This document shows, in pieces, positions 1 through 43,233 of a stretch of DNA of 43,233 bases (position 1 is its first letter; every line of letters starts with the position of its first letter). A program made the position numbers and the translations under genes. Source of the stretch: an uncultured Gammaproteobacteria bacterium. GTDB lineage: Bacteria; Pseudomonadota; Gammaproteobacteria; Steroidobacterales; Woeseiaceae. The notes beneath the pieces were generated by a model. It saw only the letters and a list, made by a program, of their open reading frames with translations. It was not told the origin of the DNA and did no database searches. The stretch covers positions 1-43,233 of the forward strand of contig CALBPI010000014.1 of assembly GCA_937899415.1 (NCBI GenBank). Direction: 5' to 3'.

Positions 1-84
1 CACATCATCGTCATCGCGAGGGAGCGCCCACATCATCGTCATCGCGAGGGAGCGCCCACATCATCGTCATCGCGAGGGAGCGCA
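1..84. repeat. Three tandem copies of a 28-bp unit
   Basis: Three consecutive 28-bp units begin at 1, 29 and 57. They are identical except for the last base of the third. Each unit contains the REP-like head CGTCATCGCGAGGGAGCGC, and the third runs into a complete REP-like element. There are no unique spacers, so this is not a CRISPR array. It is either genuine iteration of the REP head or an artefact of the window or contig end. Confidence 0.9.
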
Positions 85-190
85 GCGACCGCGGCGATCT
101 CTCAGGAACTGCGGCAACGTTGGGAGATTGCCGCGCTCGCTACGCGGGCTCGCAATGACGAGGCCCGCCCGCTACGCGGGCTCGAAAAAT
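65..190. repeat. REP-like inverted pair downstream of the hydrolase gene
   Basis: The left arm starts CGTCATCGCGAGGGAGCGC and ends near GGCGATCTCTC at about 103. The right arm, 122-160, reads GGGAGATTGCCGCG and ends CGCAATGACG, so the two arms face each other as an inverted pair. A second partial tail copy (CGCTACGCGGGCTCG) follows at about 170-183. The same head and tail motifs recur near 1.9, 33.8 and 42.9 kb. The element lies just after the stop of the minus-strand gene at 259, where such palindromes often protect 3' ends or stop transcription; that role is inferred. Confidence 0.85.
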
Positions 191-258
191 AACGGGTCTC
201 TCGCCGCGCGAGCACAACGACGGAGCACCCAGCCCGTGAACTCACGGTAGCGACGACG

Positions 259-1752
259 CTAATCGCTCAGTATTTCTTCTGCGTCCAGCACAAACTCAGG
301 CCCCTGTGCTTGCGCGAGGCATGCCGGCTCAGCCTTGTCTGCGAGGAATGCCATTGGATTCGCAAAGAAGCCTGCTGCCACGGTCATCGCGCAGCCATCA
401 CCGCCCCAGTTCGTTGATTCCGAGTGAAAGCCGGCTGGGATAACGACCACGCGGCTGTTTGACAGCGTTTCGGCCGCCTCGAAGCCCCAGGCTGGGGGCG
501 TTAACGCATCGTATTCACCCGCGATGATGAGTGTGGGGATCGGCGATATCGTCGCTGCAACCTCTTCGACAGGCCGAGGTGGGACGTCCCAAGCTGCGCA
601 AGTCTCGGGCGCGAAGACCGCACTATCGAAGCCGTCGAACCGCAAGTCCGCCGTCGTTGCACGCTTGCTGAACGGCAAGGCCTCGCTGCACCACACGGAC
701 AGGCGCATGCCCCAGGCAAAATTACTCGAAGAACCTGACCCGCTAAATGCTTCCACCAATAAAGCCAGGTCTCGCCGCGCAATCGCATCCATGATGAGCG
801 GTGCTGTCGCGAGACCCTCGCGCGAGAACACCGGGACCGCACGAAGCAGATCCGCCGCGCTGACCGTCATCGCGTCCCGCCCGGCCATCGCGGGTACTTC
901 CCAGGGCTGTTCCTGGGCGCGCACTACGGTCTCCAAGAAGCGCGTCGCAACGTCCGGGAAAGCGCTCGCACAGGACGACTGGTTGGCGCACGCCTCGCCG
1001 ACGCGCCGCAAGACAGAGAGCAGATTATCCGCGCTCTCGTCGTCGTAGCGCACGGTGTGGGGTAGTGGCGAATCCAAAACCATCGACGCGACGCTGCCCG
1101 GGAAGTCGCGCGCCACGGTCAGCGCAACACGCGTACCGTACGACAAGCCGTACAAGGACCAGCGCTTAACGCCGAGGACCTGACGCAGGTCCTCGATATC
1201 CGCTGCTGTGTTCGCCGAGTGGTAGGCGGCACGATCAATGCCTGCCGCTTCTAGTCCGCGCGCGCAGTCTCGTGCCGCCTTAACAGCGCCGCCGGGGACG
1301 TCGGGGTCAGCAAGTGCCGTGCCGAAGGCTTCGCACAGAAGTGCCGGTTCGGCATGTTGCGTGCCGCGCTGCCCGACAACGACAAACTCACGATTGCGAG
1401 TCCAGGGGTAGGCTCCCGGGTAGGCCGCAGCAGCCATGCTTCCGACACCCGGACCACCAGACAAGTACAGCACGGGCGACAGGCCTGGCTCGGCAGTTTT
1501 GGGCTTCACGATTGCCACCGGCAAGCGCAGCGTCCTGCCATTCGCAACGTTGCGCTCCTCCTCGACGACAAGGTAGCCACGCCGACTTTCAAACCCGGCA
1601 GGCACTGTAACGGGGAATGACTCCCCGTCTGCGATCGGCTCGAAACGTGGCACGGCCTGCGATTGATGCACTGTCTTGCTTCGCGACACCGAGCAACCGG
1701 AAAGCAGCCCGATCGCGAGCAGGCAGAGCATCGTTTTTCTAAGCTTGGTCAT
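259..1752 (-). CDS. Alpha/beta hydrolase lipoprotein, tripeptidyl aminopeptidase-like
   Basis: A 497-residue alpha/beta hydrolase, probably a lipid-anchored periplasmic or outer-membrane peptidase of the tripeptidyl aminopeptidase/proline iminopeptidase type. The N-terminus LLAIGLLSGCS is a lipobox with the acceptor Cys near residue 20. The oxyanion-hole region is YLSGGPGVGS, the nucleophile elbow is GLSYGTR, the acidic residue lies in GEYDALTPP, and the His is in GFHSES. The C-terminal part resembles the TAP-like domain. The start at 1752 was chosen over an upstream in-frame ATG at 1806 because it places the signal peptide directly at the N-terminus and has AGGTGA just before it. The gene stands alone between REP-like clusters. 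Substrate is unknown; the family call is solid, peptidase activity is inferred. Confidence 0.9.
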   Translation of the reverse strand: MTKLRKTMLCLLAIGLLSGCSVSRSKTVHQSQAVPRFEPIADGESFPVTVPAGFESRRGYLVVEEERNVANGRTLRLPVAIVKPKTAEPGLSPVLYLSGGPGVGSMAAAAYPGAYPWTRNREFVVVGQRGTQHAEPALLCEAFGTALADPDVPGGAVKAARDCARGLEAAGIDRAAYHSANTAADIEDLRQVLGVKRWSLYGLSYGTRVALTVARDFPGSVASMVLDSPLPHTVRYDDESADNLLSVLRRVGEACANQSSCASAFPDVATRFLETVVRAQEQPWEVPAMAGRDAMTVSAADLLRAVPVFSREGLATAPLIMDAIARRDLALLVEAFSGSGSSSNFAWGMRLSVWCSEALPFSKRATTADLRFDGFDSAVFAPETCAAWDVPPRPVEEVAATISPIPTLIIAGEYDALTPPAWGFEAAETLSNSRVVVIPAGFHSESTNWGGDGCAMTVAAGFFANPMAFLADKAEPACLAQAQGPEFVLDAEEILSD

Positions 1753-1844
1753 GTCACCTGAGTCATCGAAGGTCGCGGTGGCACGCTGCCGTGGCGACGG
1801 TTGCATGATCTCAGTTCGTCGTCGGACGTGTGTGCGGATGCAGT

Positions 1845-2100
1845 CCCGTCGCCGTCATCGCGAGAGAGCGCGTCAGTATCCGGTCATCGTGAGGGAGAAA
1901 AGACTCAACCCCCCCCGCTTGGGATACATTCCTCAACCGCCATCGCGTGGGAGCGCTCCTACCGCGGCGAGCTCTCAGGAGCTGCGCAGTCGTTGGGAGA
2001 TTGCCGCGCCCGCTACGCGGGCTCGCAACGACGGGTCCTCCCGCTACGCGGGCTCGCGATGACAGCGGTTCTTTGCTTAGCGGGCTCGCGACGACGGCGC
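1845..2100. repeat. REP-like cluster between hydrolase and TonB receptor genes
   Basis: This covers most of the 351-bp gap between 1753 and 2103. It starts with two degenerate heads (GTCATCGCGAGAGAGCGC, GTCATCGTGAGGGAG). A third degenerate head, CATCGCGTGGGAGCGC, pairs with the inverted element GGGAGATTGCCGCG. Tail copies CGCTACGCGGGCTCGC then begin at 2011 and 2042 (period 31 bp), and a third decayed copy lies near 2075. A C8 run sits near 1910. The cluster lies at the 3' end of the six-gene iron locus and may serve as its transcript end. No gene was seen here. Confidence 0.85.
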
Positions 2101-2103
2101 GCG

Positions 2104-4356
2104 TTAGAACGTGTAACGCGCGCCGATAATGGCCGTCCGGGCCTTGTTGGGGCGTGCCCCGTAAGGTGTACGGCCCACAAAATCGAAATCGTCAGTCAGG
2201 CTTTCCACCGTAGCCGTAAGCCGCAGCGCGTCCGACCAGCGGTACAGGAACGACAGATCGGTGATCACGCTCGACTCAATCTCCTCGAACGGTCCGCAGC
2301 TTGCACGTGCACACGAATCGCCGATGAAGTTGACTGACAAGTAGCTGCTCCAGCGGTCCGCTTCGACACCGGCGCTGAGCAGGCCCTGGCTTTCGGGAAT
2401 GTAGGGCAGCGGATCGCCGGCTTGAACAGCACCGAAAAAGTCGGTGTTGGCGATGTCGCTGTCGAACTCGGCGTCGATCGCGGTGAAGGTCAGCTGTAGC
2501 GGAAAGCGCAGGCCATTGTTCGCTGCAATCTCGTGCGACACCGAGACTTCGATACCGGTAACCGTCGCGGCATCGCCGTTGAACGCGTCACCCACTTCGC
2601 AATCGGCACCCGACGATGCTGTGCAGGTCCCTACGAGGTTGTCGTAGTCGGTCAGGAACAAGCCGATGTCGGCTTGGGTGGCTGCGCCAGCAAAGCGCAC
2701 ACCGAGCTCGTAGTTGATGCTCTCTTCCTCATCGACGTCCGGCGCATTACTGGGTGCCGAGAAGCCCTTGTGTGCGCCGCCATAGATCGACCAGGCATCG
2801 TCAATGGCATACACAACACCGATACCCGGGATGATGACGCTGATGTCATTCTCACGCTCGTCACGGAGGTTCGCGGCCGTCCGCGCCGAAGGATCTGTTG
2901 TCAGGCCGGGCCGTGTCTCCCAACGGGTACGCTCCTGATCGATCTGTTCGAAGCGCACGCCAGGCGAGATCAACCAGCGGCCAAATTCGATCTGGTCGCG
3001 AAGGTACAGCGCGATGACATCGGCGTCCTGCTCCTGGTTACCCGCATTACCCAGCAAGCCGAGGTCATCGAGCACGAGTTGTCCATTGATCTGCGTGTAC
3101 GTGCTGTTGCGCTGCAGACGCTCCGAGTGGTCCGTGTGATAGCGCAGGCCAGCCGAGATGCTGTGCGAGGCACCACCCCAATCGGCGAGCCAGCGCAGGT
3201 CGAACTCAACGCCCGTCGAGTAGTACTCGCGCGCGTTCGAACGAATCTGGATCGCACCCGCAGGCGTATCACCGCCATCGAGGATCGCCTGGAGGTCGGC
3301 GGGCTGCTCGGTGCCGATCGAGTTGCCGGCGTTGAGCGCCTGCACGAACTGAAACCAGCTCACACCGTTGAAGGATTCGGCGTCCGGAGAGCCCGTTACG
3401 TCGTAACCCTCGGTCTTGAACCAGTCGCGCTCGAACTCGTTGTGGTAGAGCGACGTCGTCAGTTCGAATGCCCCACGCTCGAGCTGGTGGCGCAGGAGAA
3501 TCTGGCTGTGGGTCGTGTCGATGTTGTCGAGCGCCGAGAGACCGTAGCGGCGGATCGGGTCGGCATCAAAGTCGGCATCGGTCAGCCCCAAATACGTCTG
3601 ATCGGAGTTCTCCGTGGCGTACTGAAGCTTGAGATCAAACTGTTGGCGCCAACCATTGATGTCATCAGGCGTAAAGCGAAATTTCGCCATGTAGTCCTGC
3701 TTCTCCAGGCCGGTGTCGCCACCACGATCGAGATCCTGGAAACCATCACTCTGCCACTGATGCGTCTCGACGAGCCAACCGAAGCGGCCGTCGTTGTCGC
3801 CGTAGTGCGCGTGCACGCGCCAGGTGGCATCTTCGCCAAGCTGTACGTTGACCAGACCAGCCGCTTCATCAGGAATCTGCGTCGAAATAAGATTGACTGC
3901 ACCGCCGATCGTGTAAGGCCCTTCGGTGATGGTCGCAGGCCCCTTGAGAACTTCAACCGACGAAAGACGCCCTGCCGTCGGGAAATAGTAGGCCGCAGGT
4001 GCCGAGTAGGCCGCAGGTGCGATGAGGATGCCGTCTTCCAGCAGCGTGATGCGCGCGCTGCGCTCTGAAGCCGTACCACGAATGCTGAGGTTGGGGCGCA
4101 AGCCGTAGCCGTCCTCAAGCTGAACTGTCACACCTGGCACGCTGCGGATGATCCGCTGGATGTCCGACTGGTTGAATCGCAGGATGTCCTCGACATCGAC
4201 AACCGTTGCGCTGCCCGGAACACGAGACAGGTTTTCCGGGTTACCAATAATGGTGACCTCTGGCATCACACGCACATCGTCGTCCTGCGTGGAGTCATCT
4301 TGCGCAAGCGCAGCAAGCGGCAACGCCGCACAAAGGGTCACTAGGTATCTGTTCAC
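2104..4356 (-). CDS. TonB-dependent outer-membrane receptor, FecA-like
   Basis: A 750-residue TonB-dependent receptor, the outer-membrane importer expected for a ferric chelate. It has a short signal peptide ending AALAQ, then a plug domain (about residues 40-165) with NLSIRGTASERSARITLLEDG-type FecA features: the RG turn, LLEDGI, and VEVLKGP followed by GGAVNLIS. A C-terminal beta-barrel of about 580 residues ends in the aromatic ARYTF signature. The start is GTG at 4356, with AGGA about 8 bases upstream and no good ATG nearby. It begins 17 bases after the DUF1513 stop and is the last gene of the Fur-controlled locus, so iron is the likely cargo. The exact ligand (dicitrate or another siderophore) cannot be read from sequence. 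Confidence 0.93.
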   Translation of the reverse strand: MNRYLVTLCAALPLAALAQDDSTQDDDVRVMPEVTIIGNPENLSRVPGSATVVDVEDILRFNQSDIQRIIRSVPGVTVQLEDGYGLRPNLSIRGTASERSARITLLEDGILIAPAAYSAPAAYYFPTAGRLSSVEVLKGPATITEGPYTIGGAVNLISTQIPDEAAGLVNVQLGEDATWRVHAHYGDNDGRFGWLVETHQWQSDGFQDLDRGGDTGLEKQDYMAKFRFTPDDINGWRQQFDLKLQYATENSDQTYLGLTDADFDADPIRRYGLSALDNIDTTHSQILLRHQLERGAFELTTSLYHNEFERDWFKTEGYDVTGSPDAESFNGVSWFQFVQALNAGNSIGTEQPADLQAILDGGDTPAGAIQIRSNAREYYSTGVEFDLRWLADWGGASHSISAGLRYHTDHSERLQRNSTYTQINGQLVLDDLGLLGNAGNQEQDADVIALYLRDQIEFGRWLISPGVRFEQIDQERTRWETRPGLTTDPSARTAANLRDERENDISVIIPGIGVVYAIDDAWSIYGGAHKGFSAPSNAPDVDEEESINYELGVRFAGAATQADIGLFLTDYDNLVGTCTASSGADCEVGDAFNGDAATVTGIEVSVSHEIAANNGLRFPLQLTFTAIDAEFDSDIANTDFFGAVQAGDPLPYIPESQGLLSAGVEADRWSSYLSVNFIGDSCARASCGPFEEIESSVITDLSFLYRWSDALRLTATVESLTDDFDFVGRTPYGARPNKARTAIIGARYTF

Positions 4357-4372
4357 GAATGTATCCTGAGAT

Positions 4373-5482
4373 TCAGGCGTTGATCACGCCCAGGTGATTG
4401 TCGAAGCGGTAGCCCGCAATGCGCTGCTTGAGCGCGTGCTTCGCCGCAAACGTATCGGCGTCGAAGCGATAAATCATGCCGCGGCCCGAGCTCACGACGA
4501 ATTCCCGCGCCATGCGGTCATAGCCCACGCCCGCCACGTCGGACAGGCGCACGCTGGCCACGTGCCGGCCGGCGCGCGTGTCCCAGAAGCTCACACGGTG
4601 CCCGCGCGGCGAGGTCACGACGGCATGTCCGCTGATCGGATCACAGCAGACGCTTGCCGTGTAGTTGTCGAGCGCACGCAGATCCGGCGTCGGAACCTCA
4701 AGCGGCTGCAGTTCGCCGTCCGGCGCAGGAGTATCCCAGTCCGCGCTGACGACAAGCGGTTCCGAATAGACATTCTTGGCCTGCTGCTGCAGGCCGACGA
4801 GCGTCTCGCCGTCGGCGAGGACATCAATGTGACGCACGCTGCTCTTCGAGAATGCTGGCGTGCGCTTGTCGGTGAGTGCGCCCGTCTTCACCTCGATCTT
4901 GACGAGGCTCGGCGCCATTGAGTCGACATTGAGGGGGGCGCGCCCGTAGTCCGGATGCGTGGCAATGCCGCCATTGGCGACGATCAGCGACCGCCCGTTG
5001 TCGCTCCAGCGCATTTCATGCGGGCCAATACCGTGACTCGAGAACTCGTGCGCGACCTCCAGCGTCTTGGCATCGCGGACGACGATGACGCCGCTGCCGT
5101 CATCGAGGTTGTTTTCACTCGTGTACAGCCAGCGCCCATCCGCGCTGTACAGCGCGTGGCCGTACAGATGTCTGTTGCCAGGCGTTTCAGTCGTGCGCAA
5201 CAGCGTGCCATCACGCCAACGGAATTGGTGCAAGGTACGGCGCGGTCGTCGGCCGACCACCGTCACAACAGATCGATCGGGAGAGAGAATGCTGTCGTGA
5301 CCGCGCTCGGCCAGAGGCGCCGCGTAACGCACGCTGCCGTCGGCATCGACGCGCAGCACAAAGTGATTGCCGTCGGCGTCGGCCGCCGCACTGACGATGT
5401 CGCCACGCGCAACATCGCGTTGCCCGCAAGCCGTCGCGGAGACGGCTGCCAGCCCGGCAATGAAGGCGCGGCGGGTCGTCAT
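4373..5482 (-). CDS. DUF1513 beta-propeller-like periplasmic protein
   Basis: A 369-residue protein of the DUF1513 family, which typically sits beside imelysins and di-heme proteins in iron-regulated loci; its biochemical role is not established. The N-terminus TTRRAFIAGLAAVSATAC has a twin-arginine motif (R4-R5) and a hydrophobic stretch, so Tat export is likely. The body contains repeated blade-like segments (DGRWLYTSENN, SDNGRSLIVANGG, HAVVTSPRG, REFVVSSGRG), consistent with a WD40/YVTN-like propeller. HEMRW and HYGH-like histidines are present but not assigned. The gene begins 2 bases after the upstream imelysin stop, which shows tight translational coupling. Export through Tat would suit a protein that folds, perhaps around a metal, before transport; that is inference. 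Confidence 0.9.
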   Translation of the reverse strand: MTTRRAFIAGLAAVSATACGQRDVARGDIVSAAADADGNHFVLRVDADGSVRYAAPLAERGHDSILSPDRSVVTVVGRRPRRTLHQFRWRDGTLLRTTETPGNRHLYGHALYSADGRWLYTSENNLDDGSGVIVVRDAKTLEVAHEFSSHGIGPHEMRWSDNGRSLIVANGGIATHPDYGRAPLNVDSMAPSLVKIEVKTGALTDKRTPAFSKSSVRHIDVLADGETLVGLQQQAKNVYSEPLVVSADWDTPAPDGELQPLEVPTPDLRALDNYTASVCCDPISGHAVVTSPRGHRVSFWDTRAGRHVASVRLSDVAGVGYDRMAREFVVSSGRGMIYRFDADTFAAKHALKQRIAGYRFDNHLGVINA

Positions 5483-5484
5483 GC

Positions 5485-6654
5485 TCAGTCGCCGTCCTGG
5501 TTGCTGAAGCCGAGGTTCACGTCAGCGGCGACCGCAGCATCGATGAACACATCAGCCAAGTCCTGCAAAGAGGTACGAATGATGTCGATGTCGCCCGTAC
5601 CCGTCCCCATGAGGATCGACTCCAGGGAGTCATTGAGGGCTACGAGGCCGGCCTCGGCGTCGGCCAGCTCTGCGTTGAGCTGGTTCGAGATCGCCTCTGA
5701 ATCGTGTGCACGTACCAGGTAATCGCGGAAGCCATAGTCCGTGTCAGCAGGGCCGCGATCGAGCCAGGCGCGGATCGCCTCGGTGTTGGCAACGAGGTTC
5801 TCTACCGAGTGCTCGGATCGGAACGACTCGGTCGTCAACGGGCCCGTCTGCTGGGGACGCGTCACTTTTTCGTCGGCAACGAACTCCACGTCCTGCGCGA
5901 GACTCTCGAGCACCGCCGTCAGTACTTCGGCGCGGTCCATGAACTGGCCGCTGGCACTCGTGAAGTCGGCCATGAGCTGACCCGAGCCGTCCCAGGCGGT
6001 CGCCAGTTCGTCGGCCATGGTGTCGTAGTTCTCGGTCACCGCCACAGCCAGCTCGCAACGGCGCGGGCCGTCGGTCGCGTCGTCAAGACCACCCAGATCG
6101 AACAGTAGGTATTCGATCGCGGGCAAACCCTGTGCACCAACAGGGCTACCAGCAACGACGGCTTCCGTAATCGTCTGCGTGCCATTGAGCAGACTCGAGA
6201 CATTGTTCAAGACCGCATCGTTGGGGTCCGGGAAAAACTGAATGCGAAGGCGGCGGTTGTCCGCTTCCACGGGACCGAAGCGCACAATGCTGATGCGGTT
6301 CCACGACAACATGGCGGCACGCCACGCGTCCTGCACAGCGCTGAGATCGGCAGTCGGTGCGGCGCAGTAATCGGCCATCGCGGCTTTGAGCGCTTCGGAG
6401 TCCACAGCCATCGCGTCGTAACCGGGCTCGATAACACCAAGGCCCAGCGACTCAAACAGGCGATCCTGCTCTTGTTCTACGGACTGAATGGGGCCGAGCG
6501 GATCGGTGCTGCCGCCACCGCCGCCGCCACCGCCACCACCAGTAGGCGGTGGCGCGCTGCCACCGCCGCCGCCACCGCCACCACAGGCGGCCAGCGCGCC
6601 GGCGAGTACGCCGATCATCAGGGGCGCACGAAGCGCTCGAAACTGTTTCAACAT
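5485..6654 (-). CDS. Imelysin family lipoprotein (second copy)
   Basis: A 389-residue imelysin-family (M75-like) protein. The N-terminus ends in a lipobox, GALAAC, followed by two glycine runs separated by APPPTG, a flexible tether holding the helical domain away from the membrane. The domain motif reads GLPAIEYLLFD. In the classical imelysin/IrpA motif the pattern is GxHxxE, so the metal-associated His is Pro here while the Glu is kept. Members of this family are periplasmic and iron-regulated, and peptidase activity is doubtful for most. The gene follows the second di-heme gene by 18 bases and is 2 bases from the DUF1513 gene. Together with the copy at 9714-11102, the locus carries two diverged imelysins. 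Confidence 0.9.
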   Translation of the reverse strand: MLKQFRALRAPLMIGVLAGALAACGGGGGGGGSAPPPTGGGGGGGGGGSTDPLGPIQSVEQEQDRLFESLGLGVIEPGYDAMAVDSEALKAAMADYCAAPTADLSAVQDAWRAAMLSWNRISIVRFGPVEADNRRLRIQFFPDPNDAVLNNVSSLLNGTQTITEAVVAGSPVGAQGLPAIEYLLFDLGGLDDATDGPRRCELAVAVTENYDTMADELATAWDGSGQLMADFTSASGQFMDRAEVLTAVLESLAQDVEFVADEKVTRPQQTGPLTTESFRSEHSVENLVANTEAIRAWLDRGPADTDYGFRDYLVRAHDSEAISNQLNAELADAEAGLVALNDSLESILMGTGTGDIDIIRTSLQDLADVFIDAAVAADVNLGFSNQDGD

Positions 6655-6672
6655 GTCCTCTCTCCCTATCGT

Positions 6673-8028
6673 TTACAGGGCCAGAACGAATGCGGCGAGC
6701 GCATCCTGTTCCGCCTTGCTCAATGACTTAAACCGCGCTGCAGCGGTTGCTGCTTCACCGCCGTGCCAGAGCACGGCTTCCTGAATCGTGGCTGCACGAC
6801 CGTCGTGCAGAAACCCCGTTTCGGGATTCAGCTGCTGCTGTAATCCCAGAGACCAGAGTGGCGGCGTACGCCATTCGCCACCCGTGGCGTCGCCCTGCGC
6901 GATGCCGTCGGCCAACAACGGCCCCATGTCGTGCAGGAGTAGATCGGTGTAGGGCCAGATCGTGGTCTGCTCGCCGGCGACAACAATGTCGTGTGAAGGC
7001 GTGTGACATGCGGCGCACGCGAGATCCTCGAACACCCGTTGGCCACGTCGTACTTTGGCCGTTGCGCGTCGCGCTTCCGGAACTGCCAGCGACGCTGTGA
7101 ATTCGACCGCCGTGTCGAAAAGGATGCCGCCAATCTCGTGATCGCCCTGCGGCCCGTTGCCACTTCTTTGGTCATGGCACCGTTGCTGCTGCGGGGCGCA
7201 GGTTTCGACGGGGTTGTAGACGCTGGTGATGCCAATGTCATTGCGAAACGCATCTGCCGTCTGCGCAGCAACGGTGGGATGCGGCGCCTTCCAACCGAAA
7301 CGTCCTGCGGCTCTCGCTTCGCCCTCGCCCACCCAATGAACTCGACCCGTGATCCCGTCACTATTGGCGTCGTCCGGGTCTTCCAGCGCTTCAAGCCGTG
7401 ACTGCGGAATCGCTTCCAGCAAGCCCAGGCCTACGAGCCCTGGCGCAACGCGCGGCGAAATCGCATAAGCAGGGATATCGGGCACGCTCGCGTGCACACG
7501 ATTCAAGACGATGTCCGTGTCATCGAGCTCTAGCGTCTCAACCTTGACGCTCGGTCGCGGCTCGCCAGGGTAGAAGCCTGATAATCGCTTGCCGACACCC
7601 GTCACGTCATAAATGGCTCGAGTTTGAAGCTGGTCGCCAAACCGCGAATGAATGTCGTCAACGTCGGCGAGTTTGAAGGCCATCGCCGGCGTATCGGGGT
7701 CGTTGAGTAAGCTGTCACCGCGCCCCGCACCCGCATGACAAGACTGACATGATCGCGCGCTGAACAATGGACCCAGCCCATCGCGGGCCGTGGTGGAGGA
7801 CGGCGCCTTGACCCACGGATCACGAAACATTGCGAAGCCGGTCCAGAAGCGCAGCTCGGTTTCACGATCCATCGTCGGCGTGGGCTGTACGAGCGTGTGC
7901 GACGTGGCGCCCCACGCGAGGGTCCACGCACCACCCGGCGCTGGCAGCGGGCCCGTGGCGTCGCGCTGGCTGCACGAGCCAATCAGCAGCGTACTGCCGA
8001 TCAAAACTGTTGCAGCCAGCCGAATCAC
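6673..8028 (-). CDS. Di-heme oxidoreductase-like lipoprotein (DUF1111), short form
   Basis: A 451-residue member of the di-heme oxidoreductase/putative peroxidase family (DUF1111). Two covalent heme sites are visible: SCQSCH near the N-terminus and CAACH in the C-terminal half. A lipoprotein signal, TLLIGSC, precedes the domain. The start is GTG at 8028, overlapping the upstream gene's stop as GTGA. Longer reading frames upstream would run far into the neighbouring gene without resembling anything. Shared C-terminal motifs with the upstream gene (WPYTDLLLHDMG, WRTPPLWSLG, FLHDGRA, EAVLWHGGEA) show the two are diverged duplicates. Location is periplasmic, membrane-anchored. The family's reaction is unproven; electron transfer linked to iron uptake is an inference from context. 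Confidence 0.92.
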   Translation of the reverse strand: MIRLAATVLIGSTLLIGSCSQRDATGPLPAPGGAWTLAWGATSHTLVQPTPTMDRETELRFWTGFAMFRDPWVKAPSSTTARDGLGPLFSARSCQSCHAGAGRGDSLLNDPDTPAMAFKLADVDDIHSRFGDQLQTRAIYDVTGVGKRLSGFYPGEPRPSVKVETLELDDTDIVLNRVHASVPDIPAYAISPRVAPGLVGLGLLEAIPQSRLEALEDPDDANSDGITGRVHWVGEGEARAAGRFGWKAPHPTVAAQTADAFRNDIGITSVYNPVETCAPQQQRCHDQRSGNGPQGDHEIGGILFDTAVEFTASLAVPEARRATAKVRRGQRVFEDLACAACHTPSHDIVVAGEQTTIWPYTDLLLHDMGPLLADGIAQGDATGGEWRTPPLWSLGLQQQLNPETGFLHDGRAATIQEAVLWHGGEAATAAARFKSLSKAEQDALAAFVLAL

Positions 8029-9698
8029 AGCGACTCCAGGAACGCGTACAGCGCCGCCCGTTCGCTTGCAGGCATGGCGAGCACCGCGTTGCGCGTGGCC
8101 TCCGCCTCGCCGCCGTGCCAGAGCACCGCTTCCTCGATCGTGCGCGCGCGGCCGTCGTGGAGGAATGTTGCCGCCGGCGTCACGACCTGCACAAGACCCA
8201 GCCCCCAGAGCGGCGGAGTCCGCCATTCGGTGCCCGAGGCGAGGCCGTCAGGCCGCCCATCAGCAAGTCCGTCGCAGCGCAGCACATACGTGCAGTTATC
8301 ACCAGCCGGGCAAGCCGAGCCGTCGGCGTTTTCGCGTGTGACGGCCTGGCAGCTGCCGCCCATGTCGTGCAGCAGCAAATCGGTGTAGGGATAAATGACC
8401 TGACCCGTGAGCACGTCAATGGGTGCGGCGTCGGGTACGAGCTGGTTCAGGTCAATGTCGCCGAGCACGCTGCCTTCACCAACACCTGTGGTGAACGTCT
8501 GCGTGTGGCAGCCCTGGCATCCGCTCTCAAAAAACAGCGTTCGCCCTTCCACGATCTGCGGGTCCCAGGACTCCGTTGCCGCGTCGTAACCGCGACGATC
8601 CGGCACGGCAAGCAGGCGCGAGTAGAACTCGACGAATGCAAGCTCCAGATCGGAGACGTCCACATCGCCTGGAAATTGGTCGGGCTCAAGTAACGCGGCC
8701 TGTGTGCAGCTCGCCTGGTTGGTACCGCAGGATTCTTCGGGCGCGACGCTGGAGGTCACACCCAGGTCGCCGCGATAGGCGTCGGCGCTCTGCTGCAGCA
8801 CACTGGCTGACGAGGCCTTGTGACCATAGCGACCTACAGCGGTTTGCCCCGTGGTCGGATCAAAACTCTGGTTGGCGCGGCCACTGATGCCGTCACCGTC
8901 CGCGTCGTTCAGGTCCTCGTTGGCGAGAATGTCGGCTTCAGGAATCGCACCGAGTAATCCCAGGCCAATCATCTGTTGTGCAATCCGCGGCGACAGCTGG
9001 ACGCCCGCGGAGAAATCGCCGTAACTTAGCTCGCGCACCTTGTAGGTCGGGAGGCGCAATTCGTAGGGCGTGCCATCGTCGTATGTACCGGCAATAGTCT
9101 CGTATTCGATGAACCCAAAGCCTTCGCCAATCGCCTCAGTGGCACCACCGCCGAAGGAAGACAAACCGGCGGTCGGATCATTGCCAATAAACGAGGCCAA
9201 CCCGAAGGTCTGAAGCTGGGTGCCATAAATCGCGTCGGGAATGACATTGTTGTCGGCGTCGTTGCCCAATCCAACGCGCAGGAAAATCGAGCTGAACGGC
9301 GTGTCGGAATCGGCGGGCAGGCGGCCGCGCCCGTCGCGCAAATGACAACCCTGGCAGGTTGACGCGTTCATGAGCGGTCCCTGCCCTTCGTTGTCATTGC
9401 GGAAAATGGCATTGCCACCCTTGAAGTTGGCATCCAGCGTGAAGTTCGACTGGATGCCCGGCGGTGCCTGACTAAATGCAACGTTGTTGCTGTTAACCGA
9501 TGTGCCCGCGGCACCACCCGAAAATCGTTCCGCCGCTGTAAGCGGCGGAACGACCGGATCGGATGGGGGCGGGGGCGGCGGTGGACCCTGGGTTACTGGG
9601 CCGGAGCCCCCCGAACCGCCCCCACCACACGCCTGCAGAGACGTGAGCAAGACTGTCAGGAGAACTACGCGCCCCAGTAACTTGCGCGTGTTTTCCAT
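8025..9698 (-). CDS. Di-heme oxidoreductase-like lipoprotein (DUF1111), long form
   Basis: A 557-residue DUF1111 di-heme protein. It has a signal peptide with lipobox LQAC, then a Gly-rich stretch and a run of seven prolines as tether. Heme sites are STCQGCH (early) and SGCQGCH (late). The C-terminal block YPYTDLLLHDMG, WRTPPLWGLG, FLHDGRA and EAVLWHGGEA is shared with the downstream paralogue. Compared with that copy it has extra sequence, including a Cys-bearing insertion (GGSCQAVTRENADGSACPAG) between YTDLLLHDMG and WRTPPLWG. The gene lies 15 bases downstream of the first imelysin and overlaps the next gene by 4 bases. Role in iron acquisition is inferred from the Fur box and neighbours. 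Confidence 0.93.
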   Translation of the reverse strand: MENTRKLLGRVVLLTVLLTSLQACGGGGSGGSGPVTQGPPPPPPPSDPVVPPLTAAERFSGGAAGTSVNSNNVAFSQAPPGIQSNFTLDANFKGGNAIFRNDNEGQGPLMNASTCQGCHLRDGRGRLPADSDTPFSSIFLRVGLGNDADNNVIPDAIYGTQLQTFGLASFIGNDPTAGLSSFGGGATEAIGEGFGFIEYETIAGTYDDGTPYELRLPTYKVRELSYGDFSAGVQLSPRIAQQMIGLGLLGAIPEADILANEDLNDADGDGISGRANQSFDPTTGQTAVGRYGHKASSASVLQQSADAYRGDLGVTSSVAPEESCGTNQASCTQAALLEPDQFPGDVDVSDLELAFVEFYSRLLAVPDRRGYDAATESWDPQIVEGRTLFFESGCQGCHTQTFTTGVGEGSVLGDIDLNQLVPDAAPIDVLTGQVIYPYTDLLLHDMGGSCQAVTRENADGSACPAGDNCTYVLRCDGLADGRPDGLASGTEWRTPPLWGLGLVQVVTPAATFLHDGRARTIEEAVLWHGGEAEATRNAVLAMPASERAALYAFLESL

Positions 9699-9713
9699 GT
9701 AGTCGCCCTTCTC

Positions 9714-11102
9714 TTAAATCTCTTCTTCGGTGTCCTGGCGCAGATCGCCTACCGTGACGTCGAGATCGGAGATGACGGTCTCGAGGATATCGGTCTGAGC
9801 AGACAGAGCCTGGATCGAACCCGCGATGTTCGGCTCGTTGATGCCGAGCTGGATCTGGGTGTCGAACGGCATGCCGGCTTTCGCCATGTCGTCGATTGTC
9901 GAGATGCGGATCATCGTGGTCTCGAGTGCGGCGCGGAATGCGTTAGCCGTTTCCGTGAAGCCCTCTGAGATCAGCAGGTCATCGATGCCAGCACCGTCTA
10001 CGGTCGAGCCGTCGATGCGCGTGTACTCGCCAAAGTAGGAGTTCACGATGCCCTGAGCGTTCGTCACGATGTCGCGATGCGTATTGTCCGAGAAGCAGGA
10101 GTGCTCGTCTTCCTGGCTGTTGGTCAACAGCGCGATGTTCATGCGCTCACCGGCCAGCTCGCCGAAGCCGAGACGGCCCATACCTTCGAGGATTTTCGCC
10201 AGCGATACGTCGCCGCCCGCCACGAAGTTAGCGTAGTGGTTGCCAGTACCGTTGGGGTTCCAGGCGTCGACCAGCGTCTTCAGGTCTTCGACGAGAATCT
10301 CAGCAGCGAGCTGCAGGTATTGACCACGACGTTCGCAGATAACACTCGCCGAGCTCGTACCAATACCGCTCGTGCACGAAGCACCGGTCTGGTAGTCGCT
10401 GAACGGACGCTGGCCACCCGTGGCGTCGCGCGTGCCCGTGCCCGAAAGGTCGGCGTTGAGGTCCTGACCCCAGAGCAGGAATTCGATGACGTGGAAACCC
10501 GTGGTGAGGTTGCGCTCATCGTCGTCAAGCTCGTTATTGTCGCGGATGTTCGCCTTCGACAACGTGAACGTGGTGTCAGAAATGATGTTGCCCGTGACGC
10601 CCGTCGGCGGGTTGCCCGAGTCGGAGCCTTCGTCGCCGTCAACGGCGGTGGCGACGTAGTCGACGAGCGCTTCGCCCAGCGGCCACGCGTTAATCGCGCC
10701 TTCGGGGCCGTCGCCTTCAACACCCAGCGAACCGTCGGGCAGCAGAGCGTCGATCGGGCCGACACGGAAGCGGTAGACCTCGGTCTGGCCGTAAGGCTCG
10801 TTAACCGCAAGCCACGCGTCCTTGGCGGCGTCAAAAGTTTCCTGCGAAGGCGCTGCAACGAGATCGTCGATCTTGCCCTGAAGCTCGATTGCGAGAACCC
10901 ACGAGTCCGAGTACGACGCGTAGGCGATGTTGGCATTCGTGGTAACGACGTCGGTACGCGTGACTACCAAAGGCACGCCAGCCGGACCTGCAGGACCTGC
11001 GGCGCCCGTGGCGCCAGCCGGACCAACAGATCCGTCATCGCCTTCACACCCGGCTAGAGCCAGCAAGCCCATCGCCAACAAACCAGTCAGTTTCTTATTC
11101 AT
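9714..11102 (-). CDS. Imelysin family lipoprotein with collagen-like linker (first gene of the Fur locus)
   Basis: A 462-residue imelysin/IrpA-type protein, first gene of the locus. Lipobox LLALAGC is followed by EGDDGSVGPAGATGAAGPAG, a short run of Gly-X-Y triplets resembling collagen. The imelysin motif GFHVIEFLLWG is intact (GxHxxE), and the second helical repeat carries ERMNIALLTNSQEDEHSCFSDNTH, a conserved region of the family. The start ATG at 11102 has GGAGAGGGGAGA immediately upstream. A strong Fur box lies 50-64 bases upstream of the start codon, so low iron should induce this gene and those behind it. Family members are surface or periplasmic iron-linked proteins; catalysis has not been shown for most. 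Confidence 0.94.
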   Translation of the reverse strand: MNKKLTGLLAMGLLALAGCEGDDGSVGPAGATGAAGPAGPAGVPLVVTRTDVVTTNANIAYASYSDSWVLAIELQGKIDDLVAAPSQETFDAAKDAWLAVNEPYGQTEVYRFRVGPIDALLPDGSLGVEGDGPEGAINAWPLGEALVDYVATAVDGDEGSDSGNPPTGVTGNIISDTTFTLSKANIRDNNELDDDERNLTTGFHVIEFLLWGQDLNADLSGTGTRDATGGQRPFSDYQTGASCTSGIGTSSASVICERRGQYLQLAAEILVEDLKTLVDAWNPNGTGNHYANFVAGGDVSLAKILEGMGRLGFGELAGERMNIALLTNSQEDEHSCFSDNTHRDIVTNAQGIVNSYFGEYTRIDGSTVDGAGIDDLLISEGFTETANAFRAALETTMIRISTIDDMAKAGMPFDTQIQLGINEPNIAGSIQALSAQTDILETVISDLDVTVGDLRQDTEEEI

Positions 11103-11151
11103 GTCTCCCCTCTCCTGGGAATTTGGATTAAAAAAAGAATGAAAAGCTAAA

Positions 11152-11166
11152 TGAAAATCATTCTCA
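11152..11166 (-). promoter_or_regulatory. Fur box upstream of the imelysin/di-heme/TonB locus
   Basis: TGAAAATCATTCTCA matches the 7-1-7 Fur consensus TGATAATCATTATCA at 13 of 15 positions. It sits in AT-rich DNA, unlike its surroundings, 50 bases before the first gene's start codon. The flanking bases extend the symmetry on both sides (TAAA...TTTA). Fur with Fe(II) would repress the six genes. The only other gene near it, the E2 gene, ends rather than starts here, so the site serves the iron locus. Confidence 0.85.
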
Positions 11167-11343
11167 TTTAGAGTAGCACTGCGGTAGGTGGCAGGCCATC
11201 GGTGGTCCTTGGCAGGGGCATCGACAATACTCCTGTTTGTCGAAGCGCTCCAGATAAACTGACATTAGACACGGGGAAACAGAGGGCCGTCGTACCTCGA
11301 CAAAAGCACGCCCCGGTGGGTCTCGTTGGCGCTGCGCGAAGAA

Positions 11344-12525
11344 TCAGTCGTCGAAAAGAGGCGCCGGCTGCTCGATGATCGATTTGAGCGTGGCCAGGAA
11401 TCGCGCGCCGTCGGCGCCGTCGAAAGCGCGGTGGTCGCAGGACATCGTAATGTTAATGCGCGTGGCGCCCACAGCCGGCCCGTCGCCGACGACGCCCGTG
11501 TTGCGCGCCGCGCCGACAGCCAGGATCGAGGTCTGCGGCGGATTGATAATGGCGGAAAAGCGATCGATGCCAAACATGCCCAGATTGGACACGGTGGTCG
11601 CGCCACCTGCCAGATCATCCTTCCCGAGCTCACGTGCATTCGCCGCTTTGGCCAGACCGCGAACGGTGTCGCCGATATCGGCGAGCGTGCGCTTGGCGGT
11701 GTTGCTGATGACGGGAGCCACGAGTCCGTGTTCCGAAGCTATGGCCACGCCAATACCACCGTCCCCCGCGTAGAGCTCGTCGTCGCGGTAGATCACGTTG
11801 ACGTTCGGGTTCTCGGCCAGCGCTACGGCAACGGCCTTGATGATCATGTCGTTGAGCGTGAACTTGGTGCCCGTCCTCTCGCTGTGCTCCTTGCGCAGAT
11901 TTTGAGCGTGCTGCACATCGGAGGCGATATACAGGTAGAAATGCGGAACGGCCTGCTTGGCTTCGGCCATGCGCGCCGCGACGGTTTTCTGCGTCGCCGT
12001 ACGGGCAATGGGCGTGCCGACCGTCAGCGCGGCCTCGACGTCTTCTTTCGAGATGCGACCGTTACGGCCCGTGCCCGACAGGATCGACCAATCGAGACCC
12101 TCAGCTTCGGCCAAACGCTTGGCGATCGGGCTGATGCGTGGCGCTTCACCCGACGGCGCCGCTGCAGCTGCCGGCTCGGACGCCAGTTCAGGCGCCGGCG
12201 CCGCGGTCGCGTCACCGCCTTCAAACGAGGCGTCGACGGCTTTGAAACTGGAGACGAAAGCATCGATGGCAGCGTCGTCTTCGTCGGCATCGGCGATCAC
12301 ACCGATGAGCACGCCGACTTCATAGACATCCCCCACTTCGCCAATCAGACGACGAATCACACCCGAGGCTGGGGCTTCGCCTGCATTGACGATTTTTTCA
12401 GTCTCCATGTCGACGATTTCGTCGCCTTGGGTGACCGCATCGCCGACCGCGACTTTCCACTCGGTCAACGTACCTTCCTGCATTTCGATGCCCCACTTGG
12501 GCACCGTGATCGCCGTGATGCTCAT
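11344..12525 (-). CDS. Dihydrolipoamide acyltransferase E2 of a 2-oxo acid/acetoin dehydrogenase complex
   Basis: A 393-residue E2 component. It has one N-terminal lipoyl domain (residues 1-80, lipoylated Lys44 in METEKIVN), an acidic/Ala-Pro-rich linker, a peripheral-subunit-binding domain (RISPIAKRLAEAEGLDWS, about 140-170), and a C-terminal acyltransferase domain whose active site is DHRAFDG near residues 364-370. It would transfer the acyl group from E1-bound lipoamide to CoA. The start lies 1 base after the E1beta stop (TGACATG), so translation is coupled. A single lipoyl domain and its place behind acoA/acoB-like genes favour an acetoin-type or branched-chain-type complex over housekeeping pyruvate dehydrogenase. 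Substrate is not determined. Confidence 0.92.
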   Translation of the reverse strand: MSITAITVPKWGIEMQEGTLTEWKVAVGDAVTQGDEIVDMETEKIVNAGEAPASGVIRRLIGEVGDVYEVGVLIGVIADADEDDAAIDAFVSSFKAVDASFEGGDATAAPAPELASEPAAAAAPSGEAPRISPIAKRLAEAEGLDWSILSGTGRNGRISKEDVEAALTVGTPIARTATQKTVAARMAEAKQAVPHFYLYIASDVQHAQNLRKEHSERTGTKFTLNDMIIKAVAVALAENPNVNVIYRDDELYAGDGGIGVAIASEHGLVAPVISNTAKRTLADIGDTVRGLAKAANARELGKDDLAGGATTVSNLGMFGIDRFSAIINPPQTSILAVGAARNTGVVGDGPAVGATRINITMSCDHRAFDGADGARFLATLKSIIEQPAPLFDD

Positions 12526-12526
12526 G

Positions 12527-13534
12527 TCAGTACGCCACGACCTTGCGGACCGCTGCAGCGATGTCGTCAGGGCTGGGCACGTAGGCGCGTTCGAGTTCGC
12601 GTGCGAAGGGCACGGGCGTGTGCGGCGCGGTCACAAGCTGAACGGGCGCCTTAAGCAAATCGAAGCCTTCGCTTGCAACAAGACCCGCGATGTCAGACGC
12701 GACGGAGCAACGCGGGTTGGACTCGTCAACAATAATCAGTCGTCCCGTCGCTTCGAGGCTTTCGAGAATCGTGTCGAGATCGAGCGGCGAGGTCGTGCGC
12801 GGGTCAATGAGGTCAGCCGTGATGCCGTCGGCCGCGAGCGCGTCGAGTGCCTTCTCGGCAAAATTGACCATGCGCGCGAGTGCCACGACGGTCGCGTGCT
12901 CGCCTTCGCGAACCAGGGCAGCCTCACCGAACGGCACGAGGTAGTCACCATCAGGCACGTCGCACTTCCTCGGGTACAAGGCCTTGTGCTCGAAGAACAC
13001 GACGGGGTCGTCGCCACGCAGAGCCGTGGTGAGCAAGCCCTTGGCGTCGGCGGCATTGGACGGAATCGCGACCTTGAGGCCGGGGACACTCGTAACAATC
13101 GGGTAGATCGTCTGCGAGTGTTGCGCGCCCATGTTCATGCCAGCACCCGTAGGCATGCGGATGATTGCGGGGCATTGGGTCTTGCCGCCAAACATGTAGC
13201 GGAACTTGGCGATCTGATTGTAAAGCTGGTCCATCGAGACGCCGATGAAATCCGCGAACATGAGCTCGGCAACGGGACGGTAGCCGGCCAGTGCGGCACC
13301 TGCGGCCGCACCTACAATCGCCGATTCGCTGATCGGCGTGTCGATCACGCGTTCGGCACCGAATGCTTTGAACAAGCCACTGCTGACCCCGAAGATGCCG
13401 CCTGCGGCCTCCTCGACGCCCGTGCCGCCCGCGCCACCGGCAACGTCTTCGCCGAGTACGATGATCTTGCTGTCGCGCGCCATCTCGGCGTGCAGCGTTT
13501 CATTCAGCGCTTCGCGAAAAGTCTTGACGGTCAT
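12527..13534 (-). CDS. E1 component beta subunit of a 2-oxo acid/acetoin dehydrogenase
   Basis: A 335-residue thiamine-diphosphate-dependent E1 beta subunit, partner of the alpha subunit encoded just upstream. Features include TFREALNETLHAEMARD at the N-terminus, VLGEDVAG, the RVIDTPISESAIVGAAAGAA segment typical of the E1beta pyrimidine-binding domain, and the C-terminal transketolase-like domain with DLIDPRTTSPLD. The ATG at 13534 has GAGGT about 8 bases upstream and lies 10 bases after the E1alpha stop; an in-frame upstream ATG at 13585 would overlap E1alpha and adds no conserved sequence. The closest described family appears to be acetoin:DCPIP oxidoreductase beta / AcoB-like, but pyruvate or branched-chain use cannot be excluded. 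Confidence 0.92.
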   Translation of the reverse strand: MTVKTFREALNETLHAEMARDSKIIVLGEDVAGGAGGTGVEEAAGGIFGVSSGLFKAFGAERVIDTPISESAIVGAAAGAALAGYRPVAELMFADFIGVSMDQLYNQIAKFRYMFGGKTQCPAIIRMPTGAGMNMGAQHSQTIYPIVTSVPGLKVAIPSNAADAKGLLTTALRGDDPVVFFEHKALYPRKCDVPDGDYLVPFGEAALVREGEHATVVALARMVNFAEKALDALAADGITADLIDPRTTSPLDLDTILESLEATGRLIIVDESNPRCSVASDIAGLVASEGFDLLKAPVQLVTAPHTPVPFARELERAYVPSPDDIAAAVRKVVAY

Positions 13535-13544
13535 CGCTGGGACC

Positions 13545-14513
13545 TCAGTAAGTGACGTAGACGTCGGTGAGGACTTCGGACACATCGGGCGGCGGTGCTG
13601 CCTTCGATTGCTCTACCGCGTCGTCGATGAGCGCCATCACCTCGGTGTCCACAGCATCCAGCTCGGCATCGGTGAGCCAGCCTTCGTCCGTCACGCGCTT
13701 TCTGAAATTCCTGAGGCAGTCCATGGTCTCGCGGAAGGTCGCGACCTCGTCCTTGGCACGGTACTTCTGAGGGTCCCCTTCGTAGTGGCCGTAGAAGCGC
13801 GTGATGGCGCACTCGAGCGCGGCTGGGCCCTCGCCCCGGCGGAGCTGGTCGAACAGATCGCCGGCCATGTCGTAGACAGCAAAGAAGTCGGCGCCATCGA
13901 CCTTCTCGGCGCGCATCCCGAAGCCGGCGCAGCGCCCGGCGATGTCGTCGCTGCCGACCGCGTAAGACGTGCCTGTGTGCTCACCGTAGCCGTTGTCTTC
14001 ATAAACAAACAGCGTGGGCAGCTTGAGCACGACGGCCAGGTTCATGGCTTCGAACACCGTTCCCTGGTTCGAGCTGCCATCACCGCCGAAGGACGCCGTG
14101 ACCTTGCCGTTGCCGTCGAGCTTCGTGGCAATGGCCGCGCCAGTGGCGATCGGTGGTCCGCCACCGACGATGGCGTTGGCGCCCAGCATGCCCTTGTCGA
14201 AATCGGCAATGTGCATCGAGCCGCCCTTGCCCTTGCAGAGCCCGTCGGCGCGACCGTAGATCTCTTTCATCATGCCGATAACATCGCAGCCTTTGGCGAT
14301 GCAGTGGCCGTGGCCGCGGTGCGTGGAGACGATGTAGTCATCGTCGGCAAGGTGCATGCAAACGCCAACCGCAATAGCTTCCTGGCCCGAGTAGAGATGG
14401 GTGAACCCGGGAATGGCGCCCGTGGCGATTTCGACGTGCAACCGCTCTTCGAACTCACGAATCGTCTTCATGAGCCGGTAGGCCGTCAGCAGCTCGGTCT
14501 TTTGCAGCGTCAT
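13545..14513 (-). CDS. E1 component alpha subunit of a 2-oxo acid/acetoin dehydrogenase
   Basis: A 322-residue E1 alpha subunit binding thiamine diphosphate. The cofactor motif GDGSSNQGTVFEAMNLA running to EDNGYGEHT fits the GDG-x(25-30)-N pattern. HRGHGHCIAKGCD and KGGSMHIADFDKGMLGANAIVG are strongly like AcoA-type alpha subunits. The ATG at 14513 was chosen because GGGGGAG stands directly upstream; a start at 14531 is possible. This is the first gene of a three-gene minus-strand operon (E1alpha, E1beta, E2). No dihydrolipoamide dehydrogenase (E3) is present in the window, so the complex must borrow an E3 encoded elsewhere. Confidence 0.92.
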   Translation of the reverse strand: MTLQKTELLTAYRLMKTIREFEERLHVEIATGAIPGFTHLYSGQEAIAVGVCMHLADDDYIVSTHRGHGHCIAKGCDVIGMMKEIYGRADGLCKGKGGSMHIADFDKGMLGANAIVGGGPPIATGAAIATKLDGNGKVTASFGGDGSSNQGTVFEAMNLAVVLKLPTLFVYEDNGYGEHTGTSYAVGSDDIAGRCAGFGMRAEKVDGADFFAVYDMAGDLFDQLRRGEGPAALECAITRFYGHYEGDPQKYRAKDEVATFRETMDCLRNFRKRVTDEGWLTDAELDAVDTEVMALIDDAVEQSKAAPPPDVSEVLTDVYVTY

Positions 14514-14614
14514 AGCTCCCCCTGTCGGCAATCGGTGCGCCAGCCGAAACAGTGTACAAAGCCGTCAGCACAAAAGAAACAGGACTGACTGTTTTTTATC
14601 AGCGATCTGAAGGC

Positions 14615-14643
14615 AAAAAAAAACCCCGCACCGGGCGGGGCTT
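14615..14643 (-). terminator. Rho-independent terminator after the PEP-CTERM gene
   Basis: On the minus strand, CCCCGC and GCGGGG form a 6-bp GC stem (14624-14629 with 14635-14640) around a 5-base loop, followed by nine T residues (A-run 14615-14623 on the plus strand). It lies 24 bases past the stop of the gene at 14667 and insulates the E1alpha operon from it. Confidence 0.9.
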
Positions 14644-14666
14644 TCGATCGCTCTGGTTTTAGGTGT

Positions 14667-15218
14667 TCAGGTTGCGGCCGGCTTGCGGCCCAGCGCAACA
14701 CCCATGAGGCCGAGGCCCAGCAGGAACAGTGCGCCCGGTGCCGGCACGCGTGTCGCGATGGTCGTGATGCCCTGGCCGCCGGCCAGTTCGATGGGGCTCG
14801 AGCCGTCAAAGATGCCTTCGGCCGGACCGCCTGTGCCGTAGCACGCGTCCTCAAAGACGCACCAGGCGATCGACGTGGTGTTGCCGAAGAAAAAGCCCGT
14901 GTCCGCCGCGGAGAAGTCGAAGAACAACGCATCCAGAGTGGCCGTGATCCCCGTACCGTTGAAGTCCACGATCAGCGACGAGTTGCCGCTGTTGACGGTG
15001 GTGCTGCCACCGCCGATGCCCGGCGATGCGATCAGGAAGTCCCAATCGAGGATATCCGTGATATCCAGGAGGCCCTGGTTGCCATTCGTGGTGATGGTGC
15101 CCGTGACCGAACCGTCGCCGATACCGCGGTCGACGTTGTAAACAAACATCGCCGAAGCCATCTGCGGCAGCGCAAGTGCGGCGATCAGCGTGAGTGCAAT
15201 CCGTTTGATCCGTGTCAT
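14667..15218 (-). CDS. PEP-CTERM/VPXXG-type sorting-signal protein
   Basis: A 183-residue exported protein. It has an N-terminal signal peptide (RIKRIALTLIAALALPQMASA), a Gly/Thr/Asp-rich beta-type middle, and a C-terminus VPAPGALFLLGLGLMGVALG followed by RK. This is the tripartite PEP-CTERM layout: short motif, hydrophobic helix, basic end. Such proteins are recognised by exosortase in species with exopolysaccharide systems; no exosortase gene lies in this window. The start at 15218 has GGGGAG upstream and puts the signal peptide at the N-terminus; upstream ATGs at 15239 and 15284 add only non-conserved residues. The gene is monocistronic, with its own terminator. Function unknown. Confidence 0.85.
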   Translation of the reverse strand: MTRIKRIALTLIAALALPQMASAMFVYNVDRGIGDGSVTGTITTNGNQGLLDITDILDWDFLIASPGIGGGSTTVNSGNSSLIVDFNGTGITATLDALFFDFSAADTGFFFGNTTSIAWCVFEDACYGTGGPAEGIFDGSSPIELAGGQGITTIATRVPAPGALFLLGLGLMGVALGRKPAAT

Positions 15219-15431
15219 GTCCGAGCTCCCCGGGGTCATCCTGCCCCTTATTTTGTACCGGTGTTGCAATCCGCGTACCAACAATAAGCTTGATGTTAAA
15301 TCAGCAACTTAGCGAGGGAAGCGACCGGGCAGCGCGTTGACTTGTAAGAAATCCCGACGATTTTGGTGACGGCAGGACGGGCGTTGCTGAACCGCGGAAA
15401 TCTCGCCAATTCCCCTGCGAATGGCCACGAT

Positions 15432-15459
15432 TTGTCGCGCCCGACCGGTTGCGTATACT
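15432..15459 (+). promoter_or_regulatory. Possible sigma70 promoter of the protease operon
   Basis: TTGTCG (15432-15437) and TATACT (15454-15459) are separated by 16 bases and lie 43 bases before the first ATG of the operon. The -10 hexamer is good and the -35 is partial. The rest of the 284-bp divergent gap (15219-15502) shows AT-rich sequence near 15250-15310 but no further recognisable site. Confidence 0.4.
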
Positions 15460-15502
15460 CGATCAAAAACGGCGCTATGAAAGCGCCGAGTGGGGCGACG
15501 CC

Positions 15503-16270
15503 ATGAGTGAGGCAAGGGTACGCTGGGCCCCAACAGCTGGACACGCGATCGTGACGGCCGCATTGATGTTGGCGTCAGGGGTCCAGGCAGCGCCCAGCGA
15601 ATGCAATCGTAAGATTGCCACGCAATCGGGAGAGACGGACGCCTACCAGCGCCGCGATGATGGCCGGTGCGAGGGGTTCTATCAGCAACCGATCTCGGTC
15701 ACCGGTATCGAGATCGTCGGGCTGCAGTACGGCGCGCCCGTAGATCAGTCTCGCCTGGGTGATGCGGCGTCATTGCCGCTTGTGCCCGCGGGCCTGCCCG
15801 AAGATAGCGGCCACCAGATCATCGGCCGCTCACTGGACCCGGACATCTATTACCAGATCGACGCCCGCTCAACGGCGAGCGAGGGTTTCGACTGGAGCCT
15901 CGAGTCGATCCGCAGCCTCGACAATGCCGCAAGCATCATGCCGCTGTGCTTCATCGCCTGCGAAGGCGATTGCCGCCAGCGCCAGCCCGCCTACCGCCCG
16001 GTTCGCGTCGAGGGCATCGACAGTGAGGAGCTCATACTAATCCTGCAGGCACGCGTCGCGCTGGCGAAAGTCTTCTATCGGCTCACGCCAGCATCCTCTG
16101 GGCAGGCAGGTCACAACGACTCTATTGATCTGGGCCGGTTTCCACCGCGTCGACCGGTTGTCATTGGTCTGCCGGGCGACATCGACGGCGGCGTGTACAC
16201 ACTCGTGGTCCATGCGCTCACGACGGACGGTCAGGCGGACCAGGTGAGTGCCACGGTGTATGTGCCATGA
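15503..16270 (+). CDS. Exported Cys-containing protein of unknown function, first gene of the protease operon
   Basis: A 255-residue protein with no family I can name. A signal peptide is clear (hydrophobic GHAIVTAALMLASGVQA, cleavage before AP). The mature part has Cys residues at ECNRK, GRCEGF and in the cluster CFIACEGDC, suggesting disulfides in the periplasm, and a C-terminal beta-rich segment (GGVYTLVVHALTTDGQADQ) like an Ig-type or DUF4384-like domain. The ATG at 15503 is preferred over 15449 because it starts right before the signal peptide. It overlaps the next gene by 4 bases (ATGA), so the two are translationally coupled and probably work together at the envelope. Confidence 0.8.
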   Translation: MSEARVRWAPTAGHAIVTAALMLASGVQAAPSECNRKIATQSGETDAYQRRDDGRCEGFYQQPISVTGIEIVGLQYGAPVDQSRLGDAASLPLVPAGLPEDSGHQIIGRSLDPDIYYQIDARSTASEGFDWSLESIRSLDNAASIMPLCFIACEGDCRQRQPAYRPVRVEGIDSEELILILQARVALAKVFYRLTPASSGQAGHNDSIDLGRFPPRRPVVIGLPGDIDGGVYTLVVHALTTDGQADQVSATVYVP

Positions 16271-17253
16271 GCGATCCATTGGAAACGGGCGATGCCGTTG
16301 AGAATGGCGCAAGCCAGGATACGCCAGGCGAGCCCGACACGGGCGAAGCCAAAAAGGATCGACTGTCGATTAGCGCTTTTGCACTGCTCTTCGCTGTCGG
16401 CGCTTTTTTCTTCGCCATCATCGCCAGAGACGTTCAAACGACTGACGTCAGAATTGAGATTCAAACGCGCTATGCAGCCTTCGATTTCGAGCGCGGCGAA
16501 CTGCTGTCGCTGGTCGCCGATTCGATCACGCTGTACGACATCGATGCGAGCCAGTTCGCGGGCACGACACGAAACGGTATCGATGTGACCGTTGATCGCG
16601 CCGATGCCGAGAAGAATGTCACTTTGAGCAGCATTTCCTTCCCTGGCGATCGCCGGGTGCGCATGACCGTACTCGCACAGGGTGTGAACGGCTACGACCT
16701 GAGCTGGCAGCCCTACGACGCATCCCTCGCAGTCATTTCACCGGAAGGATCGGAGGTCACACTGGGAAGCGGCGAGCCGGTCATCCAGGACAGTGACACA
16801 CTGCAGTTCCTTCAACCCGGCGACAGCACGTCGCGGCTTGCGGTTACGACCCCCATCAGCAGCGGCGATGTACTCAGAACGGATGCTCTCGTAGCGGTGT
16901 CGTTCACACCGCCAATGTCGACGGACGACGATGTCGTGTTCAGCGAAATCGTGGACGGCGCGATTGTCTGGTCTGAGCTGGACGACGAGGTCATGGATAT
17001 CCCGCACGGCGAAACCGTCGCGCTGAAGTTTGCCGACACCGCGACGCTCACCATGACGCTCGAACCAGAAGGGATTGGCGTCGTGATCGCAGGTACGGTG
17101 AGCGACGTACGATTTGGCGCGGAAGCGCCCGGGCAGGCCAAGATGCCCAGCTGGTTCCAGTTCCTGAGTCACCACACCTGGGCCAAGGCAGCCAGTGCAT
17201 TCATCGCTGTATTCCTGGTTCCCGTTGTCATCGAGCGTATGTACGCGAAGTAG
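16267..17253 (+). CDS. Bitopic/two-span inner-membrane protein of unknown function
   Basis: A 328-residue protein not matched to a known family. The first ~35 residues are charged and cytosolic. One membrane helix follows (SISAFALLFAVGAFFFAIIA, about 36-58), then ~245 beta-rich, Asp/Thr/Val-rich residues that should lie in the periplasm, and a second helix near the C-terminus (AKAASAFIAVFLVPVVIE) ending in basic residues. The layout is a large periplasmic loop held at both ends. It is coupled by a 4-base overlap to the gene before it and lies 11 bases before the protease gene, so a role as membrane partner or sensor for that protease is plausible but inferred. Confidence 0.8.
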   Translation: MSDPLETGDAVENGASQDTPGEPDTGEAKKDRLSISAFALLFAVGAFFFAIIARDVQTTDVRIEIQTRYAAFDFERGELLSLVADSITLYDIDASQFAGTTRNGIDVTVDRADAEKNVTLSSISFPGDRRVRMTVLAQGVNGYDLSWQPYDASLAVISPEGSEVTLGSGEPVIQDSDTLQFLQPGDSTSRLAVTTPISSGDVLRTDALVAVSFTPPMSTDDDVVFSEIVDGAIVWSELDDEVMDIPHGETVALKFADTATLTMTLEPEGIGVVIAGTVSDVRFGAEAPGQAKMPSWFQFLSHHTWAKAASAFIAVFLVPVVIERMYAK

Positions 17254-17264
17254 TGGAGTGACAC

Positions 17265-18314
17265 GTGTTTCGAGTGCGACCTATCAAACAACTACACGAC
17301 CTCGCTCTGGGCGTCGTCGCCTTGATGTTCGCCTTCACCCAAGCACCGTTGGCAAACGCGGCCGATCCGCGCGAACTCGTCGTCATGCTCACGGCGAAGA
17401 CGGAGACAGGCCGGGCAATCTACGGCTCCGGCATCATCGTGGGCGCCGACGCGACCCACATCTTTATCGCCACTGCCGACCACAACGTGTTCAATCGCGA
17501 CGTATTTCCCCAGGAGCAATACCGCGACATCAGCGTCAGCTTCAGTTATCGCGGCGGCCAGAGCTATCCGGCCGAGTACGTTGGCATCTCAGACATCAAC
17601 AACGACCTGACCGCACTCAAGGTGCGCCGCGACACGAGCCTGCGGCTGCCGAAGTTTGAGATCAGCTCGCGCGCGCTCACGGCCTCCGCCTACATCGGCG
17701 AAGCCGTTGTCGGCGTCGGACACCCCAGCTGGCAGATGCCCGCCTCGGGCGACTACGTGATCGACCGCGATGCACGCAACCTCATCGTCGTGAAGTCCTC
17801 AGCTATCCGCGAGGGTTTCTCGGGCGGCGGCCTGTTTGACTCCAGCGGCCGCGATCTCATCGGCATGATCATCGAAACCAACGGCCGCGAAGCCACGGTG
17901 CTGCCCGCGCAGTTCGTGGGCGCCTGGTTCGAACGCCACCGCATGCCCCTAAGCGTTGCCGGGCTCGAGACGCGCCGGGAGACCCAGCAAGTGGTCACGA
18001 CGCTCGACAAATGGGACGCCGGCGAGACCATCGATATCGGTCTGCAGGTGTCACGCATCGTCAATCCCGGCAGCGAAGGGAACATCCAGTACGAGGTGCT
18101 CAACTCGGCCGGCAACATCATGGCCAAAATTCGCAACGGCGACCGAATCGAGAAGATCAATCACAAGTCGATACCGCCAACCTTTAACTGGGAGCGGGAT
18201 GTACTGAACCCGCTCTCCCAAAGCCGTTCGGGCGTGACCTTTTCGGTCCGGCGCAACGGCATGGTCTTCGTGACCCGGTGCGAGCACCGGTCATCAGAAG
18301 TCCGCTGCAGATAA
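17265..18314 (+). CDS. Exported trypsin-like serine protease with PDZ-like tail
   Basis: A 349-residue chymotrypsin-fold protease. A signal peptide ends LANAADP. The catalytic triad is visible: His73 in IATADHNVF, Asp114 in INNDLTALKV, and Ser186 in GFSGGGLFD. The His motif has Asp where most HtrA-like enzymes have Ala (TAAH), and GFSGG replaces GNSGG. After the protease domain, GDRIEKINHKSIPP looks like the ligand-binding part of a PDZ-like domain, so the overall layout recalls DegP/HtrA but is shorter. The start is GTG at 17265 with GGAG 6 bases upstream. It lies in a four-gene operon of envelope proteins; its substrate may be one of them, which is inference. Confidence 0.87.
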   Translation: MFRVRPIKQLHDLALGVVALMFAFTQAPLANAADPRELVVMLTAKTETGRAIYGSGIIVGADATHIFIATADHNVFNRDVFPQEQYRDISVSFSYRGGQSYPAEYVGISDINNDLTALKVRRDTSLRLPKFEISSRALTASAYIGEAVVGVGHPSWQMPASGDYVIDRDARNLIVVKSSAIREGFSGGGLFDSSGRDLIGMIIETNGREATVLPAQFVGAWFERHRMPLSVAGLETRRETQQVVTTLDKWDAGETIDIGLQVSRIVNPGSEGNIQYEVLNSAGNIMAKIRNGDRIEKINHKSIPPTFNWERDVLNPLSQSRSGVTFSVRRNGMVFVTRCEHRSSEVRCR

Positions 18315-18368
18315 AGAGAACAAGACAAGAGAAACGACAGACAAGACGAAATCAGGGGATGTGAGCTC

Positions 18369-19361
18369 ATGATCAACAAGACTTACTGCGCACTCGCGCT
18401 CGCCATGCTCGTCGTGGCACCACAGGCTTCGGCCAGTATCTTCGGCCCAACGAAGGCGCCGCTCGAAGTTGTCGTCCAGGCTCAACATCAGCGCGCCAGC
18501 GAGCTGACTCGCATCGCGGTTTTCGATTTCACAGGCCAGGACGGCGTGTCGTTCTCCAACGCATTGCGTGACCAGCTGAGCTCCGCGCGTGTCCGCGGTG
18601 AGCCCACGAAGACGCTGCTCACCTCACAAATGCTGCAGCCCAGCGAACAGACGATTCCGAAGATTCTCGAGGCCGGCAAACAGATGGACGTCGAAGCCAT
18701 CTACCACGGCTCCGTCGACGTCGTGAACTGGGAAACGACACGAACCACCGAAGAGCGCAACGTCTGCACCAAGATCCGCAACAAGTATTTCGGGTCCTGC
18801 GAAGAGGGCTACATGAAGAAGCAGAACGTACGCTGCGACGTCATTACGGGCCACTACCAGGCCACGCTCACGATCCTCGCGGTGCCTAGCGGCGACACGG
18901 TCTACACGCGTCAGATCCCCAAGTCTCAGTCGTTCAAGTACTGCCAGGGTGACAAGGGTGCTTTGCCAGGCGGTGGCGCTGTTGCCGCCGCGGCGCGCAC
19001 CGACGTACTCGCCGAATTCGTGGGTGATCTCATTCCCCGCACCGAGACCATTAAGGTCGAGCTCAAGAAGTCTGGGCGCATCGACAAGAACGACAGCAAA
19101 GTCTTTAAGGACGCCATCAAGGCCGCCAAGGCCGGTCGCTGGGACAAAGCCTGCGGCCGCTGGGGCGCCATGGAAGAAAAGTACGATACGAACATCGGGC
19201 TCGTCTACAACCTGGGGCTCTGCGCCGAGTACCTGGGCGATCTCGACCGTGCGCTGACGCTCTACCAGAAAGCCGACTCGCTCGTGATCGACGACGACGC
19301 GATCAACGCCGCCATCAGCCGCGTTAATGGCGCGCGCTCGGTCGCTAATCTGGGGATGTAG
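18369..19361 (+). CDS. Exported CsgG-like protein with TPR-like C-terminus
   Basis: A 330-residue protein with a signal peptide (CALALAMLVVAPQASASIF). The segment ELTRIAVFDFTGQDGVSFSNALRDQL resembles the start of CsgG/LpoB-type domains, which build beta-alpha folds in periplasmic lipoproteins, but no lipobox Cys is present. A Cys-rich middle (CTKIRNKYFGSCEEGY, VRCDV, YCQGD) suggests disulfides. The C-terminus holds a TPR-like repeat, NIGLVYNLGLCAEYLGDLDR to ALTLYQKAD. Last gene of the operon, 54 bases after the protease. CsgG-like assignment is tentative; an adaptor that binds other envelope proteins through its TPR is a reasonable guess. Confidence 0.78.
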   Translation: MINKTYCALALAMLVVAPQASASIFGPTKAPLEVVVQAQHQRASELTRIAVFDFTGQDGVSFSNALRDQLSSARVRGEPTKTLLTSQMLQPSEQTIPKILEAGKQMDVEAIYHGSVDVVNWETTRTTEERNVCTKIRNKYFGSCEEGYMKKQNVRCDVITGHYQATLTILAVPSGDTVYTRQIPKSQSFKYCQGDKGALPGGGAVAAAARTDVLAEFVGDLIPRTETIKVELKKSGRIDKNDSKVFKDAIKAAKAGRWDKACGRWGAMEEKYDTNIGLVYNLGLCAEYLGDLDRALTLYQKADSLVIDDDAINAAISRVNGARSVANLGM

Positions 19362-19366
19362 CCAGG

Positions 19367-19385
19367 CGCCGACGACTAGTCGGCG
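19367..19385. terminator. Hairpin at the convergent junction of protease operon and Rieske gene
   Basis: CGCCGAC and GTCGGCG form a perfect 7-bp stem with a 5-base loop between the two convergent stops. No T-run follows on either strand, so intrinsic termination would be weak. Its right half lies inside the last codons of the Rieske gene. Confidence 0.35.
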
Positions 19386-20680
19386 AGGTAGTCGTCCATG
19401 ACCTTGTGGAAGTGCCGGATACGCACTTCCAGGTCACCGAGCCAGAGGCCTTGATAGGCCGCTGAGTTCATGCCGGCCTGCACCTTGGGCAGGTTGCCGC
19501 CGTCCTGGTCGATGACCATACCCATGGATCGATCACCGTCCTTGATGATCTTGTGGCGCGGGCGCCGCGTGGGCAGTGCTTCCTCGTCGACAATGTACTC
19601 GATGGTCCAGGCGTCGAAGAACATGCGGTTAGGGTCGGTCGGGTGCGGCCGGTGCCGGAACAGCATGAGGTGATCGGCGTGCGTGTTGAAGGTCAGGTTC
19701 GGGAAAACGAGATAGTTGTAGTCGTCCGTGAGCTGGTCGTCGTTGAGCGCTGAGTAGTCGCGACCTTCAGCTTCGGCGGTTGCGCGGATGTGCTTTTGCA
19801 CGATGTCGCGGATGCCGTCGACGGGACCTTCGTAGCTGGCGGGATCAAGACCCGCTTCCGTCATCATGAATTTGAGTGGCGGCGGAATCTCGGGTGCGCG
19901 CTGAATGCGTGGGCTCGTGACACCGAACGGCACGAGGTATCTCGAGTGCCGTTCGTAGCAGTCGATCTGTACGTCCATCTCGTTCAGGTACCAAAGCAGC
20001 TGCGGGTGTGTCGCGGCGACGTGGTAGGTCTCGTTGAACGCATCGACAGAGGCCTTCCAGTTGCAGGCCCACTCGGCTGTCGCATCGCGGGTAATGACCA
20101 TCCGGTCGAACTTGTAGGGCTCGAAGTGCCCCGCGATGTCGGCGATGTAGTCCTCGAAAGACATGACGTCCTTGTCGAGGCTGAAGAACACGAGGCTGTT
20201 CCACTCGGCGCAGGGCAGCTCGACGAGACCGCGGCAAGGCTTGCCCTGCGGGAATAGCTCCCCGTTGGGAAGATTCACGAAGCGCCCGTCGCGACCGTAC
20301 TCCCAGCCGTGGTAGGAACACTTGAAGGTCTCGGCGTTGTCGATGCCTTCGGCCACCACCCGGTTGCCGCGGTGCATGCAGACATTGAAGAAGGCTTTGA
20401 CGCCACCGTCGTCCTGGCGCACGACGATCACGGACTCGCGCCCGATCTCCGTGCAGATGTAGTCGCCGGGTTCTTCCAGGTCCTGCGCGAAGCCTGCGAG
20501 CAACCACACCTTCGTCCACAAGCGCTCCCACTCGAGACGCATGTAGTCCTCGGACGTGTAGCGCGACTTCGGAATCAGATCGTAGCCGAGGTCGTCGGGC
20601 GGCGGCGTGTGCTCGACGGGCGTGCCACCGGGCACGGCCTCCGAGACGCGCGCGACCGGTTTGTACTCGCGCCTGGCCAC
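19376..20680 (-). CDS. Rieske-type ring-hydroxylating oxygenase, large (alpha) subunit
   Basis: About 435 residues. The N-terminal Rieske [2Fe-2S] domain has CMHRGN (Cys101, His103) and CSYHGW (Cys121, His124). The catalytic domain carries the mononuclear-iron histidines in DAFNETYHVAATH (His220, His225). Such enzymes add oxygen to aromatic or alicyclic rings or demethylate substrates, taking electrons from a reductase, which is not encoded here. The start is uncertain: GTG at 20680 lies 4 bases past the SDR stop but has no clear Shine-Dalgarno; an ATG at 20737 would overlap the SDR by 53 bases. It is the third gene of a minus-strand operon with two SDRs that could oxidise its dihydrodiol or alcohol product. 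Confidence 0.9.
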   Translation of the reverse strand: MARREYKPVARVSEAVPGGTPVEHTPPPDDLGYDLIPKSRYTSEDYMRLEWERLWTKVWLLAGFAQDLEEPGDYICTEIGRESVIVVRQDDGGVKAFFNVCMHRGNRVVAEGIDNAETFKCSYHGWEYGRDGRFVNLPNGELFPQGKPCRGLVELPCAEWNSLVFFSLDKDVMSFEDYIADIAGHFEPYKFDRMVITRDATAEWACNWKASVDAFNETYHVAATHPQLLWYLNEMDVQIDCYERHSRYLVPFGVTSPRIQRAPEIPPPLKFMMTEAGLDPASYEGPVDGIRDIVQKHIRATAEAEGRDYSALNDDQLTDDYNYLVFPNLTFNTHADHLMLFRHRPHPTDPNRMFFDAWTIEYIVDEEALPTRRPRHKIIKDGDRSMGMVIDQDGGNLPKVQAGMNSAAYQGLWLGDLEVRIRHFHKVMDDYLAD

Positions 20681-20684
20681 TGGC

Positions 20685-21446
20685 TTAGAAGTGGACGCCC
20701 TTCGTGAAGCCGCCGTCGACCACGAGGTTCGAGCCATTGCACCAGGACGCGGCGGGGCTCGAGAGGAACACCACGGCCTTGGCCACTTCCTGCGGCTTGC
20801 CGAGGCGCCCCGTGGGGTGATCGCGCAACGTCTTCTCGTAGAACTTCGGAATCGTGTCGCGAATCATGTCCCAGCTGCCGCCCGGGAATTCGATGGGACC
20901 CGGCGAGACGATGTTGCAGCGGATGCCGTCGGCGCCGTGGAACTGACCGAGTTGCTTCGAATAGGTGTAGAGCGAGGCCTTCAGGGCGTTGTAGGCCTGC
21001 GGGCCCGCGAAGGTTTCCAGCGACGCTGTCGTACCGATCATCGTGATCGCGCCGCCACCGTTTTCCTTCATGTGCGGAATGACGGCCTCGACACCACGTA
21101 CCGTACCCAGCACGTCGGCCTCGAAGTTCTTCCACCAGTTCTTCTCGGAGTCCATGCCGCCGCCGGCACTAACGTTCGGGATGAAGATGTCGACGCCGTC
21201 CATCTGCTCGACCATCTTGTCGATCCAGGCGGCGTACTCCTCTTGGTCGCGGATGTCGCAGACATCGCCGAAGACCTGCGCCTTGCGCGTCGAGGCTTTC
21301 TCGATGCAGGCCTCGACGGCTTCGATCGAGCGCGAGCAGGTGGCCACGTTGCAGCCTTCGGCGATCAGCAGCTCAAGAATCTGCCGGCCAATGCCCTTGG
21401 TGGCCCCTGTGATGATGGCGCGCTTGTCGCGCAGTCCGAGGTCCAT
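20685..21446 (-). CDS. SDR family oxidoreductase
   Basis: A 253-residue classical short-chain dehydrogenase/reductase. The cofactor motif TGATKGIG lies at residues 13-20. The usual NNAG is replaced by PNVSAG near 90-95, as in some 3-oxoacyl-reductase-like SDRs. The catalytic residues are Ser142 (GTTASLE), Tyr152 and Lys156 (YNALK), and GPIEFPG follows the active site. Likely an NAD(P)-dependent dehydrogenase acting on an alcohol or dihydrodiol formed by the neighbouring oxygenase. It lies 9 bases downstream of the other SDR gene and 4 bases ahead of the preferred Rieske start, so all three probably share a transcript. Substrate unknown. Confidence 0.9.
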   Translation of the reverse strand: MDLGLRDKRAIITGATKGIGRQILELLIAEGCNVATCSRSIEAVEACIEKASTRKAQVFGDVCDIRDQEEYAAWIDKMVEQMDGVDIFIPNVSAGGGMDSEKNWWKNFEADVLGTVRGVEAVIPHMKENGGGAITMIGTTASLETFAGPQAYNALKASLYTYSKQLGQFHGADGIRCNIVSPGPIEFPGGSWDMIRDTIPKFYEKTLRDHPTGRLGKPQEVAKAVVFLSSPAASWCNGSNLVVDGGFTKGVHF

Positions 21447-21455
21447 GCGGCCTCC

Positions 21456-22205
21456 TTACTGAACAGTCAGTGCGTTGTCGATCACGAGCTCGGCACCATT
21501 CACGAAGCGCGACTCGTCGGAGATGAGGTAAACAATCATGTGCGCCACGTCGCTGGGTGCGCCGATGCCGACGGGATCGTTGGGGTCGGGCTCGATACCG
21601 AGCGCCTCGTTGGCCGTCTTGATCATGGGTGTGTCGATCGCGCCCGCGTGAACCGAGTTTACGCGGATGTCGTCGCCCGACATCTGGCAGGTGACCGCCA
21701 GCGACTTGGTCATGGCGCGCACAGCGCCTTTGGCTGCCGAGTAGGCGAAGAACACGGGGTAGCCTAAGTGCGAGGCGACGGACGACATGTTGACGATGGA
21801 CCCGCCGCCCGACTCACGCATAAGTGGCAGCGCCGCCTTGCAGCCCAGAAACACGCCCTCGTTCATGACGGCATTCACAAAGCGGAACTGCTCGAGCGTC
21901 GTCTGCTCGGGCATCGCGATGAGCACGACACCCGCATTATTGACGAGCCCGTCAAGACGCCCATAGCGCTCTCGCGTGGCCTCGACGACCCGATCCCAGG
22001 CTGCCTCGTCACGCACGTCGTGGTTGAGGTAGATCACGTCAGCGCCTGATTCAGTGAGCTCTGTGGCCAGCGCCTCGCCGGCCGTATCGTTGATGTCGGT
22101 CAGCACGACCTTGGCGCCCTCAGCGGCCAGATGTTCGGCGTCTGCACGCCCCAGTCCCGAGGCGGCGCCCGTGACGATGACTACTTTTCCTGCGACACGA
22201 CCCAT
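21456..22205 (-). CDS. SDR family oxidoreductase, first gene of the Rieske operon
   Basis: A 249-residue classical SDR. TGAASGLG (residues 12-19) binds the cofactor; acidic Asp38 in VVLTDIND suggests NAD rather than NADP. NNAG is at 89-92, Ser141/142, and YSAAK gives Tyr155 and Lys159. The start ATG at 22205 begins right before the first beta strand; an in-frame ATG at 22331 would add 42 unrelated residues and run into the divergent regulatory region. Steroid- or cyclic-alcohol-type dehydrogenases look like this, but substrate cannot be read off. The divergently encoded TetR regulator starts 131 bases away, so it probably controls this promoter. Confidence 0.9.
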   Translation of the reverse strand: MGRVAGKVVIVTGAASGLGRADAEHLAAEGAKVVLTDINDTAGEALATELTESGADVIYLNHDVRDEAAWDRVVEATRERYGRLDGLVNNAGVVLIAMPEQTTLEQFRFVNAVMNEGVFLGCKAALPLMRESGGGSIVNMSSVASHLGYPVFFAYSAAKGAVRAMTKSLAVTCQMSGDDIRVNSVHAGAIDTPMIKTANEALGIEPDPNDPVGIGAPSDVAHMIVYLISDESRFVNGAELVIDNALTVQ

Positions 22206-22235
22206 GCCCGCGCCCCCTGACTTAAACGGTCCCGG

Positions 22236-22245
22236 TGGTATACCA
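22236..22245. promoter_or_regulatory. Candidate TetR operator in the divergent SDR/TetR gap
   Basis: TGGTATACCA is a perfect 10-bp palindrome in the 131-bp gap between the divergent SDR and TetR genes. TetR-type repressors commonly bind such sites. It is 31 bases upstream of the SDR start. Flanking bases do not extend the symmetry, so the full operator, if real, is short or imperfect. Confidence 0.4.
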
Positions 22246-22336
22246 GTCAGGCCGTCCGGTTTCAATCCGCTTTGACTTTTTTTGCCATTCAGGCCAAGGT
22301 TCGTGCCGGGGACCTTTTCCGCGAGAGGCACTCATA

Positions 22337-22975
22337 ATGGCCGCGAAAGCACCGAGAAAACCAAGAAACGGGGGACAGAACCCCGACAGCTGGCAGGCGC
22401 AGAAGAGCGCCTCAACCCGAAACCAGATCGTCGAAGCCGCCATCAAGGCCTTCGTCAGGCTAGGCTACGCCAACACAACGACCACGCATATCGCCGAGCA
22501 GGCGGGCCTGTCGCGTGGCGCCATGTTGCACCACTTCCCTTCCAAGATGGACATCGTCAAGGCGGCCATCGAGTACCTGCACGAGAAGCGCTTAACAGCC
22601 TTCCGCCGCTCGGTTGTGGAGATCCCGCCGGACGCGGACCGCGTCAAAATGGCTACCGAGGCCTATCTCGCACACGTGCAGCACCCGATGTTCGTTGCCT
22701 TCTTCGAGCTGTCCGTTGCGGCACGCACCGATGAAGACTTGCGCGCGATCCTTCGCCCCGTGCAGGACGAGTTCAACGTGCATTGGTACAAGATGGCGCA
22801 GGAGCTGTTCCCCGAGTGGGATGGCAAGACGGAAGCCTTCGATCTCGCGCTCGACCTGGCCGAGTCGATCATGGAAGGCATCGCCGTGAGTCAGCTCACC
22901 CACCACGAGCCGCGGAACGTGGAGCGACTGCTTGAATACCTCGAGCAATGCCTGCGCGAGCTGCTCAATGGCTGA
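22337..22975 (+). CDS. TetR/AcrR family transcriptional regulator
   Basis: A 212-residue TetR-type regulator. The N-terminal helix-turn-helix is TRNQIVEAAIKAFVRLGYAN through HIAEQAGLSRGAMLHHFPSK, the canonical DNA-binding core, with HFPSKMDIVKAA following. The C-terminal helical domain would bind an effector, possibly a CoA-linked or aromatic substrate of the nearby enzymes. ATG at 22337 has GAGAGG upstream; a frame open from 22235 would not add TetR sequence. It is divergent from the SDR-Rieske operon and overlaps the 3' end of the convergent CoA-transferase gene by 11 bases. It most likely represses the divergent operon and perhaps itself. Confidence 0.93.
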   Translation: MAAKAPRKPRNGGQNPDSWQAQKSASTRNQIVEAAIKAFVRLGYANTTTTHIAEQAGLSRGAMLHHFPSKMDIVKAAIEYLHEKRLTAFRRSVVEIPPDADRVKMATEAYLAHVQHPMFVAFFELSVAARTDEDLRAILRPVQDEFNVHWYKMAQELFPEWDGKTEAFDLALDLAESIMEGIAVSQLTHHEPRNVERLLEYLEQCLRELLNG

Positions 22976-24200
22976 GCGCGGCCTCCTCGCTTAGGGATTC
23001 GCGATGCGCGGGGTCGGCGACGGCAATGAGCCGGCGGGCGCGCTCCGCGGCATCGACGCCGGCGATCTCCGCAACACCAAACTGCGTGACCACGTGGGTG
23101 ACATACTCGCCCGTGACCGTCGGCGCGTCCGCGTTACGCACGCGCGGCACGATGCGCGAGATACCGCGCTTTTCGTTGGCCGCGGGCAGCGCAATGATGC
23201 TCTTACCACCCGGCGAATTGGCCGCGCCCGCGGCGTAGTCGGGCAAGCCGCCAGGACCACTGATTGCGCGCGCGCCCAGCAATTCCGCATTGACGCTGCC
23301 GTCGAGCCCCACCTCAACGGCGCTGTTGATGGCTGTAAACTTTGGCAGGACGCGCATGCGTTCGCTGTTGTGCGAGTCCTCGCAGCCGACCACACGGAAG
23401 CGCTCGCGCCCATCGAGCCAGTTGTAGAGTGCATGCGTGCCGAGCGCCATGCCGCAGACGTGCTCGACCTCGGCGTCGAGCGCGCCGGCGTCGGCCAATG
23501 CCATCACAGCATCGCTGATCATGCCGCTGAACACGCGCAGGTTTCGGCGTTGCGTCAATGCCGTGAACACGGCGGTGGGCACCACACCCAAGCCCGACTG
23601 CAAGGTGGCGCCATCGTCGACGAGCGTCGCGACGTTCGCCGCAATCGTGCCCGCGACGTCGTCGATGCGGTCACCACCGCGGTATTCAATCAGAGGGCCC
23701 GGCGCGACAACCACCGTGTCGGGCGCATCGATCGTGATGCCCCGCTCAGGCAACGGCATCGCGGGATCATCGAAAACACAGACCGTGTCGGCACGCGCAC
23801 AGGCGGCCGAAATCAGCTCGCCCGTGATGCCCGTTGCGACGCGACCATCGGGGAGACGGCGGCCGCGCACGAAGGCCACATCGAGGGACCCAAGCGCCGC
23901 AATCCAGCCCGGCAGCTTACCGTAGTGAAGCCGCAGCGCCTCAACGTGGCCGCGCGCAATGCCATCGGCGAGCGCAGGCTGCGCCATGAACGTGGTCAGC
24001 CGCGCGCCGCTGTCGGCGAGGGGTTCGGTGTTGATACCGGGAATGAAACTCGTGATGAGATGTACGCCTTCGAGCGCGCCCTTTTCGGCGAGCTTTGCCA
24101 CGAACTCGCGCGGTTCCGTCGCGGTGCCGTGGATGAACGCCGTGACACCGGGACGCAACAAGGCTGCGGCATCCTCCAACGACTCCAGCACGACTGTCAT
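22965..24200 (-). CDS. Acetyl-CoA hydrolase/transferase family protein (CoA-transferase)
   Basis: A 411-residue protein of the acetyl-CoA hydrolase/4-hydroxybutyrate CoA-transferase family. LQSGLGVVPTAVFTAL is the conserved glycine-rich segment, and Glu296 in INSAVEVGLDG is in the position of the covalent glutamate. VVTQFGVAEIAG near the C-terminus corresponds to the family's VTEYGVADL motif with Glu replaced by Gln. It would move CoA between carboxylic acids or hydrolyse an acyl-CoA, which suits breakdown of the cyclic product of the oxygenase. It is convergent with the TetR gene and divergent from the GST-like gene across only 35 bases, so their promoters must overlap. Substrate unknown. 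Confidence 0.88.
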   Translation of the reverse strand: MTVVLESLEDAAALLRPGVTAFIHGTATEPREFVAKLAEKGALEGVHLITSFIPGINTEPLADSGARLTTFMAQPALADGIARGHVEALRLHYGKLPGWIAALGSLDVAFVRGRRLPDGRVATGITGELISAACARADTVCVFDDPAMPLPERGITIDAPDTVVVAPGPLIEYRGGDRIDDVAGTIAANVATLVDDGATLQSGLGVVPTAVFTALTQRRNLRVFSGMISDAVMALADAGALDAEVEHVCGMALGTHALYNWLDGRERFRVVGCEDSHNSERMRVLPKFTAINSAVEVGLDGSVNAELLGARAISGPGGLPDYAAGAANSPGGKSIIALPAANEKRGISRIVPRVRNADAPTVTGEYVTHVVTQFGVAEIAGVDAAERARRLIAVADPAHRESLSEEAALSH

Positions 24201-24235
24201 GACTTACCCCGCCCCAACACTGCGGAGAATCTAAC

Positions 24236-25150
24236 GTGAGCACTTTCATATTGCACCACTTTGACGCCTCGCCGTTCGCCGAGAAGATCCGACTCGTGTT
24301 CGGCATCAAGGCGGCGCCGTGGCAGTCGGTACAGATCCCCATGATCATGCCGAAGCCGAATCTCACAGCACTCACGGGCGGCTACAGGAAGACGCCCGTG
24401 CTGCAGATTGGCGCCGAGATTTACTGCGACACGCTCTGCATCGCGCAGGAGATCGAGGCGCGCCAACCCGTACCCTCGCTGTTCCCGACGGGGCGCCGCG
24501 GCCTGGCGCTCGCCTTATCACGTTGGAGCGACAAGGCGTTCTTCGAACCGGGCGCCGCCTTGTCGATGGGCGAAAATCCGCAGGTGCCCGGCGAGGTCAT
24601 CGAGGATCGGAAGCAGTTCTTCAACTTCATGGACTTCTCGAAGCTCGCCGAGTCGCTGCCGCAGGCGCGCTGGCAGCTGCAGGCGCAGATCGAGTTGCTC
24701 GAAGACGCGCTCGCGGGTGACGACCCTTACCTCGATGGCGAGCGCCCGGGCTACACCGACATCCTCGGATATTTCCCCGTCTGGATGACCAACGCCAACG
24801 TGCCCAGTGCACCGCGCCTGTTTGAGCCTTACGCGCGCGTGCGCGAGTGGGCCGCTCGCATGTCCGAAGTCGGTCACGGCGACCGCAGCGACATCGACGC
24901 GGCCGAAGCGCTGGCCGTCGCGCGCGAGTGCGACCCCAGCGACGAGGGCAAGGTGGACGCCGACAATGAGCTGGGTCTGACGCAGGGCGAGTCGGTCATT
25001 GTCTGCGCCGACGACTACGGGCAGGACGCCATCGCAGGCACGTTGCTCCATCTCGACACCCAACGCATCTCGATTCGTCGCGAGGAAGGCGGCATCGGCC
25101 CGCTCAACGTGCACTTCCCGGCAATTGGCTTTCGGGTGGCCGCCGCGTGA
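24236..25150 (+). CDS. Glutathione S-transferase family protein with extra C-terminal domain
   Basis: A 304-residue protein. Residues 1-80 form a thioredoxin-fold GST N-domain (HFDASPFAEKIRLVFGIK; cis-Pro region KTPVLQIGAEIYCDT). A helical C-domain runs to about 225. The last ~70 residues (LGLTQGESVIVCADDYGQDA to the end) form an additional beta-rich segment not usual in GSTs. The GTG start at 24236 has GGAG 9 bases upstream. It leads a three-gene operon with the MaoC-like and DUF3052 genes, overlapping the MaoC gene by 4 bases. GSTs in catabolic clusters often open rings, isomerise or dehalogenate; the actual reaction is not evident. Confidence 0.85.
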   Translation: MSTFILHHFDASPFAEKIRLVFGIKAAPWQSVQIPMIMPKPNLTALTGGYRKTPVLQIGAEIYCDTLCIAQEIEARQPVPSLFPTGRRGLALALSRWSDKAFFEPGAALSMGENPQVPGEVIEDRKQFFNFMDFSKLAESLPQARWQLQAQIELLEDALAGDDPYLDGERPGYTDILGYFPVWMTNANVPSAPRLFEPYARVREWAARMSEVGHGDRSDIDAAEALAVARECDPSDEGKVDADNELGLTQGESVIVCADDYGQDAIAGTLLHLDTQRISIRREEGGIGPLNVHFPAIGFRVAAA

Positions 25151-25614
25151 GCAGCCGTCGCTTTCTTGCGGACCTTGAGGTCGGCCATGTGGAAACCTCC
25201 ACAGAGCTGACCGTTGACCGCGACGCCATGATCGCCTTCGCGCGCGAATTCGACCCGCAGTACTTCCACGCCGACGAAGCCGCAGCGCAGCATTCGCAGT
25301 TTGGGGATGTCATTGCCTCGGGGCAGTACACAATGGTGCTCTGGCGCCAGCTCGACCACCGCATCGCACACGATATCGCCTGGATCTGTGGCGTGGCCTG
25401 GGATGATGTGCGCTGGCCCGTTCCCGTACGCGCGGGCGACACGCTGCGCGCGCGTGCCTGGTGCGTGAACAAGCGGCGATCGACGCGTGATCCCAAACGC
25501 GGTGTGGTGCAGTACCAGTATCAGCTCATCAACCAGGACGACGCGGTGGTGTTTTCGGCGCTCTCGACCAACCTTGTGGAGGCCCGCGGCGACGGAGACG
25601 CCAATGCCGACTGA
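25147..25614 (+). CDS. MaoC-like hotdog-fold hydratase
   Basis: A 155-residue single hotdog domain of the MaoC/(R)-specific enoyl-CoA hydratase type. The hydratase motif is visible as FAREFDPQYFHADEAAA with GDVIASGQYTM, including the Asp and His positions used for catalysis in the family, and PVRAGDTLRARAW follows. It would hydrate an enoyl-CoA during acyl-chain or ring-product breakdown. The GTG start at 25147 overlaps the stop of the GST-like gene (GTGA). The 3' end overlaps the DUF3052 start by 11 bases. Three coupled genes imply stoichiometric expression. Confidence 0.9.
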   Translation: MSSRRFLADLEVGHVETSTELTVDRDAMIAFAREFDPQYFHADEAAAQHSQFGDVIASGQYTMVLWRQLDHRIAHDIAWICGVAWDDVRWPVPVRAGDTLRARAWCVNKRRSTRDPKRGVVQYQYQLINQDDAVVFSALSTNLVEARGDGDANAD

Positions 25615-26017
25615 GCACGGCTACTCAGGCACCCCGCTGCACAAGAAGCTTGGGCTCAAACCGGGCACGCGCTGCCTGACGATCAACGCGCCCCCGCACT
25701 TCGCCGAGCTCGTAGCCGGTGCAGAAGACGTAGCGTTTTCAAACCGCTTTCGCAGCGCCGACATCGTTCACTTGTTTTGCGCTCGGCGCTCCGAACTCAT
25801 ACGTCGCATCGAGGGCGCCCTGGGCCGCGTCGCGGAGGGCGGCATGCTCTGGGTGTCGTGGCCCAAGAAGACCTCGCCCCTGCACATTGACCTCACCGAA
25901 GGTGACCTGCGCACGGAAATCCTGCCGCGCGGTTGGGTCGACGTAAAAGTTTGCGCCGTGGACGGCGACTGGTCTGGGCTTAAGTTCCTGAGGCGCAAGA
26001 AGCCCGGATCTCGTTGA
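25604..26017 (+). CDS. DUF3052 family protein
   Basis: A 137-residue protein resembling DUF3052. YSGTPLHKKLGLKPGTRCLT at the N-terminus and MLWVSWPKKTS in the middle are typical family features. No catalytic motif is assigned; the family's function is not known to me. ATG at 25604 has GGAG 6 bases upstream and lies within the end of the MaoC gene. Its last 38 bases overlap, on the opposite strand, the end of the next gene. The position at the end of a catabolic operon gives no firm role. Confidence 0.85.
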   Translation: MPTEHGYSGTPLHKKLGLKPGTRCLTINAPPHFAELVAGAEDVAFSNRFRSADIVHLFCARRSELIRRIEGALGRVAEGGMLWVSWPKKTSPLHIDLTEGDLRTEILPRGWVDVKVCAVDGDWSGLKFLRRKKPGSR

Positions 26018-26891
26018 TCCACCTCTTCGCTCTCGGATTGCCCCCGTTCTCGATCCTCACCATGGTATCCGCTGAATAGGCGCAGACCGTCGCGACGGGA
26101 TCAGCTCCGTTTGCCACCAACAGAGCCCAGGTCTGCTCCGACGTATACACAGAGCGGTGGAATGCGCTGGCCTCAAGTGCCGCATCCAGGTCCGCCGGTG
26201 ACCGATTGGGGCTATCCAATGCCAAGAGATACCGCACGTGCGTAGTCTGACAGTACAGGGCTGCCCCGAAGAGCAGCTCTCCTGGGTCGGCAGACACGCC
26301 CCCTCTTGCGTCCAGCGCTTCGGCTAGAGGACGAATCAACTCGCAGCGCCCCTCTACGGCCGTTAGGAGCGCCTGCTCCAGCCACTCGGTATCGCTCGAT
26401 TCGATGAGATAATGAACACTCAGAATCGCATTCCCGCGAACTGCGGCGCGGAGTCCATCTCTCAAGGCGACGTTATCGAGCGTGGGACGAACACCCCCCC
26501 TTCCCGCCAAAGAGGCATGCTCGAACACCGCCATCAAGCGGACCATATCGTGGGACGCGGCCGAAGCGTAAAGCGTCCAAGTCAGGCTGGACGACGGCGA
26601 GGCCCATTCTTGCAGCTCGGCACCAGTTAGCCCGTAGAGATTCGCGATCTGTATCGCGTCCGATTCCCGCTGCGCGCTAATCAGAGCGCCCACGGCTTCA
26701 GACGGCAGTCTGATACCGGATTCGATGCATTGGGTAATGTCCTTAACGTCGGGCATCACAGGCAGAAACGAGACACTTACGTGCCATCTGCACTTGGCGT
26801 CCGCCTGACCGGAAACGTCGGAACTCGCTTTCCCCTGTGCCGAGAGCAAGAGAGTCAGAAGCATCAACGGCGCCAACACGCGGGCTCTCAT
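25980..26891 (-). CDS. Exported protein of unknown function with ankyrin-like repeats
   Basis: About 303 residues. A signal peptide is clear (RVLAPLMLLTLLLSAQGKA). The mature protein is largely helical with degenerate repeat units: VHYLIESSDTEWLEQALLTA, VRYLLALDSPNRSPADLDAA and LLVANGADPVATVC recall ankyrin loops (ANGADP is a hallmark). Two Cys pairs may form disulfides. ATG at 26891 gives the cleaner signal peptide; 26903 is also possible. Codon use looks less GC-biased than the neighbours, hinting at a different history. Its 3' end overlaps the DUF3052 gene tail-to-tail by 38 bases. Function unknown. Confidence 0.72.
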   Translation of the reverse strand: MRARVLAPLMLLTLLLSAQGKASSDVSGQADAKCRWHVSVSFLPVMPDVKDITQCIESGIRLPSEAVGALISAQRESDAIQIANLYGLTGAELQEWASPSSSLTWTLYASAASHDMVRLMAVFEHASLAGRGGVRPTLDNVALRDGLRAAVRGNAILSVHYLIESSDTEWLEQALLTAVEGRCELIRPLAEALDARGGVSADPGELLFGAALYCQTTHVRYLLALDSPNRSPADLDAALEASAFHRSVYTSEQTWALLVANGADPVATVCAYSADTMVRIENGGNPRAKRWINEIRASCASGT

Positions 26892-26956
26892 CACTGCACC
26901 CACCGCTAGTTCTTAAACACTAGACCAGCGCGCCATGCGGAGTGCTTCGCCTAACG

Positions 26957-27511
26957 CTACTCAGGAACGTAGGGCGTCCAGTCGCAGTCTTCGCAATTTG
27001 GATCCACGCCATTACGCTTGAGCATTTCGAGGATGAAATCCGTCCAGGTCTCCGTCGGCGTCCACACAGCATTCATGTCGGCCTTTGCCTCGGCCAGCGG
27101 TACGCCCTGATAGAGCACCCGGTAGAGCATTGCGAAGGCCGAGGCGCGGTAGTTGGCCTGGCAGTGCACGAGCGTCGGGCGCTCTGGCGCCTGCTGCATG
27201 ATGGCGGCGAACAGGCCAAAGTGGTTCGCGTCGGGCGCATCCCAGCGTACGGGGATGTGCACAAAGTCCATGCCCAGTGCGTCAACCACGCGGTCTTCGT
27301 TTTCCAGCGACTGCTCCTGGTCGGAATAGGCTAGAAAGATCACACGCTCGAGACCCGCGTCGCGGAGGCGCTCGAGCGCGGGTGCCGTCACACCGCCACC
27401 ACTCGAAAAGGCCGCGTCGTAGGCCACGTAGTTGATGACGTCTTCGTCGGCCTGAGCCGACGCGGCCAACACCAGTGCGGCCATCAGGCCGGCGCACCAT
27501 CCGCTTCGCAT
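26957..27511 (-). CDS. Exported protein-tyrosine-phosphatase-like protein with shortened P-loop
   Basis: A 184-residue secreted protein: signal peptide LMAALVLAASAQA, then a phosphatase-like fold. The phosphate loop region reads LVHCQANYRAS: Cys117 and Arg122 have only four residues between them, whereas classical PTP/DSP enzymes have CX5R. A conserved Asp (RWDAPD, about 91-94) lies where a general acid would be expected, and Trp-rich C-terminal sequence follows. The ATG at 27511 has GAGGA 9 bases upstream. It lies 11 bases after the alpha/beta hydrolase lipoprotein gene, so the two are likely co-transcribed. Phosphatase activity is inferred from the fold only. Confidence 0.82.
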   Translation of the reverse strand: MRSGWCAGLMAALVLAASAQADEDVINYVAYDAAFSSGGGVTAPALERLRDAGLERVIFLAYSDQEQSLENEDRVVDALGMDFVHIPVRWDAPDANHFGLFAAIMQQAPERPTLVHCQANYRASAFAMLYRVLYQGVPLAEAKADMNAVWTPTETWTDFILEMLKRNGVDPNCEDCDWTPYVPE

Positions 27512-27522
27512 GATCTTCGTCC

Positions 27523-28398
27523 TCACAAGCAGTCCTGCTGGAGCCATTCTATAACTTCACGCTGCATCGACAGGCGGTCTGCGGCGAAGGAATGATCACC
27601 CGGGATCTCGCGCGTTGTGAGCACGGGGCCCTCATCCTGCCAGCTGGCCGCGATACTGCGTTGCATATCGACCGGTACCACAGTGTCACCCGTGCCCGTG
27701 ATGAGCAGGACCGGCCGACCCGTAAGCTGTGGCCCGAGATTGCGCAGGTCGAAGGCGTCGGCATTTGCCTCGAGCTCGGCCACGGCCGTCGCGCCATCCC
27801 AGCCCGCGAGCATGAACAGGTTGTCCGTGTAGGCAGCAAAGCCCGCTTTGGCCGCATCGCCGCGGGCAGCATATGTTCCGATGTTCGCGGCCGCAATGCC
27901 GACGACGCAGGCGACATCGGCGTCCGCCGCCGCAGTCTGCAACGCGGCGAAGCCGCCCATGGAGTGGCCGATCACGATGAGTTGGTCCGCATCAACCGGG
28001 TACTGGCCCGCGTTGGCGCGAAGGTACGTAAGCGCGGCCTGACCGTCGGCGAACGTATTCGCAAGCCGGAATTCACCCTCAGCGCCCCAGGCACCGCGGT
28101 AGTGGATGAACAGCACATTCAATCCGGCGCGGCGCAGCGACTGGGCAAGATCAAGGTTTTTCTCGTTGCCCGGGTAGCCGTGCAGCAGCAGCACGGTCGG
28201 ATGCGCGCCTTCACCTGCCGCCAGCATCAGGTAGCCCGGCAGGCGCACACCGGCGCTTGGCACCGTGACCTCAAGATTGCGAGCAGCCGGTCCGCTGAGT
28301 TCGGGCGTTTGGGTCACAGGATCGAATGGGGTGTCCTTCGCCGACGTGCATCCGACAGCGATGGAAAGAACAACGACAAGCAGCAAGATTCGGTGCAC
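27523..28398 (-). CDS. Alpha/beta hydrolase lipoprotein
   Basis: A 291-residue lipoprotein with alpha/beta hydrolase fold. GTG at 28398 is the best start: GGAG lies 7 bases upstream and the signal peptide RILLLVVVLSIAVGC begins at once; a TTG at 28416 is the longer alternative. The fold shows LLLHGYPGNEKNL (oxyanion hole), nucleophile GHSMGG, an acidic residue in ITGTGDTVVP, and His in GDHSF. It resembles dienelactone-hydrolase/esterase-type enzymes exported to the cell envelope. It is paired with the phosphatase-like gene. Substrate unknown. Confidence 0.87.
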   Translation of the reverse strand: MHRILLLVVVLSIAVGCTSAKDTPFDPVTQTPELSGPAARNLEVTVPSAGVRLPGYLMLAAGEGAHPTVLLLHGYPGNEKNLDLAQSLRRAGLNVLFIHYRGAWGAEGEFRLANTFADGQAALTYLRANAGQYPVDADQLIVIGHSMGGFAALQTAAADADVACVVGIAAANIGTYAARGDAAKAGFAAYTDNLFMLAGWDGATAVAELEANADAFDLRNLGPQLTGRPVLLITGTGDTVVPVDMQRSIAASWQDEGPVLTTREIPGDHSFAADRLSMQREVIEWLQQDCL

Positions 28399-28447
28399 GT
28401 GGCAACTCCAGTTCAACGGAGACTCCGAGTATGCACGGCGCGCGGGT

Positions 28448-28479
28448 AAAAAAAAGCCGCCACCCGTGAAGGTGGCGGC
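28448..28479 (-). terminator. Rho-independent terminator after ahpF
   Basis: On the minus strand a 9-bp perfect stem (GCCGCCACC with GGTGGCGGC, 28456-28464 and 28471-28479) with a 6-base loop is followed by eight T residues (A-run 28448-28455 on the plus strand). It stands 28 bases past the ahpF stop and separates ahpF from the downstream hydrolase gene. Confidence 0.93.
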
Positions 28480-28507
28480 GGCCTGCTACGGCGGGGGGAT
28501 GCGGCGC

Positions 28508-30103
28508 TCAGGCGGCCGCGGCAGATGCTTCGTCTTCCTCAACTGCGGGGGCATGCATGACGAGGTATTCGAACGCGGTGAGCGCGGCTTTGCTGCCTTC
28601 ACCCAGCGCGACGACGATCTGCTTGTAAGGAGTGGTCGTGACGTCGCCACAGGCAAGAATGCCCGCTGCGCTCGTCTCGGCCTTGTCGTTGATGATGATC
28701 TCGCCGTACTTGTTCATATTGACGAGACCCTTGGCGAACTCGGAGTTGGGCACGAGACCGATCTGCACGAACACAGCCTTGAGGTCGAGCTCGTGCGTCT
28801 CACCACTCTCGCGGTCCTTGTAGACGAGGCTCGAGACCTTGCCGTCGGTCGCCTTGATTTCCTGCGACGCAGCGTTGGTGATGATCGTGATGTTGTCACG
28901 CTCGAGCGCCTTGTCGACGAGCACCTTGTCGGCTTTGAGTTCGGGCATGAACTCGAGCACGGTCACATGGCCGACGATGCCCGAAAGGTCGAGCGCGGCC
29001 TCGATACCCGAGTTGCCGCCACCGATGACCGACACGTCCTTGCCTTTGAAGAACGGACCGTCGCAGTGCGGGCAGTAAGCGACACCGTTGCCGATGTACT
29101 CCTTCTCGCCCGGGATGCCGAGCTCGCGCCAGTTGGCGCCCGTGGCGATGATCACGGAGCGGGCACGAATCTTCTCGCCCGAAGACAGCGTGATCGACTT
29201 GACGTCGCCCTGCTCGATGTCGTCAACACGCAGGTGCTCGCGCAGCGTGACCTCGTATTCGGTCAGATGCTCACGCAGGCCTTTGACAACCTCGGGGCCC
29301 TCGGTTTGCGGGATCGACACGAGGTTCTCGATGCCGAGTGTGTCTTTGACCTGACCGCCGAAGCGTTCGGCGATGATGGTGACAGCAAAGCCCTTGCGCG
29401 CGGCGTAAATCGCTGACGACACACCCGCGGGACCGCCGCCGATGACGACGACATCCTGCAGCGGCAGCGAAGGCGCTTCGTCAGCACCGGCTTCGGCCAG
29501 GTGCGGGTAGCGCTCGAGCAGCTTCTCGATGAGCGTTGCGGGTTCGATCTTGCCGTTGGCAAAGACCTCACCATTGAGGAAGACAGCCGGCACGCCCTGC
29601 ACATTGCGCTCGGCAACGAAGTCGTCGTAAACACCACCGTCAACCATTTCGGCCGAGATGTTCGGGTTGAGTGCCGCGAACTGATTCAGCGTCTGCACGA
29701 CGTCGGGGCAGTTGTGGCAGCTCAGGCTGATGGCCGTTTCGAAGTGCAGCGGCTCGCCAACGCGTTCGACGATCGACTTCAGTGCGTCATCGAGTCGCAC
29801 AGGGACGCCACCGGCGTGCAGCACGCCCAGCACGAACGAATTGAATTCATGGCCGCCCGGTACGCCCGAGAAGGTGATCCCTGTGGGCGCGTCGTCGGCC
29901 TCGAGCGTGAAGCTCGCGCCACCGCGTAAGCCCGCGTCGCGTTCGGCAACGTTGAGGCGCGGTGAAATGTCCGCGAACTGCATGAGGAACTCCATGAGCT
30001 CTTCACGCTTCTCGTTCTCGCCGGTCTGCACGACGAACGTGACGTTTCGCGTCAGTTTTTCGGTGTAGGCCTTAACGGAGGCAAGCAGTTCTGCGGTCAA
30101 CAT
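28508..30103 (-). CDS. ahpF: Alkyl hydroperoxide reductase subunit F
   Basis: A 531-residue flavoprotein disulfide reductase that uses NADH to recycle AhpC. The N-terminal double thioredoxin-fold domain has its redox pair Cys129/Cys132 (SLSCHNCPD). The FAD site is [19 protein letters not shown] near 220-238. The thioredoxin-reductase-like redox centre Cys344/Cys347 is in YCPHCDGP, and the NAD-binding motif [12 protein letters not shown] follows. Length matches AhpF closely. It is encoded downstream of ahpC on the minus strand, 75 bases away, with AAGGA before the ATG and a strong terminator after it. A hairpin in the gap may lower ahpF expression relative to ahpC. Confidence 0.97.
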
Positions 30104-30127
30104 AAGTGTGTGTCCTTGAGAGACGAC

Positions 30128-30150
30128 GCGGGGCGGTCAAGCCGCCCCGC
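30128..30150 (-). terminator. GC-rich hairpin between ahpC and ahpF
   Basis: GCGGGGCGG and CCGCCCCGC form a perfect 9-bp stem with a 5-base loop in the 75-bp gap after ahpC. No T-run follows on the minus strand, so it is more likely a partial terminator or a 3' stabiliser for ahpC mRNA, letting AhpC be made in excess over AhpF. Confidence 0.5.
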
Positions 30151-30178
30151 ATCGCTATTCTTTCTGCGGGGAAACCGA

Positions 30179-30742
30179 TCAGATTTTGCCGACCAGGTCG
30201 AACGACGGGGTCAGGGTGTCTTCGCCCTTCTCCCAGGCCGCCGGGCAAACTTCGCCGTCATTTTCACGAACGTACTGGGCGGCCTTGACCTTGCGGACCA
30301 TGTCCTTGGCCGAGCGACCGACACCCAGCGTGTGCACTTCGTACACCTGGATGATGCCGTCGGGGTCGACGAGGAACGTGCCGCGCAGCGCCTGGCCCGC
30401 TTCTTCGATCATGACGTCGAAACCGCGCGAGATGGCGCCCGTCGTGTCACCCAGCATCGGGTAGTTGACCGTTGAAATTGCATCGCTGGTCTCGTGCCAC
30501 GCCTTGTGCACGAAGTGCGAGTCCGTCGAGACCGCATAGACTTCGACGCCCAGCTCCTGCAGCTCGGGGTAGGCCTTGGCCATGTCTTCGAGTTCGGTCG
30601 GGCACACAAACGTGAAGTCAGCGGGGTAGAACAGGAAGATGCCCCACTTACCCTTGACGTCTTCCGACGTGATCGTCTTGAAGCCGCCGTCGTGGAACGC
30701 TTCGGTGGAGAATTCGGGAATCGGCTGTCCGATGAGTGCCAT
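30179..30742 (-). CDS. ahpC: Alkyl hydroperoxide reductase subunit C (2-Cys peroxiredoxin)
   Basis: A 187-residue typical 2-Cys peroxiredoxin reducing H2O2, organic peroxides and peroxynitrite in the cytosol. The peroxidatic Cys47 is in FYPADFTFVCPTELED and the resolving Cys166 in EVCPAAW, the latter in the C-terminal tail of the partner subunit. YAVSTDSHFVHKAWH is the usual AhpC segment. Length equals that of E. coli AhpC. ATG at 30742 is preceded by AGAGGT and AAGG. The AT-rich upstream region carries an OxyR-like operator, so peroxide induction is likely. ahpF follows on the same strand. Confidence 0.97.
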   Translation of the reverse strand: MALIGQPIPEFSTEAFHDGGFKTITSEDVKGKWGIFLFYPADFTFVCPTELEDMAKAYPELQELGVEVYAVSTDSHFVHKAWHETSDAISTVNYPMLGDTTGAISRGFDVMIEEAGQALRGTFLVDPDGIIQVYEVHTLGVGRSAKDMVRKVKAAQYVRENDGEVCPAAWEKGEDTLTPSFDLVGKI

Positions 30743-30825
30743 GTGCCTTGTACCTCTGATGTCTCGGTTGAGAATAGGGAAAAACTTAGAATGTGGATTG
30801 TCGCCGACCGTGCGGCCAGCGGGAA

Positions 30826-30875
30826 GTAAATAGTGTCTATCAGGACGATAGACAAGCCCTATAGGTAATAACTAT
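30826..30875 (-). promoter_or_regulatory. OxyR-like operator upstream of ahpC
   Basis: CTAT (30837-30840), ATAG (30848-30851) and CTAT (30859-30862) are each separated by exactly 7 bases, matching three of the four quarter sites of the OxyR pattern ATAG-N7-CTAT-N7-ATAG-N7-CTAT. The fourth position (30826-30829, GTAA) is degenerate. A second ATAG-N7-CTAT unit (30861-30875) overlaps the last quarter. The array lies 84-133 bases upstream of the ahpC start in a markedly AT-rich 288-bp gap (30743-31030). The remainder of the gap holds no gene I can see. Confidence 0.75.
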
Positions 30876-31030
30876 TTACTTATTAATAACTTAAATATCT
30901 GCGTGGCGGTGCCCCAGGCAGATCCGCTGATGCTGGCCTGCGACACGCGACAAGCGATGCTTGTCGATGTTGCATTGTACTACGTCCAAATTCCCGCACC
31001 GCCGCCGGGACTGCTCGAATTCGATTCGCA

Positions 31031-31762
31031 ATGCTGATAGCGTCGACCGACATGACGAATGGACGCGGCATCACCCCGGAGTGGCCTACCCGTGCGCCAC
31101 TGCGCTCCGTCTGGCGCCAGCCCCTGGCGACGCTCGCGCGTCTCTCACACGACAACCCCGGCTACGGCGTCTTCGTACTGCCGGTGCTCGCGGGCTTTGC
31201 GACTTTCCCGATCGCCGGGTGGTCATTTGGTGAGGATGCTGTGGAAAAGCCCATGGGGTACCTGGCGCTGTCGCTGCTGTCGTTCTCGCCCATCCTCGAG
31301 CTGCTGCAGCTGTTGGCCGCTGCGTTCCTGGTCTCGCGTCTCGCCATCGCATTCGGCGGGCGACCGGACTCGCGTCGCCTGCTCAGTGCGATGGCCTGGT
31401 CCAATGCGCCCATCCTGCTGTTGGTGCCATTCGGCATCGCGACCGCAATGGTTGGCGAAGCATCCTTGATGCCCATTGAGCTCGACGGGCTGCCGGTCAC
31501 CACGATCATCGTGCTGGTGCTGCCGGCACTGCTGTTGCTCGCCATCCAGGTGGGGCTGATCGCCTGGTCCAAGGTCCTGCTGGGCAACGGCTGTGCGCAG
31601 GCGCTGGGTCTGTCGCGGGGTCGCGCCCTCGCGTGCCTGCTCTCGGCATGGGTCTTGTCAGCAACGTTGATAGCGGTCGTTGTTTTCGCGGCGCTGGATC
31701 TCGAGGCTGTCGGTCACGTTCTGTTCGCAGGCATGCTGGAGGCGTTTCTCGGTTTTGAGTAG
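31031..31762 (+). CDS. Yip1-family-like multi-pass membrane protein
   Basis: A 243-residue integral membrane protein. An N-terminal amphipathic segment with WRQPLATLARLSHDNPGYG resembles the start of bacterial Yip1-domain proteins; then about five hydrophobic helices follow (for example GVFVLPVLAGFATFPIAG, TTIIVLVLPALLLLAIQVGL and LLSAWVLSATLIAVVVFA). No enzymatic motif. Start may be ATG 31031 or ATG 31052, neither with a strong ribosome site. The 3' end overlaps the pilin-like gene by 8 bases if that gene starts at TTG 31755, so it likely belongs to the same transcript. Function unknown; a membrane partner for the pilin cluster is inferred. Confidence 0.75.
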   Translation: MLIASTDMTNGRGITPEWPTRAPLRSVWRQPLATLARLSHDNPGYGVFVLPVLAGFATFPIAGWSFGEDAVEKPMGYLALSLLSFSPILELLQLLAAAFLVSRLAIAFGGRPDSRRLLSAMAWSNAPILLLVPFGIATAMVGEASLMPIELDGLPVTTIIVLVLPALLLLAIQVGLIAWSKVLLGNGCAQALGLSRGRALACLLSAWVLSATLIAVVVFAALDLEAVGHVLFAGMLEAFLGFE

Positions 31763-32258
31763 TCCGATTGTTCTACTGCGCAATGCCCTTTGGAGCGGCA
31801 CGTCACCCCTGGCGCGACAGCTCTTCGACGTGTGCGCGACTGTCGTGGTCGTCGTCGTTACACTCGCCATGGGCTGGCGGACCCTGGACGTGTCCATCGC
31901 CCGTACCCAGATTGCCGAAGCGACCTCAACCACACGTGGCGCGACCCTGGACGCTACGGTGATATACGCCGAAACCGGTCGCTGGCCTGAGCCTGACGCG
32001 TTGGACGACGGGCAATCCGGCGCGGCCGGGCGCTACGTGTCACACATCGCGTTTCTCGAAGAGGGCCGCATTGAGTTTGGATTTGTCTCGAAAGCGCACC
32101 CACTCGTTCGAGATAGACAAGGAACGCTGGCACCCCTCATTGCAGGCGACCATGCAACGCTACGCTGGCAACTCGAGCCCAATCCAGGCGCTAGCGAAAA
32201 CATCATTGACCCGAGGCTCGCGCCCTACGCGTGGCGCCTCTACCACAAGGAACCCTGA
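31755..32258 (+). CDS. Pilin-like membrane protein lacking a standard prepilin cleavage motif
   Basis: A protein of about 167 residues. A hydrophobic N-terminal helix (DVCATVVVVVVTLAMGWRTL) continues into a helix SIARTQIAEATSTTRGATLD, then AETGRWPEPD, which resembles the alpha1 and following loop of type IV pilins; a beta-rich tail carries EFGFVSKAH. No G/FTLIE-type prepilin site precedes the helix, so it would stay a membrane protein. The start is uncertain: TTG at 31755 (GGAGG 13 bases upstream) or ATG 31680, which would overlap the membrane-protein gene by 83 bases. It precedes the GspF-like gene by 5 bases, so it belongs to the pilin cluster. Confidence 0.65.
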   Translation: MSSPIVLLRNALWSGTSPLARQLFDVCATVVVVVVTLAMGWRTLDVSIARTQIAEATSTTRGATLDATVIYAETGRWPEPDALDDGQSGAAGRYVSHIAFLEEGRIEFGFVSKAHPLVRDRQGTLAPLIAGDHATLRWQLEPNPGASENIIDPRLAPYAWRLYHKEP

Positions 32259-32263
32259 CCGCA

Positions 32264-33241
32264 ATGTTCGAATCTCAAACTGTCGACCATTTGCACCTGC
32301 TCGCGCGCCAGTTCGACGGGCTGGCAGCGCAGGATGTCGACCCTGATACAGCCTTGCAGCGAATCGCCGACGCCGTCCCCAACCGTTACGCCCAGGACGC
32401 AACGCGGTTGCGCGCACTGATCACAGCCGAAGGCGACATCGACCTCTACACGGTGGGGGCGTCGCCTTACGGGCGCCTAGCCGGTCTCGTAAAGACATCC
32501 GGGCTCGATGCCCACGGGCGCATTCAGCTGCTTCGCGACTTCTCTCACTATGTCACGCAAACCAGGCTCGTCATCGGCACTTACTGGGCCGGTTTCAGTG
32601 GTTTCATCCTCTACACGCTCGCTCTGGTCGGGATTGCCCTCCTCATCACGGGCATGTTCAGTGCCTTCGTCATCCCCGCTTTTCGTGGGCTGTTCACGAT
32701 GACGGGTGGGCGCTTGCCGGTCTTCAGCGCCGCGCTGCTTGGTGGCGAGCAAATCCTGCCCGCGCTGCTGCTCGTTTTGGCACTGATAGTCGCCGGCCTG
32801 ATCGTGTTTTCGGGCATCACGGTTCGAAACCGGCTGCAGCGGATGGCACCGCTACCCGCGTGGGTCACCCTGCTCCCGGGACTGGGAACGCTGCGCCAGA
32901 GCTGGCAACGCGATCTCTATCTGAACACGCTCCGTCTGCTACGCCGGGCGGGGCTGGGAGACGCGGAGGCGCAGGCCATCGCGGCCGAACAGTCGGGCTT
33001 CGACGTCGCGCTCGCGAGTCGTGACAGGGCGATGGAGGCGCTGGCTATCGCGGAGCCCCTCGGGCTGCTGGACTCAGAACTCGATAGCCAGTGCAGCGAT
33101 CACGTGGCGCGTCTCACCGACGACCTGCTCGCAGCCCGCGACCGCATTGCCTTCGCTACCAAAGTCATTCTTTACGCCGTCATCGCTCTACTCGTCATCG
33201 CGATGTACCAGCCCCTCTTCCAGATGGGCGCGATCATTTGA
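32264..33241 (+). CDS. Shortened type II secretion/type IV pilus GspF/PilC-like membrane protein
   Basis: A 325-residue T2SSF-family protein. Normal PilC/GspF proteins have about 400 residues and two copies of the F domain; here the C-terminal copy is clear (LPGLGTLRQSWQRDLYLNTL, LRRAGLGDAEAQAIA, and the helix ATKVILYAVIALLVIAMY), while the N-terminal copy is degenerate. Three hydrophobic helices are visible: about residues 105-130, 165-188, and the last 30. Such proteins sit in the inner membrane and connect the assembly ATPase to the pilus base. No ATPase (PilB/PilT-like) is encoded in the cluster. The ATG at 32264 lies 5 bases past the pilin-like stop, and the major pilin gene follows by 11 bases. 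Confidence 0.82.
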   Translation: MFESQTVDHLHLLARQFDGLAAQDVDPDTALQRIADAVPNRYAQDATRLRALITAEGDIDLYTVGASPYGRLAGLVKTSGLDAHGRIQLLRDFSHYVTQTRLVIGTYWAGFSGFILYTLALVGIALLITGMFSAFVIPAFRGLFTMTGGRLPVFSAALLGGEQILPALLLVLALIVAGLIVFSGITVRNRLQRMAPLPAWVTLLPGLGTLRQSWQRDLYLNTLRLLRRAGLGDAEAQAIAAEQSGFDVALASRDRAMEALAIAEPLGLLDSELDSQCSDHVARLTDDLLAARDRIAFATKVILYAVIALLVIAMYQPLFQMGAII

Positions 33242-33252
33242 GGACCCCGAAG

Positions 33253-33726
33253 ATGAAAAGAAACGGATTCACACTTATCGAGCTCATGATCGTCGTCGCC
33301 ATCATCGGCATCCTCGCGTCGATCGCGATCCCCGCCTACCAGGACTACACGATCCGCGCGCAGGTGATCGAGGCGATGTCGCTGACAAGCACAATGAAGG
33401 GCTCTATCGACGAGTACTACCGCGATCGCGGCGAATTTCCGGCCGACAATGAGACCGCCGGCACACCGCTACCTGAGCAAATGATCGGCAACTACGTGAA
33501 TCAGATCACGGTCGAGGGTGGCGCCATGCACGTGCGCTTCGGCAACCACGCCAACGCGCGGGTCGCCGACGAGATTCTCTCCATCCGACCGCTGATCGTC
33601 CCGGGCAGTCCACTGACGCCGCTGTCCTGGAACTGCGGCTACCGCGACGCGCCGACGGGTATGGAGCCGGTCGGCGAGAACCGCTCTACGATTGAAAAGA
33701 AGTACGTGCCATCAGCGTGTCGGTGA
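33253..33726 (+). CDS. Type IV pilin (PilA/PilE-like)
   Basis: A 157-residue type IVa prepilin. The leader is short (MKRNG) and cleavage would fall before FTLIELMIVVAIIGILASIA, with Glu5 of the mature protein present. The long N-terminal helix continues into QDYTIRAQVIEAMSLTSTMK, a typical pilin segment. The C-terminal disulfide loop is plausible between the Cys of WNCGY and the one in PSACR at the end. ATG at 33253 is directly before the leader; longer upstream frames are not pilin-like. It is the last gene of the cluster, followed at once by REP-like palindromes. Pilin assembly machinery (PilB, PilD, PilQ) must come from elsewhere. Confidence 0.95.
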   Translation: MKRNGFTLIELMIVVAIIGILASIAIPAYQDYTIRAQVIEAMSLTSTMKGSIDEYYRDRGEFPADNETAGTPLPEQMIGNYVNQITVEGGAMHVRFGNHANARVADEILSIRPLIVPGSPLTPLSWNCGYRDAPTGMEPVGENRSTIEKKYVPSACR

Positions 33727-33731
33727 CGCAC

Positions 33732-33895
33732 CGTCATTGCGACCAACCACCGTCATTGCGACCAACCAGCGTCATTGCGAGGCCACGAAGTGGCCGCGGC
33801 AATCTCCCAACGTCATCGTGACTTTTTGGAGATTGCCACGCCCGCTGCGCGGGCTCGCAATGACGGAGTGCGCCCGCTGCGCGGGCTCGCAATGA
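33732..33895. repeat. REP-like cluster between pilin and S9 peptidase genes
   Basis: Heads CGTCATTGCGA begin at 33732, 33751 and 33770, a period of 19 bp; only the third continues into a full element. GGCAATCTCC (33798-33807) and GGAGATTGCC (33828-33837) are the facing inverted ends. Tail copies CCCGCTGCGCGGGCTCGCAA begin at 33841 and 33873 (period 32). The element lies between the convergent stops of the pilin and S9 peptidase genes, so it may terminate or stabilise both transcripts. Nothing else is encoded here. Confidence 0.9.
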
Positions 33896-33904
33896 TGCGT
33901 GCGC

Positions 33905-36301
33905 CTACTCCGGCGCGATCACATACCGCTTCATGAGCTTGTAGATCCGCCGGTACTCGTCGAGCCACGAGTCCGCGTGGACGAAACCGTGTGGGTCGAG
34001 CGGGTACATCGCGATTTCCCAGTCTTCCTTCTGCAGCTCGAGCAGGCGCTGCACGAGCAACACGGAGTCCTGGAAGAACACGTTGTCGTCCTGCATGCCG
34101 GCTGCGATAAGCATCGGGCTTTCGAGTCCCTCGACGAAGTAGATCGGTGAGCTCTTCTCGTAGGCCACGGGATCGATGAGCGGCGTGTTGAGGATGTTCG
34201 ACGTGTAGCCGTGGTTGTAGTGCGCCCAGTCGATGACGGGGCGCAGCCCGGCACCCGCGGCGAACAAATCGGGGTCGCGGAACAGCGCCATGAAGGTCAT
34301 GAAGCCGCCGTACGATCCGCCGTACACGCCCACACGCCTGGGATCGACGTTGTAGTTCTCAGCGAGCCAGGTAACACCGTCCTGGAAGTCCTCGAGCTCG
34401 GGGTGACCCATCTGGCGGTAGATCGCTGTACGCCAGTCGCGCCCGTAGCCCTTCGACGCGCGGTAGTCCATGTCGATGACAATGACTCCCTCTCGCGCGA
34501 GCAGCGTGTGGAACATGAACTCGCGGAAATAGTAAGGCCAGCCCGCGTGCGCGTTCTGTGTGTAGCCCGCGCCGTGCACGAACATGACGGCGGGGTAGGT
34601 CTGCGACGCATCGTAGTCGGGCGGCAGGTAGAGCTTCGTGTAGATCGGACGATCAACGTGCGACGAGGGCACCTCAACGATCTCCGGGATCACCCATTCG
34701 ATGGCCTTGTAGGCATCGGTGACCGTATCCGTAAGCCGTGTCGAGCTGCCATCGGCAACGAGCACATGGAACAGGTCTTCGTGGCGGTCGAACTCGCTGT
34801 GAATAACCAGCAGCGAACGGCCATCGGGCGACAGGCGAAAATGATTCACGCCGCCCAGGTCCGTCAGGGTCTCGATGTCGCCGCCGTTGACGGGCACGCG
34901 ATGGATCTCCCAGGTACTCGGGTGCCGGGCATTGGCGCGGAAGTAAAGGTAGGCCTCGTCGGGGCTCAGCACAGGCTCTTCGACGACAAACTCGCCGCGC
35001 GTCAGCGTGCGCACTCGACGGTTGCCAACCTTCTTCGTGTAGAGCTGTGAGTAGCCCGAGACCTCGGACTGGAACCAGATCGTCTTGCTGTCGCCCAGCC
35101 AGCCGAAGTTGTTGTGCGTGTAGTTGATCCAGGCCGTGTCGCTCAGACGGTCGAGCACCTCCAGCTCGGGCGCATCGGTGCCCGTCGTCACGATCCAGCG
35201 GTCCTTGTTGTCACGCGAATGCAGCTGCAGCGCGACCTGGCTGCCGTCGGGTGACCACTGCGCATCCTCAACCGCGATGGCGCGAACGTCGGGCGCCTTG
35301 AGTTGCTTCTCCACCTTCGCGCTGTCGGCGCCGCGTTCGACGTGCCAGGCCAGCGCCGTTTCGCGCAGCTCGGCCATCGGGTCCTCATCAGCCCCCTCAA
35401 GCTCAGCAAAGCCAAGCTTCGTGACCTCGCGGTCGACAAGGCTGACGAGCCACACCGTGTGCGGCGGTGGCACATTGCGGCCCACGCGGGGTCGCAGCTC
35501 GCGCGTCTCCGTGTAGCCACTCTCGGTGACGTAGTTGGGCATCACGCCACGCTTGCCGCGCTTGAAGCCTTTGGGCTGCGTCACGATGAGCAGGTGACGC
35601 GCGTCGGGCGACAGCGCCATGCCCGCCTCTTCAATCTTCTTACCCAGGTAAATGGGCAGTGGCGCACCAGCCGCGCTTTCGGTCTGGCGTGCTTCGCGGT
35701 AGTCGGCGAGCGCGTCTCTCTGCCGCTCGACCTCAACCACGGTTTCATAGATACGGCGCTGGCTCTCGCGCAGCGTATCGAAACCTTCGTCGGCGTCGGG
35801 GTCTTCGGCAAAACGCAGATCGGCGAGTTGCGCGACGGCGCCCGAATCGAGGTCGTGCATGACGTAGCCCGCACCGTTGCGGTAGCTCACGGCGGAGCGA
35901 CCCAGTACGAATTGCGCGTCACGCTCTCGTGCGGTGGTTCGGGTCAGCTGCTGGACGTCGCCGTCGGGCAGCGCGCGCCAGAACACATCGCCGTTCTCGG
36001 TCCAGACCACGGCGCTGCGGTCCGCGTTGTAGGCACGGCTTGCATTCGACGATGCAGGCATCTCGGGCGCCACAAGCTCGGCCCGCGCATCGATGAGCGT
36101 CAGCCGATACGGATCGCGAATGCGCTCGCCGGCGCGCTTCTGCAGGTAGTAGACCGCCTGGCTCGAGTCGTCCCACCAGGGGTTCTCGGGCTTATTACCG
36201 ATCCAGTCGGGGTCAGCCATGATGCGTTCGAGCGTGACGGGTTCCTGGGCGAACGCCGAGGTAACGGCGCATGCAGCCAGTGCGGCAAAAATCCTGCGCA
36301 T
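33905..36301 (-). CDS. S9 family peptidase (dipeptidyl peptidase IV/prolyl oligopeptidase type)
   Basis: A 798-residue exported serine peptidase. The signal peptide is RRIFAALAACAVTSAFA. An N-terminal beta-propeller part (about 30-550) has repeated SPDG/SPDE motifs such as WSPDGSQVAL and LSPDGRSLLV. The C-terminal alpha/beta hydrolase domain holds Ser663 (GGSYGGF), Asp738/739 (MQDDNV) and His771 (DPHGF), the family triad. It would cleave dipeptides or prolyl bonds from peptides in the periplasm. ATG at 36301 has AGGAG just upstream. It lies 55 bases downstream of the DUF2341 gene stop. REP-like elements follow its 3' end. Confidence 0.95.
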   Translation of the reverse strand: MRRIFAALAACAVTSAFAQEPVTLERIMADPDWIGNKPENPWWDDSSQAVYYLQKRAGERIRDPYRLTLIDARAELVAPEMPASSNASRAYNADRSAVVWTENGDVFWRALPDGDVQQLTRTTARERDAQFVLGRSAVSYRNGAGYVMHDLDSGAVAQLADLRFAEDPDADEGFDTLRESQRRIYETVVEVERQRDALADYREARQTESAAGAPLPIYLGKKIEEAGMALSPDARHLLIVTQPKGFKRGKRGVMPNYVTESGYTETRELRPRVGRNVPPPHTVWLVSLVDREVTKLGFAELEGADEDPMAELRETALAWHVERGADSAKVEKQLKAPDVRAIAVEDAQWSPDGSQVALQLHSRDNKDRWIVTTGTDAPELEVLDRLSDTAWINYTHNNFGWLGDSKTIWFQSEVSGYSQLYTKKVGNRRVRTLTRGEFVVEEPVLSPDEAYLYFRANARHPSTWEIHRVPVNGGDIETLTDLGGVNHFRLSPDGRSLLVIHSEFDRHEDLFHVLVADGSSTRLTDTVTDAYKAIEWVIPEIVEVPSSHVDRPIYTKLYLPPDYDASQTYPAVMFVHGAGYTQNAHAGWPYYFREFMFHTLLAREGVIVIDMDYRASKGYGRDWRTAIYRQMGHPELEDFQDGVTWLAENYNVDPRRVGVYGGSYGGFMTFMALFRDPDLFAAGAGLRPVIDWAHYNHGYTSNILNTPLIDPVAYEKSSPIYFVEGLESPMLIAAGMQDDNVFFQDSVLLVQRLLELQKEDWEIAMYPLDPHGFVHADSWLDEYRRIYKLMKRYVIAPE

Positions 36302-36356
36302 TGCGAGCTCCTGGGTTGGATGGGCGCGCGATAGGTTAGCAGGAAAGCTGCCCCCC

Positions 36357-37976
36357 TCAGCGGATCCGGACGCGGAAGAAGACCGAGAAGGTGGTCAGGC
36401 CGCCCGAGGGCGCGCCCGCCATGGCGCCTGACGGCCGGATACGCAAAAAGCGGACGGCCGGATCGGTGCCGACCGCATCGGCGACCGGCGTGTAATTGAA
36501 GTTCACGCCGTCCGTCGAAAACTCGATGTCGTCGGTGCTATTGCCGAGCCCAAGGAAACTCAGCGACAGGCCGCTCGAACTCGCGCCCGGGCCGTCCTCG
36601 AAGCGAACCGGCCCGGCACCGGGCGCGATATCCGCTACGACCAGATCCGTACCTGCGGGCAAGGGTTCGGTGATCACGAGCGAGTCGCCATCAACGGGGC
36701 CCGCGCCCGAATTCTCAACGCGGATCGCGTACTCGGTCACGGCACCCGGAATATCGAAGGGGCCCGAACCCCCGTTTACGGGGTCCGTCTGCGTCGCGGC
36801 GTTCTTGAATACGGTCAGGGTCGGCGTCCCGATGGATTCGATACCGCCCAACGCTGCCAAAGGCTCGGGCTCGACGTAGCGGCGCACGTAGATGTTGCGC
36901 AACCGCGCCTGGTCCTGCGCCGTCATAATGGCAACAAAGCCGCGATTCGTGACCGTTGTGTTGTCGGTGCCCCGCGCCTGCAGGTTGCCCGCATTCGGGA
37001 ACGCATCGGCGGCCCAGAACGCGCTCGAGTCCTCGTCCCAGAAACGAAGCGCGGTCGGGTTGGCGCCGAAGGCCGCCAGCGCCTGGCGCCGCCACTGGTT
37101 GGGCACGATGTCGCCGGGGTTGCCATTCTGCACGGCGATCTGGCCACGCTGCCGCCGCATGATCGCGCCGTCGTGCGTGTAGCCGTTGGCGTTGCCGCAG
37201 CCCGATTGGGGAAACTCGCCACGGTTGGTCGAGAAATAGTGGTTGGAGCTCTCGCTGCCACCGCTGCCCGACTGGATGATGCCGCGCACCATGACGCCCG
37301 TGGTCATGTTGATGGGGAAGCAGTCGATGTGCCAGAACTCGGCCTCGATGAATACATCGCGCTCGTCGACGGCGCGCCGGTAGCCGCTCGTGAAGTTATC
37401 GCCGTTGCGATAGGTGTAGTAGCCCGCCGCATTCCAGGCCAGCGTGTTGTCCCAACCGCTGCCGTGCCAGGGGTCGATGCGGCCGCGGATATAGCTCGCG
37501 GCGCGGTTCACGCTGGCATCGTCGTACCAGAGGTACACGTTGGTCGTACTTAGCGCTGCGGGCGCGCCTGCTGACGCATTGTCGTAGTAGAGGTAGAAGT
37601 CGTCGTTGGTGACGGAATTAGGCAAACCGATGGGCGCTGCGAAACGGATGTCGGTCTGCGCCGTGTTGCAGCCAATGACATGGCGCGGCAGGTCCTGCCA
37701 GCCCGTGCCGTTGAAGTAGACGATACGCAGGTCGTCACAATCGTTTTGCAGCTCGCCAGCCGCGATGAGCGACTGGGTGTCCAGCGGCGAGACTCGCAGC
37801 GTGTAGCCCGCATAACCCTTGTCAGGCGCGACGGGGCCCGTGCTGACGGCGACATTGCGACGCAGGCCCCAGTCGTTGTCCCACCACTCCGAGGTCGCGG
37901 CCTGGGCGGCCCCCGCAGCGAGTGCCAACGCGGCCCCGGCAGCCAGATGTCGATAGCTCGTCGTTTCCCCATGCAT
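36357..37976 (-). CDS. DUF2341 surface protein with Ig-like C-terminus
   Basis: A 539-residue secreted protein. The signal peptide is HLAAGAALALAAGAAQA. EWWDNDWGLRRNVAV begins the DUF2341-type domain; tyrosine/Trp-rich segments (DFYLYYDNAS, NVYLWYDDAS) are typical of these beta-sandwich surface proteins. A central lectin/LamG-like part follows, with Cys residues in WHIDCFPIN and SGCGNANGY. The C-terminal ~160 residues (PTLTVFKNAATQTDPVNG, EYAIRVENSGAGPVDGDSLV) resemble DUF11-like repeats of adhesins. MshQ-like pilus-associated proteins have a similar layout, so a link to the nearby pilin genes is possible but unproven. Start ATG at 37976 has no clear Shine-Dalgarno. Confidence 0.8.
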   Translation of the reverse strand: MHGETTSYRHLAAGAALALAAGAAQAATSEWWDNDWGLRRNVAVSTGPVAPDKGYAGYTLRVSPLDTQSLIAAGELQNDCDDLRIVYFNGTGWQDLPRHVIGCNTAQTDIRFAAPIGLPNSVTNDDFYLYYDNASAGAPAALSTTNVYLWYDDASVNRAASYIRGRIDPWHGSGWDNTLAWNAAGYYTYRNGDNFTSGYRRAVDERDVFIEAEFWHIDCFPINMTTGVMVRGIIQSGSGGSESSNHYFSTNRGEFPQSGCGNANGYTHDGAIMRRQRGQIAVQNGNPGDIVPNQWRRQALAAFGANPTALRFWDEDSSAFWAADAFPNAGNLQARGTDNTTVTNRGFVAIMTAQDQARLRNIYVRRYVEPEPLAALGGIESIGTPTLTVFKNAATQTDPVNGGSGPFDIPGAVTEYAIRVENSGAGPVDGDSLVITEPLPAGTDLVVADIAPGAGPVRFEDGPGASSSGLSLSFLGLGNSTDDIEFSTDGVNFNYTPVADAVGTDPAVRFLRIRPSGAMAGAPSGGLTTFSVFFRVRIR

Positions 37977-38008
37977 CGGGGCATTCTAACGGCAACAGGC
38001 CGCCGAAA

Positions 38009-38032
38009 GGTCCGACGACGCTGCGTCGGACC
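38009..38032. terminator. Perfect hairpin downstream of the cysteine synthase gene
   Basis: GGTCCGACG and CGTCGGACC pair perfectly over 9 bp with a 6-base loop. It stands 15 bases past the cysteine synthase stop in the 71-bp gap before the DUF2341 gene. No T-run is present on the minus strand, so termination would be factor-dependent or partial. Confidence 0.45.
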
Positions 38033-38047
38033 CCGGCTTGACCAGGC

Positions 38048-39007
38048 TTACTGGCTCAGCATCGTGAGCCAATCGTCGTCAGAGCCCTCGGCAACGTCGG
38101 CAAACAGCGGCGTCGAGAGGTAGCGCTCCGCAGTGTCAGGCAGCATGGCAAGCAACACCGAACCCTCCGGTGCGTCCTTGGCCGCCTTGAGTGCCGCAGC
38201 AAAGGTGCCGCCGCCCGAGATGCCTGTGAAAATGCCCTCCTTGTGCGCCAGTGCCTGTGCCGTGGCAATCGACTCGTCGTCGGTTACGGGAATGAGCGCA
38301 TCGAAGATCTCGCGGTTGAGCACGCCGGGCACAAAGTCCGGCGTCCAGCCCTGGATCTTGTGCGGCTGCCATTCCTTGCCGGCCAGAAGCTGTGCCGCCT
38401 CGGGCTCCGTCGCCACGATCTGGATATCGGGTCGCGCGGCCTTGATGACCTCGCCTGCACCCGTCATGGTGCCGCCCGTGCCCCATCCGGTAACCCAGTA
38501 ATCGAGTCGCTTGTCGGCGAAGTCCGAGAGGATCTCCGGGCCTGTCGTCGCGCGGTGAAACGCCGGGTTGGCCGGGTTCTCGAACTGGCTGGCCCAGAAC
38601 CAGCCATGCGCTTCGGCGAGCTCCTGCGCCTTCTTGACCATACCCGTGCCACGCTCGGCGGCGGGCGTCAGGATGACCTTGGCACCCAGGCCCCGCATCA
38701 CCTTGCGGCGCTCGATCGAGAACGACTCGGCCATGACGGCCACGAACGGGTAGCCACGCGCCGCACAGACCATGGCCAGCGCCACGCCCGTATTGCCCGA
38801 TGTGGCCTCAACGACCGTCTGACCGGGCTTGAGAACCCCGCGCCTCTCGGCATCGAGAATGATGGCGTAAGCCAGCCGGTCCTTGACCGACGACATCGGG
38901 TTAAAGGCCTCGACCTTCACATACATCGTCACATGCTCGGGCGCGATGCGGTTGATGCGGACGATCGGCGTCTTGCCGATGGTCTCGAGGATGTTGTTGT
39001 AGATCAC
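38048..39007 (-). CDS. cysK: Cysteine synthase (O-acetylserine sulfhydrylase)
   Basis: A 319-residue PLP enzyme making L-cysteine from O-acetylserine and sulfide. The PLP lysine is Lys42 in NPMSSVKDRLA. EATSGNTG binds the substrate carboxylate, GTGGT(M/I) the phosphate, and the C-terminal GISGGG segment completes the site. Length fits CysK-type A. Against a plain CysK label: the two isozymes CysK and CysM are hard to separate from sequence, but KAARPDIQIVATEP and the length favour CysK. The start is GTG at 39007 with GGAG 9 bases upstream; a nearby ATG in another frame stops immediately. It lies 24 bases after the DUF429 gene. Confidence 0.94.
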   Translation of the reverse strand: MIYNNILETIGKTPIVRINRIAPEHVTMYVKVEAFNPMSSVKDRLAYAIILDAERRGVLKPGQTVVEATSGNTGVALAMVCAARGYPFVAVMAESFSIERRKVMRGLGAKVILTPAAERGTGMVKKAQELAEAHGWFWASQFENPANPAFHRATTGPEILSDFADKRLDYWVTGWGTGGTMTGAGEVIKAARPDIQIVATEPEAAQLLAGKEWQPHKIQGWTPDFVPGVLNREIFDALIPVTDDESIATAQALAHKEGIFTGISGGGTFAAALKAAKDAPEGSVLLAMLPDTAERYLSTPLFADVAEGSDDDWLTMLSQ

Positions 39008-39031
39008 TTCATTGTCTCCAGGGGATATTTC

Positions 39032-39766
39032 TTATGTGTGCCGCGCTTCGACCACAGAGGTGCGCGGCGGTTGCATGATGGCCATGCGCAGTCCGCGCTC
39101 ATCGTGGATCGGTGAGTCCGGCAGGGTCTCCAGCGCCGCGTCGAAGCGCGCCGTGACGGCGCCGACGAGTGCGTCGAGGATGTCATCGTCGGCCACCTGT
39201 CGCCGCGCGTGGTTTTGTCTCACCTTTGATGCGATAGCTTCTGCATGGGTTGCAAAGTCCTGCAACAACGCCAGCCGCGCCGCGCGCCCGGCCGGTGTTT
39301 TCTTGCTGTCCGCGAGCGCCACGCCGCCATTGAGCACCGCGAACGCGACCTCGGGATGCATCTCCTGGACCGGGCACGGCGGCGTCTCCGTGGCCAGGTA
39401 ATCATCGAGCTCACGAATCTTGCCCGTGATGTTCCAGGTCTGCTTCGAGAGGCGGCGCCCGAGCTCGGCGGCGTTGATATCGCAGGCCTCGAGGTAGTCC
39501 TGCGCCGCCAGCGCTGCGCGTGAGGGCACGGGAAACACCGAGGAACCGCGCCGGCCTAAGAGACGCCTAGCGGCCTTGTCGCAGAGGCGCTCCGGGACCG
39601 TGGCCGAAGGCAGGCCGATGGGCATGTCTACGAGCACACGCGCTGGGGACTCGAGCCCCAGCATCAGCTCGTGGAAGCCCGCCGCGAGGTGCGTATGCGA
39701 TGCACCTGACGCATCGAGGCCGACGCCGATCCAGCCGCCCGGGCAGCCGTCGACGCCGTAGAACAT
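39032..39766 (-). CDS. DUF429 family protein (predicted RNase H-like nuclease)
   Basis: A 244-residue DUF429 protein. FYGVDGCPGGWIGVGLD at the N-terminus and VLVDMPIGLP near 48 are the family hallmarks, with acidic residues placed as in RNase H-like folds. EMHPEVAFAVLNGG and DDDILDALVGAVTAR follow. Nuclease activity is a prediction for the family and not shown. ATG at 39766 was selected because the protein begins with the conserved strand; the frame is open further upstream to 39952 but there overlaps the FAD gene without similarity. It lies 5 bases past the oxidoreductase stop, suggesting co-transcription. Confidence 0.88.
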   Translation of the reverse strand: MFYGVDGCPGGWIGVGLDASGASHTHLAAGFHELMLGLESPARVLVDMPIGLPSATVPERLCDKAARRLLGRRGSSVFPVPSRAALAAQDYLEACDINAAELGRRLSKQTWNITGKIRELDDYLATETPPCPVQEMHPEVAFAVLNGGVALADSKKTPAGRAARLALLQDFATHAEAIASKVRQNHARRQVADDDILDALVGAVTARFDAALETLPDSPIHDERGLRMAIMQPPRTSVVEARHT

Positions 39767-39771
39767 CCCGA

Positions 39772-41169
39772 TCAGCCTGCGGCGGCAGCCAGGCGCTGCA
39801 GGTTGGCCATGGCCGGGGCCGCGTTCTCGCGCAGGCGCTGAATGACGGCGCGCTTGTCCATGTCGTCTTTGGGAATCTCGGACGCGATCTTGCCGAAGCC
39901 GTCGAGTCGGTTGTCGCGCAGCCAGCGCCGCAGCTCGGGCTCCTGCGACCACCGAAACTGATTGGCGCTGTTGATCGCCGTCATGTGCAGCCAGTCAGGC
40001 AGCGAATCGGGCAACGGCACAACACTACAGAACTGATTGCGTACGGCGTCGGATCGGTAAGCAAGATCGATATGCGCAATGAATGCGGCGCTGAACACGG
40101 GCAGGTAGGCACGCACAGTCTGTGGCGTGATCGAGTCACCCTCGAAGATGGGCTTGATCTTCGTGTTCGGGATGGCGCGCGCCGAGCAATCGATGATGAC
40201 CGCCTCGGGATCGACGTCGAGCGTGCCGCCGTCGAGCACAATCTTGCCCGGGGCGATTTCCGAGACGCGTCCCATGCGCACGATGCCGTCGATCTGGCGA
40301 AGCGCGTCGACCTCGGCCTCGCTGACTGTCGCACCATGGAACATCTCGGGTCGCACGCTACGGTCGATGCGCAGCATCATGCCCGCCGCTTCGAGCCGGT
40401 CGAACAGATCTTCAATGGACCCTGCTTCCGCAATCGCCGCCATCTGGTCGGCCTGCGCACCAATCGAGTGCTCGAAAAACTCGATGCCCGGCTGCGTTTT
40501 CTTGCGATTCAGCAGCCACGCGTCGCGCGGCATGATCCACTGGATACGCGCGGCATCGACGCCCTGATCCAGCAACCAGATCGCGGTGTCGATGCCGGTC
40601 TTGCCGCCGCCAACGATGACGAACTGCTTCGGCGGCTCGGTGATACCGGGTAGCTGGTTGGGCGTCACAAAGCGCACCCCATCGGCAATCGAGAATGACG
40701 GTGTGTGCGTCGAGGGCACCGACGTCTTGAGCCAAGTGGCATCGACATGCCGTTTGGCCTTGACGGTGTGCGTTTCGCCCGTGAGCCTGGAGACGAACTG
40801 GCCCTCCCCTGTGTAGTCCGACATCGGGAAAAACCGCACCCGCCCGCTCGGCAAAAACTGCTGCTGCATGACGTCGACGAAATAGGCGCGCACCTCGGCG
40901 CCCGTCGCAAGTTCGTAGAGCCCCTCGTTCAACCCGACGGCATCGACTTTGCCGCTGCCGAGTTGCCGGGAACTCACGCCATAAAATGCCGAAGGCTGAT
41001 GCAAACGAACGAATGGGTACGCGTCGTTCCAGTGGCCACCGGGCTGGTGGTGACTGTCGACAATGACAATGTCGGCGTCGCTCTCGCTGAGCAGGACATC
41101 GGCGAACGCCATGCCGACGGCGCCCGCGCCGACAATGAGGTAATCCGTCTCTATCGATGCTGTGGCCAT
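39772..41169 (-). CDS. FAD/NAD(P)-binding oxidoreductase, monooxygenase-like
   Basis: A 465-residue flavoprotein. The N-terminal FAD motif is YLIVGAGAVGMAFADVLL, followed by GGHWNDAYPFVRLHQPS, similar to flavin monooxygenase-type and lysine/ornithine-hydroxylase-type enzymes. A second dinucleotide site, FVIVGGGKTGIDTAIWLLDQ, lies near 190-210. Substrate is unknown; an oxidase or hydroxylase on small molecules is plausible. ATG at 41169 has GGGGAG 6 bases upstream. It leads a likely two- or three-gene transcript with DUF429 and cysteine synthase. The 190-bp gap upstream (41170-41359) shows no other gene. Confidence 0.88.
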   Translation of the reverse strand: MATASIETDYLIVGAGAVGMAFADVLLSESDADIVIVDSHHQPGGHWNDAYPFVRLHQPSAFYGVSSRQLGSGKVDAVGLNEGLYELATGAEVRAYFVDVMQQQFLPSGRVRFFPMSDYTGEGQFVSRLTGETHTVKAKRHVDATWLKTSVPSTHTPSFSIADGVRFVTPNQLPGITEPPKQFVIVGGGKTGIDTAIWLLDQGVDAARIQWIMPRDAWLLNRKKTQPGIEFFEHSIGAQADQMAAIAEAGSIEDLFDRLEAAGMMLRIDRSVRPEMFHGATVSEAEVDALRQIDGIVRMGRVSEIAPGKIVLDGGTLDVDPEAVIIDCSARAIPNTKIKPIFEGDSITPQTVRAYLPVFSAAFIAHIDLAYRSDAVRNQFCSVVPLPDSLPDWLHMTAINSANQFRWSQEPELRRWLRDNRLDGFGKIASEIPKDDMDKRAVIQRLRENAAPAMANLQRLAAAAG

Positions 41170-41359
41170 GTTGCTCCCCGTCCAAGCTGCGCCTAGGTCA
41201 AGCAAACATCTGCATCAACCACGGCCAGTCTGTTTGCCAGCCCGCGGAGAATAACGCAAAGCGCTCGATCAAGCCTCGTGCGACCGCGGGGTCACGCTGC
41301 CGTTACGGCATTTACGACAATGCCGCTGGCCGGAAATCGGGGGGAGCTTGTGATTCGAC

Positions 41360-41917
41360 TTAGTCGCCGAAGAACCAGCGTACACCCAGCGTCAGGGTGT
41401 CGGCGTCCCCTGCGAACTGCAGCGTTGCGCCGACCGAGAAGCGCGGGTCGACGTAGTAGTCACCGCCCAGCTCGATGAAGGTGTCGCGATCGAATACGTC
41501 AACGTGATTCAGGAAGGCGCGCAGCTCGATGTTGTCCGAGGGCTTGGCGCGCGTACCGGCCGAAATGGCGTAGCCGTTCTCGTCTTCATCACCGCCCGTG
41601 AAGTCCGCATTGGCGCGAATCAGGCGCGCGTAGCCGACGAAGTCGAAGCGTTCGTCGTAGCGCACGAGGTACCCCGCACCCACCGAGAACGTGGTGATGT
41701 CGACATTGAAGTCGAAATCGATCGCCGAGAGATCGGCGACGACGAGCCACTGATCGCTGAGTTCATAGGAGCCCCCAAGCTGGAAGCCGTCGCCGTCGAC
41801 GCTCTCGAGTTCGGTGTCGACCCAGCGCAGTTCGGCGTAGTTGTAACTGAGGTCTGTGGCGTTGGCCGCAGTGGCCAGGAGCGCCAGTGCGGCGCTCGTT
41901 GCTGCTTTGCGAATCAT
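41360..41917 (-). CDS. Small outer-membrane beta-barrel protein
   Basis: A 185-residue exported protein with signal peptide AATSAALALLATAANA. Alternating hydrophobic/polar strands (LSYNYAELRWVDTEL, FQLGGSYELSDQWLVVADLS, FSVGAGYLVRYDERFDFVGY, DNIELRAFLNHVDVF, FSVGATLQFAGDADTLTLGV) and a C-terminal RWFFG indicate an 8-stranded barrel of the porin_OMP/OmpA-like type. Similar small barrels serve as adhesins or resistance factors; no role can be assigned here. ATG at 41917 has GAGGG upstream. It is divergent from the SDR gene at 42123; the 205-bp gap between them is AT-rich near 42005-42020 (TACAATTTTACAAAAT) and may hold the promoters of both. Confidence 0.85.
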   Translation of the reverse strand: MIRKAATSAALALLATAANATDLSYNYAELRWVDTELESVDGDGFQLGGSYELSDQWLVVADLSAIDFDFNVDITTFSVGAGYLVRYDERFDFVGYARLIRANADFTGGDEDENGYAISAGTRAKPSDNIELRAFLNHVDVFDRDTFIELGGDYYVDPRFSVGATLQFAGDADTLTLGVRWFFGD

Positions 41918-42122
41918 GTCGTGCCCTCGCGGGGAATAGTCAGCGTGAGCGAGAGGGTACGTCCGGGCCGATTAATCAGGCAGCACTGCCGGAGCCGCAA
42001 GCGGTACAATTTTACAAAATCATGCTTTTCAGTCGGTTAGGCAGGACAGGACCTGTCGCCTTTTGGCGTCATTCCGACCCCAAACCTGGCCGATGCGCGC
42101 AGTACGCAGAGGACGATCACCC

Positions 42123-42905
42123 ATGACCGCAAACACCTACACCCTGATCACCGGCGCGTCTGCCGGTATTGGCAAGGCCATCGCCGAACGCTTTGCGAGC
42201 GAGGGCCACAACCTGGTGCTCGTCGCGCGACGCCTGCCCGAACTCACGACGCTGGCCGACAAGCTCTCGCATGACCACGGCATCGACGCCGTACCGTTGG
42301 CGCTGGACCTGTCCGACGACGATGCCAGCGAAGACCTCATCGAAGCGCTGGGCGATCGCGACGTCGACATCGTGGTGAATAACGCGGGCGTGCTGTCGAG
42401 CGGCAGCTTTCGACGTATGGACCGCGACCGCATCGAATCGATGATCGAACTCAACATCGTCTCGCTGACGGAAATGTGCCGGACCTTCTCCGAGCGGCTT
42501 GCCGAGCGCGGCGGCGGTCGCATCGTCAACGTGGCCTCGGTCGCTGCCTTCCAGCCCGTGCCCAACCTGGCCGTCTATGCCGCAACCAAGGCCTACGTGC
42601 TGAGCCTGAGTGAGGCGCTGTCGCTGGAACTCGCGCGCAAGGGTGTCACGGTCACGGCCGTGTGCCCGGGCTACACGGACACCGACATGCTGCGGGGGCC
42701 CGTGCAGGAGGCTGCCGGCAAGATCAAGATACCGGACTTCACAGTGCTGGAACCTGAAACCGTGGCAAAAGCCGCGTACAAGGCCTGCATGCGTGGCGAT
42801 GCGATTGAAGTTCCAGGAATCGGTTACTCGATTGTCATGGCGACAACGGGTGTGCTGCCGCGCTGGGTCAAGCGGCGCCTGACGCGGCTGGGCACGGGAA
42901 CGTAG
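42123..42905 (+). CDS. SDR family NAD(P)-dependent oxidoreductase
   Basis: A 260-residue classical SDR. TGASAGIG (10-17) binds the cofactor, with Arg36/Arg37 after the second strand (VARRLPE), which favours NADP. NNAG is at 86-89; the catalytic Ser139 (NVASV), Tyr152 and Lys156 (YAATK) are present. The C-terminal part (PGYTDTDM, then MRGDAIEVPGIGYSIVMAT) is close to the DltE/YqjQ-type or ketoacyl reductase group that acts on lipophilic substrates. ATG at 42123 begins right before the first strand. Monocistronic, followed by REP-like repeats. Confidence 0.92.
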   Translation: MTANTYTLITGASAGIGKAIAERFASEGHNLVLVARRLPELTTLADKLSHDHGIDAVPLALDLSDDDASEDLIEALGDRDVDIVVNNAGVLSSGSFRRMDRDRIESMIELNIVSLTEMCRTFSERLAERGGGRIVNVASVAAFQPVPNLAVYAATKAYVLSLSEALSLELARKGVTVTAVCPGYTDTDMLRGPVQEAAGKIKIPDFTVLEPETVAKAAYKACMRGDAIEVPGIGYSIVMATTGVLPRWVKRRLTRLGTGT

Positions 42906-42913
42906 GCACCGGC

Positions 42914-43065
42914 CGTCATTGCGAGCCCGCAGCGCCTGCTTCCGTCATTGCGAGCCCGCAGCGCCTACCTCCGTCATTGCGAGCCCGCGCAGCGGGCGCG
43001 GCAATCTCCCAACCCTCACGATGCCATCAAGAGATCGCCGCGGCGCTGCGCGCCTCGCGATGACG
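42914..43065. repeat. REP-like cluster near the window end
   Basis: CGTCATTGCGAGCCCGC begins at 42914, 42943 and 42972, a 29-bp period; the third copy continues into GCGGGCGCGGCAATCTCCCAAC. The facing half (AGAGATCGCCGCGGCGCTGC to CGCGATGACGGG) ends near 43065. A further palindrome, CGCCGGCTTCGCCGG, lies at about 43108-43122. The element follows the SDR gene and could stabilise or end its transcript. Confidence 0.88.
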
Positions 43066-43133
43066 GGCATGCGGTTGCGAGGCCCTGAGCGATAAAGAGA
43101 TCCCTTCGCCGGCTTCGCCGGCTCGGCATGACG

Positions 43134-43233
43134 TGTGGGGGGGGCCCCCGCGGGACGGCCTACCCCCCACACAAAAAAAAAGGGCCCCAGGGGGGGCCCC
43201 AGGGAAAGAGAAGGGGGGGGGTGGAGGAGGGTG
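43134..43233. other. Homopolymer-rich low-complexity tail, possible assembly artefact
   Basis: The last ~100 bases hold G and C runs (GGGGGGGCCCCC, CCCCCC), an A9 run, the sequence GGGCCCC twice, and a purine-only end with a run of nine G. No reading frame or known element fits. Base use differs sharply from the rest of the window, so it is more likely a contig-edge artefact than biology. Confidence 0.55.

What the first reader, a model, noticed from the sequence alone, without database searches (positions are those of the whole stretch)
15503..19361. Four-gene operon of envelope proteins built around a trypsin-like protease, function unknown
Seen: four plus-strand genes in tight order (4-base overlap, 11-base gap, 54-base gap). 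They encode an exported Cys-rich protein, a membrane protein with a large periplasmic loop and two helices, a protease with triad H73/D114/S186 and a PDZ-like tail, and an exported CsgG-like/TPR protein. All four are predicted outside the cytosol. Known: HtrA-type proteases police envelope proteins, and CsgG/LpoB-type folds act at the outer membrane. Inference: the set could be a regulated-proteolysis or surface-assembly system, with the membrane protein as sensor or substrate. I recognise no described system with this set.
Basis: partly seen in the sequence, partly recalled or inferred. Interest (0 to 1): 0.65.

Follow-up and report, generated by a model that had tools for sequence, protein, structure and literature searches.

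The report
Periplasmic trypsin-type protease with TPR partner
These bacterial genes probably encode an exported protein-cutting enzyme and its helper protein; relatives of the helper sit beside a caspase-type enzyme instead, so this genome seems to carry a version with a different cutting domain, next to two proteins for which no relatives were found.

Summary
A conserved four-gene system is not supported: genes 1 and 2 found no convincing relative, and gene 3 only two weak S1-protease matches, in the genomes searched. Gene 4, however, belongs to a readable family of exported CsgG-like/TPR proteins with six invariant cysteines. In a sixth genome, of the window's class, CsgG/TPR and caspase are fused in one lipoprotein. 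Best reading: an envelope protease-adaptor pair (PDZ protease plus TPR partner, working like Prc-NlpI or CtpA-LbcA) with an S1 catalytic domain where kin use C14, and two orphan proteins as sensor, tether or substrate. The pairing is shown by comparison; binding, activation and targets are inferred. Gene 4's grouping with the caspase-linked proteins is favoured but not settled (one of the trees leaves it open). The paper searches made found no description of this pairing.

The parts
15503..16270 (+). gene 1: exported 255-aa protein, 5 Cys, no known domain
   Evidence: no Pfam/NCBIfam family over cut-off; 1 of 34 genomes (own) at E<=0.01
16267..17253 (+). gene 2: 328-aa inner-membrane protein, TM-like 31-49 and 304-322 with a roughly 250-residue periplasmic part, no known domain
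   Evidence: no Pfam family at E<=1; own genome plus one marginal stop-interrupted match in 369 genomes; AF2 model uninformative
17265..18314 (+). gene 3: exported S1 (trypsin-like) protease with PDZ-like tail
17424..17867 (+). S1 protease domain of gene 3 (H73, D114, S186)
   Evidence: PF13365 in the window's genome at G000:C14:17424-17867
18033..18311 (+). PDZ-like tail of gene 3 (residues about 257-349)
18369..19361 (+). gene 4: exported CsgG-like/TPR protein, no lipobox, six mature Cys invariant in its family
18507..19058 (+). CsgG-like N-terminal part of gene 4 (residues about 47-230, limits approximate)
   Evidence: by alignment to relatives that match PF03783
19101..19328 (+). TPR part of gene 4 (residues about 245-320)
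15432..15459 (+). sigma-70-like promoter match upstream of gene 1 (1 found, 1.0 expected by chance)
   Evidence: not evidence of function

Best explanation
Genes 3 and 4 encode an envelope protease-adaptor pair: an exported S1 protease with a PDZ-like tail, and a soluble exported CsgG-like/TPR protein that binds it and activates it or hands it substrates, as NlpI does for Prc and LbcA for CtpA. It is the S1 form of a module that in the nearest relatives of gene 4 uses an exported caspase (C14) with a PDZ-like tail in the same place. Genes 1 and 2 are lineage-specific partners; the most likely roles are a membrane tether, sensor or substrate (gene 2) and a periplasmic ligand or regulator (gene 1). 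Shown: gene order, domains, the C14 counterparts, one caspase-CsgG/TPR fusion. Inferred: physical contact, activation, targets, the roles of genes 1 and 2.
For: Gene 4's family was found in 41 loci of one scan, in 7 other genomes of 370 in the class and in others of 397 in the phylum. Five places have an exported C14 caspase with a PDZ-like tail immediately upstream on the same strand: L012, L036, L087, L147, L148; L147 and L148 are from one genus. A profile search of all frames in the 132 held loci with a gene-4-family frame, many of them repeats of one place or with about 1.5 kb of flank, found C14 beside or fused to it only at these places and L102, and S1 beside it only in the window. L102 is one 666-aa lipoprotein with CsgG/TPR and C14: a fusion of the two partners. 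The gene 3 tail scores above 1000 of 1000 and 5000 of 5000 shuffles against the caspase tails. Trees: window with L012 and L036 97/99, the six peptidase-linked rows on one side of a branch 92/74. Precedents: Prc-NlpI (PMC5686067, abstract) and CtpA-LbcA (PMC11021448, passages).
Against: No other S1 plus CsgG/TPR pair was found, so the swap rests on one genome. Adding L102-L104 to the tree leaves the window unresolved; its branch is long. The gene 3 tail fits an HtrA PDZ profile as well as or better than the caspase tails (10.3 against 8.4 bits), so the tail does not show descent from a caspase-PDZ protein; single-sequence comparisons of the tails gave almost nothing, and whole gene 3 scored 6.7 bits against a best shuffle of 7.3. 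Most gene-4-family members have no peptidase beside them. The adaptor role is by analogy: Prc and CtpA are another protease family and NlpI and LbcA are lipoproteins; gene 4 lacks a lipobox.
Confidence: 0.5

Rival explanations
1. Gene 3 is an ordinary HtrA-type quality-control protease that happens to lie beside unrelated exported proteins; gene 4 acts alone.
For: PF13365 and a PDZ-like tail; structural matches are HtrA proteases (circular in part because HtrA rows were in the alignment).
Against: NCBIfam DegP/HtrA and DegS models score far below cut-off (27.8 against 416.2; 18.2 against 422.95); no relative among 396 genomes of the order apart from two weak S1 matches; the C14 proteins hold the same place before gene 4's relatives.
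Confidence: 0.25
2. Gene 4 forms a CsgG/HfaB-like export channel or assembly platform, and the protease processes its cargo.
For: Relatives of gene 4 pass the CsgG cut-off.
Against: Gene 4 itself has no CsgG hit at E<=1, no lipobox and no curli-type neighbour recognised in the four-gene set; membrane strands were not tested.
Confidence: 0.1
3. A peptidoglycan or flagellar accessory set in the manner of LpoB or FlgO/FlgP/FlgT, with a protease added.
For: Other branches of gene 4's family sit with LPP20-like, MltC-like and FlgT_N-like genes; weak LpoB matches in relatives.
Against: None of those neighbours is in the window's operon, and the peptidase-linked branch does not have them beside gene 4.
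Confidence: 0.1

Closest known systems
Prc-NlpI (E. coli) and CtpA-LbcA (P. aeruginosa)
   Same: Envelope protease with a PDZ domain plus a TPR-bearing partner that activates it or brings substrate (PMC5686067 abstract; PMC11021448 passages).
   Different: Prc and CtpA are carboxyl-terminal processing proteases, not S1; NlpI and LbcA are lipoproteins without a CsgG-like part; gene order was not compared.
HtrA/DegP/DegS proteases
   Same: S1 domain with HDS triad and a PDZ-like tail, exported.
   Different: Far below the family cut-offs; divergent tail; sits in an orphan operon with a CsgG/TPR gene.
Exported C14 caspase-PDZ plus CsgG/TPR gene pairs (L012, L036, L087, L147, L148) and the fused L102
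   Same: Same order and strand, similar gaps, PDZ-like tail, gene 4 homologues.
   Different: C14 instead of S1; accessory genes are CHASE2 or DUF4384 proteins, unlike genes 1 and 2. I found no published description in the searches made.
Caspase/trypsin effector exchange in cytoplasmic bacterial conflict systems
   Same: Trypsin-like and caspase-like peptidases replace one another in one context (PMC7159879 and PMC8195603, passages).
   Different: Those systems are built on NTPases, vWA/MoxR and EAD domains; the window's set is exported and shows none in the scans made.

Membership tests
HtrA/DegP serine proteases | S1 domain with H, D, S triad | tested here: met
   PF13365 2.9e-11; H73/D114/S186 aligned with HtrA triads
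HtrA/DegP serine proteases | C-terminal PDZ domain | tested here: inconclusive
   No Pfam PDZ hit at E<=1; above shuffles against PDZ-like tails; HtrA PDZ profile 10.3 bits; model pLDDT 68-83 there, with HtrA rows in the alignment
HtrA/DegP serine proteases | Curated NCBIfam family cut-off | tested here: not met
   27.8 against 416.2 bits for degP_htrA_DO; 18.2 against 422.95 for DegS
CsgG/HfaB | PF03783 match in gene 4 | tested here: not met
   No hit at E<=1 for gene 4; relatives P0005, P0006, L003 and L088 do match
CsgG/HfaB | Lipoprotein signal | tested here: not met
   No lipobox in gene 4
CsgG/HfaB | Ring-shaped outer-membrane pore | not testable with these tools
   -
PDZ protease plus TPR partner (Prc-NlpI, CtpA-LbcA) | Protease of the carboxyl-terminal processing type | tested here: not met
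   Gene 3 matches Trypsin_2 alone in Pfam
PDZ protease plus TPR partner (Prc-NlpI, CtpA-LbcA) | TPR in the partner | tested here: met
   Family profile against designed TPR proteins 1.7e-13; TPR_1 2.2e-4 in gene 4, below the curated cut-off
PDZ protease plus TPR partner (Prc-NlpI, CtpA-LbcA) | Physical binding and activation | not testable with these tools
   -
C14 caspase-PDZ plus CsgG/TPR pair | Exported peptidase with PDZ-like tail directly before a gene-4 homologue | tested here: met
C14 caspase-PDZ plus CsgG/TPR pair | C14 catalytic domain | tested here: not met
   Gene 3 is S1
C14 caspase-PDZ plus CsgG/TPR pair | Gene 4 in the same clade | tested here: inconclusive
   97/99, 95/96, 92/74, unresolved with L102-L104 added; AU p 0.213 for the seven held together
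Known anti-phage defence systems | PADLOC model match | tested here: inconclusive
   Gene 3: LmuA 1.3e-5, 22.7 bits, no curated cut-off shown; genes 1, 2 and 4 none at E<=0.1

The most novel reading that the evidence does not exclude
The operon is an envelope counterpart of the bacterial caspase/trypsin effector systems: a CsgG/TPR adaptor platform that can carry either a C14 or an S1 executioner protease, armed by fast-evolving, lineage-specific sensor proteins (here genes 1 and 2) and released on envelope injury or attack.
Probability: 0.25. Interest if true: 0.75.

Novelty: new variant of a known kind. Interest (0 to 1): 0.55.

Why it matters
If right, it names a partner for exported bacterial caspases, whose roles are largely unknown, and shows that their place can be taken by a trypsin-type protease. 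That makes a two-protein system that can be expressed and tested directly, and extends the protease-adaptor principle of Prc-NlpI to other protease classes in the envelope.

Tried and rejected
Four-gene conservation: rejected. Genes 1-3 have no phmmer match (E<=10) among 2782 ORFs of the 52 loci then held except the window's own copies; gene 3 none in 15 genomes with gene 4 relatives, an answer the tool itself calls uninformative without a positive control; gene 2 in 369 class genomes only the own one and E 0.00876 through a stop codon; gene 1 own only in 34 relatives (it was not searched more widely in whole genomes). Plasmids: none for genes 1, 2, 3; viral contigs: none for gene 1, gene 3 or the gene 4 alignment A3 (gene 2 not scanned there).

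Genes 1 and 2 as diverged CHASE2, DUF4384, ETEC_3214 or LPP20 proteins: 16 hhalign comparisons, none above its shuffles (3 to 30 of 30 shuffles as good).

Structure: gene 2 model useless (pLDDT 38.4). Gene 3 model weak (54.6); its HtrA matches (TM about 0.38) are partly circular since four HtrA rows were in the alignment. PDB sequence search with gene 3: nothing at E<=1.

A motif scan for caspases with SGHG only missed AGHG members and was replaced by profiles; the side labels printed are unreliable for overlapping frames, so sides were read. The S1 profile also missed a trypsin (PF00089 1.8e-6) on the opposite strand about 2.3 kb downstream of the L102 fusion; it is not adjacent, but shows that profile is not exhaustive.

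Rows dropped before tree counts: one search left out eight short or repeated loci; searches also thinned the Smithella-type group and left out L039, L049, L050; one search left out L102-L104, and adding them (further thinned) unsettled the window's place.

Full report
Observation. The four genes are as described. Gene 3 holds H73, D114 and S186 and a Trypsin_2 domain over the curated cut-off. Gene 2 has two TM-like segments; genes 1, 3 and 4 have signal-peptide-like starts. A promoter-like match lies 43 bases before gene 1, but one is expected by chance. GC content of the operon, 0.59-0.63 per kb, is close to the rest of the window.

Setting. The window is a whole contig, C14 of a 3.9-Mb genome. 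The class is Gammaproteobacteria by inference: contigs of genomes marked 'same class' (108359, 35766 and 4088 bases) equal in length and match the records titled Gammaproteobacteria or Methylococcales. The genome has six Trypsin_2 matches, of which gene 3 is the weakest (46.0 bits).

Distribution. Gene 3 and gene 4 were each found in the own genome only, of 60 relatives. Gene 3: 3 of 396 genomes in the order, own included; the other two are weak (2.8e-4, 8.7e-4), an S1-type exported protein (L053) and an HtrA-like one (L054). Gene 4: 8 of 370 class genomes, own included; 27 of 397 phylum genomes with a three-row profile, many of the weakest through the TPR alone; 6 of 148 in the order with a four-row profile, own included, the other five through the TPR region alone; 27 of 149 in the family of G1108. 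Genes 1 and 2 found no convincing relative.

What gene 4 is. One scan of genome contigs gave 41 relatives. Relatives pass the CsgG cut-off and carry lipoboxes; gene 4 does neither. Six cysteines (C133, C144, C156, C192, C262, C285) are invariant in 7 of 7 and 4 of 4 aligned sequences, which fits an oxidising envelope location (inference). The C-terminal TPR is clear by profile.

Neighbours. In L012 the order is CHASE2 protein, 257-aa exported protein, C14 caspase with tail, CsgG/TPR. In L036 it is DUF4384-caspase, double DUF4384, C14 caspase with tail, CsgG/TPR. In L087 a C14 caspase with a PDZ_2 domain over the Pfam cut-off (2.5e-7) precedes CsgG/TPR (start taken at 7808, my choice of ATG), with a DUF4384/CsgG protein further upstream. 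L147 and L148, one genus, have C14 proteins with long linkers and a similar tail. Gaps are 53, 54, 28, 8 and 14 bases; in the window 54. PDZ is a Pfam call only in L087; L036 is below cut-off (0.011) and L012, L147, L148 have it by alignment (L012-L036 tails 1.7e-10). All five caspases have signal-like N-termini. L102 fuses CsgG/TPR with C14 in one lipoprotein; near it lie DUF4384, OmpA and tubulin-like genes and a trypsin about 2.3 kb away on the other strand. One search covered all frames of the held loci: 132 had a gene-4-family frame (with repeats and short flanks), C14 was beside or fused to it only at these six places, S1 beside it only in the window. So most of the family has no peptidase neighbour in the DNA seen; other branches sit with LPP20-like, ETEC_3214 and MltC-like genes or with a FlgT_N-like gene.

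Is the window of the same kind? For: position and order; gene 4's best match is L012 (134.7 bits); trees put the window with the peptidase-linked rows (97/99; 81/82 to 95/96; 92/74, 92% of 200 bootstrap trees, 0 of 500 label shuffles as low). The gene 3 tail beats 1000 of 1000 shuffles against three caspase tails (9.9 bits) and 5000 of 5000 against five (8.4 against 7.3); hhalign 27.1 against at most 16.0 in 100 shuffles. Against: long branch with warnings; window unresolved once L102-L104 are added, AU p 0.213; the tail fits HtrA PDZ domains at least as well. I therefore claim the same architecture and probable common adaptor, not that gene 3 arose from a caspase-PDZ gene.

Mechanism. Prc is activated by the TPR lipoprotein NlpI, which docks substrate (PMC5686067, abstract); CtpA needs the TPR lipoprotein LbcA (PMC11021448, passages). 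By that analogy gene 4 would bind gene 3 and gate or feed it; the CsgG-like part may assemble or anchor the complex. Gene 2 could hold the unit at the inner membrane or be the regulated substrate; gene 1 is a periplasmic partner. All of this paragraph beyond the precedents is inference.

Known and new. Trypsin-like and caspase-like peptidases replace one another in cytoplasmic conflict systems (PMC7159879, PMC8195603, passages). A survey of prokaryotic caspases (PMC3501461; passages and its operon section) lists varied operons, with no occurrence of CsgG, PDZ or trypsin in its main text. Searches for caspase with DUF4384 or CsgG (23 papers, 20 titles seen, none on this pairing by title), for caspase/CsgG/TPR/PDZ/periplasmic protease (none) and for trypsin-like/caspase/CsgG/operon (none) found no description. 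Only open-licence papers are held. I rate it a new variant of a known kind (envelope PDZ protease plus TPR partner), with moderate interest because the S1 form rests on one genome.

Noticed in passing
L102 6784-8784 (+): CsgG/TPR and C14 caspase fused in one 666-aa lipoprotein, near DUF4384, OmpA, tubulin-like and trypsin genes.
   Followed up: partly
window 14667-15284 (-): Divergent gene upstream of the operon encodes a PEP-CTERM protein (PF07589 21.0 bits, cut-off 20.7).
   Followed up: no
L010 5289-9817, L011 7905-12496, also L043, L045, L047: Pseudoalteromonas and Shewanella carry another conserved envelope cluster: CsgG/TPR, LPP20-like, ETEC_3214, MltC-like transglycosylase.
   Followed up: partly
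L018 4291-10981 and other Smithella-type loci: CsgG/TPR gene sits with a FlgT_N-like gene downstream of genes that I read as yidC, jag and trmE (function names from recall); the caspase survey reports caspases beside trmE and yidC in Xanthomonas relatives.
   Followed up: no
window 17265-18314: Gene 3 matches the PADLOC model LmuA weakly (1.3e-5).
   Followed up: no
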